This document shows, piece by piece, positions 1 through 64,000 of a DNA stretch of 64,000 nucleotides. Numbering within the stretch: the stretch's first letter is position 1; the number at the start of each line of letters is the position of its first letter. The notes beneath the pieces are model-generated. The model had not been told where the DNA came from and did no database searches. It saw nothing but the letters and a program-made list of their open reading frames with translations. The translations under genes were made by a program, and so were the position numbers. The DNA lies in NCBI RefSeq assembly GCF_020923435.1, contig NZ_CP087263.1, positions 3,367,970 to 3,431,969 of the forward strand, read 5' to 3'. This DNA is from Brevibacillus humidisoli. GTDB lineage: Bacteria > Bacillota > Bacilli > Brevibacillales > Brevibacillaceae.

Positions 1-901
1 CGATCGAGGGGCAGGTGCCCATAATATCGGAAAAACGATAGAACCGTTCGGTATGTTCTGTTTGCTGTCCCTTCCCCATCTCTTTTGCCGATCGTTCCCC
101 GATGGCGACGGAACCAAAGACCCGATTCCTGTCATCCTGGATCGTGATCACCTTGAAGCTGGGATTGGCGGGCAGTTCCTTTCCAATACAGTCACCCAGG
201 AGCTTGGCAGCCGCCTGGTTTGCGCCCGTGATCCGCTGGTCTGCATCAAGCGTAACCAACGGGAGGGGGTGATGTTCCGTGACCACCTCCAGCTGCCGCA
301 GGGCAACGAGTTGTTTGGCCTGTATCTGTTGCAGCAGCAAGCGATTTTGATAGATCTCTGCCGCCAGAGGCGCGAACCTGGCCAGCGTCGGATGAAATGT
401 ATCTCGCGAACCGCTGATGTTAATTACACCGAGAAAGCTGCCTGTCTGATCAAAAATAGGTGAAGCGTCACAAGTGAGAAAGTGGTTTTCCTGAAAAAAG
501 TGCTCGCTCCCTCTCACCACAGCAGGAATTCTCTCTTCGATGGCAACGCCAATGGCATTGGTGCCTTTTCTGGATTCGTGCCAATTGGCGCCAACCTGGA
601 GCTGTACTTTTGCCGCATGAGAGGCAAAATCGGGATCGCCGACTGCAAAGAGGATCGTTCCGTTGGGATCGGTTAAAAACAGTACGCATCCAGACTGTTT
701 TATCAACGGATAGAGATTGTGAAAGACCGCTTCGGCATGTGTGATCAGGGGCTGATAGTGGCGCTGGAGCTCCTTGATCTCAGAACCGGTGATCAACTGA
801 TCGTCTGCTTTCTCATTCCGATTCAAGCCTACGAGATGACAACGCTTCCAGGATTGCTCGATGAAATGGCCGCTTTTGGCAAGGGAACGCTGAGACGACA
901 T
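1..901 (-). CDS. Sigma-54-dependent activator, AcoR-like (3' part missing)
   Basis: The reading frame starts at an ATG at 901 behind a GAAAGGAGGA ribosome site and stays open to the window edge, so only the first 300 codons are seen. The visible part begins like AcoR family proteins (MSSQRSLAKSGHFIEQSWKR), continues with a GAF-type sensory region (GTNAIGVAIEE, residues about 120-180) and a PAS-like stretch (about 220-280), and stops at FSDIMGTCPSI, the usual opening of a sigma-54 AAA+ domain. The AAA+ and HTH parts lie outside the window. It is divergent from an aldehyde dehydrogenase that has a -24/-12 promoter, so it most likely activates that gene in response to acetoin, ethanol or an aldehyde; the ligand is inference. 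Confidence 0.9.
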   Translation of the reverse strand, partial: MSSQRSLAKSGHFIEQSWKRCHLVGLNRNEKADDQLITGSEIKELQRHYQPLITHAEAVFHNLYPLIKQSGCVLFLTDPNGTILFAVGDPDFASHAAKVQLQVGANWHESRKGTNAIGVAIEERIPAVVRGSEHFFQENHFLTCDASPIFDQTGSFLGVINISGSRDTFHPTLARFAPLAAEIYQNRLLLQQIQAKQLVALRQLEVVTEHHPLPLVTLDADQRITGANQAAAKLLGDCIGKELPANPSFKVITIQDDRNRVFGSVAIGERSAKEMGKGQQTEHTERFYRFSDIMGTCPSI

Positions 902-947
902 AAGGCTCCTCCTTTCTCTTCCTTGTCTCCTCATCTTACCATATAGA

Positions 948-1002
948 TTGGAATATTTTGAATGTTCCATTTCGATCCATGTATCTGTTCCATTATGGAA
1001 CA
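948..1002. promoter_or_regulatory. Palindromic upstream activating sites for the AcoR-like activator
   Basis: Positions 986-1002 read TGTTCCATTATGGAACA, a perfect 8+1+8 palindrome. At 948-970 an imperfect copy has TTGGAAT facing ATGTTCCAT. Both are built from the TGTTCCA half-site. They lie about 55-100 bp upstream of the -24/-12 promoter and between the activator gene and its likely target, which is the normal place for enhancer sites of a sigma-54 activator. Binding by the neighbouring activator is inferred. Confidence 0.7.
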
Positions 1003-1054
1003 TAGACCCGCCGATCTGGTGCACTTTTCCCCGGCCTGACAGCGCTTCCACTTT

Positions 1055-1070
1055 TGGCATCCGTCTTGCA
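1055..1070 (+). promoter_or_regulatory. Sigma-54 (-24/-12) promoter of the aldehyde dehydrogenase operon
   Basis: TGGCAT, five bases, TTGCA matches the SigL/RpoN consensus TGGCAC-N5-TTGCA with one mismatch and correct GG-to-GC spacing. It lies 46 bp before the dehydrogenase start and downstream of the palindromic sites. Confidence 0.8.
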
Positions 1071-1116
1071 ATCTGCCGTAGCAAACCGATTTTGACAAAA
1101 AGAAGGAGGAATCGAC

Positions 1117-2637
1117 ATGATCTATGCACAACCCGGAAAAGAGGGAGCCAAGGTTACCTTTAAAAAACGCTACGGCAATTTTATTGGCGGGCAATGGGTA
1201 CCACCTGTGAAAGGAGAGTACTTTGAAAACATTTCACCCGTCAATGGAGCAGCCTTTTGCGAGATCCCCCGCTCCACAGCCGAAGATATTGAGCTGGCGC
1301 TTGACGCTGCTCACGCTGCCAAAGATGGCTGGGGGCGGACATCGGTGACGGAACGCGCCCGCCTTTTGAACCAGATTGCCGACCGGATGGAAGCCAATCT
1401 GGAAATGTTGGCGGTGGCCGAAACATGGGACAACGGGAAGCCCATCCGCGAAACATTGGCTGCCGACCTCCCGCTGGCGATCGATCACTTTCGCTATTTC
1501 GCCGGTTGCATACGTGCTCAGGAAGGATCTCTGGGCGAAATTGACCAGCATACGGTCGCCTATCATTTCCATGAGCCGCTTGGCGTCGTAGGACAAATCA
1601 TCCCCTGGAACTTCCCGCTGCTGATGGCTACCTGGAAGCTGGCTCCCGCCCTTGCGGCTGGCAATTGCGTGGTACTCAAACCTGCCGAGCAAACTCCTGC
1701 ATCGATCCTCGTCTTGCTGGAGCTGATTGAGGACCTGCTGCCTCCCGGTATCGTCAACGTAGTGAACGGTTTTGGGCTGGAAGCTGGGAAACCACTCGCA
1801 TCCAGCAGCCGCATCGCCAAAATTGCCTTTACCGGTGAGACCACGACAGGCCGTCTGATCATGCAGTACGCGTCGCAAAACATTATTCCGGTTACCCTTG
1901 AACTAGGCGGAAAATCGCCCAATATTTTCTTTGAAGATGTTCTCGCCAAAGATGACGCTTTTCTCAACAAAGCAATCGAGGGCTTTGTCATGTTCGCACT
2001 CAACCAGGGGGAAGTGTGCACATGCCCATCCCGGGCCCTGATTCAAGAATCGATCTATGATCGCTTCATGGAGAGAGCACTGGCCCGTGTCAAACAGATC
2101 AAGCAGGGAAATCCGCTGGACACGGATACGATGATCGGCGCCCAAGCCTCCTTTGAGCAGCTAGAGAAAATCATGTCGTATCTGGAAATCGGCAAGCAGG
2201 AAAAAGCCGAACTGCTTGCCGGCGGCGGAAGGAACGTGCTTGAGGGGGATTTGGCGGAAGGGTTCTACATTCAACCCACCGTATTCGCCGGCCATAACAA
2301 GATGCGCATCTTCCAGGAAGAGATCTTTGGACCTGTTGTCTCGGTAACCACCTTCCGCTCACAAGAGGAAGCATTGGAGATAGCCAATGACACCCTTTAT
2401 GGTCTGGGGGCGGGTGTGTGGACACGGAATATCAACACGGCCTTCCAGATGGGCAGAAGCATCCAGGCCGGTCGCGTCTGGACCAACTGTTACCACGCTT
2501 ATCCTGCACATGCCGCTTTCGGTGGCTACAAGATGTCCGGCATCGGAAGAGAGACCCATAAAATGATGCTGGATCACTATCAACAGACCAAAAACCTGCT
2601 GGTCAGCTATAGCCCGGATGCTTTGGGCTTCTTCTAA
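1117..2637 (+). CDS. NAD-dependent aldehyde dehydrogenase (acetaldehyde dehydrogenase type)
   Basis: This 506-residue protein has the full aldehyde dehydrogenase fold: the N-terminal FIGGQWVPP opening, PWNFPLLM cofactor-site motif, catalytic glutamate E262 in LELGGKSPN, and catalytic cysteine C301 in [12 protein letters not shown]. The double cysteine motif, the C-terminal ending and the following DUF779 gene match the ExaC/AcoD/AldB subgroup that oxidises acetaldehyde and similar short aldehydes to acids in the cytoplasm. The ATG at 1117 follows AAGGAGGA by six bases. Expression should depend on sigma-54 and the divergent activator. The exact substrate cannot be read from sequence. Confidence 0.93.
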
Positions 2638-2648
2638 AAGGAGAGGCC

Positions 2649-3050
2649 ATGAAGCGTGTACAAAAGGTGTTGGCCACGGAAGCAGCTTTGCAACTGATCG
2701 AACGCCTGAAACAGAAGCACGGCCCCTTGATGTTTCATCAATCGGGGGGATGCTGCGACGGAAGCTCACCTATGTGTTACCCGTTGGGAGAGTTCCACGT
2801 TGGCGATAGTGATGTCCTACTGGGAGAAATCGGAGAATGCCCGTTTTACATGAGCCGCGCCCAGTATGAATACTGGAAACACACCCAGCTGGTGATTGAT
2901 GTGGTCAAGGGAAGAGGAGGCATGTTCTCCTTGGAAGGCCCCGAAGGTGTACGCTTTCTGACCAGATCCAGAGTTTTTGATCCAGAGGAATACAGGCTGC
3001 TGCAGGAAGAATGGCAGCAGCAGTCTCACCCCGGCTCATCCGAGACTTGA
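2649..3050 (+). CDS. DUF779 family protein
   Basis: This 133-residue soluble protein starts 11 bp after the dehydrogenase stop behind AAAGGAG, so the two form an operon. It has the DUF779 cysteine pattern GGCCDGSSPMCYP (about residues 36-48), ECPFY and a C-terminal PEGVRFLTRSRVF. Members of this family are regularly encoded next to ExaC-type aldehyde dehydrogenases; their biochemical role is not known to me. The clustered cysteines suggest metal binding or a thiol role, which is inference. Confidence 0.88.
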   Translation: MKRVQKVLATEAALQLIERLKQKHGPLMFHQSGGCCDGSSPMCYPLGEFHVGDSDVLLGEIGECPFYMSRAQYEYWKHTQLVIDVVKGRGGMFSLEGPEGVRFLTRSRVFDPEEYRLLQEEWQQQSHPGSSET

Positions 3051-3059
3051 GAAGAATGC

Positions 3060-3085
3060 GCCCCCCTTATGTCAAAAAGGGGGGC
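3060..3085 (+). terminator. Hairpin terminator after the aldehyde dehydrogenase operon
   Basis: GCCCCCCTT at 3060-3068 pairs with AAGGGGGGC at 3077-3085 over an 8-base loop, just after the DUF779 stop. The following T run is weak (AACTT). It could also serve the convergent minus-strand operon, because the A run inside the loop lies on the correct side for that strand. Confidence 0.7.
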
Positions 3086-3190
3086 AACTTCGATAAACGT
3101 ATCGTCTTGTTCATTGGCTAATAGTGAGCAGGCCGTACCACTTGCCATGTAAAATGCGGGTCTCCCCAGTAAACCGGCGTTGCATCATGA

Positions 3191-4189
3191 CTATCGAACC
3201 CTGAATGTCTGATAGTTTCCAGAGGCTTTCACATCCCGATATACAGCGTGGGCAATGCCGATGTCGGTTGATCCCATTCCGATCAGGCAGGCACAGATGA
3301 TCTCTTTGTCATTTTCTCTCCCCGCTTTTTTGTGCGTAACAATGTCTGGCATCTCGGCATGGATATGAGCTTGCGTGAGTCTGCCCGCTTCGACAAGTTT
3401 GACCAGTTCACCGCGATGGGCATTCTGCTCCCAGTTGTCCACCACCAGTTTATCAGCACGGAGCGGGATTTGATCATCCAGTTCTTGAAAGGAACCTACA
3501 GATATGACAAGTGCTCCTTCTTTTACCCATTCCTTCATCACCAAAGGCTTGTTGGCTGTCGTGACGGTGACAAGAATATCTGCCTCTTCTGCCACATCCT
3601 GATTCCGTTCGGCCACTACAACTTCCACATTCAGTTCTCTGCTCATGTCCGCAGCAAATTGTTGGGCCACTTCTTTGTTGATGTCAATGATATGCACTTT
3701 TTCAACAGGAATCAGCTCCGCGATGGCTGTCAGATTGGTCCGCGCCTGGATTCCTGCGCCGATGATGCCGACCACTTTGGCATCCTGCTTCGCCAGGTAT
3801 TTCACGGCCACACCTGTAGCAGCTCCAGTACGGTAATCGGTGATGTAGCTGCCATCCATCACAGCAAGCAATTCTCCTGTTCTTGGGTCATTTAATAAGA
3901 TCGTACCACTGATATACGGAAGCCCTTTGGCTCTGTTGCCTTCAAAACCGCAGACCCACTTGATCCCCGAGATATCGATCTGCTCGCCGATATACGCGGG
4001 CATCGCATTAAAGGACCCGCCATATGGCGGCCAATCGTTTCCTTCCCCTAGATCAAGCGTAATCTTTGACGGCATCAGGACTTGTTCGCTTCCATGCGCC
4101 CTCCATACCTGCTCTACGATCCCAATCATCTTTTTCATGCCAAGCACTTCTTTTACCTGTTGTTGCGAAATGAGCAGAACCTCTGTCAT
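3191..4189 (-). CDS. Ornithine cyclodeaminase/mu-crystallin family protein
   Basis: This 332-residue protein has the family layout: a substrate-binding half with KWVCGFEGNRAKGLPYISG (about 78-96), then a Rossmann domain with VVGIIGAGIQARTN (about 138-151) and the closing ELDDQIPLRADKLVVDN region. Members use NAD(P)H or bound NAD and act as ornithine cyclodeaminase, alanine dehydrogenase, ketimine reductase or related enzymes; the sequence alone does not decide which. The start follows AGAGGAGGG. It is last in the aminotransferase-transporter operon, 58 bp after the transporter stop, which points to amino acid breakdown or amino/keto acid conversion. Confidence 0.87.
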   Translation of the reverse strand: MTEVLLISQQQVKEVLGMKKMIGIVEQVWRAHGSEQVLMPSKITLDLGEGNDWPPYGGSFNAMPAYIGEQIDISGIKWVCGFEGNRAKGLPYISGTILLNDPRTGELLAVMDGSYITDYRTGAATGVAVKYLAKQDAKVVGIIGAGIQARTNLTAIAELIPVEKVHIIDINKEVAQQFAADMSRELNVEVVVAERNQDVAEEADILVTVTTANKPLVMKEWVKEGALVISVGSFQELDDQIPLRADKLVVDNWEQNAHRGELVKLVEAGRLTQAHIHAEMPDIVTHKKAGRENDKEIICACLIGMGSTDIGIAHAVYRDVKASGNYQTFRVR

Positions 4190-4247
4190 CTCGATTTCCC
4201 TCCTCTTTCCATCATCAATTATCTTTTGTCTCTGCTGGCAAGATCGA

Positions 4248-5633
4248 TTAGAATGGCCCCCAGTCTATGACAACGGCGAATGCGATTACCAGCATCACCC
4301 ATATTCCCCATTTGACCATGAGAGGGACCATGAACCGAAACCACTTGTTAAAGGGAATGCCGGCGATTCCCAATGAAGCCATTAACACCGAATGGGTGGG
4401 GGTGATCAGATTCCAGAAGCCGTCACCTGCTTGAAAAGCAAGCACAGCCACTTGGCGGTTAAGTTGAATCAAATCGCTTAATGGACCTAAAATCGGCATC
4501 ACAACAACCGCCTGTCCGCTCGATGAGGGCATGATAAAGTTGAAGATACCTGTTATGAAGTACATCCCCCACGCCGCAATGATCGGACTCCATTCCTGCA
4601 ATGGGATCGAAAGGCCGTACACAATCGTATCCAGTATATTCCCTTGTTCCATGACGACCAGTACGCCTCGGGAGATTCCTACAAGGATTGCCGCCGTTGT
4701 CATCTCTCTGGCTCCATCCATAAACTGATCCGTCACCCGATTGAAATCTCCTTTGTACAGGATCAAACCGATGACAAAGCCCATCAGGATAAACAGCGCA
4801 CTCAGTTCGGCGAAATACCAACCCAGTTTGATGATTCCGAAAATTAGGCCGATTAGGGATATGCCCAGAATCGTAAGCACAATCTTATGTTGCTTTGTTA
4901 ACGTGGTATCCAGTTCCTCGTTATCGTTCAGATTTGTTTCCATTCCATAGATCACGCTTTGTTTGGGATCTTTTTTCACCCTGCTAGCATATCGAATCAG
5001 GTGGTGAGCCGCGATAGCCACAGCGCCAATCATAAAAACGGTCCGCAATCCTACTCCCGAAAACAACGGCAGTTCTACAAGGTTTTGCGCAATTCCTGTT
5101 GAAAAGGGATTGAGCGGACCGGCCGAATATCCCGCATACACCCCCAGCAATACGATAGCGACAGCGGTAACACGGTCATAGCCTAGCGCAGCACACATCG
5201 TGATCAAGATGGCGACAAACGGCAAGGTTTCTTCTGACATGCCAAACGTGGCCCCGCCAATCGCAAACGCACTCATCACGACAAGAATAAACATCGACTC
5301 TTTTCCGGAAAACCGTTGAATTAGCCTGGCCAATAAGGTGTTGATCGCGCCGCTTTTGATCACGATGTGAAAGACGCCACCAATAATAAAGATGAAGCTG
5401 ATGATTTCCGAGGCTTTGATAATGCCGTAAAAGATCGATGACAGCATGTCCCATAGGCCCACCGGATTTGACTCAACCGCATGGTAACTGCCAGATACGA
5501 CGACTGTTTTCCCCGTTCGCGGATCCTCCATGCGATCAAATTCTCCGGCGGGAACCACATAGGTAAGCAGGGTACAAAATAAAATGACGATCATCAACAA
5601 GGAGACAGATGAAGGAAATTTCACTTTGATCAT
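4248..5633 (-). CDS. YfcC family membrane transporter
   Basis: The 461-residue product is an integral membrane protein with about 11-12 hydrophobic segments, a motif near the start ([13 protein letters not shown]) and the repeated signature [14 protein letters not shown] and [14 protein letters not shown]. These are marks of the YfcC/COG1288 group in the DcuC superfamily, which includes proposed basic amino acid carriers. I place the start at the ATG at 5633 because it overlaps the aminotransferase stop in an ATGA and follows AAAGGGG with seven bases; a GTG two codons upstream is possible. Import of the substrate handled by the flanking aminotransferase is the likely role. Confidence 0.85.
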
Positions 5634-6979
5634 GTGCACACCCCTTTTGTTTTGCTAGATCGCTGCAGTTCATGCTCGTATTCCGCCAATGCCTCATCCA
5701 GCATGTTCAAGCCTTCATCGATCTGCTCCTGTGTCACAATTAAAGGCGGGATCATGCGAATTACTTCTCCGTAGTTCCCACATAGGTAGAACAACACTCC
5801 CTTTTCGAGGGCCAGATCCAAAACTCTCAACACCCCCTCTCCATCTGGTTCCTTCGTGACCGGGTTGATCAGTTCAATCCCAATCATCAAGCCAACGCCG
5901 CGAATATCACCAATCACCTGATGCTTTTCTTTCATTTTTTGCAATTTTTCCATCGCATAGGTACCCATCGCTCGCGCGTTCTCCAGCAAACGCTCTTCCC
6001 GGATCACCTCCAGAGTGGTCAGTGCGACTGAGCAGGCAATCGGATTCCCGCCAAACGTCGTCCCATGACTGCCTAACGGCCACTGTTTCATCAACTTACT
6101 CGAGGCGACCGTTGCGCTTAACGGCAGGCCGGAGGCAATCCCTTTGGCGATGGCCATGATATCCGGCACAACCTCGAACGTCTGCGCTGCAAACCATTCT
6201 CCGGTACGTCCAAATCCGGTTTGTACTTCGTCAAATATGAGCAGGATGCCATGCTGATCGCATATTTGCCTGATCTTCTTGAGCCAACCACTTGGCGGAA
6301 CTATATAGCCCCCCTCACCCAGAACTGGCTCTATGATCATACAAGCTACCTCTTCCGGTGTTACCTGATGTCGAAACAAACGCTGCACGTCTTGTTCCAA
6401 CTTCTCCACACAATAGCTGTCCGGATCCATCCCAGGAGGACACTCTCTCACGTTGGCGTAAGGCAGTTGATACGCAAAGGTAGACGACTGAACGTATTTA
6501 CGATATTTGCTTTTCGAGGTGGTAACACTTAAGGCACCAAGAGAACGTCCATGAAAACAGCCCGTAAATGAGACCACATAGGGACGTCTCGTTACGTACT
6601 TGGCCAGTTTCAGCGCTCCTTCGATCGCTTCCGTTCCACTGTTGGCAAAAAAGAAACAATCCAGATCGCCCGGCAGAATCTCCGCCAATTGATCGGCCAA
6701 ACGCAAGATAGATTCGTAGATAATAACGCCAGAAGGACCATGCATCAGTTGATCAGCCGCATCTTTGATGCTTTGTACGATTTTCGGATGCCGATGACCG
6801 GTGTTGGCTACGGCGATGCCCGAGGTGAAATCCAGATACCTCCTGCCGTCCAAGCCGTAATAATAGCACCCTTCCTCCTTTACGACAGGTAAATTGGGAT
6901 GATCTTTCGCCATACTAGGTGCTAAACGATTGGGCATATTTTTGACAAGATGCTCCCAATCCTCCCAATCTTTCTCCAT
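5630..6979 (-). CDS. Class III PLP-dependent aminotransferase
   Basis: This 449-residue cytoplasmic enzyme carries the class III features: [14 protein letters not shown] near residue 112, GCFHGRS, the [14 protein letters not shown] block containing the PLP-contacting aspartate, and the Schiff-base lysine in [14 protein letters not shown] (about 285). It resembles 4-aminobutyrate and acetylornithine/ornithine aminotransferases; length and C-terminal sequence fit the GABA-type branch better than ornithine transaminase. It is first in a three-gene operon with a transporter and an ornithine cyclodeaminase-like enzyme and sits 54 bp after a consensus sigma-54 promoter. The substrate is unproven. 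Confidence 0.88.
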
Positions 6980-7032
6980 TTGGATTCCCCCCTACATAAG
7001 AACAACTAAGATCGATTTGGGGAATCGTTTTT

Positions 7033-7048
7033 TGCAATATACGTGCCA
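7033..7048 (-). promoter_or_regulatory. Consensus sigma-54 promoter of the aminotransferase operon
   Basis: On the minus strand TGGCAC, GTATA, TTGCA is an exact match to the -24/-12 consensus with correct spacing. It lies just after the activator gene's terminator and before the aminotransferase, so the AAA+ activator encoded upstream is its obvious partner. Confidence 0.88.
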
Positions 7049-7057
7049 AATATTTTG

Positions 7058-7106
7058 AAAGGCTCACGAACCAGAGGCTTCCCTCTGCGCTCATGAGCCT
7101 TTTTTG
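7058..7106 (-). terminator. Terminator of the sigma-54 activator gene
   Basis: AAAGGCTCA and TGAGCCTTT pair across an inner CAGAGG/CCTCTG stem, a two-step hairpin between the activator stop and the next promoter. The A/T tracts flank both sides, so it may work on either strand. It separates constitutive activator transcription from the sigma-54 operon. Confidence 0.7.
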
Positions 7107-7112
7107 GATCTG

Positions 7113-8498
7113 CTAGAGGCCGTACTTTTGCAGTTTTCTGACGATCGACGGTTGGCTAATGCCGAGCACTTTTGCCATCTCCGTCTGTGTTTTGCAAACC
7201 GTTTTTGCCCGGGCAAGAATCTCCCGTTCGTACTCCTCCAGCATCTCCTTCATCGTTCTCGGATGGTCGTCGGATTCTCCCGGCAAGCTGATAGCGGGGA
7301 TAGGCGAAGCATATGCATCCGGAAGATCTTTTAGGGTAATGACCGGAGAGGACGAGGTGACGACCAACCGCTCTATTAGATTGATCAACTCTCTTACGTT
7401 TCCCTTCCATTCGATAGAGAGCAAGCGCTTCAGCACGTCCTCGTGCAGTTCTCGTTTCCGGTGATACTTTTTGGAAAACTGGGTGAGCAATCGGTCGATT
7501 AAGGGGATGATATCCTCTGTCCGTTCGCGTAAAGGCGGGATTGTAATCGGCACAACGTTGAGCCGGAAGAATAAATCTTGCCGAAAGGTTTTTTTCCGCA
7601 CCATCTCTTCCAGATTTCGATTGGTGGCGGCGATCAGTCGGAAGTCCACCTTTTTGATCGCGGTCCCCCCTACGCGATAGAATTGCTTTTCTTGAATAAA
7701 TTTTAGTACCTTCACTTGATTGGCAAACGATAATTCACCGATTTCATCGAGAAACAAGGTACCTCCTTCGGCCAATTCGGCAAAACCAAGCTTGCCCTTT
7801 TTATTGGCCCCAGTAAATGAACCCGTCTCATAACCGAAAAACTCCGCTTCAAACAGCGATTCCGGAATCGCTCCACAGTTTACTTCAATAAAAGGGCCGC
7901 TGCGGCGCGGGCTTTTTTGGTGAATAAACTTGGCGATGAGCGACTTCCCTACACCTGACTCACCTAACAAGAGCACATTTACATCAACCTCGGCGATCTG
8001 CAGTGCTGTATCAATCACGTTTCGCATCTTTGCACTGTTTGCGATCACGCCATCGACCAGGTAGCTGCGGCTTCTCATCAGTTCCAATTCACTTTTTACA
8101 CGCTGCATCTCGTCTTTCATCTCAATCAGGTACTTTTCCATTTCCAACAATTCGGTCACGTCATGAGAGTAGCTGACGATGCGAACCAGGTCATTATTGG
8201 GATCAAACACCGGGATTCCGGTAACCAGCAGCTTTTTTCCGGTCTGCGTGGTTTGAATAAACGTTGTCTTCTTCCTGTTTTTGATCACAATGGGAGTAGC
8301 CAGCGGCGTAAACAAGCCTTCCTTTTCCAAGTCGTAAACAGACTTTCCGATCAAATCCTCCGAGTTGACGTCATAGATGGAGCCGGTCGCCTCACTTACC
8401 TTGAGAATGATTCCTTCGGTATTGGTGACCAATATATCATCCTTCAATGAGTGGAGAATGGCTTCGTATTCGTTCCATTTTTTCTTTCGCGTGCCCAT
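7113..8498 (-). CDS. Sigma-54 interaction domain regulator with PAS domain (RocR-like)
   Basis: The 461-residue protein has an N-terminal PAS domain (about 10-115), a short coiled linker, an AAA+ domain with Walker A GESGVGKS (about 178-185), the sigma-54 contact loop GSFTGA in place of the usual GAFTGA, Walker B GTLFLDEIGE and the arginine region, and a C-terminal Fis-type helix-turn-helix ending SQPSIVRKLQKYGL. It activates sigma-54 holoenzyme. With no receiver domain, a small ligand sensed by PAS is likely. The consensus -24/-12 promoter and aminotransferase operon directly downstream are the predicted target. The start follows GGGGGGAG. Confidence 0.92.
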   Translation of the reverse strand: MGTRKKKWNEYEAILHSLKDDILVTNTEGIILKVSEATGSIYDVNSEDLIGKSVYDLEKEGLFTPLATPIVIKNRKKTTFIQTTQTGKKLLVTGIPVFDPNNDLVRIVSYSHDVTELLEMEKYLIEMKDEMQRVKSELELMRSRSYLVDGVIANSAKMRNVIDTALQIAEVDVNVLLLGESGVGKSLIAKFIHQKSPRRSGPFIEVNCGAIPESLFEAEFFGYETGSFTGANKKGKLGFAELAEGGTLFLDEIGELSFANQVKVLKFIQEKQFYRVGGTAIKKVDFRLIAATNRNLEEMVRKKTFRQDLFFRLNVVPITIPPLRERTEDIIPLIDRLLTQFSKKYHRKRELHEDVLKRLLSIEWKGNVRELINLIERLVVTSSSPVITLKDLPDAYASPIPAISLPGESDDHPRTMKEMLEEYEREILARAKTVCKTQTEMAKVLGISQPSIVRKLQKYGL

Positions 8499-8862
8499 GG
8501 TGACACTCCCCCCTTGCGCTTCCTATCCAAAAATGAATAGTTGCTGATCCCACCTCTCCAATCATCACGGTGCAGCTGAATTCATCGCAATTATTCGTTT
8601 TTTGATATATTATACAATTTAGAATAATAGGATTGCTACCGCATCTTCACCGAATCATCACAGCAAATCATGCAACGCTTCACAACCGAATCTTTTGATT
8701 CTGTGAGGACAAAAGCGCACGCTACTATAAGGGGAACAACACCAAAAACTCGCATCTCACATAGACGGTACAAATGACGTAGCGGTAGACAACGAGGAAA
8801 ACAAAACATTCCTTGGCGACCATCCGCCATTAGACTGACGAGAACGATACAGCAATCTTGTG
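8499..8862. other. Gene-free interval between the sigma-54 activator and tetR
   Basis: No convincing gene is seen in these 364 bases. A 64-codon frame at 8636-8830 has no ribosome site and no recognisable content. A TATAAT on the minus strand at 8609-8614, about 110 bp before the activator start, may be its -10 box, but the -35 is poor. Confidence 0.4.
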
Positions 8863-9501
8863 TTATGTCAGCTGCTTATACACCCCGTGCTTGATCATCC
8901 CAATCCATTCGCTCATTTCTTCGTGGAACATCTGTAAGGCATGTAATCCCTTATCCTGTTTGTCGTAATGCTCGCGAACGTGCTGCCTGGTTAGAGCCTC
9001 AACTGATGTGAGCAAAAAGTGAAGCACTTTTTCCGGAGAGACCCCATGTTGAAACCGTGATACGTCCACTCCACTCAGAAACAAAGGCGTATACCTTTGA
9101 AAGAAATCTGATTCTCTCTGCTTGATCTCGTCTTTACATTCTCCGGGCCGGTCAACGAAGGTAGTGACAGCCATATGATAAGCGGACGGCTCTTCAAAAA
9201 ATAAGGTCATCTTAGCCATGTGGATCTCAATAAAACGCTGCAGCATGTCATCTGACAGGGACGGCAGCCGGGCGTCAAGATAAGCAAAGAAATATTCTAT
9301 GCAAGCGTCTACCACATAGAGAAACAATGTTTTTTTATTGGAAAAGAAATGAAACAGCATCCCTTTGGATACACCCGCCCTCTTTACGATGTGATTGGTC
9401 GATGCTAGTTCGTATCCTTTATCGGCAAACTCTTGCAAGGCTGCTTCCACGATCTTTCGTTTGTTTGGTTCCATCTGGTCGGGCCAAAGGAGGGACATCA
9501 T
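8863..9501 (-). CDS. TetR family transcriptional repressor
   Basis: The product of about 212 residues opens with a TetR helix-turn-helix (KIVEAALQEFADKGYELAST through GVSKGMLFHFFSNKKTLF, residues about 15-60), followed by an all-helical ligand domain that I cannot match to a named ligand. Several starts are stacked (GTG 9510, ATG 9507, ATG 9501); I chose 9501 because AAAGG then stands eight bases away. It is divergent from a DoxX-like gene and the gap holds two near-identical 16-bp palindromes overlapping promoter elements on both strands, so self-control and repression of the neighbour are likely. Confidence 0.9.
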   Translation of the reverse strand: MMSLLWPDQMEPNKRKIVEAALQEFADKGYELASTNHIVKRAGVSKGMLFHFFSNKKTLFLYVVDACIEYFFAYLDARLPSLSDDMLQRFIEIHMAKMTLFFEEPSAYHMAVTTFVDRPGECKDEIKQRESDFFQRYTPLFLSGVDVSRFQHGVSPEKVLHFLLTSVEALTRQHVREHYDKQDKGLHALQMFHEEMSEWIGMIKHGVYKQLT

Positions 9502-9565
9502 CTTCATCACCTTTCCTGCGTTTTATCGGTTCGTTGTGATCTTCATACTGGTATCGTACACGACA

Positions 9566-9594
9566 TTGACCACCTGGTCAAAATCAGATATGAT
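9566..9594 (+). promoter_or_regulatory. Predicted promoter of the DoxX-like gene
   Basis: TTGACC at 9566-9571, a 17-base spacer and TATGAT at 9589-9594 form a good sigma-A promoter whose -35 box is part of the first operator. Repressor binding would block it directly. On the opposite strand TTGACC of the second operator and a TATAAT stand only 15 bases apart. Confidence 0.65.
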
Positions 9595-9622
9595 AATTAT
9601 ACGCATTTGACCAAGTGGTCAA
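9566..9622. promoter_or_regulatory. Paired TetR operators
   Basis: TTGACCACCTGGTCAA at 9566-9581 and TTGACCAAGTGGTCAA at 9607-9622 are two copies of the same palindrome, TTGACCA-N2-TGGTCAA, with centres 41 bp apart, about four helical turns. Both contain a TTGACC -35-like element, one for each direction. They are the likely binding sites of the adjacent TetR protein. Confidence 0.85.
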
Positions 9623-9680
9623 TATGCGTTCGCGAACGGCAACACGGCATCTGATTCTTTTACCGTGAAAGGAGAACCCC

Positions 9681-10091
9681 ATGAAACAAAGGTTACTGCT
9701 CTGCTGTCGGCTGCTTCTCGGAATCATCTTCACCGGCGCTGGAATAAACGGTTATCTTGTGATTTTAGGGTACCAGCCGATTTTCCCTACCAGTCCAGAG
9801 GCCGAAAAACTGCTGCAAGGATATTTACTCGTACTGGAGAAAACACCTGAACTGATTTGTGGACTCATGCTCTGTTTCAACTTTTTGGTACCTCTCGCCT
9901 TGCTCATCCTGGCCCCTCTCGCGGTCAACATCATCGCCTTTCATGTATTTGTCGATGCCGAGCTCCTGCCCTTGGGCCTGCTCGTTTTCTTACTGGAGTG
10001 TTTGCTATTGTGGGCCTACCGTAATCATTATCAAGGGGTGTTTCAGGATCGTGCATCTGCGGGACGAAGCGGCAAAAAACTGCATCTGTGA
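9681..10091 (+). CDS. DoxX-like small integral membrane protein
   Basis: This 136-residue protein has four predicted membrane helices (about 5-24, 57-75, 76-92 and 95-112) and the DoxX-like opening RLLLGIIFTGAGINGY followed by a loop with PIFPTSPEAEKLL. The C-terminus is basic and cytoplasmic in appearance. It starts behind AAAGGAG and is under the paired TetR operators. DoxX family members are linked to quinone redox or detoxification, but no substrate can be given. Control by TetR hints at response to a toxic compound. Confidence 0.75.
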   Translation: MKQRLLLCCRLLLGIIFTGAGINGYLVILGYQPIFPTSPEAEKLLQGYLLVLEKTPELICGLMLCFNFLVPLALLILAPLAVNIIAFHVFVDAELLPLGLLVFLLECLLLWAYRNHYQGVFQDRASAGRSGKKLHL

Positions 10092-10277
10092 GAGTCTGTA
10101 GGAAGAGATCCCCATACATGTTCATCACGCGTGGCTTATTTTCAGACTCCTTCCTGGTAGTTTGATGTTGAAGTTCCACTCATCTTTGAGAGATAATCAA
10201 GTAAAAGGCAAACACGCAATCATGAGAATAGAGAATAGACGTGATTTTTCCGATACCGCTTAACAGGAGGTACGCTC

Positions 10278-10517
10278 GTGTCCATCTTGATATCCAACTA
10301 CGATAACTGGGAGCGTCATAAGCACTACAAGCGATTACATGACAAAAACCTGGTCGCAAAAAAGTATTACTGTTCCATGTGCTCTACGGATTATTGGCTG
10401 GAGGAGAAACCAGACACTTGTCCCGATGATGCCTGCAAAGGAAGAAGCCTAATTGATACCGGCATTAAAAAATATGTGGAAAACTATACTTCCCGAACCG
10501 TCACTAAAATACGTTAG
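10278..10517 (+). CDS. Small zinc-ribbon-like protein
   Basis: The 79-residue hydrophilic product has CSMCSTDYW and, 14 residues on, CPDDAC, giving two cysteine pairs that could hold a zinc ion (about residues 35-53). It is rich in Lys and Tyr. The GTG start at 10278 is well supported by AACAGGAGG seven bases before it, and a strong terminator follows. I do not recognise a named family. Confidence 0.7.
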   Translation: MSILISNYDNWERHKHYKRLHDKNLVAKKYYCSMCSTDYWLEEKPDTCPDDACKGRSLIDTGIKKYVENYTSRTVTKIR

Positions 10518-10548
10518 GCCGCTCAATTAAGGTGAGCGGCCAGTCTTT
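10517..10548 (+). terminator. Terminator after the zinc-ribbon gene
   Basis: GGCCGCTC and GAGCGGCC form an 8-bp stem with a nine-base loop, followed by AGTCTTTT. The stem begins inside the stop codon. Confidence 0.75.
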
Positions 10549-10694
10549 TCCTCGGATACCTTCTCTCATCATCAAAGCAACCAATAATCTATATGGAAGC
10601 ATGGCGACTGTCGTCAAGTCATTTGTCCTATCTGCTGAAGGAGAAATGCAGGGTATCGCACAACAAACGAGGGGGCGTTTCCGCCCCACTTACA

Positions 10695-11288
10695 TTAATC
10701 CCAAGCAAATCTTTGTTCTTTCCACGGGTCTCCATACATATGATAGCCGTTCTTCTCCCAGAAGCCCGGCTTATCCTTTTCCAAAAACTCCACTCCCCGT
10801 ACCCACTTGGCACTTTTCCAGAAGTAGAGATGCGGAACGACGAACCGCAACGGATAGCCGTGATCAGGAGTGAGCGGTTCACCGTTGTGCTTTACAGCAA
10901 ACAGATTGCCTGGACGCATAAAGTCTTCAAGCGGCATGTTCGCTGTCCATCCTTGTTCGGCGTGGAGCATCACGTACTTTACTTCCGGTTTGACTCCTGC
11001 CAGTTTGACCACTTCTTCTACCGGTACGCCCTCCCAGAGATTGTCCAGCTTGCTCCAGCCTGTGACGCAGTGAATATCGTTGGTCACTTGCGTCATCGGC
11101 AGGGAAGTCAACTGTTCATAAGTAAGGGTCGTCTCCTTTTCCACCAGGCCGAAAATGCGAAAATCCCACTTGCTCAAGTCTGCATAGGTTGGCACATCTC
11201 CATAGTGGAGCACGGGAAAACCGGTGGTTACTTTCTGATTGGGCGGTACGCGATTTTGCGTATCGTCCGTTTTCTTGGTAAATACCAT
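10695..11288 (-). CDS. yuiH: Sulfite oxidase-like molybdopterin enzyme, YuiH type
   Basis: This 197-residue protein is a single oxidoreductase molybdopterin-binding domain. The molybdenum-ligand cysteine is in DIHCVTGWS (about residue 80), with GVPVEEVVKLAG, HAEQGWTANMPLEDF and HGYPLRFVVPHLYFWKSAKW following as in the sulfite oxidase/MsrP group. No signal peptide or C-terminal dimerisation domain is seen, so it is probably cytoplasmic. I set the start at the ATG at 11288 because the longer frame would begin inside its own GAAAGGAG ribosome site. The substrate is unknown. The B. subtilis counterpart is YuiH. Confidence 0.88.
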   Translation of the reverse strand: MVFTKKTDDTQNRVPPNQKVTTGFPVLHYGDVPTYADLSKWDFRIFGLVEKETTLTYEQLTSLPMTQVTNDIHCVTGWSKLDNLWEGVPVEEVVKLAGVKPEVKYVMLHAEQGWTANMPLEDFMRPGNLFAVKHNGEPLTPDHGYPLRFVVPHLYFWKSAKWVRGVEFLEKDKPGFWEKNGYHMYGDPWKEQRFAWD

Positions 11289-11362
11289 CCTTCTTACTCC
11301 TTTCACAATCCAGTCTGCTCACCATCAGATCAAACCATGCATCAGTCTGGGGATAAGCGGTC

Positions 11363-11785
11363 TCAGCGAGGAACCAGAATGGCATGATCCACCTTGATGC
11401 AGCGATCCATGACCACCTCGATGCCATTTTGCTTAGCCAGTTGGGCAGCTTCTTCGTTGACGATGCCCTGCTGCATCCACAACACTTTGGGCTTGATCTT
11501 CACCGCGTCTTCAGCGACCGGCATCACCTGCTCGCTGCGGCGGAAGACGTTGACGATATCGACCGGCTCATGGATGTCAGCAAGCGAACCAACCACTTCT
11601 TCGCCTAACACGGTCTCGCCTGCAATGGTCGGATTGACCGGAATCACACGATACCCTGCCTGCTGGAGCGCCTCTGCGATCATGTAGCTGGTTCTTTCCG
11701 GTTTGTTGGAGCATCCTACGACAGCAATCGTTTTCGCGTTTTGCAGGATCTCACGACGTGCATCATCACTGGGATTTTGGATCAT
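11363..11785 (-). CDS. CoA-binding domain protein (YccU/YneT type)
   Basis: The 140-residue protein is a stand-alone Rossmann-like CoA-binding domain: TIAVVGCSNKPERTSYMIAE (about 17-36), YRVIPVNPT, DIVNVFRRSEQV and VVMDRCIKVDH at the end. Such proteins bind CoA or a similar nucleotide; their cellular role is not settled. It is in the same direction as yuiH, 75 bp upstream of its start, so co-transcription is possible. Confidence 0.9.
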   Translation of the reverse strand: MIQNPSDDARREILQNAKTIAVVGCSNKPERTSYMIAEALQQAGYRVIPVNPTIAGETVLGEEVVGSLADIHEPVDIVNVFRRSEQVMPVAEDAVKIKPKVLWMQQGIVNEEAAQLAKQNGIEVVMDRCIKVDHAILVPR

Positions 11786-11908
11786 ATGAAATCATTCCTC
11801 CTCAGAAATAATGGATGAACCAAATGCTTGCCCCCCGGTCTTCGTCAAACCGGAGTTTGAACAAACCGCAGCCTATCCGTGTCAACATAGAAAAGGATGG
11901 AACAGAGA

Positions 11909-13402
11909 CTACTCGCTGCGTCCCAGCACAAACTGGGCGAGCGTGCGCGTCATCACACCAGTCGCGCCGGCAGGATTGATGTCAGTGGCCGAACTGACGT
12001 ACGCGGTGCCGGCGATATCCAGATGAACCCACGGCGTATCTTCTGCGAACACCTGCAAAAAGACTCCCCCGATAATACCGTGTCCATTGCGGCCGCCGGA
12101 GTTCTTTATGTCTGCTACGCTTGACTTGTTCAACTCATGATATTCTTCAAACGTAGGCAGCTGCCACAGGCGTTCACCAGCATGTTCCGCACTGGACAAG
12201 AGTTCGTCTGCCATCGGCTGGTTGTTGGTCATTGCCCCGCTGCAAACGTTGCCCAAGGCTACGACAATCCCACCTGTAAGCGTTGCACAGTCGATCAGAC
12301 AGTCTACCCCCTGCTCCTTGGCGTAGGTGATGCAGTCGGCCAGCACCAGCCTCCCTTCTGCGTCCGTCGTGATGATCTCTACTGTTTTACCACTCATCGT
12401 GGTGATGACATCGCCTGGTTTGTATGCTGTACTGGATGGCATGTTTTCTACACAGCCAATCACGGCCATTACATTGACCTTCGGCTTCAGGCGGCCAATC
12501 GCTTCCATCGCCCCAATCACAGCGGCAGATCCCCCCATGTCCGACTTCATCTCCTGCATGCCGGCCACAGGTTTGATCGAGATGCCGCCCGTGTCAAATG
12601 TGACGCCTTTGCCGATCAGTCCAATCACACGATCCCATGTTTTGCGCCCCTGGTATTTGAGGACCACCACATAAGGCGGTTCAGCGCTGCCCTGGGCCAC
12701 GGAGAGTACACCTCCCATCTTTAACGCTTTCAGCGTTTCCCTATCCAGCACTTCGTATTCCATACCGTAGCGCTCTGCTACTGCCACCGCCTGGTTTTTC
12801 AGCTCCTCCGGGGTCAGATAGTTCCCCGGCATATTTACCAGATCACGAGCCAGGTTGGTTCCTTTGGAAAGGGCCTCGCCCCTGCTTTTGCCCTGTTCCG
12901 CAGCTACCAGAGAATCGGTTGCTGCCAGCAGCGTTACACTGGCAAACGGCATTTTCTGCCTCGGCTTTTGGCGATAGCCTTCATATGTATACGAAGCCAG
13001 ACAAAATGCTTCCGTTACAGCCTGGGTGCAGCGCTCGGCAGAGAGTGAACCGTGATCAGGCAGTACACAGACAACTTGTCTGCTTTCCGCTTTGGGTGCA
13101 ATCCTCTTGACACCTCTGGCAAACGCGTTGCGCACCCTGACATAATCAAGCTGCTTTCTGTCGCCTAGACCGACGAACAGAATCCGTCTGGCCGCTGTCT
13201 TGCCGAGAGTATGGACGACAGTGATGCTCTTATAATCAGCAGACAGTTCTTTTTCCATCACTAGTTGATGCAACGCACCGTCCAGCTTTTCGTTGAGTAG
13301 GGCAAGTTCTTCACTCCACTCCTCATCCTTAAACAGACCGACGACCAAGTCATCGCATGGAATCGTCGTGATCTGCTCACGTTTTTCCTCAACTTTTATC
13401 AT
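11909..13402 (-). CDS. pepA: Leucyl aminopeptidase (M17 family)
   Basis: A 497-residue cytosolic di-metal aminopeptidase that removes N-terminal residues from peptides. The C-terminal catalytic domain has GKGVTFDTGGISIKP, KSDMGG and the family signature TTDAEGRLVLAD with the metal-binding Asp and Glu and catalytic Arg. The start at 13402 follows GAGGAGGT by four bases; the frame is open further upstream but overlaps the preceding gene. It starts 10 bp after the DUF309 stop, so translation is probably coupled. It corresponds to B. subtilis YuiE. Confidence 0.95.
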   Translation of the reverse strand: MIKVEEKREQITTIPCDDLVVGLFKDEEWSEELALLNEKLDGALHQLVMEKELSADYKSITVVHTLGKTAARRILFVGLGDRKQLDYVRVRNAFARGVKRIAPKAESRQVVCVLPDHGSLSAERCTQAVTEAFCLASYTYEGYRQKPRQKMPFASVTLLAATDSLVAAEQGKSRGEALSKGTNLARDLVNMPGNYLTPEELKNQAVAVAERYGMEYEVLDRETLKALKMGGVLSVAQGSAEPPYVVVLKYQGRKTWDRVIGLIGKGVTFDTGGISIKPVAGMQEMKSDMGGSAAVIGAMEAIGRLKPKVNVMAVIGCVENMPSSTAYKPGDVITTMSGKTVEIITTDAEGRLVLADCITYAKEQGVDCLIDCATLTGGIVVALGNVCSGAMTNNQPMADELLSSAEHAGERLWQLPTFEEYHELNKSSVADIKNSGGRNGHGIIGGVFLQVFAEDTPWVHLDIAGTAYVSSATDINPAGATGVMTRTLAQFVLGRSE

Positions 13403-13412
13403 CTTTACCTCC

Positions 13413-13805
13413 TCATGTCTCATCAGGGTGTACCAACCGTTCAAATCTGTATCGAGGCAAGGGCTTCTGCTTCGCTTCCTCGTAGGGGATGCTGTCTGTA
13501 TCCGGCAGCAACCGCATACAGTCGTCTATATAGGAAATGACCGGACCCAGCTTCAGATCCCAATAGACGGGCAGATAGCGCGTCAAGTACTTGCGAGCAT
13601 TGCCAAGCATCCAGCGCGCCCCTTTCACATTGCCGCACTCGTAGTGATACAACCCCACCGCCAACTGCAGCAATCCCTGCAGAAATTTGTTCGTTTTGTC
13701 CTCCATCCAGATCTCTTCGAGCAGATCGTGGCACTCGTAATACTCACCGGCGTCAAACTTGTGAAAAAACTGATCGTACTGTTCCGGATAACGCTCCGCC
13801 ATCAT
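13413..13805 (-). CDS. DUF309 family protein
   Basis: This 130-residue helical protein has the DUF309 core: FDAGEYYECHDLLEEIWM (about 17-34), LQGLLQLAVGLYHYECGN and ARWMLGNARKYL. The conserved H and E residues of the ECHDLLEEIW motif are present. The family is uncharacterised; the fold is thought to be a small helical bundle. It is directly upstream of pepA and likely in one operon with it. Two adjacent ATG codons compete as start. Confidence 0.88.
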   Translation of the reverse strand: MMAERYPEQYDQFFHKFDAGEYYECHDLLEEIWMEDKTNKFLQGLLQLAVGLYHYECGNVKGARWMLGNARKYLTRYLPVYWDLKLGPVISYIDDCMRLLPDTDSIPYEEAKQKPLPRYRFERLVHPDET

Positions 13806-14074
13806 CCAACCCTCTTTGCATCTGCGGTCTCTTTACCATCATATCACAATACGGTTTGCCGCTCATAGGTGAGAGACGCTTACAAATGTCAGCTTGATCT
13901 GTCCATTTTGCCAAAACGAGGAGAAACCTGTTGCAGGAGTGTGATACAATACACGTGTCGGCAGACCCTACAGAGAATGGTCGCTAATCCTTACGAAAAC
14001 TTCACGGATGACCATCGATCCAATCTGCTACAATATAAGAAGCAACTTGCCCCGTAAGGAGAAAGGAACGAGTC

Positions 14075-14560
14075 TTGAGCATGGCCGATATTCTTGAAAA
14101 CTACCCTCTCTGGGCCGCACTGGTCGCGATCGGTCTCGCCCAGTTTGTAAAAATCCCGCTGCACTTTTTAGCGAGCAAATCGTGGCAGTGGTCGCTTTTA
14201 TTTAGTACCGGGGGTATGCCCAGTTCCCACTCATCAGCCGTTACCGCGCTGTCCACTGCAGTCGGCATTCGCGAAGGATTCGCAAGCAGCGCGTTTGCGA
14301 TCTCAGCCATTATCGGGATTATTGTCATGTTTGACGCGGCCGGAGTGCGGCGCCATGCTGGAATGCAGGCAGAGGTACTTAACAAGCTGGTTGATGAATT
14401 CAACCACTTGCTGGAGGGTATGAAGACGTTCAAAGTGCAGCCGAGACAGGAGAAGGCAAAAAAATTGAAAGAGCTTCTCGGTCATCAGCCAATTGAAGTA
14501 TTTATGGGCGGCTGGCTTGGCATCATCATCGCCCTGCTGGTCTATCTGTTCTTTGCTTGA
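14075..14560 (+). CDS. yuiD: Divergent PAP2 family membrane protein YuiD
   Basis: The 161-residue protein has about four membrane segments and the divergent PAP2 motifs GGMPSSHSS (about 47-55) and DAAGVRRHAGMQAEVLN (about 88-104), which correspond to the phosphatase active site of the PAP2 superfamily. An acid phosphatase acting on a membrane lipid phosphate is possible but unproven. The TTG at 14075 is preferred over the ATG at 14081 since AAGGAGAAAGGA stands seven bases before the TTG. It is divergent from the pepA operon. Confidence 0.9.
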   Translation: MSMADILENYPLWAALVAIGLAQFVKIPLHFLASKSWQWSLLFSTGGMPSSHSSAVTALSTAVGIREGFASSAFAISAIIGIIVMFDAAGVRRHAGMQAEVLNKLVDEFNHLLEGMKTFKVQPRQEKAKKLKELLGHQPIEVFMGGWLGIIIALLVYLFFA

Positions 14561-14605
14561 TGCCGGTCGTCGTCTCCTGCAGTACACTCTATAGGGGGGA
14601 GTACG

Positions 14606-15391
14606 ATGAGAATCGTTTCAATTTGTCCAAGCAACACGGAGATTTTGTACTATCTTGGACTGGGAGAACAAGTAGTGGGCCTCGACGATCACTCCGACTG
14701 GCCGCCCGAGTGGCAGCACCTGCCGCGAGTCGGACCTGACCTGACGATCGACATGGATAAAGTGGAGGCCCTCAAGCCCGATCTGGTCGTCGCTTCGCTC
14801 AGTGTACCGGGTATGGAGAAAAACGTCGAACAATTGGAAAAACGGAAGCTGCCGCATATTGTGCTAAATCCCTCCCGAATCGAGCAAATCCCCGAGGACA
14901 TTGAGGTAATCGGAGACGCAGCGGATTGTAAGGCGAAGGCAAAGCAGGTGGCAGATCAGTTTCGCTTTAGAGTGGAAACCATCCGCAAGATCACGGCAAA
15001 CGTGCAGCATCGGCCCAAACTGTACTGGGAATGGTGGCCGAACCCGATTTATACACCCGGTAGAGACAACTGGCTCACCGATGTGAGCGAACTGGCAGGA
15101 GCCCGCAACGTGTTCGACGACTTCTCTTTCGACAATGTCAAAGCGACAACACAGATGGTGCAAGAACGCGATCCTGATCACATCTGTGTCGTCTGGTGCG
15201 GGATACAGTTGAAACGGATCAAGCCTGAGATGATTACGGGACGTTCTGATTGGCAGGGAATCTCCGCGATCGTGCAAAATCAGGTCCATCTGCTGGAGGA
15301 GGGGCTGTACTGCCGCCCTTCGCCGCGCATCCTGCAGGGACTGGAACAACTGGTTTCCCTGATCCATCCCGACCTGGCGATCCCCTCTTAG
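14606..15391 (+). CDS. Cobalamin-binding/BtuF-like protein without signal peptide
   Basis: The 261-residue protein has the periplasmic-binding protein type III fold of BtuF and siderophore binders (MRIVSICPSNTEILYYLGLG at the start, KPDLVVAS, YCRPSPRILQGLEQL at the end) but no signal peptide or lipobox, so it should be cytoplasmic. WEWWPNPIYTPGRDNWLTDV matches stand-alone cobalamin-binding proteins of this type. It starts 45 bp after yuiD behind AGGGGGGAG. The ligand is not proven. Confidence 0.85.
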   Translation: MRIVSICPSNTEILYYLGLGEQVVGLDDHSDWPPEWQHLPRVGPDLTIDMDKVEALKPDLVVASLSVPGMEKNVEQLEKRKLPHIVLNPSRIEQIPEDIEVIGDAADCKAKAKQVADQFRFRVETIRKITANVQHRPKLYWEWWPNPIYTPGRDNWLTDVSELAGARNVFDDFSFDNVKATTQMVQERDPDHICVVWCGIQLKRIKPEMITGRSDWQGISAIVQNQVHLLEEGLYCRPSPRILQGLEQLVSLIHPDLAIPS

Positions 15392-15410
15392 GAGGTTATT
15401 TTTTCCCAAA

Positions 15411-15465
15411 TGAGAAAAACGTCCAACATGCAGCGTTACACCAGCATGTCTAGACGTTTTTCTCA
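15411..15465. terminator. Long bidirectional hairpin between convergent genes
   Basis: TGAGAAAAACGTC at 15411 pairs with GACGTTTTTCTCA ending at 15465, with an inner ACATGC/GCATGT stem. A and T tracts inside the arms make it a terminator for both the cobalamin-binding gene and yuiC. Confidence 0.8.
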
Positions 15466-15501
15466 ACACATCGCCTGTATCAGCCAATCCGGGGACTGTC
15501 A

Positions 15502-16134
15502 TCATTGCTTGTTCTGCAGACGGGCCATAGCAGCGACTCCTTCCTCGTACAGAGCTTGGTACATCGTCTCGGTAAACTTCCCAGAGCCTCGGTGCACCAC
15601 GTAGACATCGACCGTCCGTTTGCCCCACTGTGAGTATACATCCTGCTTCGTCTCAAAGTACAAGTCGATCTTATTCCCGCGAATCGCTCCCCCTTTATCC
15701 GCTACCACACCGTAACCGTAGCCGGGGATGTAGAGAACCGTTCCTAGCGGAAAGACACGCAAATCAGCCGCAATCGTCGAGTATGTACCCCTGCGCACCT
15801 TTACTCCAGAATAGGTGATGCCGTATTGAGGATGGGACGGAGTCTTCCCTGTCGATTCGTACCCTGCATAATAGCCGGTCGCCACTACACGTACCTTTGG
15901 ATACTGCTGCAGGTTAGGCACTACATCACTCGGCTCGTCGATCACCTGTTTTAACGAACTGGCTGATACCAGTCGTTTTTTTACTGTTTTTATCCCTTCA
16001 CGCTTTTCCTTCAATCCATAGACGGTCTGAATTGTATCTGTTCCTACTATCGTGTACGAGAACCCGCTGGCTGTGAATCCCGTCACCGTTACGGCCAGGG
16101 CCACCACCAGACTAATCATCATTTTCCCATTCAT
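15502..16134 (-). CDS. yuiC: 3D-domain protein YuiC (Sps/MltA-like fold)
   Basis: The 210-residue protein has an N-terminal membrane or signal segment (about 5-27), a linker, and a C-terminal 3D domain from about residue 80: VVATGYYAGYESTGKTPSHP, RGTYSTIAADLRVFPLGTVLYIPGYG and the three-aspartate region ending KIDLYFET. It is thought to cut peptidoglycan as a lytic transglycosylase outside the membrane, by family knowledge. The B. subtilis YuiC structure belongs to this group. The start follows GAGGAGG. Confidence 0.92.
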   Translation of the reverse strand: MNGKMMISLVVALAVTVTGFTASGFSYTIVGTDTIQTVYGLKEKREGIKTVKKRLVSASSLKQVIDEPSDVVPNLQQYPKVRVVATGYYAGYESTGKTPSHPQYGITYSGVKVRRGTYSTIAADLRVFPLGTVLYIPGYGYGVVADKGGAIRGNKIDLYFETKQDVYSQWGKRTVDVYVVHRGSGKFTETMYQALYEEGVAAMARLQNKQ

Positions 16135-16304
16135 TCTTATCGATACCTCCTCTCGTCTCTAGTAATGTCCAGAAACGAGAGAGATATACATAATTTGCTA
16201 GAGTACCATGACAAGCGGAAATTATTAGTATATTTTTCCAAATGTTTACCAGCTTGTGTCGTTGGAAAAACTTTATCGTATAGACTGGCAAGGAGGGATG
16301 CTTC

Positions 16305-16478
16305 ATGGAGTTGAACATGTCAACCGAACAGGTTCAGCACCGCATTAGGCAGATAAAAGAGGAAGGTAAAAACCTTTCCAAAAAGGCTGTCAAAAATACT
16401 GATCCAGAATTGATGCGGCATGCGCTCTTCTACTACTCCACCTGGGACCGGGCATTGGAAGCATCGGAACAAATCTGA
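16305..16478 (+). CDS. Small hypothetical protein, 57 residues
   Basis: A short frame starts at ATG 16305 eight bases after AAGGAGGG and ends at TGA 16478, followed at once by a strong terminator. It encodes a helical, charged protein with EQVQHRIRQIKEEGKNLSKK near the start and HALFYYSTWDRALEASEQI at the end. The perfect ribosome site plus its own terminator in a gap between two genes of opposite direction support a real gene. I do not know the family. Confidence 0.72.
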   Translation: MELNMSTEQVQHRIRQIKEEGKNLSKKAVKNTDPELMRHALFYYSTWDRALEASEQI

Positions 16479-16487
16479 AGGAAACAA

Positions 16488-16519
16488 AAAGGGTAGGCCG
16501 TTTTTTGGGCCTGCCCTTT
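16488..16519 (+). terminator. Terminator of the small gene
   Basis: AAAGGGTAGGCC and GGCCTGCCCTTT form a 12-bp stem with one mismatch and an eight-base T-rich loop, followed by GTCTTTAAA. The A run before the stem lets it also act for yuiB from the other side. Confidence 0.75.
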
Positions 16520-16523
16520 GTCT

Positions 16524-16784
16524 TTAAAACATGCGATATCCCTTTTTCCGTAGCAACTGGATCGTCCAGCCGCTCATGATAGAGCCAAGCATGCCGAATC
16601 CAAGGATAATCGAGTCAAAAATATTTGGAACGATCTCCTGGTAGAGCAGAGTGCCAATAATCACACCCAATGCGATGACAACCGGCAGCCATGTCGTTCT
16701 GAGGATCATGTTTATGATAAAGCCGATACCGAAAGCCAAGATGGTAAATAATAAGATCGAAATGACAAATTGGACTATATTCAT
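16524..16784 (-). CDS. yuiB: YuiB family membrane protein
   Basis: The 86-residue protein has two to three hydrophobic helices (about 5-30, 33-50 and 57-75) and ends with IQLLRKKGYRMF. I place the start at ATG 16784, behind GGAGGTAGAGGTG; the frame is open upstream but has no ribosome site there. Sequence and position next to yuiA and yuiC match YuiB. Function unknown. Confidence 0.82.
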   Translation of the reverse strand: MNIVQFVISILLFTILAFGIGFIINMILRTTWLPVVIALGVIIGTLLYQEIVPNIFDSIILGFGMLGSIMSGWTIQLLRKKGYRMF

Positions 16785-16894
16785 CGAAACACCTCTACCT
16801 CCGCTGCAAAAACTGTCTCCGTCTTTCATTCCAAGTGTAGCGAAAAGCAACCACAGGGTCAATCAACGCGATGTCTTAATCTCTTACAACGACC

Positions 16895-16932
16895 CAAAAA
16901 AGACCGATGGCTTTTTTGCAAAACCATCGGTC
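16895..16932 (-). terminator. Terminator of yuiA
   Basis: On the minus strand GACCGATGG and CCATCGGTC form a 9-bp stem followed by TTTTTTGG, a textbook intrinsic terminator 15 bp after the yuiA stop. Confidence 0.88.
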
Positions 16933-16946
16933 CTATCTCTATTCGT

Positions 16947-17087
16947 TTACCTGCTGCCCATCGCGACCGATTCTCTATGTTTACCTGTTCCCTCGCAGTA
17001 CGGGCACTGTTCCGTACCACCTAGCAGAAGTTCCACGTATCCCTGCCCTTTGCAGTCGGAACATGGTGTCATATGACTTCTATTCAT
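16947..17087 (-). CDS. yuiA: Small zinc-finger protein YuiA
   Basis: This 46-residue frame begins at ATG 17087 behind AGGAGGGAGAGGG. It has two DnaJ-type knuckles, CSDCKGQGY and CPYCEGTGK (residues 9-17 and 28-36), separated by VELLLGGTEQ. It matches B. subtilis YuiA in size, pattern and neighbourhood. A zinc-bound structural or protein-binding role is likely, but the function is unknown. Confidence 0.88.
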   Translation of the reverse strand: MNRSHMTPCSDCKGQGYVELLLGGTEQCPYCEGTGKHRESVAMGSR

Positions 17088-17241
17088 GGTTCCCTCTCCC
17101 TCCTATCCGCCGTGCCGTCCAGATGACGAACGGTCAGCGGATTTACCATTATTTTCTGAATTTTGTGTTTTTGTTAGATTGATCAATAGTATAGCAGAGA
17201 ACATTCGCAACAAGAAACAATCAGGAAACGTGATATGAACC

Positions 17242-17279
17242 AAAAAAACCGGATGTAAGCGTGTACAATCGGTTTTTTC
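17242..17279 (-). terminator. Probable terminator of the Nudix gene
   Basis: On the minus strand AAAAAACCG pairs with CGGTTTTTT across a loop with an inner TGTA/TACA stem, about 115 bp after the Nudix stop. The stem is A/T-rich and so moderate. A 64-codon open frame at 17183-17377 covers it and is probably not a gene. Confidence 0.5.
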
Positions 17280-17392
17280 TGAACATTTTGCACGCTTCTG
17301 CCGATTTTATCCCTTCTTTGAAGCTCTTCTTTGATTGGTTCCTCCTGTTTGTCCTCCATACGGGAGAGCTGACCCATCTGTGAAACCGAGGT

Positions 17393-17869
17393 CTAGGTAA
17401 AAATCCTGTATGTGGTGTATCCAAACACCGGGTCAGGCTCGTAATCATTGCCGGTAAGTGACTCGGTTAAATGCGGCACTTTAGGCAGGATAATCCGCAT
17501 GTACTCCGTACCAAACGGATGATTGATCAATTCACTGATAGGAAAAAAGCGAGTCTCTTCAATCTCTCCTTCCTGCGGTCTCGGTTGGCCGCTGACGTAG
17601 TCCATCACGAACACAATCATGTTGTCGCTAATCTCTTCCTTGATCACGCCCGTGCGAACGGCAGCCACTTGTCTGACCACAGCAGTGATGCCTGTCTCTT
17701 CATACACTTCCCGTACCGCTGCCTGATCTACCGTCTCGCCTGGTTGCACAAACCCTGCCGGAAACGACCACTTGCCCTTCAGACCGCCGTATGCTTTCTT
17801 CACGACCAGTGCCTCACTGCCTTTGATCACGATGCCGGCTGCAGCCAGCCATATGTTTGATTTGCGCAT
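17393..17869 (-). CDS. Nudix hydrolase
   Basis: The 158-residue protein carries a complete Nudix box, GFVQPGETVDQAAVREVYEETGI (G-x5-E-x7-REVxEExGI, about residues 38-60), which binds the metal needed to cleave nucleoside diphosphates linked to another group. It opens with MRKSNIWLAAAGIVIKG. The start at 17869 follows AAGGAGGAGG; the frame is open much further upstream but runs through a hairpin. The substrate cannot be told. Confidence 0.92.
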   Translation of the reverse strand: MRKSNIWLAAAGIVIKGSEALVVKKAYGGLKGKWSFPAGFVQPGETVDQAAVREVYEETGITAVVRQVAAVRTGVIKEEISDNMIVFVMDYVSGQPRPQEGEIEETRFFPISELINHPFGTEYMRIILPKVPHLTESLTGNDYEPDPVFGYTTYRIFT

Positions 17870-17997
17870 CGCCTGATCCTCCTCCTTTTCTTGACCAACG
17901 CCCCGCTTCGGACTGGCTCCGCTAAGCTGGTTGGCAAAAGTCGCTCTTCTGGAAACGAGCTGCTCTCCGCCTCTATCGAGACTTTGTCTACACGCTA

Positions 17998-18023
17998 AAG
18001 CTGCCAGGATGACCTGGCAGCTT
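17998..18023 (-). terminator. Terminator hairpin between the 83-residue gene and the Nudix gene
   Basis: AAGCTGCCAGG and CCTGGCAGCTT form a perfect 11-bp stem with a four-base loop 35 bp after the stop of the 18058-18309 gene. The T run is short (TTTAG), so efficiency is uncertain. Confidence 0.65.
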
Positions 18024-18057
18024 GCGTAATGCTGCAATGAAAGTCTCTGTATTGCCG

Positions 18058-18309
18058 TTACTCGTCTTCTGCATCCAGCATGCCTTGATCAATCATGTAG
18101 CGGAGGTTCTCTTTATCGCGTTCTTTCCCCTTTGCCTTGAGCCGCTCGATCGCAGGTTGGATCAGGATGTCGACCTCCCGCTGCACATGATACGCCAGAT
18201 CATGACGTCGCTGTTCTTCGAGGTAACTGCCCACTTCCATCAGGGCATTGTAACGATCCAATTCTTCACGGGTTAGCAAACCTCTCACTTGCACACTGCA
18301 GTGCCGCAT
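18058..18309 (-). CDS. Hypothetical helical protein, 83 residues
   Basis: The product is hydrophilic and predicted helical, with LLTREELDRYNALMEVGSYL in the first half and KENLRYMIDQGMLDAEDE at the end. It starts behind AAGGAG, 14 bp after the NADH dehydrogenase stop, and is probably in the same transcript. I do not recognise the family. Confidence 0.7.
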   Translation of the reverse strand: MRHCSVQVRGLLTREELDRYNALMEVGSYLEEQRRHDLAYHVQREVDILIQPAIERLKAKGKERDKENLRYMIDQGMLDAEDE

Positions 18310-18323
18310 ATCGGAAATGCTCC

Positions 18324-19514
18324 TTACAGACGTACTTTTTTCAGAGCGAGTCCTACCCCACCGATCTTGTACAGATAACGGAGGTCGCTCCCTTTTTTGA
18401 GCAGGGCTGCTGTAGAGCCAAATACTTTTTTCTGTCCGACGACCCCCATGCCTTCTCCTTTGCCAAGGGAGGCGAGTGTCCCTTGAAGTTCTGGTACAAA
18501 CGGGGTCATCTTGTCATTGCGGATCAGAGCGACCAGATTATTGCCGCAGTTTTCCCCTTCCTGCACCGCGATCTGGGCGGTCGGCGGATAAGGGCGTCCC
18601 TCATCGTTGAAGATCAGCGCACAGTCACCAACTACGAATACATTCTCATACCCTGGGGCGCGCAGATATTCATCCACTTTGACCCGTCCGCGCATCACTT
18701 CAAAGCCGGAATTCTCTACGATGGCATTGCCGCGAACGCCGCCGGTCCAAACAATCGTACCTGCTTTGATCTCTTCACCGGTGGCAAGCACGACTCCACC
18801 TGGATTGCACTGCTTAATCGGGGTGTTGATACGGAATTCGATGCCTTTGCGGGTGAGCACATCCATCGCGTAGTCGACCAGTTCTTTGTCAAACCCGGGC
18901 AGTACGGTCGGTGCTGCTTCGATGTTGTACACTTTCACCAACGACGGGTCAACATCAAATTCTCTGCACAACTCTGGAATCCGATCAGCTACTTCACCGC
19001 TAAATTCGATACCAGTGAAGCCCGCTCCCCCGATCACAATCGTCAGGTAATCGGTCCGTTCCGGTTCATTTTTGTACTTGGCGAACATGTACTCAATATG
19101 CTCCCGGATCTGACGCACAGCATTGATACTGCGGATGCTTAATGCATTCTCCCGCAGGCCTTCAATGCCAAAGGTTTCCGGCTCGCTGCCCAGACCGACC
19201 ACCAGGTAGTCGTAGGAAAGAACCCGTTGATCTTGCAGGGTAACCGTCTGTTCCTCCGGTTGAATTCGCTCGACAACCCCTTTGAGAAGATTGATTTTGC
19301 TCTTGTCGATCACATTGTCCAGTTCAACCCGCGCATGGTCTACTGGAGCGGTCCCGGCAGCGGGCTCATGGAGCCATGTCGTGATGTAGTGGTATGTGTG
19401 CTTGTTTACCAAGGTGATATCGGCTTCATTGTAGTTTACTTTTTTCTGCAGCTGCAGCGCGGTGAGAAGCCCTCCATACCCCGCACCGAGAATCAGGATT
19501 TTCGGTGTGCTCAT
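18324..19514 (-). CDS. ndh: Type II NADH dehydrogenase (YumB/Ndh)
   Basis: The 396-residue flavoprotein has the FAD-binding ILGAGYGGLLTALQL at residues 7-21, the NADH-binding IVIGGAGFTGIEFSGE (about 160-175), and the late FAD motif NVFVVGDCALI. Its C-terminus is amphipathic rather than membrane-spanning. It passes electrons from NADH to menaquinone at the membrane without pumping. It is divergent from yumC as in B. subtilis yumB-yumC. A Rex-like palindrome lies in the intergenic region, fitting NADH-sensitive control. Confidence 0.93.
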   Translation of the reverse strand: MSTPKILILGAGYGGLLTALQLQKKVNYNEADITLVNKHTYHYITTWLHEPAAGTAPVDHARVELDNVIDKSKINLLKGVVERIQPEEQTVTLQDQRVLSYDYLVVGLGSEPETFGIEGLRENALSIRSINAVRQIREHIEYMFAKYKNEPERTDYLTIVIGGAGFTGIEFSGEVADRIPELCREFDVDPSLVKVYNIEAAPTVLPGFDKELVDYAMDVLTRKGIEFRINTPIKQCNPGGVVLATGEEIKAGTIVWTGGVRGNAIVENSGFEVMRGRVKVDEYLRAPGYENVFVVGDCALIFNDEGRPYPPTAQIAVQEGENCGNNLVALIRNDKMTPFVPELQGTLASLGKGEGMGVVGQKKVFGSTAALLKKGSDLRYLYKIGGVGLALKKVRL

Positions 19515-19658
19515 CTGGTATCCCTTCCATTCCGGTTGTAGTATTTTGACAAATCATCCGCTTATTTGTACTTTTTTTCACGTTGAATGCTATACATACC
19601 GTTCCCATTTGACAGATATCTTACTTATGATGGCGGGATGATAAATTCTGCTGTAAGG

Positions 19659-19676
19659 ATGTGAAAAAATGCACAA
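19659..19676. promoter_or_regulatory. Rex-like operator between ndh and yumC
   Basis: ATGTGAAAAAATGCACAA matches 12 of the 14 defined positions of the Rex consensus TTGTGAA-N4-TTCACAA. A weaker partner, AAGTGATTTTTTGCACAA, is at 19752-19769. Both lie in the 380-bp gap between a type II NADH dehydrogenase and ferredoxin-NADP reductase. Rex control is inferred. Apart from these, the gap shows a TATAAT at 19839-19844 before yumC with a poor -35. Confidence 0.45.
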
Positions 19677-19894
19677 ACAATCACGAATAAAATTTGCCAT
19701 CAATCTTTCACATTTTCTCCTTCCATCTTAGAAGGAAGCGTTCATTTTTGCAAGTGATTTTTTGCACAATTATCCGCTTCTTGTTGATCTTGCCGGGAAA
19801 TTCTCTGCCCCGCTCTTTTTTTTACTTCTCTGCATGTTTATAATAGTGTAGTATGCTCTGTTCTTTTACCACATTAACCTGGAGGTGCTTGGCA

Positions 19895-20902
19895 TTGAGT
19901 TTGTTGAAAAAAGACGAGCAAGTATACGATATTACAATCATAGGGGGCGGTCCCGCCGGCTTGTTTACAGCCTTTTACGGCGGTATGCGTCAAGCTTCTG
20001 TAAAAATTATCGAAAGTATGCCACAACTTGGCGGTCAGCTCTCTGCCCTGTACCCGGAAAAGTTCATCTACGACGTTGCAGGCTTCCCAAAAGTCCGGGC
20101 GCAAGAATTGGTCGATGGATTAAAACAACAAATCGCCCACTTCAACCCGACCGTTTGCCTCGAAGAAAAAGTAGAGAACGTGGTAAAGAAAGAAGACAAC
20201 GTGTTTGAAATCACCAGTGACAAAGGCATACACTACTCCCGCGCCGTGATTATCACAGCAGGCGTTGGCGCTTTTGCACCGCGCAAGTTGGAGCATCCGG
20301 ATGCGTCCAAATACGAAGCATCCAACCTGCATTACTTCGTCACCGACCTCAATGCATTTGCGGGACAGCGTGTGCTGGTAGTCGGCGGCGGCGACTCTGC
20401 CGTTGACTGGGCACTGATGCTGGAGCCGATCGCCTCCCAGGTGACACTGATCCATCGCCGTGACAAGTTCCGCGCACATGAACATAGTGTTGAGATGCTG
20501 TACAATTCCAAAGTAGACGTGAAAACACCCTACGAGATTGCCAAGCTGGACGGCGCTGACCGCATTGAACGCGTCACGATCCAGAACAGCACAACCAAGG
20601 AAGAAACGGAATTGGATGTGGATGCGGTTATCGTCAACTTCGGATTTGTCTCTTCGCTTGGACCGATCAAAGAGTGGGGACTGAATCTGGAAAAAGGGTC
20701 GATCATTGTCAATTCCAAGATGGAAACCAACATTCCTGGCATCTACGCCGCCGGCGACATCGCCACTTATCCAGGCAAGGTGAAGCTGATTGCCGTCGGT
20801 TTTGGTGAAGCACCAACTGCTGTCAACAACGCCATTTCTTATATCAACCCGGATGCCAAGCTTCAACCTGGCCACTCCTCCAGCATGGACTTTGGAAAAT
20901 AG
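19895..20902 (+). CDS. yumC: Ferredoxin/flavodoxin-NADP+ reductase, YumC type
   Basis: The 335-residue protein is thioredoxin-reductase-like but lacks the CxxC redox pair. It has the FAD motif [18 protein letters not shown] (about 12-29), NADPH motif [15 protein letters not shown] (about 165-179) and GIYAAGDIA near 290. It moves electrons between NADPH and ferredoxin or flavodoxin. The TTG at 19895 is the start: GGAGGT stands eight bases before it and length agrees with B. subtilis YumC. A strong terminator follows. Confidence 0.94.
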
Positions 20903-20917
20903 GCATGAGACACACGT

Positions 20918-20957
20918 ACACCCTGCGTAATCGTTGTTGGTACGCAGGGTGTCTTTA
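20918..20957 (+). terminator. Terminator of yumC
   Basis: ACACCCTGCGTA and TACGCAGGGTGT form a perfect 12-bp stem with an 11-base loop, then CTTTATTT. Confidence 0.9.
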
Positions 20958-20979
20958 TTTGGCCGTACCCAGGCAGCCG

Positions 20980-21039
20980 CTGCCCAACTAGCGCCTGCTT
21001 AGCTCCCTAGTGGCTGCTGCCAGATCGGCCGTTGGGCAG
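20980..21039. repeat. Long-range inverted repeat after the DUF4097 gene
   Basis: CTGCCCAAC at 20980-20988 pairs with GTTGGGCAG at 21031-21039 over a GC-rich 42-base loop that can itself fold. It begins 9 bp after the DUF4097 stop on the minus strand. No T run follows, so it may be a Rho-independent terminator of poor form, a transcript-stabilising end or chance. Confidence 0.4.
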
Positions 21040-21047
21040 ATTAGTCG

Positions 21048-21974
21048 TTATTGGTTACGAACGGTAATATCTCCTATTTCGCTTGTTACTTTTAACAATG
21101 GTCCTCCTGTTCCTATCTCACCCTTTACCCCGTGATCCGTATTGGTGCGATATGACATTCCCGGGAGATCAACCGTGGTATCTCCAACTGATGCTGACAG
21201 GTCGACCTGCAGTGCTGCCGGCAGATCGGAGATATCTACCTCCACATCTCCCGTATCTGTCTCAACCGTGATTTCACCCTGTACTTCTGCCATTTGCAGG
21301 TCGACATCACCTGTCTCGGTATCCACTGTTACCTTACCGCTAATCCCCTGCAGACTTACATCGCCTACATTGGTTGATGCCGCCACGTCTCCGCTCCCAA
21401 AGTCTCGGAGGTCAATGCTTCCAGTATCTGTATCAAGACTAAGTTCACTTCCCTGTAAATGCCTGACCGTAATGTCGCCGATATCGGAGGACAGTACACA
21501 GTGTTTAGCTTGCAACTGCTGAACCGCAATATCCCCGGTTGCTGTATCGACTGTCAGGCGTTCGTACATTTTTTGAGGTACCGTAATGTCAAGCCGGACA
21601 TCGGATACGTGAAATCCGATCATAAACATTTGATCTTTCTGATTGGTTGACACGTTTAGTGAATGATTGCTGGTATCTACTTTCAGTTCATAATCATCTT
21701 GCAGATGTTTGCTCACATTCCCGTGCAGTTGAATGATGAATTGATCGCTATCTCCCGGCATCAGGTTCAGATCGACCGTATTGCCATTCACTACGATGTT
21801 CTGAATATTCTTCCCGGCGACTACCTGCTGTTGCTCGATTGGCACAGTTGCAAAGATGGCCCCCTGATTTTTTGTGTACTGATATACGCTCCCCGCAATT
21901 CCGATTAAAAAAACAAAAAAGGCGACCTTGAAGACTTCATTCAGTTTATGAGAGTCGATGCTAAACAATTTCAT
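21048..21974 (-). CDS. DUF4097 beta-strand repeat protein with N-terminal anchor
   Basis: The 308-residue protein has one membrane helix at about 15-33 and then a long series of short repeats of the form TxTGDI/V or SDIGDITV (for example DTATGDIAVQQL, SSDIGDITVRHL, DTETGDVDLQM), the pattern of the DUF4097 beta-helix seen in LiaX/YvlB-type envelope stress proteins. It is third in an operon with a PadR regulator and a HAAS membrane protein, 7 bp after the latter. A surface-exposed scaffold or sensor role is likely by family. Confidence 0.85.
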   Translation of the reverse strand: MKLFSIDSHKLNEVFKVAFFVFLIGIAGSVYQYTKNQGAIFATVPIEQQQVVAGKNIQNIVVNGNTVDLNLMPGDSDQFIIQLHGNVSKHLQDDYELKVDTSNHSLNVSTNQKDQMFMIGFHVSDVRLDITVPQKMYERLTVDTATGDIAVQQLQAKHCVLSSDIGDITVRHLQGSELSLDTDTGSIDLRDFGSGDVAASTNVGDVSLQGISGKVTVDTETGDVDLQMAEVQGEITVETDTGDVEVDISDLPAALQVDLSASVGDTTVDLPGMSYRTNTDHGVKGEIGTGGPLLKVTSEIGDITVRNQ

Positions 21975-21981
21975 GGATCCA

Positions 21982-22530
21982 TCATCCTCTGATCATTTTT
22001 AGATTGAACCGCAGGTAGCTTACAAACAGGCGACCTACCCACCTCGTCAGGTAAATCATGCCTACAGCCATCATCACACCAAGACCGCCGATGGCCATCA
22101 TCGGAAATACAACGTCGAGCAGTTCAAACCCATGATCGGTCCACAGATACCCGACCAAGAGACCGAACGGTGCTGCGAGCAACGCCAGCGTAGTCGCATA
22201 CAGTCCGAGCAGCACAGCAACGATGCCGATGGCAGGTCCAGCCACTAGCAAAAGGTTGAACAACCCTAAACTTAAGGTGGCAATGATCGCCCGTCCCACC
22301 GAACGGACAGAGGCTTGGGTCTGTGCCCGATGAATGTGATAGTTCGCTTTTAGTTCTTTCGCGATGACTTTGGGACTGCCCAGACTGCGAATGATTTCCT
22401 CATCGTCTTTGCCGCTTTCCAGCGCGTTATAGAAATGCTCTTTGTAATCCATCAGGATATCCTGCCGCTCTATCTCGGGCAAATCCTTTAACAATTGCTC
22501 TAGTTCCCACAAAAACTCATCTCTGGTCAT
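21982..22530 (-). CDS. HAAS-domain (DUF1700) membrane protein
   Basis: The 182-residue protein opens with the helical HAAS domain (MTRDEFLWELEQLLKDLPEIERQDILMDYKEHF is the region 1-33) and then has three or four membrane helices (about 75-180). Such proteins pair with PadR regulators. The start at 22530 lies behind GGAGGG and inside the end of padR, an overlap of 14 bp, so translation is coupled. It probably acts as a partner or sensor for the regulator. Confidence 0.85.
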   Translation of the reverse strand: MTRDEFLWELEQLLKDLPEIERQDILMDYKEHFYNALESGKDDEEIIRSLGSPKVIAKELKANYHIHRAQTQASVRSVGRAIIATLSLGLFNLLLVAGPAIGIVAVLLGLYATTLALLAAPFGLLVGYLWTDHGFELLDVVFPMMAIGGLGVMMAVGMIYLTRWVGRLFVSYLRFNLKMIRG

Positions 22531-22846
22531 CCGATATGCCCTCCAAAATAATTTGATCGACGCCCGTTGAAAACGTGCTCCACTCTGCAACCAACTGATT
22601 CATATATTCCCTGCCCCTGGCAGTAAGCCGGTAATACTTGCGGGGCGGCCCCTCCGTTGATTCGGCAAGGTAAGTGGAAAAATACCCTTCCTGCGTCAAC
22701 CGCCTTAACAGTGGGTACACCGTACCTTCGGCAATCAGAAACTTTTCTGAAATTTTGTTAACCAGTTCATAGCCATACCTGTCTTTCTTCGCTGTCAATA
22801 CGAGCACGCACATTTCCAAAACGCCCTTTTTAAACTGGACATTCAT
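22517..22846 (-). CDS. PadR family transcriptional regulator
   Basis: The 109-residue protein is a short PadR winged helix: VQFKKGVLEMCVLVLTAKKDRYGYELVNKI (about 3-32), AEGTVYPLLRRLTQEGYFSTYL and GPPRKYYRLTARGREYM. It is the first gene of a PadR-HAAS-DUF4097 operon, an arrangement known from envelope stress loci, and is expected to repress that operon. Confidence 0.92.
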   Translation of the reverse strand: MNVQFKKGVLEMCVLVLTAKKDRYGYELVNKISEKFLIAEGTVYPLLRRLTQEGYFSTYLAESTEGPPRKYYRLTARGREYMNQLVAEWSTFSTGVDQIILEGISDDQR

Positions 22847-23045
22847 GAAATCACCTGTTTTTCGTCTAGTGGTCTTGAAAAGGTTGAAAAAGACGGCTGA
22901 CTACTTTTCCGCCTTCACATGTATATCATAATATCGACTACTGTATAATGCAAGGTACATGGCGATATTTTTCCGCTTGCTTTATCTGCAAGCATGCATA
23001 GCCCCCCCTTTTGCCGCGCAAAGTATGCAAAGGGGTGGCTTTCCA

Positions 23046-23336
23046 ATGAACCTGATGTGTCCGGTTTGCAATAGCTTTATGCCTTTATACGCAGGTTGTC
23101 CGCGTTGTAGTCAGCCGATGCAGGATGCGGGCAGATTAGCCGATTATTTCGGCGATTACAGCCCGTACCGGCCGATCGACGACTCAAAGCGGACAAACGG
23201 TCTGCCCGACTTGGCCCATCACGTCTGTGTGCATATCGCCTGGTGTCCCAACTGTCGTGAAGAACAGCGCATCGCAGTCAAGGAAGTGACGGATGAGCAG
23301 TTGTCCGCCTTTGACATGACGGATGAAAGCACATAG
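23046..23336 (+). CDS. Small cysteine-rich protein, possible zinc ribbon
   Basis: The 96-residue product starts MNLMCPVCNSFMPLYAGCPRC, giving CPVC and CPRC pairs at residues 5-21, and has a third pair CPNC near residue 72 plus a lone Cys and His between. Two zinc sites are plausible. The start at 23046 follows AAAGGGGTGG; the frame is open upstream without a ribosome site. Family unknown to me. Confidence 0.72.
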   Translation: MNLMCPVCNSFMPLYAGCPRCSQPMQDAGRLADYFGDYSPYRPIDDSKRTNGLPDLAHHVCVHIAWCPNCREEQRIAVKEVTDEQLSAFDMTDEST

Positions 23337-23350
23337 AGATGGATCGATCC

Positions 23351-23518
23351 TTACTCCTTCTTTTCCTCTCGCTGCTGATTCATTAGCGCACCCTGCCGCA
23401 GATCTTCTTTTGCTTCTTGCAGGAATTGCCCGATCTCGCTTTGTGCAGGGCCCCTATTTTGATCGCTTTGTCTTACTTGGGCTTCTCCTGCTTCATTGTG
23501 ATGACGATTGGTTGTCAT
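23351..23518 (-). CDS. Small hydrophilic protein, 55 residues
   Basis: The frame from ATG 23518, eight bases behind GAAAGGATGG, codes for a very polar peptide rich in Gln, Glu, Asn and Arg (SEIGQFLQEAKEDLRQGAL in the middle, QQREEKKE at the end). The composition resembles small spore or stress proteins, but there is no family match I can name. It could be spurious. Confidence 0.5.
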   Translation of the reverse strand: MTTNRHHNEAGEAQVRQSDQNRGPAQSEIGQFLQEAKEDLRQGALMNQQREEKKE

Positions 23519-23604
23519 GCTCATCCATCCTTTCTGCAAGTTCGGTTGCTTGATCCTAGCATTCCCAGGAATGGATTGTTTTATCTCAAGTGAGAAAACA
23601 GAAA

Positions 23605-23643
23605 AACCCTCTCTGGTCGTGTCTTAATCGACCAAAGAGGGTT
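23605..23643 (-). terminator. Terminator of yutM
   Basis: AACCCTCT and AGAGGGTT enclose an inner GGTCG/CGACC stem. On the minus strand the hairpin is followed by TTTTTCTG, 22 bp after the yutM stop. Confidence 0.82.
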
Positions 23644-23665
23644 CTGCCCGCGCTCTTATGTTGCT

Positions 23666-24019
23666 TTAACATTCCTCCGGCTTGCCTGCATCGGCAGCCG
23701 TACGGAATGAAGAACCGCACCCACAGCTCGCTACAGCGTTTGGATTGTGGATGCTGAAACCGCCGCCCATCATCGACTCTTTGTAGTCGATTTCCGTTCC
23801 TCTGATATATGGATAGCTGTCCTTGTCGACAACGATTTTAATTCCATCCTGTTCGAATGTGTGGTCGCCTTCCTTCAGCTCTTCATCCCACCCCATGCCG
23901 TAGGTGAATCCGCTGCAGCCACCCATTTGTACGCCTACCCGCAGGAAAAGCTGCGGATTGTTTTCTTCCTGCAGCATTTCCTTTACTTTGCTGCTGGCCT
24001 GTTCGGTCAAGGTAATCAT
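23666..24019 (-). CDS. yutM: HesB/IscA-type Fe-S carrier protein YutM
   Basis: The 117-residue A-type carrier has the three conserved cysteines: C35 in GGCSGFTYGM and C99/C101 in SCGCGSSF. It holds and passes Fe-S clusters, or iron, to target enzymes in the cytoplasm. The start at 24019 follows GAGAGGAGGGG. It is a monocistronic-looking gene with its own terminator. The position in the yut block matches B. subtilis YutM. Confidence 0.94.
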   Translation of the reverse strand: MITLTEQASSKVKEMLQEENNPQLFLRVGVQMGGCSGFTYGMGWDEELKEGDHTFEQDGIKIVVDKDSYPYIRGTEIDYKESMMGGGFSIHNPNAVASCGCGSSFRTAADAGKPEEC

Positions 24020-24187
24020 AACGTCCCCTCCTCTCGAAGCTGAATGGGTACATCGATAGTGTACGACGCCTTGCCTCCAGTATACTAAGAAACAGAAGAT
24101 CCCACAAGGTTCGCGGTGCACCCCGGCTTCTCCAGAGCTCAGGAAAAAGGCTGTCTCATTCCATAGCGATGAAAGGTCACCGCTCAA

Positions 24188-24406
24188 TCAAGCGAAATTC
24201 GCTTGCTCTTCAGAGATGTAAAATCGGTAGTACGGTCTTTTGCCCGATTTGCGCTGCTTACAATCCAGTTCAAGCAGTTGATTGTGCAGGCGGTCTATTT
24301 CCTGACTGTAGGATAGCACGTCAGGGTGATCAAGTCCCAATTCGAGACCAACATGTATCATTTGCTGTCGAAGGAGTTCAATTTTTTCGAGCAATTTTTC
24401 TCTCAT
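24188..24406 (-). CDS. Spo0E-like aspartyl phosphatase
   Basis: The 72-residue protein is a small helical hairpin of the Spo0E family with the signature VLSYSQEIDRLHNQLL (SxxID in place of the usual SQELD), residues about 30-45. Family members dephosphorylate Spo0A-P and delay sporulation. The start at 24406 follows GGAGGAG by five bases. A frame extends upstream without a ribosome site. Confidence 0.85.
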   Translation of the reverse strand: MREKLLEKIELLRQQMIHVGLELGLDHPDVLSYSQEIDRLHNQLLELDCKQRKSGKRPYYRFYISEEQANFA

Positions 24407-24507
24407 TTTTTCTCCTCCTCGAAAGGTACATCTAACCACACATTTCGTTAGCAACAGTATATAGGAATTTACTGTAATAAGCAAACATAAATTCCCATTA
24501 AAACATG

Positions 24508-24536
24508 TTGTTCCTTACCTTTTTTTGGCGTATGAT
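24508..24536 (+). promoter_or_regulatory. Possible upstream promoter of mqnE
   Basis: TTGTTC, 17 bases and TATGAT resemble a sigma-A promoter 190 bp before mqnE. Confidence 0.4.
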
Positions 24537-24593
24537 GTAATCTATTCTAAACGATTCGACGATCTGCCCCTCCCTACCCAACCGACTCCATTA

Positions 24594-24622
24594 TTGTCCC
24601 TTGGATAAAAGCGATTTATAAT
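24594..24622 (+). promoter_or_regulatory. Predicted promoter of mqnE
   Basis: TTGTCC at 24594-24599, a 17-base spacer and a perfect TATAAT at 24617-24622 form a good sigma-A promoter, which would give a leader of about 100 bases. I see no riboswitch in the leader. Confidence 0.6.
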
Positions 24623-24726
24623 AAGGAAGGTCTCGCGCTTCTGAATCATACGATTGTTTGCTCATTGGAACGGGCACGTTACTACATGCACTCAAGTCAA
24701 TACTTGAGGGAAGGGAAGTGGAATCC

Positions 24727-25830
24727 ATGGCCATCCTGCCATTACAGAGGCAAGACAAAGCATTGGAACCGATTGTAGAAAAGGTGACCGCAGGTGAGCG
24801 GCTGTCCCTGTCAGACGGCTTAGCCTTGTACCAATCCGACGACCTGATGACAATCGGCCAGCTCGCCAACTACGTCAATCAGCAAAAAAACGGGAATAGC
24901 GTCTATTTTATCCAGAACATGTACATTAACCCTACAAATGTATGTGAGGCACACTGTAAGTTTTGCGGCTTCCGTCGCGATCTAGGAGAAGACGGGGCCT
25001 ATACGATGAACAAAGATGAATTGCTGGAGTACGTTTCCAAACGCTACCATTCAGGCATTCGAGAATTCCATATTGTTGGCGGCCACAATCAGCATGTCGG
25101 ATTTGACTACTATGTAGAGACCGTACGGGTGCTGAAACAAGCCTACCCAGAGGTGACGATTAAAGCATATACGGGTGCTGAAATCGAATTTTTCTCCCGC
25201 ATCGCAGGAATCAGCATGCGGGAAGTCATTGAAGAACTGATGAAAGCAGGACTTGAGTCGCTTACCGGCGGCGGTGCTGAGATCCTGACAGAGCGCTATC
25301 GCGAGAAGATGAGTCCGGAAAAAGCAGCTACCGACCAATGGCTTCAAGCACATCGGACCGCCCACCAGCTCGGTCTGCGCACCCACTCAACGATGCTGTA
25401 CGGTTCCATTGAAACACTGGAAGAGCGACTGATTCACATGATTCGCATCCGTGAGCTGCAGGACGAAACGAACGGCTTCCTGGTATTTATCCCGCTAGCT
25501 GTGCAGCCGATCAAGTCAAGCGCCGGTATCAAGCGGCGGACATCGGCCATCGACGACCTGAAGACGATCGCGATCAGCCGTCTGATGATGGATAATGTCC
25601 AGCACATCAAAGCTTACTTTATCAATATCGGCACGCAGCTTACGCAGGTCAGCCTGACGATGGGAGCGTCCGATGTCCACGGGACGTTGATTGAAGAGCG
25701 GATCAGTCACTCCGCTGGTGCATTGACGCAGCAGGCTCTTACCGTCGACGAACTGGTATGGTTGATCAAAGGTGCAGGCAGGCAGGCAATCGAACGGGAT
25801 ACATTTTACAATGCGATAAAGGAATACTAA
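24727..25830 (+). CDS. mqnE: Aminofutalosine synthase MqnE
   Basis: The 367-residue radical SAM enzyme has the cluster motif C73-x3-C77-x2-C80 (NVCEAHCKFCGF), then GIREFHIVGGHNQ, KAYTGAEIEFF and GLESLTGGGAEI. The HIVGGHN motif and TGGGAE are those of MqnE, which joins SAM to the MqnA product to make aminofutalosine in the futalosine route to menaquinone; the related MqnC differs. The start at 24727 follows GAAGGGAAGTGG; the open frame upstream lacks one. Its presence indicates this organism makes menaquinone by the futalosine route. No other mqn gene is in the window. Confidence 0.92.
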   Translation: MAILPLQRQDKALEPIVEKVTAGERLSLSDGLALYQSDDLMTIGQLANYVNQQKNGNSVYFIQNMYINPTNVCEAHCKFCGFRRDLGEDGAYTMNKDELLEYVSKRYHSGIREFHIVGGHNQHVGFDYYVETVRVLKQAYPEVTIKAYTGAEIEFFSRIAGISMREVIEELMKAGLESLTGGGAEILTERYREKMSPEKAATDQWLQAHRTAHQLGLRTHSTMLYGSIETLEERLIHMIRIRELQDETNGFLVFIPLAVQPIKSSAGIKRRTSAIDDLKTIAISRLMMDNVQHIKAYFINIGTQLTQVSLTMGASDVHGTLIEERISHSAGALTQQALTVDELVWLIKGAGRQAIERDTFYNAIKEY

Positions 25831-25840
25831 GAGAGCGACC

Positions 25841-25871
25841 GACCTTCCATAGACAGGAAGGTCATTTTTTT
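25841..25871 (+). terminator. Terminator of mqnE
   Basis: GACCTTCC and GGAAGGTC form an 8-bp stem with a seven-base loop followed by ATTTTTTTG. Confidence 0.88.
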
Positions 25872-25949
25872 GAAACATCTGCCTCCCCCATTCGTATACC
25901 TACATGTGTTTTGTCTACAGTCTAGAGTTGAAAGGAAGGTGGTGGAGAG

Positions 25950-27092
25950 GTGCTGGTTTTTGAACTTGCCATTATCCTGCTGGCAAGCAAAATCGCCGGG
26001 GATATCAGCATCAAACTAGGGCAGCCTGGTGTATTGGGCAAACTGTTGATCGGGATCATCCTCGGTCCTTCTGTGCTGGGCGTCATCACCAACACAGAGG
26101 TTCTGCACGAACTGAGCGAAATCGGGGTCATTCTACTTATGTTTTTGGCCGGTCTGGAGACAGACCTCGATGAGCTTCGCCGGAAAGGAAAGGCAGCTAG
26201 CCTCGCTGGTGTAGGAGGAATCGTCCTGCCTTTGGCGGCCGGCTATTTATTTGGAACCTGGATTGAACTAGGCTTCTATGAATCGATCTTCCTTGGTCTG
26301 CTGCTCTCTGCGACAAGTGTCAGCATTTCCGTGCAAACGCTTCGAGAGATGAACAAGCTGAAATCGGACGAAGGAACGACGATTCTCGGGGCGGCCATCA
26401 TTGACGATGTGTTGGTGGTGCTCATCCTGGCGTTTTTGATGGGGATGGCCGGCGGTGAAGAGGTTAGCTTTTCCAGTGTCTTGCTGAAAAAAGTGGTGTT
26501 CTTTGCGGCGGCGATCTTGGTCGCCTGGAAGGTGGTTCCGTGGTTAATGCGCTTTCTCGGCGGTCTGCGCACTTCGGAAACTGTTATTTCGGCCGCACTG
26601 ATTATCTGCTTCCTGTACGCGTACGTGTCGGATCTATTTGGAGTGGCGACGATCATCGGTGCCTACATTGCCGGCGTTGCGATCAGCATGACTCCGATGC
26701 AGCACGAAGTATATCAAAAGACAGAAACGATCAGTTACTCCTTTTTCGTACCTGTCTTCTTTACAAGTATCGGTGTGACTGCGGAATTCATCGGCATCGG
26801 GAACCACTGGATGACCGCTGTGATACTCAGCATTATCGCGATCCTGACCAAACTGCTTGGCTCCGGTCTGGGTGCCCGTCTGGCAGGGTTTAACACCCGC
26901 TCGTCGCTGCGAATCGGCACCGGCATGATTTCCCGCGGCGAAGTGGCATTGATCATCGCCTCTATCGGTCTGCAAGCAGAACTGCTCGCACCGTGGATGT
27001 TTACCGTTTCTGTGGTCGTTGTGCTAGCCACTACATTGGTCACACCGCCACTGCTCAAGCTGTTCTTTCGGGATGCTCCCGCTAGCGGATAA
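25950..27092 (+). CDS. CPA2 family cation:proton antiporter
   Basis: The 380-residue protein has about 12 membrane helices and CPA2 hallmarks: LGQPGVLGKLLIGIILGPSVLG (about 22-43), GVILLMFLAGLETDLDELR, and the ion-site AAIIDDVLVVLILA with adjacent aspartates (about 149-162). It exchanges Na+ or K+ for protons across the membrane. It lacks the C-terminal TrkA-N/RCK domain of Kef proteins, so it fits the NapA/GerN group. The GTG start is supported by AAAGGAAGG at a slightly long spacing. Confidence 0.9.
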   Translation: MLVFELAIILLASKIAGDISIKLGQPGVLGKLLIGIILGPSVLGVITNTEVLHELSEIGVILLMFLAGLETDLDELRRKGKAASLAGVGGIVLPLAAGYLFGTWIELGFYESIFLGLLLSATSVSISVQTLREMNKLKSDEGTTILGAAIIDDVLVVLILAFLMGMAGGEEVSFSSVLLKKVVFFAAAILVAWKVVPWLMRFLGGLRTSETVISAALIICFLYAYVSDLFGVATIIGAYIAGVAISMTPMQHEVYQKTETISYSFFVPVFFTSIGVTAEFIGIGNHWMTAVILSIIAILTKLLGSGLGARLAGFNTRSSLRIGTGMISRGEVALIIASIGLQAELLAPWMFTVSVVVVLATTLVTPPLLKLFFRDAPASG

Positions 27093-27111
27093 ATCAGGAA
27101 TCCCATAAGAG

Positions 27112-27149
27112 AGAGACTCTCCCTGCCATGCAAGCTGGGGAGAGTCTCT
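27112..27149. terminator. Terminator between the antiporter gene and yuzB
   Basis: AGAGACTCTCCC and GGGAGAGTCTCT form a perfect 12-bp stem between two convergent genes. The U tracts are weak on both sides. Confidence 0.7.
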
Positions 27150-27153
27150 GAGT

Positions 27154-27417
27154 TCAAAATGGAAAGCCGTTTTCCATCATCTCTTCCTCTTCGCGAATCT
27201 TTTGCTTGATCTTATCGAACAGCTCTTTTGGTGTCTCAGCAGCAACAAAATCACCGTTCACCAGAGCAAATGGCGTCATGTAGCATTCTCCGCAGTGACC
27301 CAGACATCCGTATTCCAACACGTCTGCATCCAATTCCGGGTCGTTCTCCAACCATTCCACCACTTCTTTTGAGTAAGAGGACACATTGCTTGCACAGAAT
27401 TCAACTAACGGCTTCAT
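27154..27417 (-). CDS. yuzB: YuzB family protein (DUF1450)
   Basis: The 87-residue protein has the thioredoxin-like ferredoxin fold cysteines C8 in VEFCASNV and a later EYGCLGHCGECYMTPFALVNG, the conserved DUF1450 block. A role in iron-sulfur or redox chemistry is suspected only. It is followed within the window by the divergent yutJ, as in B. subtilis. Confidence 0.9.
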   Translation of the reverse strand: MKPLVEFCASNVSSYSKEVVEWLENDPELDADVLEYGCLGHCGECYMTPFALVNGDFVAAETPKELFDKIKQKIREEEEMMENGFPF

Positions 27418-27619
27418 ACTTTTTCCACCTGACTTTCTTTAACCGTTCCTTATATATTGTAACTCGTCAACGGGAAAAAATCAGCGAAGAAATAGGTCAC
27501 AACGCGTTCTCCTGCATGTTATGGAAAAGACTAGATAAAAGATAACACTTGCATTTTTGCCATGAAGAGACTAAAAATAGAATGGGTATTAAATTCGGAT
27601 AGGAAAGGAATAGACTATC

Positions 27620-28687
27620 ATGAAACGAGTCGTTATTCTCGGGGGCGGTTACGGTGGATTGCGCATCACAGAGCGTATTCTCTCTCCCGATCTTCCAGAT
27701 GATGTGTTTGTCACACTGGTCGATCGCATGCCGTTTCATGGGCTAAAGACAGAATACTATGCCCTTGCCGCCGGAACAGAACCAGAATCGGCAATTCGTG
27801 TCGCTTTTCCCAATGATCCCCGGTTGGACATCAAATACGGTGAAGTAACGGGCATCAAGCTGGATAAACAGTTGATAGTATTTGCCAATGGAGATGTCCT
27901 GCCCTATGACTGGCTGGTGATTGCACTCGGATGTGAGGACCGCTACCACAATATCCCTGGTGCAGATGAATACACTCACTCCATCCAGACGTTGGAGGCA
28001 ACGCGCAGAACCTATGCAGCTGTAAACAATGTGAAACCGTATGGACAAGTAACGATCGTCGGTGGCGGATTGAGTGGTGTGGAGATGGCATCGGAGCTGA
28101 GAGAAAGCCGTCCCGACTTGAACATTCGGATTCTCGACAGGGGAGAAAGCATCCTCAGCCCTTTCCCACGTAAACTGCAGCACTACGCCTCCCAATGGTT
28201 CATCGAGCATGATGTGGAGCTTGTCTCACTCGCTCAGGTGAACCGTGTCGAACCAGGAATCGTCCACAATCATGACCAAGAGATAACGACAGATGTTATC
28301 GTCTGGACTGCCGGCATCCAGGCAAATCGCATCGTTCGCGATTTGCCAGTGGAACAAGATAACAGCGGACGTGTGATGCTCAACCAATATCATCAGATTC
28401 CCAGTCATCCCAATGTTTTCGTGGTTGGAGACTGTGCCAGTCTGCCGTTTGCGCCAAGCGCACAACTAGCCGAGGCGCAAGGTGACCAGATCGCGGTCGT
28501 GCTGAAAGCAGGCCTAACCGGTGCCGATTATCCGGCTGCATTGCCCAAGATCAAGCTGAAAGGCGTACTGGGTTCGCTTGGCAAGAAAGAAGGATTTGGT
28601 GTGATGGGAAAAGTCTCCCTCGTTGGCCAGATGCCTCGTGTAATGAAAAGCGGAGTGCTTTGGATGTACAAGAAACATCTAGGCTAA
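27620..28687 (+). CDS. yutJ: NADH dehydrogenase-like flavoprotein YutJ
   Basis: The 355-residue protein has the FAD motif VVILGGGYGGLRITERIL at residues 4-21, NAD motif VTIVGGGLSGVEMASEL (about 148-164) and NVFVVGDCASLPFAPSAQLAEAQG. It belongs to the type II NADH dehydrogenase group but is a paralogue of the window's other copy. It starts behind AGGAAAGGAATAG. A quinone or other acceptor is possible; the substrate is not known. Confidence 0.9.
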   Translation: MKRVVILGGGYGGLRITERILSPDLPDDVFVTLVDRMPFHGLKTEYYALAAGTEPESAIRVAFPNDPRLDIKYGEVTGIKLDKQLIVFANGDVLPYDWLVIALGCEDRYHNIPGADEYTHSIQTLEATRRTYAAVNNVKPYGQVTIVGGGLSGVEMASELRESRPDLNIRILDRGESILSPFPRKLQHYASQWFIEHDVELVSLAQVNRVEPGIVHNHDQEITTDVIVWTAGIQANRIVRDLPVEQDNSGRVMLNQYHQIPSHPNVFVVGDCASLPFAPSAQLAEAQGDQIAVVLKAGLTGADYPAALPKIKLKGVLGSLGKKEGFGVMGKVSLVGQMPRVMKSGVLWMYKKHLG

Positions 28688-28722
28688 TCTCGGACACCTC
28701 CAAGCTGACAGGTTCACATGAC

Positions 28723-28757
28723 AAAAAAGATGGGCAGGATAACCTCCCATCTTTTTT
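28723..28757 (+). terminator. Terminator of yutJ, bidirectional
   Basis: AAAAAAGATGGG and CCCATCTTTTTT form a 12-bp stem with an 11-base loop, giving a U tract on both strands. It also suits the convergent 28779-29120 gene. Confidence 0.88.
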
Positions 28758-28778
28758 ACGTTCAAAGAGAGTTCTATT

Positions 28779-29120
28779 TTATCGCTTCGTGATCCGCAGC
28801 ACGGGTATGCGTCGTACGTCGTACGTTCCCTTCAGAATGTTCTCGTCGATGACATGAAGCTTGAGCATACTGGATATTTTTGAAGGATCTGACTTGGACA
28901 ACATTTTCCAGATACCAGGATCAGGCAGAGCAGCGTAAAGACGCTCATCATCGTAATCGCGCCGCTCCTGGTAGGTCACACTCATCCGATAGTCGTCCAG
29001 CTCAACTTTGGCAGCAACAGGGTACCGGGCAAGAATCTTCGTGCGAAGTTGTTCCAACTCATCTTCTACTTGTTTTTGCAATTCTCTTAGTTCGTACATA
29101 CGGGCAACCAGTTCCTCCAT
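28779..29120 (-). CDS. Hypothetical protein with N-terminal coiled coil
   Basis: The 113-residue protein begins with a coiled coil (MEELVARMYELRELQKQVED and on, residues 1-30), then a mixed domain with KVELDDYRMSVTYQERRDYDDERLY and IWKMLSKSDPSKISSMLKL. The start at 29120 lies eight bases behind GGAGG. I recognise no family; the pattern recalls small phage-like proteins, but nothing around it is phage. Confidence 0.65.
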   Translation of the reverse strand: MEELVARMYELRELQKQVEDELEQLRTKILARYPVAAKVELDDYRMSVTYQERRDYDDERLYAALPDPGIWKMLSKSDPSKISSMLKLHVIDENILKGTYDVRRIPVLRITKR

Positions 29121-29203
29121 CGGCAACGCCTCCTCCCATGTTCATCAGCTAGTTTATGTGCTCCAAACGGAAATAGAACACTACCCTAGCCAGAGCATAG
29201 GGA

Positions 29204-29614
29204 TTAGATAAAACCCTTGCCGAGTTGCGGCTTCTTTTGCCCTGTATCATGGAGCCAGTCGCCTCCATCGATTCGCGGAAGTCCCAATCGATCCACCTTT
29301 TCCTGGCTCCAGATGTACACAAAGAAGCCCTCTGGATGCAGGATACGCTCGTATTCATTGTCTGGATGTCCCGGACCAACGTAATCCTCCCACTCATCCA
29401 GCGGCTTCAGTGCCTCAGTCGATACGGTCAACAAATCACCGGTTACCAGTCCTTCCTCAGCAGGGTCCCAGACCAAGGCGGGATAGCTGCCAACACGATA
29501 CAACCGTCCATGCAGCTGATACCTTTTTGTGGTGATAACATATGGTGCTACGATCGAATGACTTTCTCCGCCTATACGCAACGTACCATATACAAACAGC
29601 CTGATCTTGTCCAT
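29204..29614 (-). CDS. Gamma-glutamylcyclotransferase-like protein (AIG2/YtfP fold)
   Basis: The 136-residue protein has the fold's opening FVYGTLRIGGESHSIV (about 6-21), GRLYRVGSYPALVWD and LKPLDEWEDYVGPGHPDNEYERI, with the acidic residue in the DEWED turn that serves as catalytic glutamate in the family. It may release 5-oxoproline from gamma-glutamyl compounds. The start follows AAGGGAGGGG. Confidence 0.85.
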   Translation of the reverse strand: MDKIRLFVYGTLRIGGESHSIVAPYVITTKRYQLHGRLYRVGSYPALVWDPAEEGLVTGDLLTVSTEALKPLDEWEDYVGPGHPDNEYERILHPEGFFVYIWSQEKVDRLGLPRIDGGDWLHDTGQKKPQLGKGFI

Positions 29615-29694
29615 GCTCCCCTCCCTTTCTAGATCCGGCACTAGTATTTGCCCTCGATACGTAAAATGGCTGCCCTCCGGCAGCCACCTTTTTC

Positions 29695-30003
29695 TTACGC
29701 TTCGTTTGCAGACAACCCCAATCCTTCCAGCTTTTTATAAATGTCTTTTAGCTTGGGGTTGCCTTCTCCGACAATTTCCCCGGAAATTACGACAAGCGGG
29801 TACCATAAGTCCTCACCGACGATCCGCTCTGCCCAGCTTTTGTCTTCTTCTGTCACTGCTTGCTGAAAATCACAATAGCGGACTTCACAGATATTCTCAC
29901 CGTACTTCCTGGCTAATGCTGCTCTCAACCATTCCGCCGTCTCTTTTGCCGATGGCAGGTTCACACAGCTGGCACACAACTGCTCCGTTCCGTATACAGT
30001 CAC
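29695..30003 (-). CDS. yuzD: YuzD family thioredoxin-like protein (DUF1462)
   Basis: The 102-residue protein has a redox-type CASC motif at residues 10-13 (TEQLCASCVNLPSAKETAEW) and a proline-containing YPLVVISGEIVGEGNP, the thioredoxin-fold pattern of DUF1462. The GTG start at 30003 is the only one that fits, though AAGGAGGAGG is about 18 bases upstream, longer than usual. It is a predicted disulfide oxidoreductase. Confidence 0.88.
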   Translation of the reverse strand: MTVYGTEQLCASCVNLPSAKETAEWLRAALARKYGENICEVRYCDFQQAVTEEDKSWAERIVGEDLWYPLVVISGEIVGEGNPKLKDIYKKLEGLGLSANEA

Positions 30004-30102
30004 CTCTACCCCACCGAAACGACCTCCTCCTTATGGAGAAAGCTGCCGCTGTTCTCTCCTTGACAGTCAACCTTGGCAGTCCATTCTCCGAGTACTTGTT
30101 CG

Positions 30103-31236
30103 TCAGGCAAGCGCCTGTTCCAGATCATCGATCAAGTCCTGTACATCCTCAATGCCTACCGAAATGCGGACCAGACCGTCGGTAATCCCCAGTTCCTGCC
30201 GTCTCTCTGGCGGGATGGAGGCATGTGTCATTCGTGCGGGTACGCTGATTAAGCTCTCAACCGCTCCGAGTGATTCGGCCAGCGTAAAATACTTTACTTT
30301 GGCCAGCACACTTTCCGCACGCTCTCCGCTGCCGACGTCAAATGAAATCATACCGCCGAATCCGCGTGCTTGACGCTTGGCCAGTTCGTGCCCGGGATGG
30401 CTGGGCAAACCAGGATAATTGACCCGGTTGATGTCGTTTCTCTCTGCCAGCCACTTGGCAAGCGTTCTAGTATTGGCCTCATGTTCCTCCATCCGGATTC
30501 CCAGCGTTTTCATCCCCCTGAGCAGAAGCCAGGAATCTTGCGGACCCAAGACAGCGCCAATCGAGTTTTGCAAGAAGTGCAAGTCTTCGCCAAGCTGAGG
30601 ATCTTTGGTTACCGCCAATCCGGCTACAACGTCACTGTGCCCGCCCAGGTACTTGGTCGCACTGTGGTAGACGATATCGGCACCTAGATCGAGCGGATTC
30701 TGCCAGTACGGTGTCATAAAGGTATTATCGACAACGAGCAGCACTCCTTTTTCTTTGGCGATGCCGGCTACCGCTTCGATATCGCTCACTTTGAGCAGCG
30801 GGTTGGTCGGTGTCTCCAGAATAATCGCACGTGTCTGGGGCTGAATCGCCTGCTTGACTGCTTCCAGATCACTGGTATCAACGTACGTCACTTCCAGCCC
30901 GAGACGGGTGAAGACGCGTGTAATGACTCGATACGTCCCCCCGTAAACGTCGTCGCCAACCACGAGGTGATCTCCTTTGTTAAACAAAGACAAGATGGTC
31001 GATAGCGCCGCCATACCCGAGCCGAAAGCAAAGCCGCGACTACCGCCCTCTACTTCCGCGATATAGGTTTCCAACGCATGTCGGGTCGGATTGCCGGTAC
31101 GGGAGTACTCAAATCCCTTGTGCTTACCGATCGCTTCTTGCTTATAGGTACTGACCTGGTAAATGGGGACGACAACAGCTCCTGTCTGAGCGTCACCGTC
31201 TATTCCACCGTGAATCAACTTTGTTTTTAGCCGCAT
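30103..31236 (-). CDS. mccB: Cystathionine gamma-lyase/homocysteine gamma-lyase, MccB type
   Basis: The 377-residue PLP enzyme of the Cys/Met metabolism family has YSRTGNPTRHALE (about 46-58), VVDNTFMTPYWQNPL and the PLP lysine in VYHSATKYLGGHSDV (about 196). It cleaves cystathionine to cysteine, 2-oxobutyrate and ammonia. It starts one base after the mccA stop, so the two are translated together and form the reverse transsulfuration route from homocysteine to cysteine. Confidence 0.92.
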   Translation of the reverse strand: MRLKTKLIHGGIDGDAQTGAVVVPIYQVSTYKQEAIGKHKGFEYSRTGNPTRHALETYIAEVEGGSRGFAFGSGMAALSTILSLFNKGDHLVVGDDVYGGTYRVITRVFTRLGLEVTYVDTSDLEAVKQAIQPQTRAIILETPTNPLLKVSDIEAVAGIAKEKGVLLVVDNTFMTPYWQNPLDLGADIVYHSATKYLGGHSDVVAGLAVTKDPQLGEDLHFLQNSIGAVLGPQDSWLLLRGMKTLGIRMEEHEANTRTLAKWLAERNDINRVNYPGLPSHPGHELAKRQARGFGGMISFDVGSGERAESVLAKVKYFTLAESLGAVESLISVPARMTHASIPPERRQELGITDGLVRISVGIEDVQDLIDDLEQALA

Positions 31237-31237
31237 C

Positions 31238-32161
31238 TCAGATCCCTCCCTGATAAATTTTTTTACTCAAATAGCGCTCGCTGCTGTCGGGGAAGATGGT
31301 CACAATATTCGTCCCCGGCTCTGCCTGTTTTGCTTCTCGCAGAGCAGCTGCCATCGCTGCACCCGAAGAACTGCCCACCAGCAGCCCCTCTTTTGCTGCC
31401 AGCTGCTTGACCAAATCAAACGATTCTACATCCTCAATCGTATAAATGGCGTCAAAATACGTCGTATCCATAAATACAGGCAAGAATTCCATACCGATTC
31501 CTTCCGCCTTGTGCGGCCCTGGCTCGCCCCCGTTTAGGATCGACCCCTCCGGCTCGACAATGACCGTCTTTACCGCCGGGTTTTTCCCCTTTAGATAGCG
31601 AGCTGCCCCCATAAATGTTCCACCTGACCCGGCACCAGCCACGAACACATGCACCTGTCCGTCCATCTGCTCCCAGATCTCCGGGCCAGTCGTCTTGTAG
31701 TGTGCCTCGGGATTGGCCGAATTGGCGAATTGCTGTGGTACATACGAATCAGGGATCGTGGCAGCCAGTTCCTTGGCTTTTGCAATAGCCCCTTTGATAC
31801 CCTGCTCCGTAGGCGTATTGACTACTTCCGCTCCCAGCGCACGCATCAGTTCCTGTTTTTCTTCGGAAAACTTCTCGGGCACACAGAAAATGACCCGATA
31901 GCCGGTGCCAACCGCTGCAAGCGCCACCCCAATGCCGGTATTGCCCGCAGTCGGTTCAATAATTGTGCCGCCTGGCTTCAGTTCACCGCTCTCCTCTGCA
32001 GCACGAATCAATTCCAATCCCAAACGGTCCTTCACACTGCCGCCAGGGTTGTAAAACTCCAGCTTGGCAAACAGCCGGACTCCTTCGGGAAGTGGAAACT
32101 GAGTTAGTTCCACAATGGGAGTGTTCCCGATCAGTTCTTTTACATTGCGATAGACATTCAC
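31238..32161 (-). CDS. mccA: O-acetylserine-dependent cystathionine beta-synthase, MccA type
   Basis: The 307-residue PLP enzyme has the lysine in EFYNPGGSVKDRLG (about 41-45), TAGNTGIGVA, the GAGSGGTFMGAARYLK phosphate loop region and SSGAAMAAALREA. It resembles cysteine synthase, but the operon with mccB points to MccA, which joins homocysteine and O-acetylserine. I set the start at GTG 32161, with GAGGGAT six bases before; length then equals B. subtilis MccA. No S-box or clear CymR site was seen upstream. Confidence 0.88.
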   Translation of the reverse strand: MNVYRNVKELIGNTPIVELTQFPLPEGVRLFAKLEFYNPGGSVKDRLGLELIRAAEESGELKPGGTIIEPTAGNTGIGVALAAVGTGYRVIFCVPEKFSEEKQELMRALGAEVVNTPTEQGIKGAIAKAKELAATIPDSYVPQQFANSANPEAHYKTTGPEIWEQMDGQVHVFVAGAGSGGTFMGAARYLKGKNPAVKTVIVEPEGSILNGGEPGPHKAEGIGMEFLPVFMDTTYFDAIYTIEDVESFDLVKQLAAKEGLLVGSSSGAAMAAALREAKQAEPGTNIVTIFPDSSERYLSKKIYQGGI

Positions 32162-32442
32162 TTCTTTATCCCTCGTTTCCCATGATGAAAGGTAGTACAA
32201 CTCCGCTAATCGGACAACAGGCAGGTTGATCTGTCTCCGCTTCTTCCTTTAATGCTATACGATTGGCCGCAAACTGTCCACATACGGACTTGCAGTGAGC
32301 AAAGTGCACGAAGCCGTGGATTTCTGAGGTCAACACGAGTATAATAAAGGTATGTAAGACAACAAAATGGCTGATCCCCTTTTCTGTGTGCTCCTCTTGC
32401 GAGTGACAGAAGGGGTTCCATACAAAAAAGGAGTGATCGAAC

Positions 32443-32670
32443 ATGACCATTATGGATCAAGTGGAAGAAGTATTGGATAAACTTCGTCCGTTCCTGCAGC
32501 GCGATGGTGGTGACGTCGAGCTGGTCGATGTGGAAGACGGAATCGTTAAACTGCGCCTTATGGGAGCATGCGGCAGCTGCCCTTCCTCCACCATCACCCT
32601 GAAAGCGGGTATCGAGCGGGCGCTGTTTGAAGAAGTACCTGGCGTCAAAGAAGTCCAACAAGTATTTTAA
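32443..32670 (+). CDS. yutI: NifU-like Fe-S scaffold protein YutI
   Basis: The 75-residue protein is a single NifU C-terminal domain with the cluster-binding CGSC at residues 43-46 ([20 protein letters not shown]). It carries 4Fe-4S clusters to target proteins. The start follows AAAGGAG. Position before yutH matches B. subtilis. Confidence 0.94.
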
Positions 32671-32692
32671 ACCATCATACTCAGTATGTGTC

Positions 32693-32727
32693 AAAACCCC
32701 TTTTTCCTATGGCGAAGAAGGGGTTTT
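32693..32727. terminator. Terminator of yutI
   Basis: AAAACCCCTT and AAGGGGTTTT form a 10-bp stem, then CCTTTTT. On the other strand it overlaps the stop codon of the alpha/beta hydrolase gene and also ends in a U run, so it can serve both convergent genes. Confidence 0.85.
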
Positions 32728-33690
32728 CCTTTTTCCTCCGTCTCCTTGGCTCCATTGTTCATCGGGTCTGTCCTGTACGCTCCGCTCCAAAAAGGAAAGG
32801 ACGCGTTCCGTATATTCCTCCGGGTATGCGGCATAACTGCGTACGTGGCCGGTGCCGGGAACAAGCCACATCTCAGCACACGGATGGTTGATCGTCTCCA
32901 GCAGCCGACAGCTATCCTGAAAGGGCACCGTCTCGTCACCCGTCCCGTGAATCAAAAGGACAGGTCGAGGAGCTAGTCCCGCTGCTGAGCGATACGGCTG
33001 GACGCTGCGTGGGTTGGCGCGCAGCAGCAGCGGAATCAGTGTGAGAATAATCATGTTGAACGGAAAGTGAGGCAACCCCGTCCAGTGCGGCAGGTTTTCC
33101 TGCAGATAGTCCCAAAGGGAGTAGAAAGGAGAATCAGCTACCACTGCTTTGACCCGATGATCCACTCCCGCAACCAGCAGAGACGTAGCCGCTCCCATAG
33201 AAAACCCAATGAGCGCGATCTGCTGCTGCGGATAGTGATGGCTGACATAATCAATCGCCCCGAGCAGATCGCGCTGTTCATACAATCCTACCGTTGTTAC
33301 TTCTCCTTCCGACAAACCGGCATTGCGGAAATCAAACATGAGGATGTCGTATCCCTTCGCCAAAAGCCTGCTGGCCAGAGAAAGCGCAGGCAGATGCGGC
33401 TCCAATCTATTCTGTCCATATCCATGGGCGAAGATCAGTGTGCAGCCGTTGTTTTTCACACCATTGTCATCTGCGCTGATATACCAACCACTCAGCAAAA
33501 TCTTGTGATCTTGACTGGGAAAGAGAACCGTCTGATAGCTGGCCATACCGAACCTTTCCGGCTCCATACTGATTGGTTTGCGAGGCGGATGCGTCAGTCT
33601 CCAGCCGACGGTAAGTGCAATTCCGATCACCGCTCCCGCTCCCAGTACCAAGACGACTGCTGCTGCACTTATGAGCACCCAAACCATCAC
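32707..33690 (-). CDS. Membrane-anchored alpha/beta hydrolase
   Basis: The protein of about 327 residues has one N-terminal membrane helix (about 3-27) and an alpha/beta hydrolase domain with FAHGYGQNR oxyanion region, nucleophile serine in GFSMGAATS (about 165), acid in HGTGDETVPF and histidine in PGTGHVRSY. It belongs to the YqkD/BAAT-like esterase group with unknown substrate, with the active domain either outside or inside the membrane. The start is uncertain: GTG 33690 or ATG 33687, both 10-13 bases after GGAGGAAGGGG. It follows yutH closely. Confidence 0.85.
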   Translation of the reverse strand: MMVWVLISAAAVVLVLGAGAVIGIALTVGWRLTHPPRKPISMEPERFGMASYQTVLFPSQDHKILLSGWYISADDNGVKNNGCTLIFAHGYGQNRLEPHLPALSLASRLLAKGYDILMFDFRNAGLSEGEVTTVGLYEQRDLLGAIDYVSHHYPQQQIALIGFSMGAATSLLVAGVDHRVKAVVADSPFYSLWDYLQENLPHWTGLPHFPFNMIILTLIPLLLRANPRSVQPYRSAAGLAPRPVLLIHGTGDETVPFQDSCRLLETINHPCAEMWLVPGTGHVRSYAAYPEEYTERVLSFLERSVQDRPDEQWSQGDGGKRKTPSSP

Positions 33691-33716
33691 TGTTGTTGAA
33701 CCCCTTCCTCCATACA

Positions 33717-34808
33717 CTAGCCCGTCTTCGCTGCTGTCGCGGCCTCAACTGTTCCTTCTGCTTTCCTCCCTCGCCACAGCCAGTCGATGGGACGGATCCG
33801 GACGCCAAAGCGTTCTTCTATCACCGACGGAAAGTCGCGTACTGCATCTCCTAGCGTGAGCAGTTCTTCATCCAACTGTTCCTGCCATTCGTGATCATCC
33901 CATTGTTCTCGTCCCTGCAGATCAAGCCGATCATACATCTCAGCATACCGCAAAAAACGCCCCGGGAACAGCAGCAGTGCATAAATCACAGCATATTCTG
34001 CCTCCTGAAGAGCAGATACACTGTTGTACCCTTCCAGAAACGAACTCACTCGCTCCGGATGCCATCCATGCAAGCGAATATCCGCTTTCAGCCATTGTCC
34101 GATGTCACGAGTCCGCATGTCAAAAACCCAAGCGTATTGACCGGACACGAAGCGGGATCCGTCCTCATCAAACAGGACAAACCCGTGATCAAAGTTTTGG
34201 TAGGCCACTCTACCGTATTTGACCGTCTCTTTCGCTACTTTTTGATAACCGCAGTCGTTTAAATACTGGATCGCCGTGTCGCCCAGGTGGTGAACATACG
34301 TATACGTCGTTAGCAGGTGTTCATCAATCGGTGTAATCTCCCTGCCGTTTTCTTCAATCTGGTCCCGATAGGATTCGTAACGACGCAATCGTTTTCTCCA
34401 CATCGAGGGCCATCCCCCCAACGAACGAAACTGCGGGAAAAATAACTCCCCTTTCACTGTGGCCGTCGCCTGATGAAACTCAGCAATCGTTTGACCGGTA
34501 ACAAAAGGGAGATTATCAGGGGTTGCCTCTCGAACCGCTGGCTGTACATAATACAGATCTCCTCCATTTTGCACGTGCCGCTTGCCGAGCAGGGTCTCGG
34601 AAAACGACAGCGGACGGAGGTTGGGGACTGCTTCCACATGGCGGCTTACGAGCTCAATCAGTCTCTGTTTCTGCCGATAGGCGGCAGGACATGAGTATAA
34701 ATAGTATAGACCGCGATCCGTTTGTAAAACAGTCTGCGCTCCCCTTTGCTGTTGATCGTAGATGGTAATCCCGAATTCATCTTGAAGGATTGTCCGTATG
34801 CGCTCCAT
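33717..34808 (-). CDS. yutH: Spore coat-associated protein YutH
   Basis: The 363-residue protein belongs to the CotS/YutH kinase-like family: LQTDRGLYYLYSCP near residue 30, FVTGQTIAEFHQATA, YQNFDHGFVLFDEDG and a modified phosphotransferase core that lacks a clear catalytic HxDxxxxN set. It probably joins the inner spore coat rather than acting as a kinase. A CATACAAT element 39 bp upstream matches the SigE -10 box, fitting mother-cell expression. The hydrolase gene follows 26 bp downstream. Confidence 0.87.
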   Translation of the reverse strand: MERIRTILQDEFGITIYDQQQRGAQTVLQTDRGLYYLYSCPAAYRQKQRLIELVSRHVEAVPNLRPLSFSETLLGKRHVQNGGDLYYVQPAVREATPDNLPFVTGQTIAEFHQATATVKGELFFPQFRSLGGWPSMWRKRLRRYESYRDQIEENGREITPIDEHLLTTYTYVHHLGDTAIQYLNDCGYQKVAKETVKYGRVAYQNFDHGFVLFDEDGSRFVSGQYAWVFDMRTRDIGQWLKADIRLHGWHPERVSSFLEGYNSVSALQEAEYAVIYALLLFPGRFLRYAEMYDRLDLQGREQWDDHEWQEQLDEELLTLGDAVRDFPSVIEERFGVRIRPIDWLWRGRKAEGTVEAATAAKTG

Positions 34809-34846
34809 CACTCTTTCCTCCCTTCAACACCTGCACATGCTAAGGT

Positions 34847-34854
34847 ATTGTATG
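34847..34854 (-). promoter_or_regulatory. SigE-like -10 element of yutH
   Basis: CATACAAT on the minus strand equals the SigE -10 consensus. The -35 region 14-15 bases upstream is poor. Only the -10 match and the gene's sporulation role support the call. Confidence 0.45.
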
Positions 34855-34986
34855 TAGGAGAGTCGGGATAGGTGCCTATACAAACGTCGTACATTTTTTT
34901 GGTATCCATATCGGATTGGGATAGCGTGACCGATGTTCGGCAGATAATAGTGCTTGTACCGCTGAGGAGGAAGGAGACTGGTCAGA

Positions 34987-35532
34987 TTGAACGCTGCGAC
35001 AATCAACGGTGGTGACGTGTACCGCAACGCGATTCAACTCCTGCAGCAGCGCGGTGTACAGCTTGAGGATATTGCCGAATTGGTCATGTTTTTGCAAAAA
35101 GACTACATCCCTGATCTGGAACGGCAGACCTGTCTGGACAGTGTGCAGGCTGTTCTGCAGAAGCGCGAAGTACAAAATGCCTTGCTAACCGGTATTCAGT
35201 TAGACATGCTGGCCGAACAAAACCGGTTGATCTCTCCGCTGCAGGAGATGATGATGCGGGATGAACCCTTGTATGGTGTAGATGAGGTCATGTCTTTAGC
35301 TATTCTCAACATTTACGGAAGTATCGGGTTAACCAATTACGGCTACATCGACAAGTTGAAGTACGGTATCCTGGAACGCTTAAACGACAAGCAGTATGGT
35401 GTCCATACCTTTTTGGATGACCTCGTCGGTGCAATCGCCGCGGCAGCGTCAAGTCGGATCGCCCACAATTACTATGAGCGGGAAGAAGAACGGCAGCACA
35501 TGAAAGAGCGTTTCAATCAAACCGTGAAATGA
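34987..35532 (+). CDS. yutG: Phosphatidylglycerophosphatase A-like protein YutG
   Basis: The 181-residue protein has the PgpA/YutG core: TCLDSVQAVLQKREVQNALLTGI (about 38-60), LYGVDEVMSLAILNIYGSIGLTNYGYIDK and HTFLDDLVGAIAAAASSRIAH with the acidic metal-binding residues. YutG-type proteins are soluble and may act on phosphatidylglycerophosphate or a similar phosphate. The TTG start follows GAGGAAGGAG. It converges on yutF with only 21 bp between and no terminator. Confidence 0.87.
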   Translation: MNAATINGGDVYRNAIQLLQQRGVQLEDIAELVMFLQKDYIPDLERQTCLDSVQAVLQKREVQNALLTGIQLDMLAEQNRLISPLQEMMMRDEPLYGVDEVMSLAILNIYGSIGLTNYGYIDKLKYGILERLNDKQYGVHTFLDDLVGAIAAAASSRIAHNYYEREEERQHMKERFNQTVK

Positions 35533-35553
35533 GGACAAGCTGCTCCGTACCTC

Positions 35554-36324
35554 TCACTTCGTCCACCAGCTCCATAGATCGGAAGCGGTGTAGGTTGGCC
35601 GAACCGGATGCTCGTGCGCATCATCGATGGTAGAGAAACCGGTCAACACCAGCAGACTGTCCATGCCGCTGTTGGCAGCCGCCTCAATATCCGTATGCAG
35701 GTTGTCGCCGACCACTAACGTCCGCTCCCGCTTTGTTCCTAATCGCTGCAACGCGAAGTCAACAACCCACTTGTTCGGCTTGCCGATCACAATCGGTTCT
35801 ACGCCAGAGGCGACACGTATGGCTGCCACTAGTGATCCGTTGCCTGGGGCCAACCCCCTCTCAGTCGGCAGGGCGGCATCGCCATTGGTCGCCACGAATA
35901 GCGCCCCTTGCCGGATCGCACGGGAGGCGACCGCCAGTTTATCATAGCTGAATGTACGATCGATGCCGATGACGACGGCTTGGGGCTGCTGATCATCCAC
36001 GACGAAGTCAGCCTGCTCCAACGCCGTGCGCAGCCCTGCTTCACCGATGATATACAGAGGGGTGCCTGGCGCCAACCGCTGCCGCAGAAAAGCAGCAGTG
36101 GCCAAGCTAGAAGTGTACACCTCTTTTTCCGTTGTCGGCAGCCCCATGGCGGTTAGCCGCTCAGCGATCACCTGCGGAGTCGCCGAGGAGTTATTGGTCA
36201 GATAGAGAAAGGGAATCTGTTCCCGCTTCAGGGCCTGTACAAATCGGACTGCTTCTGGAATCACCTGGCTGCCCCGATAAATCGTCCCGTCAAGATCAAG
36301 CAAAAAGGCTTCGTATTGTTTCAT
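35554..36324 (-). CDS. yutF: HAD family phosphatase YutF
   Basis: The 256-residue protein is a NagD-like HAD hydrolase. Motif I is FLLDLDGTIYRG (about 7-18) with the nucleophile aspartate, motif II YLTNNSSATP, motif III GKPNKWVVDFAL, and motif IV VVGDNLHTDIEAA. It removes phosphate from small metabolites; the substrate is not certain. Setting the start at ATG 36324 gives the same length as B. subtilis YutF. Confidence 0.93.
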   Translation of the reverse strand: MKQYEAFLLDLDGTIYRGSQVIPEAVRFVQALKREQIPFLYLTNNSSATPQVIAERLTAMGLPTTEKEVYTSSLATAAFLRQRLAPGTPLYIIGEAGLRTALEQADFVVDDQQPQAVVIGIDRTFSYDKLAVASRAIRQGALFVATNGDAALPTERGLAPGNGSLVAAIRVASGVEPIVIGKPNKWVVDFALQRLGTKRERTLVVGDNLHTDIEAAANSGMDSLLVLTGFSTIDDAHEHPVRPTYTASDLWSWWTK

Positions 36325-36355
36325 CGCACCCACCTATCTTCTCCTTTTTTCGATA

Positions 36356-36383
36356 AAAAGAAAAAGCCACTCTGAGCGAGTGG
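36356..36383 (-). terminator. Terminator of the SufR-like regulator gene
   Basis: On the minus strand CCACTC and GAGTGG form a short stem with a five-base loop followed by CTTTTTCTTTTT, 23 bp after the stop. Confidence 0.72.
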
Positions 36384-36405
36384 ATCCTAATCCTATCCTG
36401 ACAGG

Positions 36406-37038
36406 TCAGCCGGACCTGTCTTTGATCCGGTAGACACAATTGTCTCCCCCTTTGGCCATGCAGGACGTCTGTTCCACCTCAGCGTCGAGGACGCGGCGAA
36501 ACAGGGAAAGCTCGCAGTTGCAAGCATGGTGAAACTGCCTAGCAACCTGGGAGATCGGACAATTGTATTCTTTCAGGTAATACGTGCCGTTCTTGTCGTC
36601 ATGTTCCCATTCCACCATGTAGCCTTTCTGGTTTTGCAGTTCTGCCAGAGCGGCAACTCGCTGTTTCAGGTCTCCTTGGACATACGTGCGGTAGTTTTGT
36701 TCCAGGCGATCCTCGCGACGGCGGAACAGTTTCTCCACTTTGTCCGGCCCGTCTACGTCCTGCAGATCGTGCAGGAAATCCAGCGTCAAATCATGGTAGT
36801 TGCGCGGAAACAATTCATCCGCTTCTTCGGAGAGGGAATACACGTTGGTCGGTCTCCCCATCGCCTGTCGTACGAGCGAAGATTTGATCAGGTTGTCCCT
36901 TTCAAGGGTATTCAAATGGCGGCGTACAGCCATTTCCGTAATCCCGAGTTCAATCGCCATATCACTCACAGGGAGTGGTCCCTTTGTTTTTAACATATGC
37001 AAGATTTGGTTACGAGTGGACGTCTGTTCAGTACTCAC
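36406..37038 (-). CDS. SufR-like DeoR/ArsR-type regulator with cysteine cluster
   Basis: The 210-residue protein has an N-terminal winged helix (TRNQILHMLKTKGPLPVSDMAIELGITEMAVRRHLNTL covers about 8-45), a helical middle, and a C-terminal half with cysteines in YNCPISQV, HACNCELS, QTSCMAKGGDNCVYRI. This layout is that of SufR/COG2345 regulators, in which cysteines hold an Fe-S cluster and control Fe-S assembly genes. The window's Fe-S carriers are not next to it. The GTG start at 37038 follows AAGGGTGGTG at a slightly long distance. Confidence 0.85.
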   Translation of the reverse strand: MSTEQTSTRNQILHMLKTKGPLPVSDMAIELGITEMAVRRHLNTLERDNLIKSSLVRQAMGRPTNVYSLSEEADELFPRNYHDLTLDFLHDLQDVDGPDKVEKLFRRREDRLEQNYRTYVQGDLKQRVAALAELQNQKGYMVEWEHDDKNGTYYLKEYNCPISQVARQFHHACNCELSLFRRVLDAEVEQTSCMAKGGDNCVYRIKDRSG

Positions 37039-37157
37039 GATCCATCACCACCCTTCTACATGCTATTTTACCCTATCATCTCCCTTTAGTAAACTAAAGA
37101 TAGATTTTTGTTTATAAAATCCGTTTTTGCCTAAAAACTCCCCTTGGGACTACCGGT

Positions 37158-37592
37158 TTAGAATAACTCCTGCTTGATATACTGCCTAACTGCCGACGAA
37201 AACCGGGCAAGCGAATCGAGTGAGACACGTACCAGCCGGATCATTTCCAGTTGTGGTACGTCCGTATAATTGTGTACCAGCTCTTTTCGAAAGGCAACAA
37301 GCTCAGTAAGTACAGCAGCGGATTGATCATCAAGCACTCGTTCGTCCCGCAAAATTTCCACGATGTCCGTATAGCTGCCCGGATCGCGCATGATAAATCC
37401 GTCAATCAAAGCATTGCCCGTATCCACAATCGCTTCAATCGTCGTGTGCAGTGCCCGCTCAATCGCAGCAACCACAGTTTGATCTGACAAAATATCAGCG
37501 TCCGGCGCGTTGATCAACGTACGCAGCAGCCGAAGTCTTTCCTCCAGGTGCAAAAGCACGCTTTCGATCCGATCTGTATTGAGATTGTACAT
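37158..37592 (-). CDS. yutE: HepT-like HEPN protein YutE (DUF86)
   Basis: The 144-residue helical protein has the HEPN RNase motif RKELVHNYTD, that is R-x4-H-x-Y, at about residues 106-113. DUF86/HepT proteins act as toxins or RNases, often with a MntA-like nucleotidyltransferase antitoxin. No such partner gene is next to it here, and YutE is conserved as a solo gene in Bacillales. A short membrane peptide gene precedes it by 18 bp. Confidence 0.88.
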   Translation of the reverse strand: MYNLNTDRIESVLLHLEERLRLLRTLINAPDADILSDQTVVAAIERALHTTIEAIVDTGNALIDGFIMRDPGSYTDIVEILRDERVLDDQSAAVLTELVAFRKELVHNYTDVPQLEMIRLVRVSLDSLARFSSAVRQYIKQELF

Positions 37593-37610
37593 GCAGCATT
37601 CACCCGCTTG

Positions 37611-37715
37611 TTATTTTTTCATCTGATCGCGTTTCTTTTTTGACGCCCGCTTGGCGTATAGAAGCGTGCCGACAAATGTCAGGATCAATACGATCAGTAC
37701 TAATTCTCCCTGCAT
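37611..37715 (-). CDS. Possible 34-residue membrane peptide upstream of yutE
   Basis: The frame from ATG 37715 encodes one hydrophobic helix (ELVLIVLILTFVGTLLYAKR) followed by a very basic tail (KKKRDQMKK), a typical single-pass peptide with the tail in the cytoplasm. It ends 18 bp before yutE. The ribosome site is weak; a GTG at 37733 gives a 40-residue version but lies against its own AAGGG. The clear membrane topology argues for a gene. Confidence 0.5.
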   Translation of the reverse strand: MQGELVLIVLILTFVGTLLYAKRASKKKRDQMKK

Positions 37716-37800
37716 GAGATATTCTCGATCCACACCCTTCACCCCATTTCCGTATCAAGTATATCAGAAACCTTATGAGAGCCGTTAGAAAAGGGGTGCG

Positions 37801-37850
37801 AAAACAAAAACAAGCTTCCCTGTCCGATCAGGCAGACAGAAGGAAGCTTG
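37801..37850 (-). terminator. Terminator of the EAL gene
   Basis: CAAGCTTCC and GGAAGCTTG enclose an inner CTGTC/GACAG stem; on the minus strand TTTTTGTTTT follows, about 75 bp after the stop. Confidence 0.85.
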
Positions 37851-37922
37851 GTAAAAGAACAGTTGACGCCCTGCCTCACCGGCAAGGGATCAATGTAGGT
37901 GGTTTCTGTATGATGAAATGGA

Positions 37923-39242
37923 CTATTCCGTGCCAACTGCCATCTCTTGAAACGGCTTCTGCGGCTTGGAGAACAGGAATCCCTGTCCATATGCAACGTT
38001 TTTCCGGATCAGTACAGCAGCCTCCGCCTCTGTCTCGATTCCCTCCGCCACTACCCCGCAGCCGATTCGTTCAGCGATCAGCAGGAGAGCCTGCAGGACG
38101 GAATCTTTGATCTCATGCTGATCAATCCCCTGGATGATGGACCGATCAACCTTGATAAACTCGGGCAATAGTTCAGAAATCATATGTAAACTGGAGTAGC
38201 CGGCACCCGTGTCGTCAACGGCAAAGCGGAAACCTGCCTTGCGAAATGCAGCTAATGCCTGAAAGAAGGACGGATAGTCATCCACTGCATGCCGCTCCGT
38301 TATCTCCAGCACAATCTGACTGGGTGAAATCCTGGGGAAACGCTTCATCTGCTGCATCACCTGCTGGTAAAACAGGCTGCTGCACAAGCTGGGAACAGTC
38401 ACATTGATAAAAATAGGACTCTTGTTCTGCTTGTTCTCCACTTCGCTCAGAGCCTTCTGAATGACAAGCAATTCCAAAGGGATCAGCATCCCCGCAAGAT
38501 GGGCAAAATGAAAAAGCTGCTGCGGCTGGTTGTATAAGGTCTCCTTCGGCCCGCGTGTCAGGATTTCCCACCCCTCCACCTCACCCGTAGAGAGTGAGAT
38601 AATCGGTTGGGCCAACACCTGAATATCCTCTTCTTCAATAATCCGGCGGATATCTGCACGGTAATTGCCCAGATGGGTATGAACAGCTTGCTTGGCCAGC
38701 GACTGAACATCTCGCATCGCGGATGTAAACGACTCGTAGGAATCTTGCCTGTTGAGGTCGATCCTGGTTGATGCCGAAGATAAGGTGATCCCGACGTCGA
38801 GAAAAGCTGCCGCGCGAATATTGAGCTCCCGCTCCACTTCATGGCGGATCTGGTCGGTTCGCTCTTGCAGCCAGTCAGAGCAGAACTCCTCGTGCCGATC
38901 GCGAAGCAGAATGAAGTAATCGTCTAGATCATATCGCTGCAGGACAAACAGATCTTCATCTGCGACGCATCTGCGCACCACATCGGCAAATACCTCAGCG
39001 ACCGTCTCCTCTGTCTGCAACACCACATGAGGAGGATACACGGCTTTTACTTCTCCATACTGCTGCACATGAAAAAATAGCAGTGCGCAGCGTTCGCCCG
39101 TTTTGCAGCACTCATCAATCCGTTCCAGTACGACATCTCGCAAAGAAAAGTGAGGGGGAAACAATTTGAGTGCGCGAGATGGGTAAAGCAGTTGAATCAA
39201 CATTTTCAGCTTGTCCCAACCCCTGTGTGTCCTTGGATACAC
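37923..39242 (-). CDS. Cyclic-di-GMP phosphodiesterase (degenerate GGDEF plus EAL)
   Basis: The 439-residue protein has an N-terminal GGDEF-like region (about 40-180) in which the active motif is lost (LDDYF in its place) and a C-terminal EAL domain from about 200. In EAL the motif reads EIL (EGWEILTRG), with FINVTV asparagine, LEITERH, VDDTGAGYSS, EFIKVDRSI lysine, EGIETEAE and YGQGFLFSKP glutamine all kept, so hydrolysis of cyclic-di-GMP is expected. There is no membrane segment. I chose GTG 39242, five bases after AGGAGGGG; longer starts lack a ribosome site. Confidence 0.88.
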   Translation of the reverse strand: MYPRTHRGWDKLKMLIQLLYPSRALKLFPPHFSLRDVVLERIDECCKTGERCALLFFHVQQYGEVKAVYPPHVVLQTEETVAEVFADVVRRCVADEDLFVLQRYDLDDYFILLRDRHEEFCSDWLQERTDQIRHEVERELNIRAAAFLDVGITLSSASTRIDLNRQDSYESFTSAMRDVQSLAKQAVHTHLGNYRADIRRIIEEEDIQVLAQPIISLSTGEVEGWEILTRGPKETLYNQPQQLFHFAHLAGMLIPLELLVIQKALSEVENKQNKSPIFINVTVPSLCSSLFYQQVMQQMKRFPRISPSQIVLEITERHAVDDYPSFFQALAAFRKAGFRFAVDDTGAGYSSLHMISELLPEFIKVDRSIIQGIDQHEIKDSVLQALLLIAERIGCGVVAEGIETEAEAAVLIRKNVAYGQGFLFSKPQKPFQEMAVGTE

Positions 39243-39310
39243 TGCAGCCCCTCCTACTATTCTGTTGATCACCCTACTCCTCATCTATCGACGATAAGTA
39301 CAGGAGTTGA

Positions 39311-39349
39311 TTCCCATTGCTACTGCTATATTAGTAAAATTAATGGGAA
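39311..39349. repeat. Inverted repeat in the EAL-glpX divergent region
   Basis: TTCCCATT at 39311-39318 faces AATGGGAA at 39342-39349 over 23 A/T-rich bases that contain TATATT. The arms could be an operator for either divergent gene. No regulator is suggested by the sequence. Confidence 0.4.
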
Positions 39350-39433
39350 CATTCAACTTCAATATGAAAAGTAACCAACTATGCTACAATGGATAAGGAA
39401 ATAAAGCATCGAACGCAGAAAAAGGAGGGTCTG

Positions 39434-40426
39434 ATGGACAGGGAATTGGCGTTAGAGGTGGTACGGGTCACAGAGATGGCGGCCCTTGCATCCGCCCAGT
39501 GGCTCGGACGTGGCAAAAAAAATGAAGCAGACGGCGCAGCAACAAATGCGATGCGGACGATGTTTGATACCATTGCGATGCGCGGCACGGTCGTCATTGG
39601 TGAAGGCGAGCTGGATGAAGCGCCGATGCTATACATAGGAGAGCAAGTAGGCAGTGCAGGGGCGAGCGGTCCGGAAGTGGATGTTGCGGTCGATCCTCTG
39701 GAAGGTACAACCATTGTAGCCAAGGGACACGCAAATGCCATGTCTGTCCTTGCGATTGGCGATCGAGGGACGCTGTTGCATGCTCCTGACATGTACATGA
39801 GAAAAATGGTAGTGGGCCCTCGTGCTGCCGGAAAGATCAACCTGGACGATCCGATCGACACGATGATTGAAGTGGTGGCTGAAGCAAACCATAAACGGGT
39901 GCAAGACGTTACCGTGATCATCCAGGAACGTGAACGACATCAACACATCATTGAAGCTGTCCGGGACAAAGGGGCACGCGTAAAACTGTTCGGGGACGGC
40001 GATGTGGCAGCCGCAATCGCCGCCTGCATGCCGAATACAGGCATTGATCTCTTTCTCGGCATTGGCGGGGCGCCCGAAGGGGTCATCAGCGCCGCTGCAG
40101 TCAAGTGTCTGGGCGGCGATATGCAATCACAGCTGAAGCCGCAAAACGAGCGAGAGCGGCAACGCTGCGTGCAAATGGGGGTTACCAATCCGGAACAAGT
40201 ATTGGCATTGTCCGACCTTGTTGGCGGAGATGATGCGATTTTTGCCGCTACCGGGGTGTCAGACGGCGAGCTGCTGCAAGGTGTTCGCTATCTCGGCGAC
40301 AACCTGGCGGAGACCCATTCGCTGGTGATGCGCGCCAAAACCAAGACGATCCGCTTCATCCGTGCGGTGCATAACCTTGAGCATAAACCTCATTTTGTGA
40401 AGGAAGCAGGTGGGATAGATGTCTGA
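39434..40426 (+). CDS. glpX: Class II fructose-1,6-bisphosphatase GlpX
   Basis: The 330-residue enzyme has the class II motifs GRGKKNEADGAA (about 26-37), VVIGEGELDEAPML, VDVAVDPLEGTTIVA with the metal and phosphate-binding acidic residues, and FLGIGGAPEGVISAAA. It makes fructose 6-phosphate in gluconeogenesis. The start at 39434 follows AAAGGAGGG. The DUF3055 gene overlaps its last 8 bp. Confidence 0.95.
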   Translation: MDRELALEVVRVTEMAALASAQWLGRGKKNEADGAATNAMRTMFDTIAMRGTVVIGEGELDEAPMLYIGEQVGSAGASGPEVDVAVDPLEGTTIVAKGHANAMSVLAIGDRGTLLHAPDMYMRKMVVGPRAAGKINLDDPIDTMIEVVAEANHKRVQDVTVIIQERERHQHIIEAVRDKGARVKLFGDGDVAAAIAACMPNTGIDLFLGIGGAPEGVISAAAVKCLGGDMQSQLKPQNERERQRCVQMGVTNPEQVLALSDLVGGDDAIFAATGVSDGELLQGVRYLGDNLAETHSLVMRAKTKTIRFIRAVHNLEHKPHFVKEAGGIDV

Positions 40427-40688
40427 CGATTTGTTTTACCTCTACGACGAGACAGAGGATACCAGCACTCGCTTTGTCAGCTTTATTGGAGAAACCAGCC
40501 GCTTTGATCTGGCGATTACGACAACCAACCGCTTTTATGGCAAAAAACTGGTCATCAACATCCAAAATGGTCGCAGTGCGATCATTGGCGAAGATGATCT
40601 GAATGAAGAAGGTTATCTGGAGTACGCTTTTCAGCTTACCGAAGCAGAAGCGGAAGAGTTAAAGACGTTTTTGCTGCGCATCGTGTAA
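40419..40688 (+). CDS. DUF3055 family protein
   Basis: The 89-residue acidic protein has the DUF3055 core (DDLFYLYDETEDTSTRFVSF at the start, GRSAIIGEDDLNEEGYLEYAF later). It begins inside the end of glpX, so it is translated in the same operon. The function is unknown; the fold is a small alpha/beta unit. Confidence 0.88.
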   Translation: MSDDLFYLYDETEDTSTRFVSFIGETSRFDLAITTTNRFYGKKLVINIQNGRSAIIGEDDLNEEGYLEYAFQLTEAEAEELKTFLLRIV

Positions 40689-40696
40689 ATCGAGAA

Positions 40697-40735
40697 AGCC
40701 GTCAGGGGAAAAGACTCCCTGACGGCTCTTTGCTT
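40697..40735 (+). terminator. Terminator of the glpX operon
   Basis: AGCCGTCAGGG and CCCTGACGGCT form a perfect 11-bp stem with a nine-base loop, then CTTTGCTTTG. Confidence 0.88.
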
Positions 40736-41042
40736 TGTACGCACAGAGTGGGGGGCGCAAAGAGAAAAACAGGCGAGCTCCGCTCGTGCCAGTGCCTGCG
40801 GGGAAGCCGGGATGGCCGTCTCCGCTCCAACAAAGCGGTACGGCGGCCAAAAGCCCTCAAGGGGCGAGGGGAATTCAAGGGAAGCGTTGTCTGCTTCGAC
40901 AAATAACGGAGAGCTATGCCCCAGACTTTGTGGATGGGAACACCGGTTGCAACGCCCATTTTTCTCGGGACAAATCGCCTGTGTCATCCGCCCACCGTAT
41001 ACTACTGTGGAACAAAAAACACAGAGTGAGGAGCGTCGAGAA
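40736..41042. other. GC-rich gene-free interval before the Pro/Tyr-rich gene
   Basis: About 300 bases with no supported gene. The first 150 are GC-rich and open in several frames at once, including a 118-codon minus-strand frame that runs through the glpX-operon terminator. CGTATACTA at about 40994-41002 could be a poor SigK-like -10. Nothing else is recognised. Confidence 0.4.
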
Positions 41043-41474
41043 GTGAGTATGCAACCGTATCATCCCTATCCGCATGCAAAGCCGGTTCCTCAGGCTGCCC
41101 CTGCTTATGCCCAAGCTGTTCCAGCTTATGCTCAAGCTGTTCCAGCTTATCCGCAAGCAGCGGGCTTTCAGCCTCAGCCGGTACCGGCTTACCCTTATCA
41201 AGCCGTACCGGTCCAGTTTCGGCGGCGCAGAGATCGCTTTGACAGTCCGGAAGACATCGCACGATTTTTGCTGCCTTTTGTGATTCTATCTCCTTTTCTG
41301 TATTCTTCGCCGTACCAATATTACCCCTACGCGCCTTATACGCCGTATGCGCCCTACTACTCGCCGTACACACCCTACACACCGTATTCCCCGTACTCCT
41401 TTTACCGTCAGACCGCTGGTTCTGAGTACCCGCAGGTGGACGGCGAGTCCGGTCTGCCATTCAACGAACAGTAG
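41043..41474 (+). CDS. Pro/Tyr-rich repeat protein, possible spore surface protein
   Basis: The 143-residue protein has three tandem PAYAQAV-type heptads near the start (residues about 18-40), a central charged and hydrophobic patch (RRRRDRFDSPEDIARFLLPF, about 60-79) and a run of PYxPY triplets (YAPYTPYAPYYSPYTPYTPY, about 96-120). It is low in Lys, and low-complexity as in coat or exosporium proteins, but I know no family. The GTG at 41043 follows GAGGAGCGTCGAGAA. An IS element lies 34 bp after its stop, inside what looks like its terminator. Confidence 0.65.
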   Translation: MSMQPYHPYPHAKPVPQAAPAYAQAVPAYAQAVPAYPQAAGFQPQPVPAYPYQAVPVQFRRRRDRFDSPEDIARFLLPFVILSPFLYSSPYQYYPYAPYTPYAPYYSPYTPYTPYSPYSFYRQTAGSEYPQVDGESGLPFNEQ

Positions 41475-41584
41475 CAAAAAAAGCATTCCCCTGATTTATT
41501 GGAAAAAGTGAAGTGCACCCCTTAAAGTAGACATTGGAAAAACCCCTAGGGAAAACCGATGTTACTTTAGGGGGTGTATTCTTT

Positions 41585-41914
41585 ATGGCATTCAAAGGGC
41601 AAAAGTTCAAGCATTATCCAGAATCACTCAAGATGGAAGCAGTCCGTCTACATGTGGAAGAAGGCTGGAGCTACAGAAAGATTGCGGATCATATGGAAGT
41701 TCAGGACAAGGATCGTGTTAAGGTTTGGATGAGAAAGTATCGTGAGGATGGGCAGGCTGCATTCGAGGATAGACGAGGCAATCCACACAAGGTGGAAACG
41801 GAGCAAGAGCGAGAAATTAGACGTTTGCAATTAGAGGTAGATGTCCTAAAAAAGTGGTTACAAATCTTGAATCGGGAGGGTTGCAAAACCGACACCTCGT
41901 TGTCGATGAACTGA
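41585..41914 (+). CDS. IS3-family transposase OrfA
   Basis: The 109-residue protein has the helix-turn-helix SLKMEAVRLHVEEGWSYRKIADHM (about 15-38) and a C-terminal leucine zipper EREIRRLQLEVDVLKKWLQIL. It binds the IS ends. The frame holds an A-AAA-AAG slippery site at 41848-41854, where a -1 shift would fuse it to OrfB as OrfAB. This ORF looks intact. Confidence 0.88.
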   Translation: MAFKGQKFKHYPESLKMEAVRLHVEEGWSYRKIADHMEVQDKDRVKVWMRKYREDGQAAFEDRRGNPHKVETEQEREIRRLQLEVDVLKKWLQILNREGCKTDTSLSMN

Positions 41915-42622
41915 AGGATAAGCAGAGCGTTAAGGAACTTTGTGCTTATTTAAGAATAAGCAGAAGCGGTTATTATGCCTATCTGAAGCGTAAAACGAAG
42001 AATCCAGACGGAGAACTGAAACGCAGGATCATGGCGATCTACGAGCAACGGAATAAGACTGTAGGCTACCGGCGTATTCAAGACGAGTTATGCCGTCAGT
42101 ATCAAATGATCGTCAATCATAAGAAGGTTCTGCGTCTTATGCAAGAGCTAGGCATAAAAGCAATTATTCGTCGTAAGTATGTCCATCGTACAACTCGTGA
42201 AGCAGCGTTATCGGACGGAAGGATTGCTGAGAATTTGCTGCAACGGGATTTTACGGCAAGTGCTCCTAATTGTAAGTGGGTAACAGATGTAACTCAGTAT
42301 CGAGTACTTGACGACAGGATTTACTTATCCACAATCATGGATTTGTGGAACGGAGAAATTATTGCGTACCACATAAGCAGTCGCAATGACAATCCACTTG
42401 TTTTGGAGACGTTTAGGAAGGTGTTCTTGTTATGACAATGCCGCTATGGAGAGCTTCTTTTCTCATCTCAAGACAGAAGCACTCTATCCTTATGATATAC
42501 GAAGTATTGAAGAGGCACAAAGGCGAATTGAGGAATATATCGACTTTTATAACAATAACCGCGCTCAAAGAAAACTAAACAAGCTGGCACCTGTCGAATA
42601 CAGGAACCAGCTTGCTGCCTAG
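41854..42622 (+). pseudogene. IS3-family transposase OrfB, internally deleted
   Basis: The first part (to about 42420) has the DDE domain with the first catalytic Asp in CKWVTDVTQYRV, up to NDNPLVLETFRK. The frame then shifts and continues as CSCYDNAAMESFFSHLKTEALYPYDIR with the catalytic Glu, to 42622. The HSDQGxQY block with the second Asp, which normally lies between, is missing. Roughly 35-45 codons are gone and the reading frame is broken, so the enzyme is dead. Confidence 0.87.
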
Positions 42623-42682
42623 GGCTTTTTTTCAATGTCCACTAAATGGGGTCTTGACCACGCGGAAAGGTGCTTTTTATTT

Positions 42683-43288
42683 TTACCCTTGCGGATCTTT
42701 CTTGACAGATCCTCCTGTCATGACTTGCTCGCGCTGCGGCTGTCCGTTTGATTTAGGAGACGATTGGCGTGGCTTGCTCCCATCCTGTCCCGAGTCTTTG
42801 CGATCCTGGTGCCGTCCATGGCGGGAAGAGCGGGAGACTTTATCTCCGCGCTCCGACCGGGAACGGTAATGGCGTCCCCGATCCCCGCGTCCATTGGATC
42901 GCTGTTGACCCTGTGGGCGATTGGACTGTTGTTCCTGGTGGCTCGACTCTGCTTCCGCCCCATTGGGATGCTTCTCCTGGCTGACGGCAGCCGGTTTCCG
43001 CTCTCCGTCAGTCGAAGAGGCGAGGCGCCGAAGCACGAAATAGGCACAGCCAAAGTTGCAGAATTCGTGCAAATACTCATCAAGAGAAGCGATCTTTTGT
43101 TCAAACGGAACTTTCCGGTTCACATTATCATAGAAACCCCGCAGGCGAAGTTGACCATATCCCCAATCGCCAACGATGTAGTCGTATTTGTCCAGGATAT
43201 CACTGTAGCGTTCCTTAAAGATCTCCGGGTTCCAACCACCTCGATGTTCCTCGACCAGTTCAAATGTTCCAGCTTGGGTGCGGATCAA
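42683..43288 (-). CDS. yutD: YutD family protein with long hydrophilic tail
   Basis: Residues 1-95 match YutD (DUF1027): TFELVEEHRGGWNPEIFKERY, ILDKYDYIVGDWGYGQLRLRG and EFCNFGCAYFVLRRL. From about residue 98 on it has a 100-residue extension rich in Gln, Arg, Ser, Gly, Asn and Lys without hydrophobic core (for example GRGDRGRHYRSRSERGD), which I do not recall in B. subtilis YutD. RG/RS-rich tails often bind RNA. The TTG start follows GGGAGGAAA. Function unknown. Confidence 0.88.
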   Translation of the reverse strand: MIRTQAGTFELVEEHRGGWNPEIFKERYSDILDKYDYIVGDWGYGQLRLRGFYDNVNRKVPFEQKIASLDEYLHEFCNFGCAYFVLRRLASSTDGERKPAAVSQEKHPNGAEAESSHQEQQSNRPQGQQRSNGRGDRGRHYRSRSERGDKVSRSSRHGRHQDRKDSGQDGSKPRQSSPKSNGQPQREQVMTGGSVKKDPQG

Positions 43289-43412
43289 AGCGCGTTTCCT
43301 CCCTTTTCGAGTCCATCTGATCCCATCTTACCACATTTTTCGAAGCGGGACATAATATTCCCACGGAAAACGCTCTGCAGGCTTGGGCACCCTACCTGCA
43401 GGAGGTGTAAAC

Positions 43413-44231
43413 ATGACGAAAAGATGGCTGTATGGGATGATCGCCAGTTTTGCCCTGCTCGTTTCGGCATGCGGAGCTGGAAACAATGCGGCTCCCGATT
43501 ATACCAATAACTATGGGACAACTGCTTATCCTGCTCCAAATGGCTACGGTGGTACAGCCAGTCCGACCAATCCGGCAGGAGAAGCAGACACCAACGGTCC
43601 TGCGGCCTTGCGAAACGGACAGACGTATCAGTCGCTCTACAAGGCAGCAGGAGTGCGCACGACAGGTATCCGCGGAACAGGTGGCGCAGCCAGAGGGGGC
43701 AACAATGGAACGACCAACATGACGCGGATGGGTTATGTACAGGTGGACGGCAACTCCCTGCGCAACGGCACCATGAACAGTGTGTATGTTGATCGCGACG
43801 CGCTGGCACAAGTGGTCGGAAATGTGACAGCCGGTGTGCCCGGTGTCAACACGTCATCAGTGCTGGTCTCGGATGAAGAAATCTTCGTCGGGTTGGAGCT
43901 CGCCGATAACAACCGGCAGCGGGCAGCCTCTATCAAGAAAAAAGCCAAGATGAACGCCTGGTCCGTCTCACCGCGATACTTCAAGGTGTATATTACCGAC
44001 AAAAGAGATACCATTCGTGAAATGGCCCGCATTGCCAGTCGTTCCGCAAACGTCAATGTAGCAGGATTCAACGAAGACCGCAGGATCGACGACTTGATCC
44101 ATCGCTTCGGTGGTTTGACCGATGGGGAAGATTGGCCCCGTAGATCAGGCATGACGACGGAGATGCGTGATCAAATGGACATTGGCGACACGATGGAAGG
44201 CCAGATGACCCAACAAAACCGGAAGCGCTGA
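43413..44231 (+). CDS. yutC: YhcN/YlaJ-family sporulation lipoprotein YutC
   Basis: The 272-residue protein has a lipoprotein signal peptide with lipobox LLVSAC (Cys at about 20), a long Asn/Gly/Thr-rich linker (about 21-110) and a YhcN/YlaJ domain from about 115 (NSVYVDRDALAQVVGNVTAGVPGV, SVLVSDEEIFVGLEL, KKAKMNAWSVSPRYFKVYITDK). It is expected on the spore inner membrane surface. The start at 43413 follows CAGGAGGTG. It converges on lipA with a shared terminator. Confidence 0.88.
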   Translation: MTKRWLYGMIASFALLVSACGAGNNAAPDYTNNYGTTAYPAPNGYGGTASPTNPAGEADTNGPAALRNGQTYQSLYKAAGVRTTGIRGTGGAARGGNNGTTNMTRMGYVQVDGNSLRNGTMNSVYVDRDALAQVVGNVTAGVPGVNTSSVLVSDEEIFVGLELADNNRQRAASIKKKAKMNAWSVSPRYFKVYITDKRDTIREMARIASRSANVNVAGFNEDRRIDDLIHRFGGLTDGEDWPRRSGMTTEMRDQMDIGDTMEGQMTQQNRKR

Positions 44232-44258
44232 TCTGTCTTCCGTCTATACGGTATGATA

Positions 44259-44300
44259 AATCCCCTACGTCCACCTGATGGCGGAAATAGGGGATTCTCT
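44259..44300. terminator. Terminator between yutC and lipA
   Basis: AATCCCCTA and TAGGGGATT form a 9-bp stem over a 20-base loop, then CTCTTCTC. It lies between convergent genes and could act for both. Confidence 0.7.
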
Positions 44301-44314
44301 TCTCATGGGCCGGT

Positions 44315-45202
44315 TCAAGATTTGGCGGCAATTGCCTCCTTTGCCGCATTCGCCTGTTCATGTGCATGGTAGGAGCTGCGGACCAACGGACCAGCCTCTA
44401 CATGCTGAAAACCACGTTTCATCCCTTCTTCTTTCAACATGGCAAACTCATCAGGGTGGTAGTACTTTTCTACGGTCAGATGTTTTCTCGTTGGCTGCAG
44501 ATATTGGCCAATCGTCATAATGTTCACGTCAACTGCTCTCAGATCGTCCATCGTTTCCAAAATCTCGTCGACGGTCTCTCCTACCCCGATCATTAGGCTG
44601 GATTTGGTCGGAATGGATGGCTGCATCTCTTTTGCCCGCTTGAGCAGTTCGATCGTGCGGTCGTACTTGGCCCTTGCACGTACCCGATCGGACAAGCGAC
44701 GCACCGCTTCAATGTTATGGTTCAGCACGTCCGGCTTGGCATCCATCACCATTTGCAGCGCATCCCAGTTGCCGAGAAAGTCAGGGATCAACACTTCCAC
44801 TGTGGAAAACGGCAAACGTCGACGAATAGCCTGGATAGTGGCGACGAATACGGCGGCCCCCCCATCAGACAGATCATCGCGGGCAACCGAGGTAACGACC
44901 ACGTGGCGCAGACCCATTTGTTCAGCAGCTTCCGCTACACGCTCCGGCTCCGCGAGGTCCAACTCAGTAGGCAGACCGGTCTTGACGGCACAAAAACGGC
45001 AGGCACGGGTACAGATGTCCCCTAGTATCATGAAAGTCGCTGTGCGATTGGCCCAGCACTCGTGGATGTTTGGACATTTGGCTTCTTCACAGACTGTATG
45101 CAGCGTTTTGCCCCGCATCGTTTGTTTCAGTTCGTTAAAGTTGGCTAACTTTTCACCAGTAACCAGATTGATCTTGAGCCATTCCGGTTTTCGTTGGGTC
45201 AT
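44315..45202 (-). CDS. lipA: Lipoyl synthase
   Basis: The 295-residue radical SAM enzyme has both cysteine sets: auxiliary cluster C-x4-C-x5-C in [15 protein letters not shown] (about 38-49) and the SAM cluster C-x3-C-x2-C in CTRACRFC (about 64-71), and ends with a serine motif near [10 protein letters not shown] (about 275) that binds the auxiliary cluster. It inserts two sulfurs into octanoyl groups to make lipoate. The ATG at 45202 lies eight bases after GGGAGTGAG. Confidence 0.95.
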
Positions 45203-45439
45203 GTCAGGGCTCACTCCCTCATCTCATACTATCCCACACACGATGTCCTGACTGCTCTCAATGCCAGAAGCATGTTCAGGACGCTCTCCCCCATTATAGA
45301 GTAAGAAAAATACCCGGGGCAATACCAAGGGCTGCTCCGTGTAGCGGGCAGTGAATCGCATATGCCTGTATGTTTGCCTTGCAGATCGCTTGAGAAGCAC
45401 AGCAGCAGCGTGTATAAACATCCATTTATGTGCAACCAC

Positions 45440-45468
45440 TTGGATGGTCTGTATACAATCGCTATACT
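45440..45468 (+). promoter_or_regulatory. Predicted promoter of the LOR/SDH gene
   Basis: TTGGAT at 45440, 17 bases and TATACT at 45463 make a fair sigma-A promoter, leaving a leader of about 115 bases. GTATA/TATAC arms overlap the spacer. The rest of the 388-bp gap between lipA and this gene shows no gene. Confidence 0.5.
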
Positions 45469-45590
45469 AAGAGAAGCTTGATACTACCATCATCCTGAGA
45501 CGTGTTTTCCGGCCGATGTTTCTGTTGCCGCGCAGTTTTTGCAGCGCCTCTCATACATACCACAGCTGCCAATAACAAGGAGGAATAGGG

Positions 45591-46793
45591 ATGGAACAAG
45601 TGATTGACATACGCGGACACATCATCCGTGACGACATTTTGAAAAAAATCGATGCTTCCGTCGTACAGTACAACGGTCGCTACCGTGTGCTGCAACTGGA
45701 GGTAGGGGATCAGGTGGATGATGAATCAACAGCCAGAGTGGTGCTAGACCTGCCTGAAGATAAGATCGACCTAATCCTGAATGAACTGGTAAACCTGGGC
45801 TGCAACATCCCTCGTGCCGAGGAGATGGCAGTCTTGAAACCAGCGGAAAAGGACAAAACGGTGCCCGACGATTTTTACTCGACAACCAACCATCCGACAG
45901 AGGTCTATCTAAACGGCAAGTGGGTCAGGGTAAAATATCAGCGAATGGACGCTTGTCTCGTCGTCAAAGGGGACGAGGTGCACTGCGTGAAGCTGCGCGA
46001 CATTCAAAAAGGTGACCTGATCGTTTGCGGCAGCAACGGTGTGCGTCTGGTCCTCCCGCCTACTGATGAGAAAAACGGTGAGTTTGCCTTTATGAACAAC
46101 GAAGTCAGTTCCGAGCGGCGAGTGGAAGTCGTCGTCAAACGGCTGGCCGAAGAGATGCGCGAGATTCGTCAGAGAAACGGCAAGATTGTGTTTGTAGCAG
46201 GCCCTGTCGTGATTCACACGGGTGGTGGAGAAGCTTTTCAAAGCCTGATCCGCAACGGATATGTAAACGCGTTGTTGTCGGGGAACGCCCTGGCCGTACA
46301 CGACATCGAACGGTCCCTGTTTGGCACTTCCCTGGGTGTCAATCTGGATACCGGTTCCGTCGTGCGCGGCGGGCATAAAAACCACATGCGAGCGATCAAT
46401 GCAATCAACCGCTCCGGCTCCATCGCGGAAGCCGTGGCAGACGGGACGCTGCAGGGCGGGATCATGTACGAATGCGTTAAAAACAGCGTCCCCTTTGTCC
46501 TGGCCGGCTCCATTCGCGACGATGGCCCGCTGCCGGACACACTGATGGATCTGATCGAAGCGCAGGCTCAATACGCTGAGCAAGTGGCAGAAGCCGAATT
46601 GGTGATCATGCTCTCTACCATGCTGCACGCGATCGGGACAGGCAACATGATGCCTAGTTGGATCAAGACCGTTTGTGTCGACATTAATCCGGCAGTTGTC
46701 ACTAAACTCATGGATCGCGGATCAGCGCAAACCGTCGGTGTCGTCACCGATGTCGGTCTGTTCCTTACGATGTTGGAAAAGCAGCTCTCCTAG
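45591..46793 (+). CDS. LOR/SDH (TIGR00300) family protein, possible nickel-pincer-dependent ornithine cyclodeaminase
   Basis: The 400-residue protein has an N-terminal LOR/SDH region (IDIRGHIIRDDILKKIDASV, DLPEDKIDLILNELVNLGC, residues 1-100), then a Rossmann-type C-terminal part with VFVAGPVVIHTGGGEAFQSLIRNGYVNALLSGNALAVHDIE (about 201-241 region) and VKNSVPFVLAGSIRDDGPLPD. This is the TIGR00300 family found in archaea and some bacteria. From memory, members act as ornithine cyclodeaminase and the family has been tied to the nickel-pincer nucleotide; that would fit the larC genes 4 kb away. It starts behind AAGGAGGAATAGGG. Confidence 0.8.
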   Translation: MEQVIDIRGHIIRDDILKKIDASVVQYNGRYRVLQLEVGDQVDDESTARVVLDLPEDKIDLILNELVNLGCNIPRAEEMAVLKPAEKDKTVPDDFYSTTNHPTEVYLNGKWVRVKYQRMDACLVVKGDEVHCVKLRDIQKGDLIVCGSNGVRLVLPPTDEKNGEFAFMNNEVSSERRVEVVVKRLAEEMREIRQRNGKIVFVAGPVVIHTGGGEAFQSLIRNGYVNALLSGNALAVHDIERSLFGTSLGVNLDTGSVVRGGHKNHMRAINAINRSGSIAEAVADGTLQGGIMYECVKNSVPFVLAGSIRDDGPLPDTLMDLIEAQAQYAEQVAEAELVIMLSTMLHAIGTGNMMPSWIKTVCVDINPAVVTKLMDRGSAQTVGVVTDVGLFLTMLEKQLS

Positions 46794-46808
46794 CATGTGA
46801 TCCTCCTC

Positions 46809-49490
46809 TCAGGGCCATGCATGGATCTTGTGCCGTTCCATGCCGCTGATCATCGGCTGCAGATAATCAAGTTCGCGCCGATGGCAGCTAAATAAAAAAA
46901 CTTGGTGGGATTCCGCCAGTTCAAGCAGACAGTACAGCGCCGCCTCGAGCCGCTCCTGATCGTAATGGATGAAGTGATCGTCCAGAAAAATGGGCAGCGG
47001 CTCCCGTTCGGCGCTAACTTTTTGCAGCAGCGCAATCCGCTGAGCAAAGTAGAGCTGATCCTGTGTTCCAGAGGAAAAGTTGCTCTGCTCGACGATGTTG
47101 CGCCGCTCCGGCTCAACGACACGTATGGCGAAGTCCTGCAGGGGATCAAGACGCACATCCTGGTAGCGACCGCCGGTTAGTTGTTTGACTACCCTCGACG
47201 CTGTTTGATTCATCTGCGGAGAGATGTCGGTTCGCCACTCCTCCATCGCCTCCTCCAATGCCGACTTGGCAAGGATCAGCGCATCCCTGCGCAGCCGCAC
47301 CTCTTCCCACTTTTCTTTTACATCATCGTATCTACTCTTTGCTTTTGCCAAAGCCACTTCACCGCGCTGGCCGATCTCGCCGCGCGCCTGTGCGATCTTT
47401 TCTCGCAAGGTTGTGATCGCTTCGTCCCGTTCCGCTCGCTCTGCTTCCGCCTCTCTTCGCTGCTGCTCCAACTCCTTTTGCCGGCTTAACAGGATATCGC
47501 GGATCTCCATCCTCCAGCGCTCCAAGATCTCCGTCTGCTTCTGTTCCAATTTCGCCAACCGGCTCGCTCGTGCAGCCCTGCGCTTCTGGTCATCCAGTTC
47601 TTCCTGCAGCCGCTGCTGCTGGGCACGAGAGCGCTGTTCCCATTCGGCGTGTTCACTCAATACCAGTGCTGCCGCCTGTTCAAACGGGAGATGAGGAGGG
47701 ACGCCCCACTCCAGCATCTGTTTCTCCAGCCGCATCTGAATCCGCTTCCGCTCTGCAGCCTCTTTCTCACTTAGTTGGTGTTCATGGATTTGGATCAGCC
47801 ACTTTTCGCGCATGGCCAGAAAAGCTTCCCACTCCGACAGATTCCACTCGCCCAGCAGTTGCCGAAGCGATGCCTGGCACTTTCTCAGTTCCTGCTGCTT
47901 GCCGACTAGTTCCTCCTCCAGCTCATACAGCCTGGCTTCCAGCCTGCTCGTTACTTCGTCCTGCCTGGCAAGGGGGGTCTCCGTATCTGCTGAGGAAACC
48001 ACTGGGGCAGCCTTCTGTCCATTTTGAGACACATACCAGCCAACTAAGCCCGCCAGTGCTGTCAACACCGCAGCAACCACTGCGGCCGCTTGCTGATCGC
48101 TCCACCAGCTAATAATGCCGACAGCTGCGACGCATAAGGACGCCCCATACCACCACCACTTGTGACGGGATGCCTGCCGCTTCCGGGCGAGAGCCGCTCT
48201 GTTTTTTCGGCTCAGATAATCCTGTGGCGACGTTTCCATCGGCGACTCTGTTGGCTGTGCAGCCGTAGGCGTCGTTATGCTCGCCTCCCGCTTGGTACGC
48301 TCCGTCTCTTCGATCACAGAAGCCAGTCGTTCGCACTCCTTTTCCAAACGCTCCACATTTTTCGCCCATTCCTGCCCGATCAGATAGTCGGACTGCAGTT
48401 TGTTGAGATCAACTTCTGGATCGCTTGCCACCTGCCGTTCATCATATACGGACAGTGCGTACCAATCTTTCAACCACTGCTGCCACGCCGCTTCATCAAT
48501 CCCGGCAAATGACAAATAGCGGTCCGCTGCCTCAGAATGGCTTGTGCGCGACTTATCTACATTGGATTGCCGCCATTGTGCGATCTCTTGCTCCAATGCG
48601 TGAAGCTGCTCAGCAGTCTGATGGTGCAGTACACGTTCCTGCTGCTCATCTGACGCGGATTCCGCCCAGCCAGTTATCTGAGCTGCAGTCGTGGTCTCAA
48701 AACTCTGCTGCCATTTCTCCTGCCACGCTGCTTCCGCCTGTTTGATCCGTTCCATCTTCGCCTCGATCTGTATCCGGGCGGTCTGTTCACTATTCAATTC
48801 GTCCTGCCATACTGCGAGAGAGCGGGTCAAATGCTGGACAGATTGCCATGACGCCTCAGCGTCTTCCAGTTCCGACCGCGCCTGTTCCAGCTGACCTGAC
48901 AATTTGCCGATGAGCGTACTGCCTGCACTCTCCTTGCGGCCGACGACACTGATCTCCTGCTCCAGAGCGGCCAAAAGGGCATTGACCAGCGGATCCGCTT
49001 CATTGTCATTGACCAGTGTGGGGAGCAGATGACGGGCAGCATGAACCGGGCCTCCCCGCACCCAGGTTACGTCGGCAAACAAGGTGCGGGTGAGGCCGAG
49101 GTGGCGCTCCAGAAAATTGTATTCTTTACGCCGATCCTCCTGGTACAACAGCGTAATCTCCGTCAATTCCGGTTCCCGAAACAGTCTCGCCTGCTCTCGC
49201 TCTTTCTCGTGGCAGCGATGGAGACGAAAGGACTGCCCGTCAAGCTGATAGCGGATGATGGTCTCATACGGGCCTCGGTCCCAGGGATAGTAGCGCTCGT
49301 ATTCGTCCAGGTAGCGGGTGACCCGCAGGTAGTCTCGCTTCATTCCATAAAGTGCAGCAAACAGGGCGTGCAGCAGTGTCGACTTGCCCGCTTCGTTAGG
49401 GGCGACAAACAAGTTGAGTCCGGGTACGAATGAAAAGGTTGTATCCCGCCATCGGCCAAAGCCGCCGACATGCAATTCGTCAATGATCAC
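46809..49490 (-). CDS. SbcC-like AAA ATPase, YhaN type
   Basis: The 893-residue protein has an N-terminal ABC-type half (MIIDELHVGGFGRWRDTTFSF start, Walker A APNEAGKST about 31-39), long coiled coils, two adjacent membrane helices in the middle (about 446-490), another coiled coil, and a C-terminal half with the signature SSGTQDQLYFAQR and Walker B LPIFLDDHFIHYD. That is the layout of B. subtilis YhaN, a membrane-linked Rad50/SbcC relative. It starts with GTG overlapping the nuclease stop (GTGA), so the pair works as an SbcCD-like complex in DNA end processing. Confidence 0.88.
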   Translation of the reverse strand: MIIDELHVGGFGRWRDTTFSFVPGLNLFVAPNEAGKSTLLHALFAALYGMKRDYLRVTRYLDEYERYYPWDRGPYETIIRYQLDGQSFRLHRCHEKEREQARLFREPELTEITLLYQEDRRKEYNFLERHLGLTRTLFADVTWVRGGPVHAARHLLPTLVNDNEADPLVNALLAALEQEISVVGRKESAGSTLIGKLSGQLEQARSELEDAEASWQSVQHLTRSLAVWQDELNSEQTARIQIEAKMERIKQAEAAWQEKWQQSFETTTAAQITGWAESASDEQQERVLHHQTAEQLHALEQEIAQWRQSNVDKSRTSHSEAADRYLSFAGIDEAAWQQWLKDWYALSVYDERQVASDPEVDLNKLQSDYLIGQEWAKNVERLEKECERLASVIEETERTKREASITTPTAAQPTESPMETSPQDYLSRKNRAALARKRQASRHKWWWYGASLCVAAVGIISWWSDQQAAAVVAAVLTALAGLVGWYVSQNGQKAAPVVSSADTETPLARQDEVTSRLEARLYELEEELVGKQQELRKCQASLRQLLGEWNLSEWEAFLAMREKWLIQIHEHQLSEKEAAERKRIQMRLEKQMLEWGVPPHLPFEQAAALVLSEHAEWEQRSRAQQQRLQEELDDQKRRAARASRLAKLEQKQTEILERWRMEIRDILLSRQKELEQQRREAEAERAERDEAITTLREKIAQARGEIGQRGEVALAKAKSRYDDVKEKWEEVRLRRDALILAKSALEEAMEEWRTDISPQMNQTASRVVKQLTGGRYQDVRLDPLQDFAIRVVEPERRNIVEQSNFSSGTQDQLYFAQRIALLQKVSAEREPLPIFLDDHFIHYDQERLEAALYCLLELAESHQVFLFSCHRRELDYLQPMISGMERHKIHAWP

Positions 49491-50605
49491 CTCAGCATCC
49501 CCCCGATCTGTCTCAGCGCTTCTCGTCGAGCCGTCTGGGCGATCAGCCGCTCCCGCGGATCATCACTTCGTTCGGCCTGTTCTGCCAACTTTTCCAGCCA
49601 GCGAGCAAGGATGCCGCCCTGCTGCAGAAGCTGCTGCTCATCCAGATCCGGCCATGACTTGTCCTCAAAACGGACAAAAAAATAAGAACCGTACTGGGCG
49701 TATAGCAAATCGAGCGATGGAACCAAATGACTGGCCCGTTCGCCGACTAACTCGATGAACAAGAGATCATCCTGATGTTCAGATGCAAGTGCCGTCTCCA
49801 CTCGCTTGAAAATCGCTTCCATGGACTCGGCTCCCTGCAGTTCTACCTCTACTTTGCGTATTCGCCTCGACTGGACAGAGATCGCCTCCAGCGCAACCCT
49901 ACCCGTCTCATCGAGTTGACCATAGAGCACATGTCTTTCATCGCTTTCCTTGACGGTAAGACCCTCTGGGGTACCGGGATAAGCGGCAAACGGAGAGCCG
50001 GTATGCGGATGGAGATAAGTACGAGGCTTATGGATGTGGCCCAGAGCGGCATAATCGACACCTGTCTGAGCCAGCTCAGCCAGCGAGACCGGCGCGTAAG
50101 GGTGATGATCGCCATCCTCTCCTACCGTGGCATGCAGAACCATCAGATGGTTTTGGTATCCCGGCAGCTTTCCTGGGAAATCCTGCATAGGGGATTGAGA
50201 GACGTGCGTCTGCGGAAATCCCCAACCATAGACTACGCACGACTTTTCGGGGAACTCGTAAGCTCCCCACTCTGGAGTAAAGAAGATGACATTAGAGGAC
50301 CACTCAAGCGTCCGGTAAAATGAATCTTCCAACCAGGGGTCGTGATTTCCGGGTGCAATACAGACGGGAACCGGTGCCACGCTGGCAAACAAGTCCTGCA
50401 GAAAGGAGGCAGTGGCCCGCGTACCCCCATGGTACTCCAGAAGATCGCCAGCGATCAGCCAATAATCGACCTGTCTGGAGAGGACAAGGTCCCGTACTCG
50501 TTTCATGGTCTGGCGGAAATCTTGCTGCCTCAGCTCGTATTTCTCTGACAGCGACTTGAGCGGCGCATCGAGATGAACGTCAGCCATATGGATAAAAGAA
50601 ATCAT
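49487..50605 (-). CDS. SbcD-like metallophosphoesterase, YhaO type
   Basis: The 372-residue exonuclease-type protein has the phosphoesterase metal motifs FIHMADVHLDAP (5-16), LIAGDLLEYHG, CIAPGNHDPW, HATVGEDGDHHP and LGHIHKPRTY, as in SbcD/Mre11 and YhaO. A helical C-terminal part (about 240-372) joins the ATPase. It is first of a two-gene operon with the YhaN-like ATPase. The start follows GGGAGGTT. Confidence 0.9.
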   Translation of the reverse strand: MISFIHMADVHLDAPLKSLSEKYELRQQDFRQTMKRVRDLVLSRQVDYWLIAGDLLEYHGGTRATASFLQDLFASVAPVPVCIAPGNHDPWLEDSFYRTLEWSSNVIFFTPEWGAYEFPEKSCVVYGWGFPQTHVSQSPMQDFPGKLPGYQNHLMVLHATVGEDGDHHPYAPVSLAELAQTGVDYAALGHIHKPRTYLHPHTGSPFAAYPGTPEGLTVKESDERHVLYGQLDETGRVALEAISVQSRRIRKVEVELQGAESMEAIFKRVETALASEHQDDLLFIELVGERASHLVPSLDLLYAQYGSYFFVRFEDKSWPDLDEQQLLQQGGILARWLEKLAEQAERSDDPRERLIAQTARREALRQIGGMLR

Positions 50606-50794
50606 CAGCGCAACCTCCCATGACAGACACGACCTCGGATGCTACACTTATAGCAGGATAGGACATGCCGAATGTTGCCATCTTTTGTAGCGAACATACT
50701 TTCTCTATATGATACATACAAATGGTGTCGTTCGCCAAGTCCCGGTTGCCCGGGAAAACAAAAAAATGCCCAGTCGAAGAAAGGACGATTGCAG

Positions 50795-51763
50795 ATGAGA
50801 ATTGCCTATTTGGATTGCTTTTCCGGGATCAGCGGTGATATGACGCTCGCAGCACTTGTTGATGCCGGAGCTGATCGGGAAGAGATTGAACGTCAACTGC
50901 GAAAACTGCCGCTTGGCAGCTTCCGGATGGAGTGGCGAAACGTAGTGAAAAAAGGGGTTTCCGCCTTAAAAGTAGATGTGATTGATGAAGAGCTTTATCA
51001 CTACCATGCACAAGAGCACCAACATCATGACCACTCAGCGACACACGAGCATCACGGTCACGATCATGAACACCACCATGACCATGTCCATCAGCATCAT
51101 CAGCATCATCACGATCACACGCACGAGCACGATCATGGGCATCATCATGATCACACGCATGAGCATGATCATGGGCATCATCATGATCACACGCACGAGC
51201 ACGATCATGGGCATCAGCACGGGCACCACCATCACCACCATCATGCACACAGAGCGTACCGCGAGATCGTTGAGCTGATTCAGGCCGCCGGATACTCGCC
51301 GCGGGTAACGGAGCGGGCTTTGGCCATCTTCCAGGTAATCGGCGCTTCTGAAGCAAAGATCCATAACGTGCCGATCGATACGGTTCACTTCCATGAAGTG
51401 GGGGCACTGGACTCCATCGTCGATATCGTCGGGGTGGCACTGGCACTGGAAAACCTCAACATCGACACCGTCTATAGCGGTCCGATCCCAACCGGAAGCG
51501 GGTATGTCCGCTGTGACCACGGTTTGTATCCTGTACCGGCACCAGCCACATTGGAAATGTTAAAAAACATTCCGCTTCGTTTCACGACAATCGAAAAAGA
51601 GTTAACCACGCCTACTGGTGCGGGAATTGCCGCTGCCCTGGTCAAGCAGTTCGGCCCGCTGCCTGCGATGACAGTGGAATCGATCGGTTATGGTGCAGGA
51701 ACACGCGATCTGCCTGACCAGCCAAATGTGCTGCGTGTACTGATCGGACAGCCAAATCAATAG
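50795..51763 (+). CDS. larC: LarC N-terminal (LarC1) protein with His-rich insert
   Basis: The 322-residue protein has the LarC1 opening MRIAYLDCFSGISGDMTLAALVDAG (1-25 region) and later HNVPIDTVHFHEVGALDSIVD, GSGYVRCDHGLYPVPAPATLEML, ELTTPTGAGIAAAL and SIGYGAGTRD. Residues about 69-152 are a His/Asp/Glu-rich insert made of DHTHEHDHGHHH repeats, which should bind nickel. LarC puts nickel into the pincer nucleotide; it needs a C-terminal LarC2 part, made by ribosomal frameshift in lactobacilli. Here the frame ends cleanly after the N-domain and no LarC2 follows on this strand; it is on the other strand. Confidence 0.9.
   Translation: MRIAYLDCFSGISGDMTLAALVDAGADREEIERQLRKLPLGSFRMEWRNVVKKGVSALKVDVIDEELYHYHAQEHQHHDHSATHEHHGHDHEHHHDHVHQHHQHHHDHTHEHDHGHHHDHTHEHDHGHHHDHTHEHDHGHQHGHHHHHHHAHRAYREIVELIQAAGYSPRVTERALAIFQVIGASEAKIHNVPIDTVHFHEVGALDSIVDIVGVALALENLNIDTVYSGPIPTGSGYVRCDHGLYPVPAPATLEMLKNIPLRFTTIEKELTTPTGAGIAAALVKQFGPLPAMTVESIGYGAGTRDLPDQPNVLRVLIGQPNQ
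51113..51220 (+). repeat. Three tandem 36-bp units coding for His-rich repeats
   Basis: Units at 51113-51148, 51149-51184 and 51185-51220 each begin GATCACACGCA and code for 12-residue DHTHEHDHGHHH-type repeats. The near identity at the DNA level suggests recent expansion. Confidence 0.9.
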
Positions 51764-51765
51764 TT

Positions 51766-52734
51766 TCACATCTGCTGCGGTGTTTGGGTGACGGCGATCG
51801 CGAGTGCTTCCTGGTAGACCTGTTTTAAGGGGACTCCTGCCCGTTCGGCCAAAGCGGCACAGTGCGCGTATTCCGGGGCTACCTGCACTCGTTCACCACG
51901 CAGGTAGCCTAGCTTGACCGTCACTTCTCCCCATCTGGTCTCTACCTGACAAAAGCGGCGTGCCAAACGATGACAGACGACAGGAAAGTAGCGAACACCA
52001 AATGTGGTTGTCTCTCGAAACAGCAGCTCTTTCATCACTTCCAGTTGGCTGGCATAGCACATCACCTGGACCATCGTGCCCGGTCGCCCCTTTTTCATTG
52101 TCATGGGAAAAAAGGAGACATCATTGGCACCGGCGGCAAAGAGAGCGGACATCGCATAAGCCATCCACTCCGGGCTGGCATCGTCCAGATTCACCTGCAG
52201 CAGAAACATCGCTTCATCGACATGTTCTTCCGTGTGATTCCTCTGTTCATGCACGATAGATGGCCCATCGTCTCTCTGACAGAGCAGCAAGCCTACACCA
52301 TCCGCTTCCACCGCATGCAGCACGGTGCCTGACAGCATATGATCAGTCCGTGCTCCCCATTCCCGGAGCCACAGCAGTGCCAATGGCGAAAAGAGCTCTT
52401 CTGCTTGCTGCCACCTGCGCACTTCCCAACCGGTCAACAACGGCAGCCACAGTGCAGGAACGGACAGCGGCACCACCAGCGGCGTCACCGCAACCGAGAG
52501 ACTCCGACCAATCAGATCGGACAGTGTGTACAGCGCTGCTTCTTCCTCCTGCCAAAACCCCTCCTCCCCCTGTCTCCGATACGGAAGCGAAGCTTCCACA
52601 ATACGACTGAGCCGCTCTTCATGTGAAGAGGGGCTGCCGTCACCTGCCTTTACCTGCGAGAAGTCCAACTGCTTCCATGCATTCAACAGCCGCTTCAGCG
52701 TCAGCGGTCGATCACTATGTATCCAGATCATCAT
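51766..52734 (-). CDS. LarC-like protein: degenerate N-terminal half plus LarC2 C-terminal domain
   Basis: Residues about 175-322 match the LarC C-terminal domain: VNLDDASPEWMAYAMSALFAAGANDVSF with NLDD at 182-185, the FPMTMKKGRPGTMVQVMCY block, RETTTFGVRYFPV and ERVQVAPEYAHCAALAERAGVPLKQVYQEAL. Residues 1-165 keep only traces of LarC1, such as EEAALYTLSDLIGRSLSV against VGALDSIVDIVGVALAL and ELFSPLALLWLREWG against the ELTTPTGAGIAAALVKQFG region. The metal and phosphate motifs are lost. It converges on larC1 with two bases between the stops. It may supply LarC2 function. Confidence 0.72.
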   Translation of the reverse strand: MMIWIHSDRPLTLKRLLNAWKQLDFSQVKAGDGSPSSHEERLSRIVEASLPYRRQGEEGFWQEEEAALYTLSDLIGRSLSVAVTPLVVPLSVPALWLPLLTGWEVRRWQQAEELFSPLALLWLREWGARTDHMLSGTVLHAVEADGVGLLLCQRDDGPSIVHEQRNHTEEHVDEAMFLLQVNLDDASPEWMAYAMSALFAAGANDVSFFPMTMKKGRPGTMVQVMCYASQLEVMKELLFRETTTFGVRYFPVVCHRLARRFCQVETRWGEVTVKLGYLRGERVQVAPEYAHCAALAERAGVPLKQVYQEALAIAVTQTPQQM

Positions 52735-52872
52735 CTCTTTTTAACCTCCCAGCAACGATCCCTCACCAGCATCATACACTATCACTTATGAGGTTGGAAA
52801 AAAATATCGGGATTAGTCTGCTAGTTGCTGGCAGAAACTATCTTAGGAAACCAACCCTGGAGGGGAAGACAG

Positions 52873-53904
52873 ATGCGGTTTATCCATCTGATCATCGCAT
52901 GCAGCCTGTGTATGCCGTTTGCGCCGCTATATGGCGGCGAACGAGCCGAGGCAGCAGCGATGATTTCTGAACCGGCAACGAAACAAACCTCTAAAGGCTC
53001 CTCTCTCACGCGGGAGCGAATGGAACTGTTTCAGTGGATGGAAGCCCTATATGGAGTCCCCTGGCACTATCTGGCTGCCATTGACCAGTATGAGCGGACG
53101 ATCAATAAGAAGCGGAAATCAGCACCTGTGACAGACCGATTGACAGCCATCACCATCCCTCCGGCTGTCTGGTCCGGCTATCTGAATCCGGAGGAGGATG
53201 ACACAGACGAATCATCCATTTCTTTCTTCGGTGGTATCGGGATTGACGGTTCCGGTGACGGACAGGCAGATCAACAGAACGACATCGACGTGCTGACAGC
53301 CATGATCCGTTTCTTATCCGATTTCGGCTATGCCCGTGAAGACTTTCGTATTGGTGTCTGGATGTACTACCGACGCGACCGCGCCGTCAAAACCATCGAT
53401 CAGTTTGCAGCAGTATACGAGAAATATCAAACGCTCCAATTGGATCAGCATGCTTTCCCCATCCCCAGACGATACACCTATAGCTATCGCAGCACCTGGG
53501 GCGATCCTCGCGGCTGGGGGGGCAGGCGAATCCACGAGGGAACAGACATCTTTGCCGACTACGGAACACCGGTACTGGCCACTGGATACGGCGTCGTTGA
53601 GGTAGTTGGCTGGAATCGATACGGAGGCTGGCGCGTCGGCATCCGGGACATGAACAATATTTATCATTACTTCGCCCATCTCTCTTCGTTTCGGAAGGGG
53701 TTAAAGGCTGGAGACATTGTCGAACCAGGACAAGTCATCGGGTACGTAGGCAGTTCTGGTTACGGAAAGCCTGGTACATCAGGGAAGTTTCCGCCCCACC
53801 TGCATTATGGAATGTACAGAGATACTGGCTCCGGTGAATGGTCATTTGATCCTTATCCCCAACTGCGGAGTTGGGAACGGGAGATGAGACGAAAGAAGAA
53901 ATAA
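52873..53904 (+). CDS. lytH: Spore cortex endopeptidase LytH (M23 family)
   Basis: The 343-residue protein has a signal peptide (about 1-26, ending AEAAA), a linker and a C-terminal LytM/M23 domain: RIHEGTDIFADYGTPV with His and Asp zinc ligands (about 222-237), HYFAHLSSF and PPHLHYGMY (about 312-320). In B. subtilis LytH (YunA) cuts L-Ala-D-Glu links to leave single L-alanine side chains in the spore cortex. The start follows GGAGGGGAAG. In B. subtilis it adjoins lipA; here a 7.5-kb block lies between. Confidence 0.92.
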   Translation: MRFIHLIIACSLCMPFAPLYGGERAEAAAMISEPATKQTSKGSSLTRERMELFQWMEALYGVPWHYLAAIDQYERTINKKRKSAPVTDRLTAITIPPAVWSGYLNPEEDDTDESSISFFGGIGIDGSGDGQADQQNDIDVLTAMIRFLSDFGYAREDFRIGVWMYYRRDRAVKTIDQFAAVYEKYQTLQLDQHAFPIPRRYTYSYRSTWGDPRGWGGRRIHEGTDIFADYGTPVLATGYGVVEVVGWNRYGGWRVGIRDMNNIYHYFAHLSSFRKGLKAGDIVEPGQVIGYVGSSGYGKPGTSGKFPPHLHYGMYRDTGSGEWSFDPYPQLRSWEREMRRKKK

Positions 53905-54025
53905 CCGATCGTACCCCACATCATGTCGAATAGTGCTTCAAACTGATGACAACGCACCCTCCGTTTAGCGGTTGCTTTCAAACCGCAACAGAGGAGAGCA
54001 TTATATAGACGAGGAGTGGTACATG

Positions 54026-54241
54026 ATGGCGAAGCCGGACAATCGTGCCGACAACGGAGAAAAGATGCAAAGAATGATCGACAACACGATGGAACACATC
54101 AGAGAGTCGCGTGACTATATGAAAGCGCACAAACAGGAAATGCCCGCCGATCAGCTTGCTGACATGCAAGCGAAAAACGAGCGGCGCGAGGAAAGCATTC
54201 AAAGCTTTCGTGCCGAGATTGAGGATGAAAACAGCAGATAA
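54026..54241 (+). CDS. tlp: Small acid-soluble spore protein Tlp
   Basis: The 71-residue protein starts MAKPDNRADNGEKMQRMIDNT and has the conserved end KNERREESIQSFRAEIEDE of the Tlp family of minor small spore proteins made in the forespore. Two ATG codons (54023, 54026) follow GAGGAGTGG; the second gives the usual MAKPD start. A SigG promoter could not be made out with confidence. A strong terminator follows. Confidence 0.9.
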   Translation: MAKPDNRADNGEKMQRMIDNTMEHIRESRDYMKAHKQEMPADQLADMQAKNERREESIQSFRAEIEDENSR

Positions 54242-54307
54242 GCTGTATTTCACCTATGTATGCTGTCCTTGGCATACCTTAGTGACGGAAAGTCTGATAC
54301 ATGGCAA

Positions 54308-54349
54308 CAAAAGCAAGGGGGCCCGTCAAAAACGGCCCTCTGCTTTTTT
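54308..54349 (+). terminator. Terminator of tlp
   Basis: AAAAGCA-GGGGGCC pairs with GGCCCTC-TGCTTTTTT, an imperfect long stem with flanking A and T runs, 67 bp after the stop. No gene is seen from here to 54458. Confidence 0.82.
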
Positions 54350-54458
54350 CGCAATCAATCGCTTTTCCTTTTCATCGATCGATCTGATGCCAGCAGGCGA
54401 GTGAGGAGATCAAATGCTGATGAGCTAGCCGGGGAAATCGTTTGAGACAACATCCCGT

Positions 54459-54707
54459 TCAACGCATTGGTTCACGTGTGAACAGCTTGGCTTGCGCCGC
54501 AGCCTTGGCGTACGCCTGCATCGTTGCTCCATCCAGACAATAAACCAGAAATTCCATTTCGTAATAGGCACCCAGCGCTGAAGAGGTAGCGAGAAAGAAG
54601 AAAGCGGGATACAGCGCTTCTCGCAGGGAGATTTTTACGAACAGGTGCAAGAGAAGGGGATCTGATGTTTTGATCAGATCGCTGCCCGTTTGTTTGATCG
54701 CATCCAC
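54459..54707 (-). CDS. Hypothetical protein, or the frame-shifted 3' part of the upstream gene
   Basis: The 82-codon frame begins at a GTG with no ribosome site, inside the last 34 bases of the preceding gene. It codes for a plausible protein with TSDPLLLHLFVKISLREALYP and GAYYEMEFLVYCLDGATMQA. Its composition looks coding. The lack of a start signal and the overlap suggest it could be the second half of one protein of about 210 residues split by a frameshift. Confidence 0.5.
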   Translation of the reverse strand: MDAIKQTGSDLIKTSDPLLLHLFVKISLREALYPAFFFLATSSALGAYYEMEFLVYCLDGATMQAYAKAAAQAKLFTREPMR

Positions 54708-55087
54708 ACCAAGCTGAGCACAAGCGGGTGGTCCTCTTTATCCAAACACCTCAGCAGATAGTTTCGCTCCCGCCCGATTGCGGCAAATTCTTCACAGTAG
54801 AGATAGACCGGCTGCTTTCGATTGAGCTGTTGCACCATGGAAAAAGAGCTGATAAATTTCTTTTCGACTGCGAGGTATTCCTGTTTTTCCACAGAATCCA
54901 TCGGCCAGTCAGCGCTGTAGTTTAAATGTACTTCTTCGACTTCCTCCGCCGTCAGGGAACGCGGGAACCGGCTCAATAGACAGGTGTGTTGCCCCTGATC
55001 AAACAGCTCATAGCGGACGTCGAGCGAGCCAAATGTTTGGATCAGGGCTGCACGTTCCTGGGGAGTTGCACTTGCGATGTTCAGCAT
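54674..55087 (-). CDS. Hypothetical protein, 137 residues, possibly truncated by frameshift
   Basis: The protein starts at ATG 55087 behind AAAGGATG with MLNIASATPQERAALIQTFG and holds LLSRFPRSLTAEEVEEVHLN and VQQLNRKQPVYLYCEEFAAI. The last ten residues (MRSNKRAAI) look unlike the rest and appear where the next frame takes over. No family is recognised. Confidence 0.65.
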   Translation of the reverse strand: MLNIASATPQERAALIQTFGSLDVRYELFDQGQHTCLLSRFPRSLTAEEVEEVHLNYSADWPMDSVEKQEYLAVEKKFISSFSMVQQLNRKQPVYLYCEEFAAIGRERNYLLRCLDKEDHPLVLSLVWMRSNKRAAI

Positions 55088-55222
55088 CTTGCTTCATCCT
55101 TTTCAAAAAATTTTCCTTTGGTATGGTGACCATATGTAAATCTTCTCCACTGTACAAAAAGCGCTTTGTCAAATGGTGTAGATTTTTGTCTAATTGGAAT
55201 TTTATTATTACTCCACATAACC

Positions 55223-55261
55223 ACAAAAAAACAGGGACCCCTTGTTCGACAAGGATTCCCT
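55223..55261 (-). terminator. Terminator of the ABC binding-protein gene
   Basis: On the minus strand AGGGA/TCCCT and an inner CTTGT/ACAAG stem form a hairpin followed by GTTTTTTTG, 16 bp after the stop. Confidence 0.87.
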
Positions 55262-55277
55262 GCTCACAATTCATCAT

Positions 55278-56327
55278 TTACTTCACAATCTCTGCCGCAC
55301 TCTGCTTCAGCTCATCCGGAATCGTCAGGCCAAACGTCTTGGCCGCTGTTTCATTGATGTACAGATCTGTCTCTTTCGACACCTCAACCGGGGTCTCTGC
55401 CGCTTGTGCCCCATCCAAGATGCGCGCTGCCATCTGAGCCGTCTGAACGCCCATCTCGTAGTAGTTGATCCCATGCGTGGCGACAGCACCACGTTTGACA
55501 GTGTCGACGTCAGAAGCAAATACGGGTACGTTTGCTTTTTGAGCGGCAATCAATACGCCTTCCACGGACGAGACAACCGTATTGTCGACCGGGATGAGGA
55601 TCGCCTGCACCTTGTCCAGGATCACCTGTGTTCCTACCTGTACTTCAGAGGAGTTGCTGATTCCCGACTTGACCAGTTCAATCCCTTTTTCCTTCGCCGC
55701 TTTCTCCAGCTCCTCCACCTGTACCTGGGCGTTTACCTCGGATGTGGTGTAGACGACACCCAACTGTTTGAGCTCAGGCACGAACTGCTGGATCAGATCC
55801 AACTGTCGTTCCATCGATACCTTGTCCGAAGTTCCGGTTACGTTTTTCCCCGGCTTCTCCAAAGTCTCGACGAGTTGTGCGCTTACCGGATCGGTAACGG
55901 TACTAAAGACGATCGGTACATCTGTAATCGCTTTGGCCACAGCCTGAGCGGATGGTGTGGCAATGGCCACGACCAGATCTTTCTTGTCACCGGAAAATTT
56001 CTGGGCAATCGAGACTGTGTTGGCTACCTCGGCGTGTGCGTTTTGGTAGTCCACCTCCAGGTTTTTCCCTTCCTCATATCCTGCCTCGGCCAAACCATCC
56101 AGGATTCCTTTGCGGACAGAATCAAGCGCAGGATGTTCCACAAACTGCGTTAACCCCAGTTGGATGACTTGGTCACTGTCAGCAGTGGCAGGCGGCTGAT
56201 CAGCCGGAGCGCCGGACGGTTCAGTTGCCTGGGAGCCGCACGCCGCCAGCGAGAGCATCGATACCGCAAGCAACACCGAAGCCAATCCCTTTCTCAGTCT
56301 CTCTCTACTCAGCTTGTCTCTTCTCAT
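55278..56327 (-). CDS. ABC transporter substrate-binding lipoprotein, TrpX/YcjX-like
   Basis: The 349-residue protein has a lipobox LSLAACGSQ (Cys at about 29) and the two-lobed fold of the TrpX/DUF534 family: QLGLTQFVEHPALDSVRKGI (about 50-70), PIVFSTVTDPVSAQLV and PVDNTVVSSVEGVL. Relatives bind tryptophan or tyrosine or other aromatic compounds for an ABC importer. No permease or ATPase gene is adjacent. The start at 56327 follows GAGGAGG by six bases. Confidence 0.88.
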   Translation of the reverse strand: MRRDKLSRERLRKGLASVLLAVSMLSLAACGSQATEPSGAPADQPPATADSDQVIQLGLTQFVEHPALDSVRKGILDGLAEAGYEEGKNLEVDYQNAHAEVANTVSIAQKFSGDKKDLVVAIATPSAQAVAKAITDVPIVFSTVTDPVSAQLVETLEKPGKNVTGTSDKVSMERQLDLIQQFVPELKQLGVVYTTSEVNAQVQVEELEKAAKEKGIELVKSGISNSSEVQVGTQVILDKVQAILIPVDNTVVSSVEGVLIAAQKANVPVFASDVDTVKRGAVATHGINYYEMGVQTAQMAARILDGAQAAETPVEVSKETDLYINETAAKTFGLTIPDELKQSAAEIVK

Positions 56328-56471
56328 CTTGTTTTCCTCCTCTAATCTCATAAAACGTTGCAAAACTATTTTCATATTATAGCATATTTTATGACTTGTG
56401 CTACCATCATCATCGCCCCGGTTAACATCTGGCGATCTCCTGGCGCTGTGATACGTTTAGTGGTTCGGTCT

Positions 56472-56502
56472 GACAAAAGAAAGTCCCCCGTCGGGACGGG
56501 GG
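56472..56502 (-). terminator. Terminator of yunB
   Basis: On the minus strand CCCCCGTC and GACGGGGG form an 8-bp stem with a two-base loop, then ACTTTCTTTTG, about 80 bp after the stop. The loop is very tight, so one or two outer pairs may be all that closes it. Confidence 0.7.
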
Positions 56503-56583
56503 TAAAATAAGGACATGATGGGGTAACTGCCATTTTATTTCCCATCGTTTTACTTTTTCAAACCTGTTTTTTCTCTGTGGATT

Positions 56584-57309
56584 CTAATCCGACTGCTCAA
56601 TTCCAATGTTTTTGTCCCCGGACATACGCGGTACGTCAGGCTTGCCATCGCTGCTGTCATAGAGGTATTGCGGCACTTCGCCAATGATCAGGGAATGGGT
56701 GATCGGAATTTTGGTGGTGACTGTTTTCTCATCGGTAGCAAACGGGATGACGATCCGCAGATCTACTTCAACAAATATGTACACAGTAGCCAGGACCATG
56801 TTGATGCCCGCTTCGTCCAACTCGGTCTCCAACCGGGTCTTCACGGAGCCGATCGGCACAAACGTCACCGGCAAGCGTGGGCCCATCTGTGCGAGAAAGC
56901 TGCTTCCCGTCGCCAAGCCAAGTGGAATATCGCGCCCCACATTTGTGTCTTCAAACTCTTTGAGCCTGTTCTGGATGCGTGAGGTAGTCTCGCCCACAAT
57001 CCGGGAGTACTCTTTAAAATTGAATTCATAGGCCTGGATCTTTCCCTCATTGTCTTTCTCTATCTTGACGATCTCATTGAAGTCAACACCTGTCTGGGCA
57101 ATCCGCTTGGTCACGGCATCAGAGATTGCCTGTTTGGCGAGCTGTTCCGCTTTTTGCGAAGCGAGAATCAACAGCGTCGGTTCGATCCTGTTTTCAACGA
57201 CTACCAGCATCTGGATTGTCAGTGCCAAAAACAAGACAAGTGCGATAAAGAAAGCTTTTGTCTTCGTCAATGGCCTGCGAATACGTCGACGTGCCCGAAA
57301 CACTGCCAC
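56584..57309 (-). CDS. yunB: Sporulation protein YunB
   Basis: The 241-residue protein has an N-terminal membrane anchor (about 18-40, KAFFIALVLFLALTIQML) and an extracytoplasmic domain with RIEPTLLILASQKAEQLAKQAI, NVGRDIPLGLATGSSFLAQMGPR and GINMVLATVYIFVEVDLRIVIPF. This is YunB, a SigE-regulated sporulation protein. I chose the GTG at 57309, seven bases after AGGAGGT; the longer start overlaps that site. Confidence 0.9.
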   Translation of the reverse strand: MAVFRARRRIRRPLTKTKAFFIALVLFLALTIQMLVVVENRIEPTLLILASQKAEQLAKQAISDAVTKRIAQTGVDFNEIVKIEKDNEGKIQAYEFNFKEYSRIVGETTSRIQNRLKEFEDTNVGRDIPLGLATGSSFLAQMGPRLPVTFVPIGSVKTRLETELDEAGINMVLATVYIFVEVDLRIVIPFATDEKTVTTKIPITHSLIIGEVPQYLYDSSDGKPDVPRMSGDKNIGIEQSD

Positions 57310-57470
57310 TGCCGCCACCTCCTACTTAGTACATCGTATGCGGCAAGGACAAAAATACGCCTGCCCCTAAAAGGCATGGCATGCTCACTCACTCGATTCT
57401 CGCGTGCAGATTGATACGGAGAGCAGGTTAAAACGCCTGCGAGAAAAAACGTGTGGCCGAAACAACGATG

Positions 57471-57500
57471 AAAAAACTGCGGCACTGGCCGCAGCTTTTT
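57471..57500 (-). terminator. Terminator of the Lrp family gene
   Basis: CTGCGGC and GCCGCAG form a stem with a four-base loop, flanked by AAAAAA and CTTTTT, 15 bp after the stop. Confidence 0.85.
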
Positions 57501-57515
57501 CTCCGCTATGCTCTG

Positions 57516-57953
57516 CTATGAAGTGATGTCAGGCAGTATGCATTTCTGTTCGATAGGCGATGACAAGACCAGCAGCGTTGTCGCTCTTCCGTACGCTTCT
57601 GCTTCATCGATGAATTGCTCCAAGGAGCGGGCCGAACATGTTACGACTTTGGTCAGATGGCTGTACGGCCCGGCAACACGATGACACTCAACCACATCGG
57701 GATGCTGCCCGCAGAAAGTAGAAAATCCGTTTTGTGAACGAATGTCAAACAACAGGTAGGCGGTGAGTTGTTTGTTTAGCTTCTCCGCGGTCACCGTAGC
57801 ACGGTACCCGGTAATCACTCCGCGCTCCTCCAATTTTCGCACTCTTTCGGCAGTCGCCGGCGAGGTCAGACCGACCGCCTTGCCTAGCTCGGTCATGGAG
57901 ACTCGTGCGTTTTGTTGGAGATGCATTAAAATTTTGCGATCAATTTCGTCCAC
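57516..57953 (-). CDS. Lrp/AsnC family transcriptional regulator
   Basis: The 145-residue protein has the N-terminal HTH (DEIDRKILMHLQQNARVSMTELGKAVGLTSPATAERVRKLEERGVITGY is residues 2-50) and a RAM/ligand domain with CHRVAGPYSHLTKVV. The GTG start at 57953 follows AAAGGTG by eight bases; the longer ATG lacks one. It is expected to sense an amino acid. The target is not clear from the neighbours. Confidence 0.9.
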   Translation of the reverse strand: MDEIDRKILMHLQQNARVSMTELGKAVGLTSPATAERVRKLEERGVITGYRATVTAEKLNKQLTAYLLFDIRSQNGFSTFCGQHPDVVECHRVAGPYSHLTKVVTCSARSLEQFIDEAEAYGRATTLLVLSSPIEQKCILPDITS

Positions 57954-58046
57954 GTCCCATTCACCTTTCCTTAGCGTCATGTTTTGGTGGTATCAAGTTA
58001 CGACAATTGCTGCCACATCGTGTTGTTGGATGGATTCGAGATGATG

Positions 58047-58619
58047 TCAGGGCAAAGGGATTGGCAATTGGTTCCGGTGACTTCCGTCTTTTGCACTAGT
58101 CTCGAACAGATACAGGACAAGCGTCGTATTCGGTTCCGCTTTTTTCACCTGGAAAGTGATCTCAAATTCTCCCCATTCCGGTGCGCCATGATCCGCCTGA
58201 ACATGTCCCTTCAGCAGTTCGTTATGCCCATCCTCTACGACGTAATCGACTACCCCTTCAAATACTCGTGCTTTTCCTGTTACGGTATACGAATCATCGC
58301 TGCCTTTTGTTACAACTACTCCTTGAAAGCTTTCATTCTGATACGTCTCACTCTCTCCCGCCTGTTTATCGTCCTCTTGCCCTGACGATCCCTCTCCGGA
58401 CTCCTCTGCTTGATCAGTGGAAGGTGCCGCCTCTGTATCCTGTTGTTGACTGGTATCCTCTTGGTCGGATGGACTGCCGCTCTGATCGGCGTGATCGCCA
58501 ACCACATCACCTGGTGTCTCTGTGGGAGTCGGATTCGGCGACGATGACGGCTCAGACGAACTGCACCCTTGCGCCAGCAACAGGCAGGCGGACATGATCA
58601 AGATGATAGGTTTTCTCAT
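58047..58619 (-). CDS. Lipoprotein with Gmad2 immunoglobulin-like domain
   Basis: The 190-residue protein has a lipobox LLLAQGCSSS (Cys at about 19), a 75-residue acidic, Ser/Gln/Glu-rich linker without hydrophobic residues, and a Gmad2 domain from about 97 (FQGVVVTKGSDDSYTVTGKA, FEGVVDYVVEDGHNELLKG, WGEFEITFQV). Gmad2 occurs in spore-germination and envelope proteins. The start follows GGGAGGAG. Confidence 0.88.
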   Translation of the reverse strand: MRKPIILIMSACLLLAQGCSSSEPSSSPNPTPTETPGDVVGDHADQSGSPSDQEDTSQQQDTEAAPSTDQAEESGEGSSGQEDDKQAGESETYQNESFQGVVVTKGSDDSYTVTGKARVFEGVVDYVVEDGHNELLKGHVQADHGAPEWGEFEITFQVKKAEPNTTLVLYLFETSAKDGSHRNQLPIPLP

Positions 58620-58767
58620 GATGGTAAACTCCTCCCATGAACGGTATTTCTCACACTTTACCCCGTATGTTATGACGAACATGTTATGCTGGACGTTACA
58701 TGATTCAGGTAAATTTTTCCTCATCTTCTCCATTCTTTATCCTTCTCGCATAGGTAGTCTTTCCAAA

Positions 58768-58802
58768 CAAAAAAGTGGAATCGGGTCGTTGCCCGATTCC
58801 AC
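58768..58802 (-). terminator. Terminator of the ABC export operon
   Basis: GTGGAATCGGG and CCCGATTCCAC form a perfect 11-bp stem with a six-base loop; on the minus strand TTTTTTGTTTG follows. Confidence 0.9.
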
Positions 58803-58895
58803 AATTCAGAGCTTGTTTCGTTCTTTCTTCTCCCATTGGATGAGTCACATATACGCCGCTGCCAGCCAGCCCCAGTAAGGGCGGAACGGTCTACC

Positions 58896-59927
58896 TTAAC
58901 GGGAACGGATTTCCTGCCGCATGAACAGCACATAGGAAAGCCCGAAACAGACCATTGTTGCCGCTATCAACCCGATCGTGTGCGGCCAAATCAACAGCAA
59001 GCTCTGTCCCAACGGCAGCGGACTGGGAATGGCGCCATAGATCTGCTCCATCGTCAGCGGCCCCAAACTGCGGACAGACGGTGTGAGCATGGTCGTTGTC
59101 GCTTCCGTAAACAGCTGGCTTGGCGATAATCTCAGCAAGTATCCGACAAACTGTTGGTGGCTGAGCAGGCTGCCTGCATCGATCGCCTGCTTGGGAAAAG
59201 TAGCGGTCGCGATCAGCTTGACGATCATGGTAAAGAAGACGCTGAAGAAAATCCAGACCGCAATGCTGGCCAGAGCCGATGTAGCCGGCTGGCGGAATCT
59301 GACGGAAAACAAAATGGACAGGTTCAGCCAAAATCCGACGTAGCAGATGCTAAGCAGCAGAAAAACGATGATCCGCCAGAACTCTTCCGGTGTGGGCGGA
59401 ATCCCGATCATCATCAGGCCCAACCCCATGACCAGAAAGCCCAACGCAAAAAACATGACGCTGATCACCAGCAGGGCTGCGACAAACTTGGCGTTTAACA
59501 CGTAGTCGCGATGGATTGGCTGGGAGAGCACCCGACTCAACGTCCCTTTGTTTCGTTCCGAGTTGACCGCATCGAAGCCGAGGCCGATCCCCAATAACGG
59601 ACCCAAAAAGCCAATGAAGGTCACGAACGACGGCAGCGTCCCGTCCGATACCGTGAACAGCTTGAGAAACAAAAACGACTTGAGCGAGTCATCCGATGGC
59701 ACAGCATCGCGGATGGACATCATCGCGGTATAGAGGGAACCGAAGCAGGTCAGCAGTACCAGCAGCAGCAAAATGTTAAAGCGCCAGCTATGCGCATGGT
59801 CTGCTACCTCTTTTTGTACGATGACCCAGAAAGGATGGCGCTCCTTGCCATCACCTCTTTTCACGGCTGCAGCGGGTCGGTCGAACCATCCGACCATCCC
59901 TCGAATCGCCTCCAATGCTTTACTCAT
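58896..59927 (-). CDS. ABC-2 type transporter permease
   Basis: The 343-residue protein has a cytoplasmic start and six membrane helices. The large region [26 protein letters not shown] after the second helix is typical of ABC-2 permeases of the NatB/GldF/NosY kind. The start overlaps the ATPase stop in ATGA. It forms an exporter with that ATPase; the NEW3 protein may be the extracytoplasmic partner. The substrate is unknown. Confidence 0.9.
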
Positions 59928-60868
59928 CTCACTCCCCCCCCTTCAAAGTAACGGTGATAAATCTCATCGAGGCCATACTGCTTCTGTGTCAAGTGAAGCA
60001 ACGAGGCGCCGCTTTCGACAATCGTACGGGAAATCTCGGCGGTCACTTCTTCCGTACAGTGGATGGTTAATCGCTGTCCGTCCGCCTCTACGCGATTCAC
60101 CCCGTCAACCTGCCGCAGGCTATCCAGCAAGCTGTCGGACATAGACGATACCCCTGCCTCAATTGCGACTGGTTCTGTTTCAAAGAGCTGCCTCGACAAG
60201 CTGTGGATATCTCCTTCGGCCAACATCCGTCCGGAGACAAACAGTCCTACCCGGTCGCAAATCTGCTGAACCTGATGCAGGTGATGAGAGGAGAGCAAGA
60301 CGGTGATTCCCTCATCACGGCTCAACTGCTGGATTAACTGCAGGAATTCGCGAACCCCCTCCGGATCGATCCCCAGGGTAGGTTCGTCGAGGATAATCAC
60401 TTCCGGCTGTTTGATCAGCACATCGGCCAACCCCAGCCGCTGACGCATCCCCCGGGAATACTTGCCTGCCTTTTTCTCCGCAGCGCCCTCCAGCCCCACA
60501 CGCAGCAGCAGCGAGGAGGCCCGCTCTTTTGCCTCCGTCCGGGATAGTCCGTTGAGCTGCGCCGTGTAGAGCAGGTTTTCCAAACCGGTCATATCCTCAT
60601 AAAACCCGACGTCGTCTGGCAAATACCCTACTTTTCGCTTTACCAGTATCGGTTGTCTCGTGGAGTTGACACCGCAGACATGGACTGACCCTGACGTTGG
60701 CTCCGCCAGTCCCAACATCATCAGGATGGTCGTCGATTTTCCGGCCCCATTGGGTCCGAGCAATCCAAAAATTTCGCCGCGGTAGATGGTAAGCGTCAGA
60801 CTGTCGACAGCCGTCTGTTCCCCGTATTGTTTGGTCAGCTCTGACAATTCGATGATCGGCTGCTTCAT
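59924..60868 (-). CDS. ABC transporter ATP-binding protein
   Basis: The 314-residue ATPase has Walker [13 protein letters not shown] (about 34-45), signature [15 protein letters not shown], Walker [16 protein letters not shown] and the H-loop LLSSHHLHQ. The C-terminal extension (about 220-314) is that of CcmA/NatA-type exporters. It begins 3 bp after the NEW3 protein gene and overlaps the permease gene by 4 bp. Confidence 0.94.
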
Positions 60869-60871
60869 TTG

Positions 60872-62026
60872 TTATCTCCTCCCGTAGGTACGGAACAGGT
60901 AGTACACTCCTCCAATGACGGCGAGAATGATCAGTACGCCAAGCCATCCCCACAACAGCGAGGTTTTGACCGCTACACGGAACTGCGCTTCTGATGAGGC
61001 TTCCGGTGCCCGGGCCGTCATGCTGACGACGTAGTCACCAGCGATTGCCTGGCCATCCGCCTTGATCTTTGCTGTCACTTCCGTCGATTTACCCGCTTCC
61101 AACTTGGTGATTTTTTTCGGTTCAAACGTTACTTCCCAATTCACCGGTGTGTCGGCACTGAGCTCGATGTCGCGCAGATCGGCGGAACCGGTGTTGGTAA
61201 CCTGCAGCGTCACATTGCGCTCGTCGCCAGCTGTTACATCTGTACTCAACAGTCCAGTTGGCGTACTTAATTCCACGTCATAAGAGCCGGTGATCACCAC
61301 TTCGAACTCGGCACTAGCGGATGTGGAACTGGTAGCCGCCTTGACCGGGATCTTATAGGAACCTTTCTTTACTCCTTCCGGCGGGCTAACTTCGATATCG
61401 ATATCTTTGGTTGTATTCGGCTCAACATGAACCGATGTAACAGACTTGGCGTCCACTTTAAACTGGACGTCCCATCCCTGTGGCGCACCTGCTGTCAGCG
61501 AGTACAGCTGCTTCTCTGCGGTCCTGTTGCGCAGGGTGGCTTGAAACGAAAACGATGAATCAGCATGCCCCTGCATGTTAGGCTGTTCGGTCGTCAATTC
61601 GGTTTTAAACGTTCCCTGTTCTGTCACATTCACTACTAGCGGCAGCGATGCCTTCCCTTCTGCCACTAACTGAAAGCGGTAGGTTCCTTTGTCAATCTCC
61701 AACGGAACATCCACCTGCAGCGACACGTTTTGCGGTTCATCCGGCAGCACGGCCATCCGCTGCAGGCTCCAGCCGCCAGAGGTGAGTTGGTACTCCCAAC
61801 CCTCCGGCAGTCCTTGTACGGATAGCGCCGTCTCCTGCATCTCACTGCTGTTGTTGATCAGTTGAATGTTGTAATTGATCGATTCTCCTGGTGTTACCGA
61901 GATGCTGGTGTAAGGAGTGAACAAGGTTATCCCCCCTGCCGCGTATGAGGGGGCGATGCCCAGTGTCATCACTCCCAGCACAACAGTTAGTACCAGCGAC
62001 AAATGTTTTGTCCATCTCATGTTCAT
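60872..62026 (-). CDS. NEW3-domain membrane-anchored surface protein
   Basis: The 384-residue protein has a signal peptide (about 1-29, ending SYAAGG), three Ig-like NEW3-type domains with the pattern GESINYNIQLINNSS, DSSFSFQATLRNRT and GDERNVTLQVTNTGSADLRD, and a C-terminal membrane helix (about 357-378) with a basic end (FRTYGRR). It is first in the ABC export operon and probably faces outside near the permease. The start at 62026 follows GGGGGAG. Confidence 0.88.
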   Translation of the reverse strand: MNMRWTKHLSLVLTVVLGVMTLGIAPSYAAGGITLFTPYTSISVTPGESINYNIQLINNSSEMQETALSVQGLPEGWEYQLTSGGWSLQRMAVLPDEPQNVSLQVDVPLEIDKGTYRFQLVAEGKASLPLVVNVTEQGTFKTELTTEQPNMQGHADSSFSFQATLRNRTAEKQLYSLTAGAPQGWDVQFKVDAKSVTSVHVEPNTTKDIDIEVSPPEGVKKGSYKIPVKAATSSTSASAEFEVVITGSYDVELSTPTGLLSTDVTAGDERNVTLQVTNTGSADLRDIELSADTPVNWEVTFEPKKITKLEAGKSTEVTAKIKADGQAIAGDYVVSMTARAPEASSEAQFRVAVKTSLLWGWLGVLIILAVIGGVYYLFRTYGRR

Positions 62027-62152
62027 CTCTTTACTCCCCCTGACATGCAAATGTGTTTTTTCTGCATTCATCAAGGGTACGCACGAACGAGAGGTTTGGA
62101 TTTACTCCTTCCCGGAAATTTTTGATGAGGCTTTCAAACGGTTAAAAAATTT

Positions 62153-62170
62153 GTTACTAGTAGTAGTAAC
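62153..62170. promoter_or_regulatory. Palindrome upstream of the sigma factor gene
   Basis: GTTACTAGTAGTAGTAAC is a 7+4+7 inverted repeat 26 bp before the sigma factor start, in the divergent gap to the NEW3-ABC operon. It could be a repressor site or a leader hairpin. No protein is assigned. Confidence 0.4.
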
Positions 62171-62196
62171 GAACCATCCATCGGAGGTGACAAGCG

Positions 62197-62790
62197 TTGA
62201 CCAACCAGGATGATGACGCAAAACGACTGGTGCGCGAGATAGCGAACGGGTCAGTCACAGCCTTTGAACAGTTCTATGAGCGGTACGCTTCACTGGTTCT
62301 GCACATCGCCCAACGGGTCATCAGGGATCAGATGGAGGCGGAAGATGTCTGCCACGACATCTTTTTGGAAGTATGGAAAAAGGCAGATCAGTACGATCCC
62401 GAACGAGGCAGTGTCCAAGCCTGGCTGGCAGTCAAGGCACGTACCCGTTCACTGGATCGGCTGCGGCAAACTTCACGCTTGCAGGTTGACACAGTCGATC
62501 AGTCCCAGATGGACGCAGCGACTGCTGCCGATCCTACCGAGGAACGCGTCCTGCTGAGACTGGATCGGGAAGCTCTGCAGAGCGCGCTGAACAAAATTCC
62601 TCCGTCGCAGGCCCGCGCTGTGCACGGTATGTATTATGAGTCACAGACGCATCGTGAACTGTCAGAAAAAATGAAACGCCCGCTTGGCACCGTCAAGTCA
62701 TTGGTGCGTTACGGGCTTGGCAACATCCGCAAGCAATTGAGCCAATTAGGCTGGCTGGAACCGTCAGGAGGTGCAAAGAAGCATGACTAA
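62197..62790 (+). CDS. ECF sigma factor (SigK/RskA group)
   Basis: The 197-residue protein has sigma region 2 (FEQFYERYASLVLHIAQRVI, AEDVCHDIFLEVWKKADQYD, about 24-67) and region 4 (PPSQARAVHGMYYESQTHRELSEKM, LGTVKSLVRYGLGNIRKQL, about 137-180). The LGTVKS motif is usual for the ECF19/SigK group that pairs with RskA-like anti-sigma factors. The TTG start at 62197 follows GGAGGTGA by six bases. Its stop overlaps the anti-sigma start. The divergent ABC operon is a possible target. Confidence 0.93.
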   Translation: MTNQDDDAKRLVREIANGSVTAFEQFYERYASLVLHIAQRVIRDQMEAEDVCHDIFLEVWKKADQYDPERGSVQAWLAVKARTRSLDRLRQTSRLQVDTVDQSQMDAATAADPTEERVLLRLDREALQSALNKIPPSQARAVHGMYYESQTHRELSEKMKRPLGTVKSLVRYGLGNIRKQLSQLGWLEPSGGAKKHD

Positions 62791-63505
62791 CGCATTCTGC
62801 AACTGGCGGGAGGAAGATGTAGTCGATCTGGTCTACGGCAATCTTTCCGATGAAAAGCAGATCCAACTCCACCTTCACCTAAACGATTGTGAGCACTGTG
62901 CTGCTGTATATCGTGAATGGTCGGCCATACTCAACCCGACTGAACCGCTGCCGCTGCCCTCTCCAACCGTAAAGCGTCGATTACTGCGGCGGATCGCGCT
63001 TGAGAACTGGCTATCGTCGATGCGTACCCACCTGACCGCGATCTATCCGGCAATGCGGACAGCAGCCTTGCTCCTCTGTATCGTCGGCTTGTTCTCCCTA
63101 CACGAAGGAGCGGTATCGCCGTCCGAACTATCACCGGCTGACCTGCCAAGAACGGCGGTAACCCGTGATGTCTCCATGGTGATGGACCCGCATACCGTGC
63201 TGCATGTCGTACCTGTCGATTCCAGTGATACGAAGAGTTATGTCTGGGTCAACGATGCCTCCAACGAGATCCTGATCCTCACGGAAGGATTGTCACCACT
63301 CACTGAAAAAGACTATCAGGTATGGTTTATCTCACAAAACAGGCGCTCACACGTCGGACTGCTCCGCTGGAAAGATGGGATGGCTCACCTTTACTTTCGG
63401 GGTGGAGAACTGCGCCAGGTGGAAAACATTGCCGTCAGCATCGAACCAAAAGGGGGTAGTTTCATCCCCACCGGGCCCGATACGATTTTCGTCAATCTGA
63501 GATAG
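62783..63505 (+). CDS. RskA-like anti-sigma factor with zinc site
   Basis: The 240-residue protein has an N-terminal anti-sigma domain with an H-x3-C-x2-C site (HLNDCEHC, about 32-39), one membrane helix (about 95-112) and a C-terminal RskA domain outside the membrane (YQVWFISQNRRSHVGLLRW). It holds the ECF sigma factor at the membrane until a signal, probably by proteolysis, frees it. It starts behind CAGGAGGTG with an 8-bp overlap of the sigma gene. Confidence 0.92.
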   Translation: MTNAFCNWREEDVVDLVYGNLSDEKQIQLHLHLNDCEHCAAVYREWSAILNPTEPLPLPSPTVKRRLLRRIALENWLSSMRTHLTAIYPAMRTAALLLCIVGLFSLHEGAVSPSELSPADLPRTAVTRDVSMVMDPHTVLHVVPVDSSDTKSYVWVNDASNEILILTEGLSPLTEKDYQVWFISQNRRSHVGLLRWKDGMAHLYFRGGELRQVENIAVSIEPKGGSFIPTGPDTIFVNLR

Positions 63506-63520
63506 CTTCCTGCACACCAA

Positions 63521-63560
63521 AAGCCCCGCCTAACCTCATCAGGGTCAGGCGGGGCTTGTT
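63521..63560. terminator. Terminator between the anti-sigma gene and the FMN reductase gene
   Basis: AAGCCCCGCCT and AGGCGGGGCTT form a perfect 11-bp stem with a 15-base loop, then GTTGTTGG. It lies between convergent genes. Confidence 0.8.
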
Positions 63561-63627
63561 GTTGGTATGCGCAATCCCTATAATCAGACACGGCTTGTAT
63601 CCGCAGTATGGAAAAAGGGCGGCATAA

Positions 63628-64000
63628 TCAAGCTTTTGCTTTGGTCAGTCGTTCCGTCATCTGGACCAGTTCGCCGACGAGCCCTTTCACCCGTGACAGA
63701 GCCTCTTCATCAACCAGCTCGCTTCGCTCGTTGAAATGGACAGGGTCAGCCACAAACTGTCCGGGCAAAGCCAAACCATACACGGCGCGTACGATCAGGC
63801 GCAGATTGTTCAGTGCGTTGATCCCGCCTTTGCCTCCGCCTGCCACCGCCGATATAGCGACCGGCTTGTTAGAAAAATGATTCCATCCCAGAAAATCAAG
63901 GGCGTTTTTCAAAGAACCGCTGATCGCGCTGTGGTATTCCGGCGTGCAGATATAAAAACCGTCCGCTTGCTCGGCCAGTCGGCGCAGCCTCTGCACTTCC
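63628..64000 (-). CDS. NAD(P)H-dependent FMN reductase (5' part missing)
   Basis: The frame runs off the window edge, so only the C-terminal 124 or so residues are seen: ADGFYICTPEYHSAISGSLKNALDFLG with the flavin-binding TPEYH region, PVAISAVAGGGKGGINALNNLR and a helical end ERLTKAKA. This is the NADPH_FMN_red family (azoreductase/chromate reductase type). The N-terminal FMN phosphate loop lies outside the window. Confidence 0.9.
   Translation of the reverse strand, partial: EVQRLRRLAEQADGFYICTPEYHSAISGSLKNALDFLGWNHFSNKPVAISAVAGGGKGGINALNNLRLIVRAVYGLALPGQFVADPVHFNERSELVDEEALSRVKGLVGELVQMTERLTKAKA

Follow-up and report, generated by a model that had tools for sequence, protein, structure and literature searches.

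The 64,000-nucleotide stretch of the Brevibacillus humidisoli genome analysed here, referred to as the window, contains two convergent genes that encode the LarC1 and LarC2 domains of LarC on separate proteins. The gene larC1 on the plus strand (50795..51763) encodes a stand-alone, intact LarC1 protein of 322 aa and terminates with the codon TAG at 51761-51763, and the gene on the minus strand (52734-51766, with the stop codon read from 51768-51766) encodes a second protein of 322 aa in which LarC2 is preceded by a probable decayed LarC1 domain. A spacer of two bases (51764..51765) lies between the convergent stop codons, and the coordinates given for the pair in the initial annotation are right. 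Within larC1, the segment 51014..51241 specifies a His-rich arm (about residues 74-149) that is apparent from the sequence and predicted to be disordered (pLDDT <50). In the minus-strand gene, the LarC2 domain comprises residues 174-318 (51781..52215) and matches the structure 6bwo_A (1e-26). The probable decayed LarC1 domain corresponds to residues 1-165 (52240..52734, minus strand), as delineated by the predicted order of strands and helices and by the register of the hhalign and HMM alignments. Residues 61-145 of this domain (52300..52554, minus strand) align over 88 columns with the C-terminal half of LarC1, and the Pfam family PF01969 (LarC) is aligned from residue 88 onward, starting at its position 162.

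The PF01969 scan of the whole 4.9-Mb B. humidisoli genome yielded two matches, both located at the 50795-52734 pair, and a third or complete larC gene is thus absent elsewhere. The genes larE (G000:C1:2830978-2831754) and larB (2830215-2830841) adjoin each other about 0.59 Mb from the larC pair, and LarA is encoded in the same genome at 2480572. A further gene of the window (45591-46793) specifies arginine dihydrolase ArgZ-like C-terminal domains together with a LOR/SDH N-terminal region.

The plus-strand protein was detected by the LarC1 model TIGR00299 (2.4e-66, 222.6 bits) above the curated cut-off of 90 bits, and it retains 53 of 54 positions with at least 93% conservation across 65 LarC1 rows. 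It covers PF01969 positions 1-235, and the LarC2 model NF052512 matched residues 177-293 of the minus-strand protein (5.7e-40, 136.1 bits; curated cut-off 50 bits), which agrees with the earlier view that larC1 ends without LarC2. PF01969 positions 162-375 were aligned with residues 88-307 of the minus-strand protein, and all 19 positions with a conservation of at least 93% across 69 LarC2 rows are kept. Residues 162-316 of the structure predicted for the fusion resemble the LarC2 structure (Z 12.7, rmsd 6.7, 129 aligned), the domain being designated the C-terminal domain of cyclometallase in the structure titles, and the fold search additionally revealed a structural resemblance of LarC2 to CutA and PII folds. 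LarC1 and LarC2 are both intact, each on its own protein, and LarC2 fusions such as that at 51766-52734 must not be tallied as complete LarC proteins.

LarC1 was detected in 20 of the 39 Brevibacillaceae genomes, which also constitute the order-level scan, and exactly these 20 genomes encode LarE and LarB over the cut-offs. The LarC2-bearing gene is convergent with larC1 in 19 of them, with the exception of one genome (G038) that contains a single fused LarC (L012) just after larE and larB. The gap between the two genes ranges from -4 to 113 bp in seven genomes, including that of the window, and from 600 to 1485 bp in twelve genomes, eleven of which contain an intervening open frame of at least 90 aa. 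In ten of the twelve wide-gap genomes, larC2 and larC1 are separated by an ORF of 183-196 aa that is read from the same strand as larC2; those at L059:9099-9668, L062:10304-10855 and L060:10000-10551 look DJ-1/PfpI-like by eye. Five genomes (G003, G011, G020, G030 and G035) contain larB, larE and both larC parts and gave no Lar_N (LarA) match; the NPN cofactor may serve another enzyme in these cases, and use by another enzyme is mentioned as a possibility for about 15% of genomes in PMC11796402.

The scan at the class level resulted in LarC matches in 90 of 299 genomes. According to our own count from the table, 46 of these 90 genomes encode a continuous LarC that is free of internal stops and spans PF01969 from positions 1-3 to 374-375. 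The initial annotation had regarded known LarC as one gene read through a frameshift; this applies to Lactobacillus plantarum, in which LarC is formed as one protein by frameshift, but not to these continuous frames. LarC1 is encoded apart from the LarC2-bearing gene in 33 genomes (own count), two of which (G128 and G232) also belong to the set of 46, while one genome with two pieces at contig ends (G279) was left out of the split count. Eighteen of the 33 split genomes show the convergent layout, namely ten Brevibacillaceae and eight from four further families (f8, f13, f23 and f31; these labels, as well as f7 and f35 below, are arbitrary numbers). In the remaining 15, the genes are arranged in tandem (two), divergently (one), on the same strand at a distance of about 4 to 44 kb (nine) or on different contigs (three). 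Accordingly, the convergent split is old and common to many genomes and not an event of this genome as initially implied, since the same pair occurs in 19 of the 20 LarC1-bearing Brevibacillaceae genomes and in the eight genomes of other families.

Among these eight, the LarC2-bearing protein has an N-terminal extension at L113, L117 and L118 and none at L111, L112, L114, L115 and L116. A comparison of ten sequences showed kinship with the N-terminal half of the window protein for L127 (1.2e-8) and L113 (8e-4), whereas such kinship was not found for the extensions of L117, L118 and L126. Other compositions of the LarC2 protein were also observed. At L114:5144-6271 and L115:4938-6032, convergent with larC1, LarC2 stands before a C-terminal extension that belongs to the DinB family by Pfam in L114 and looks alike by eye in L115, and at L126:5506-6417 LarC2 follows an apparent LarB fragment (by eye). 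A LarC1 frame of 2060 aa at L139 was rejected as a fusion, since it runs into letters read as X. Two genes appear to be broken by a frameshift or sequencing error: LarC1 is apparently interrupted in two frames at L116:5149-5987 (G085), and LarC2 shows an apparent break near its 3' end at L068:7992-8978 (G023).

For the profile and the phylogenetic trees, 20 of the 46 end-to-end fused LarC proteins were used (L012 and L092-L110); the trees additionally contain L137, L124, L010 and L011. In the LarC2 tree of 72 rows, most of the separately encoded LarC2 domains fall into one group of 43 (support 98/84), with the tandem LarC2 of G128, an orphan in G053 and three f7 genes placed outside. The 26 convergent rows and three orphan rows form a group of 29 within the 43, with support (87/77) that is short of firm. 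The LarC proteins of f7 and f35 are located close to the group of 43; L124 (G232) and L137 (G128) contain a weak yet recognizable LarC1 half joined to LarC2, with a best stretch of 50 bits, and the same genomes encode a better-kept LarC1. The LarC1 tree does not include L116 and L125, whose LarC1 genes are each split over two frames, or G106, G276 and G289. It is too poorly resolved to inform on the history of the pair, and one of its rows (L124x) is an artefact whose end branch has a length of 10.

The relation of the N-terminal half of the minus-strand protein (residues 1-165, hereafter the N-half) to LarC1 was addressed with sequence, profile and structure comparisons. The initial annotation had credited the N-half with only weak LarC1 similarity, and indeed a direct BLASTP comparison of the larC1 protein with the minus-strand protein gave nothing of note. 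When the N-halves alone were compared with Pfam, none of 21 members matched LarC (PF01969), and the five families that were hit were each matched by one member only; because of this result, the N-half is not filed as LarC1, just as a probable decayed relative. For the full-length proteins of the 22 LarC2-bearing genes in the family, the PF01969 match begins at positions 145-172, inside LarC1, in seven cases and at positions 226-241 in the remaining 15. The fusion profile, searched against the genomes with fused LarC proteins, continued past LarC2 into LarC1 in seven rows, starting from profile positions 97-101. With shuffled N-half columns as the control for the overrun of local alignments, extensions of at least 40 columns were obtained in 4 of 24 fused LarC proteins with the real profile, and none of 60 shuffles extended more than 3 of the 24. 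The score gain summed to 204 bits, compared with up to 215 bits in the shuffles. This line of evidence is weak on its own, because the count barely exceeds that of the shuffles and the score gain lies inside their range.

A profile-profile comparison of 24 N-halves with 65 LarC1 rows by hhalign yielded a score of 24.3 over 88 columns, with an HHalign probability of only 6%. None of 200 shuffles scored as high (best 23.2), and the reversed profile scored 13.8. With a wider LarC1 set the score was 23.6, which none of 120 shuffles reached (best 16.9), and with the fused LarC1 rows only it was 20.9, compared with 20.4 for the best of 100 shuffles. Narrower profiles failed: the Brevibacillaceae LarC1 profile alone scored 13.8 against the N-half, less than its reversed version (16.6) and the highest-scoring shuffle (20.8), and produced nothing more useful than a 12-column match in another run. 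In a comparison of the N-half with five weak or decayed N-halves of f7 and f35 alone, 20 of 120 shuffles scored as high. The three most eroded of the f7 and f35 N-halves, taken alone, gave no significant LarC1 match, and a LarC1 ancestry is therefore not claimed for all N-terminal extensions in other families.

The secondary structure elements predicted for the N-half (E2-7, H13-21, H35-53, H58-74, E80-83, E86-89, H94-100, E105-109, H117-125, E137-144 and E147-153) occur in the same order as those predicted for LarC1 (E3-7 and H14-23, then H169-190, H205-220, E225-228, E231-246, H250-255, E261-263, H273-282, E292-301 and E312-320), with near-equal spacing from H94 and H250 to E137 and E292, respectively. 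According to the predicted structures, the LarC1 elements missing from the N-half are helix two, the strand pair, and the His arm with the helix that follows it. The fusion structure was predicted from four sequences (A3) with no LarC1 row among them, and the model is of middling quality, with a best mean pLDDT of 74.6, a pTM of 0.47 and a range of 49.8-74.6 over five models. The register of the N-half on LarC1 agrees within a residue or two among Pfam, hhalign and the predicted structure. Searches of known structures did not extend this agreement: the HMM profile of the fusion matched LarC2 only in the PDB sequences, and not the LarC1 region of 12bi; the best 50 matches listed in the fold search with the fusion model comprised LarC2, PII, CutA and other folds and no LarC1 structure; and the fold search with the LarC1 model remained without a match (best E 0.82). 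The LarC entries 12bi-12bl were found by sequence and are absent among the fold matches listed.

The N-half could also represent an unrelated domain attached to a stand-alone LarC2, in which case the two proteins would still constitute a split LarC. This reading would account for the missing Pfam match of the N-half alone, for the low HHalign probability and the failure with narrower profiles, and it has parallels in other LarC2 fusions such as LarC2-DinB in L114. We regard it as unlikely, since Pfam, hhalign and the predicted fold give one register, no shuffle in the two larger hhalign comparisons (0 of 200 and 0 of 120) reached the observed score, the N-half is positioned N-terminal to LarC2 as is LarC1 in fused LarC proteins, and weak but recognizable LarC1 halves are present in the neighbouring group of the LarC2 tree. 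The N-half is therefore probably a decayed LarC1. Its LarC1 origin, and with it the loss of the LarC1 motifs, is supported but not proven: the profile and structure check brought out an agreeing element order on the one hand, and an HHalign probability of 6% and 21 N-halves without a PF01969 match on the other.

Of the LarC1 positions with a conservation of at least 93%, 26 could be mapped by hand from the alignments, and the N-half, taken as a decayed LarC1, retains the residue at six of them. The division of labour with a dead N-domain that the initial annotation had proposed is consistent with this most likely decayed state and with the intact LarC1 (53/54) and LarC2 (19/19) on separate proteins, although the LarC1 origin of the N-half, on which it depends, has the standing given above. 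The mean identity over 210 pairs is 0.34 for the N-half and 0.64 for the LarC2 part. The dN/dS ratio ranges from 0.18 to 0.40 in the N-half and from 0.05 to 0.16 in LarC2, as determined for the 7 of 210 pairs that were close enough to measure; these pairs derive from 21 loci, the window itself not being among them. The LarC2 gene broken near its end (G023/L068) was included in A1 and the dN/dS pairs but in neither of the trees nor the N-half alignment. Thus, the N-half evolves faster than the LarC2 part, yet it is under constraint, and none of the 22 aligned Brevibacillaceae proteins (the window protein and 21 relatives) lacks it.

With respect to the history of the pair, an ancestral fused LarC would have been duplicated, whereupon one copy would have shed LarC2; in the other, LarC2 would have remained, and the LarC1 domain would have become smaller and lost its conserved motifs. 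Duplication, LarC2 loss and LarC1 decay would have taken place before the families parted. Such a history fits the weak LarC1 halves of L124 and L137, which lie near the group of 43 and are accompanied by a better-kept LarC1. The N-terminal domain was perhaps lost more than once, because the extension is present in three and missing in five of the eight convergent genomes outside the Brevibacillaceae.

LarC2 is the CTP-binding domain of LarC. As outlined in PMC11796402, LarC puts nickel into P2TMN in a CTP-dependent manner, by which CTP cytidinylylates P2TMN and the phosphoanhydride is hydrolysed once nickel is in. We consider it fairly probable that the B. humidisoli pair represents a two-protein LarC derived from a duplicated fused LarC, composed of LarC1 and of LarC2 behind a decayed LarC1 domain serving as docking scaffold. 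LarC1 would perform the nickel and substrate chemistry and LarC2 the CTP chemistry, and the two proteins would assemble into a LarC1/LarC2 heteromer. In this heteromer, the decayed domain would keep the LarC1 core fold and stand in for a LarC1 in the oligomer, so that as a docking scaffold it would hold LarC2 beside a working LarC1. Docking by this domain would not be needed everywhere, since five convergent relatives (L111, L112, L114, L115 and L116) have no such domain before LarC2.

The pair might instead be a plain split LarC that forms no lasting complex of LarC1 and LarC2, with the N-half as passive baggage in the course of being lost. The fast evolution of the N-half, its lack in the five convergent relatives and the Oceanobacillus LarC2 of 158 aa that stands alone are in line with such a process; the presence of the N-half in all 22 aligned Brevibacillaceae proteins and its dN/dS values below 1 argue against it, and we judge it rather improbable. 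No support was found for an artefact of assembly or inversion in this genome, and such an artefact is refuted by the search of other genomes, which revealed the same layout in 18 other Brevibacillaceae and in the eight genomes of other families.

Three Brevibacillaceae genomes (G031, G032 and G033) have kept the LarC2 fusion (L077:9847-10887, L040:9227-10180 and L041:1167-2156) and contain no LarC1, no LarE or LarB over the cut-off and no Lar_N match to LarA. The orphan genes occupy the same position as the pair elsewhere, between a nuclease-like gene (by eye) and an M23 peptidase gene. The orphan LarC2 domain is changed at three of the 19 conserved positions (D184E, the charge-reversing R259E, and E288D), none of the three varies among the 69 other rows, and the orphan stem branch of the LarC2 tree is long (0.65). 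Among the three genomes, dN/dS is 0.05-0.08 in the LarC2 part, indicating strong purifying selection, and 0.24-0.28 in the N-half, and two of the three differ by a dS of 0.14-0.25. Since the genomes are related, the orphan state probably reflects a single event observed in about two lineages. The orphan fusion is most simply read as having a role outside NPN synthesis, and it is conceivable, if tentative, that the protein composed of decayed LarC1 and LarC2 has gained a role of its own that is separable from NPN synthesis. It may have turned into a nucleotide- or metal-sensing protein, because the LarC2 domain matches CutA and PII folds by structure; a gene in slow loss is the rival explanation. 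In the orphan form the pathway is absent and the gene is still conserved.

The LarC proteins of Moorella thermoacetica and Synechocystis are single chains. The B. humidisoli proteins are homologous to them, but the domains are distributed over two proteins whose genes converge, and the LarC2 protein probably carries an additional, decayed LarC1 domain; a fused LarC exists within the Brevibacillaceae as well (L012 of G038). The LarC2 domain of the window protein is similar to that of the L. plantarum LarC (6bwo, 6bwq and 6bwr; 1e-26), whereas the B. humidisoli genes lie on opposite strands and involve no frameshift. In Oceanobacillus (L008) the genes are likewise separate but co-directional in the order larC1-larB-larC2, and the LarC2 protein lacks the N-terminal domain. 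In pseudoenzyme subunits the fold is kept and catalysis is lost; the presence of a decayed copy beside an active one is alike, although here the decayed copy shares a polypeptide chain with the active enzyme's partner domain. The LarC proteins of M. thermoacetica and Synechocystis are described as active nickel insertases in PMC11796402. In the account of Anaerobutyricum in PMC7702098, larC1 (EHLA_1342) and larC2 (EHLA_1341) are named, but larC2 is given the enzyme name of LarB, so this case is unsure. No description of a convergent larC pair or of a decayed LarC1 domain was found in the titles and abstract openings of the open-licence papers that the literature searches listed.

The convergent pair provides a natural test of how LarC works, since each half can be produced and mutated by itself and the two then combined, with no need for an artificial cut. 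The decayed domain would separate the structural from the catalytic parts of LarC1, and the pair suggests a metal-insertion enzyme in the course of passing from one chain to an enzyme and pseudoenzyme pair.
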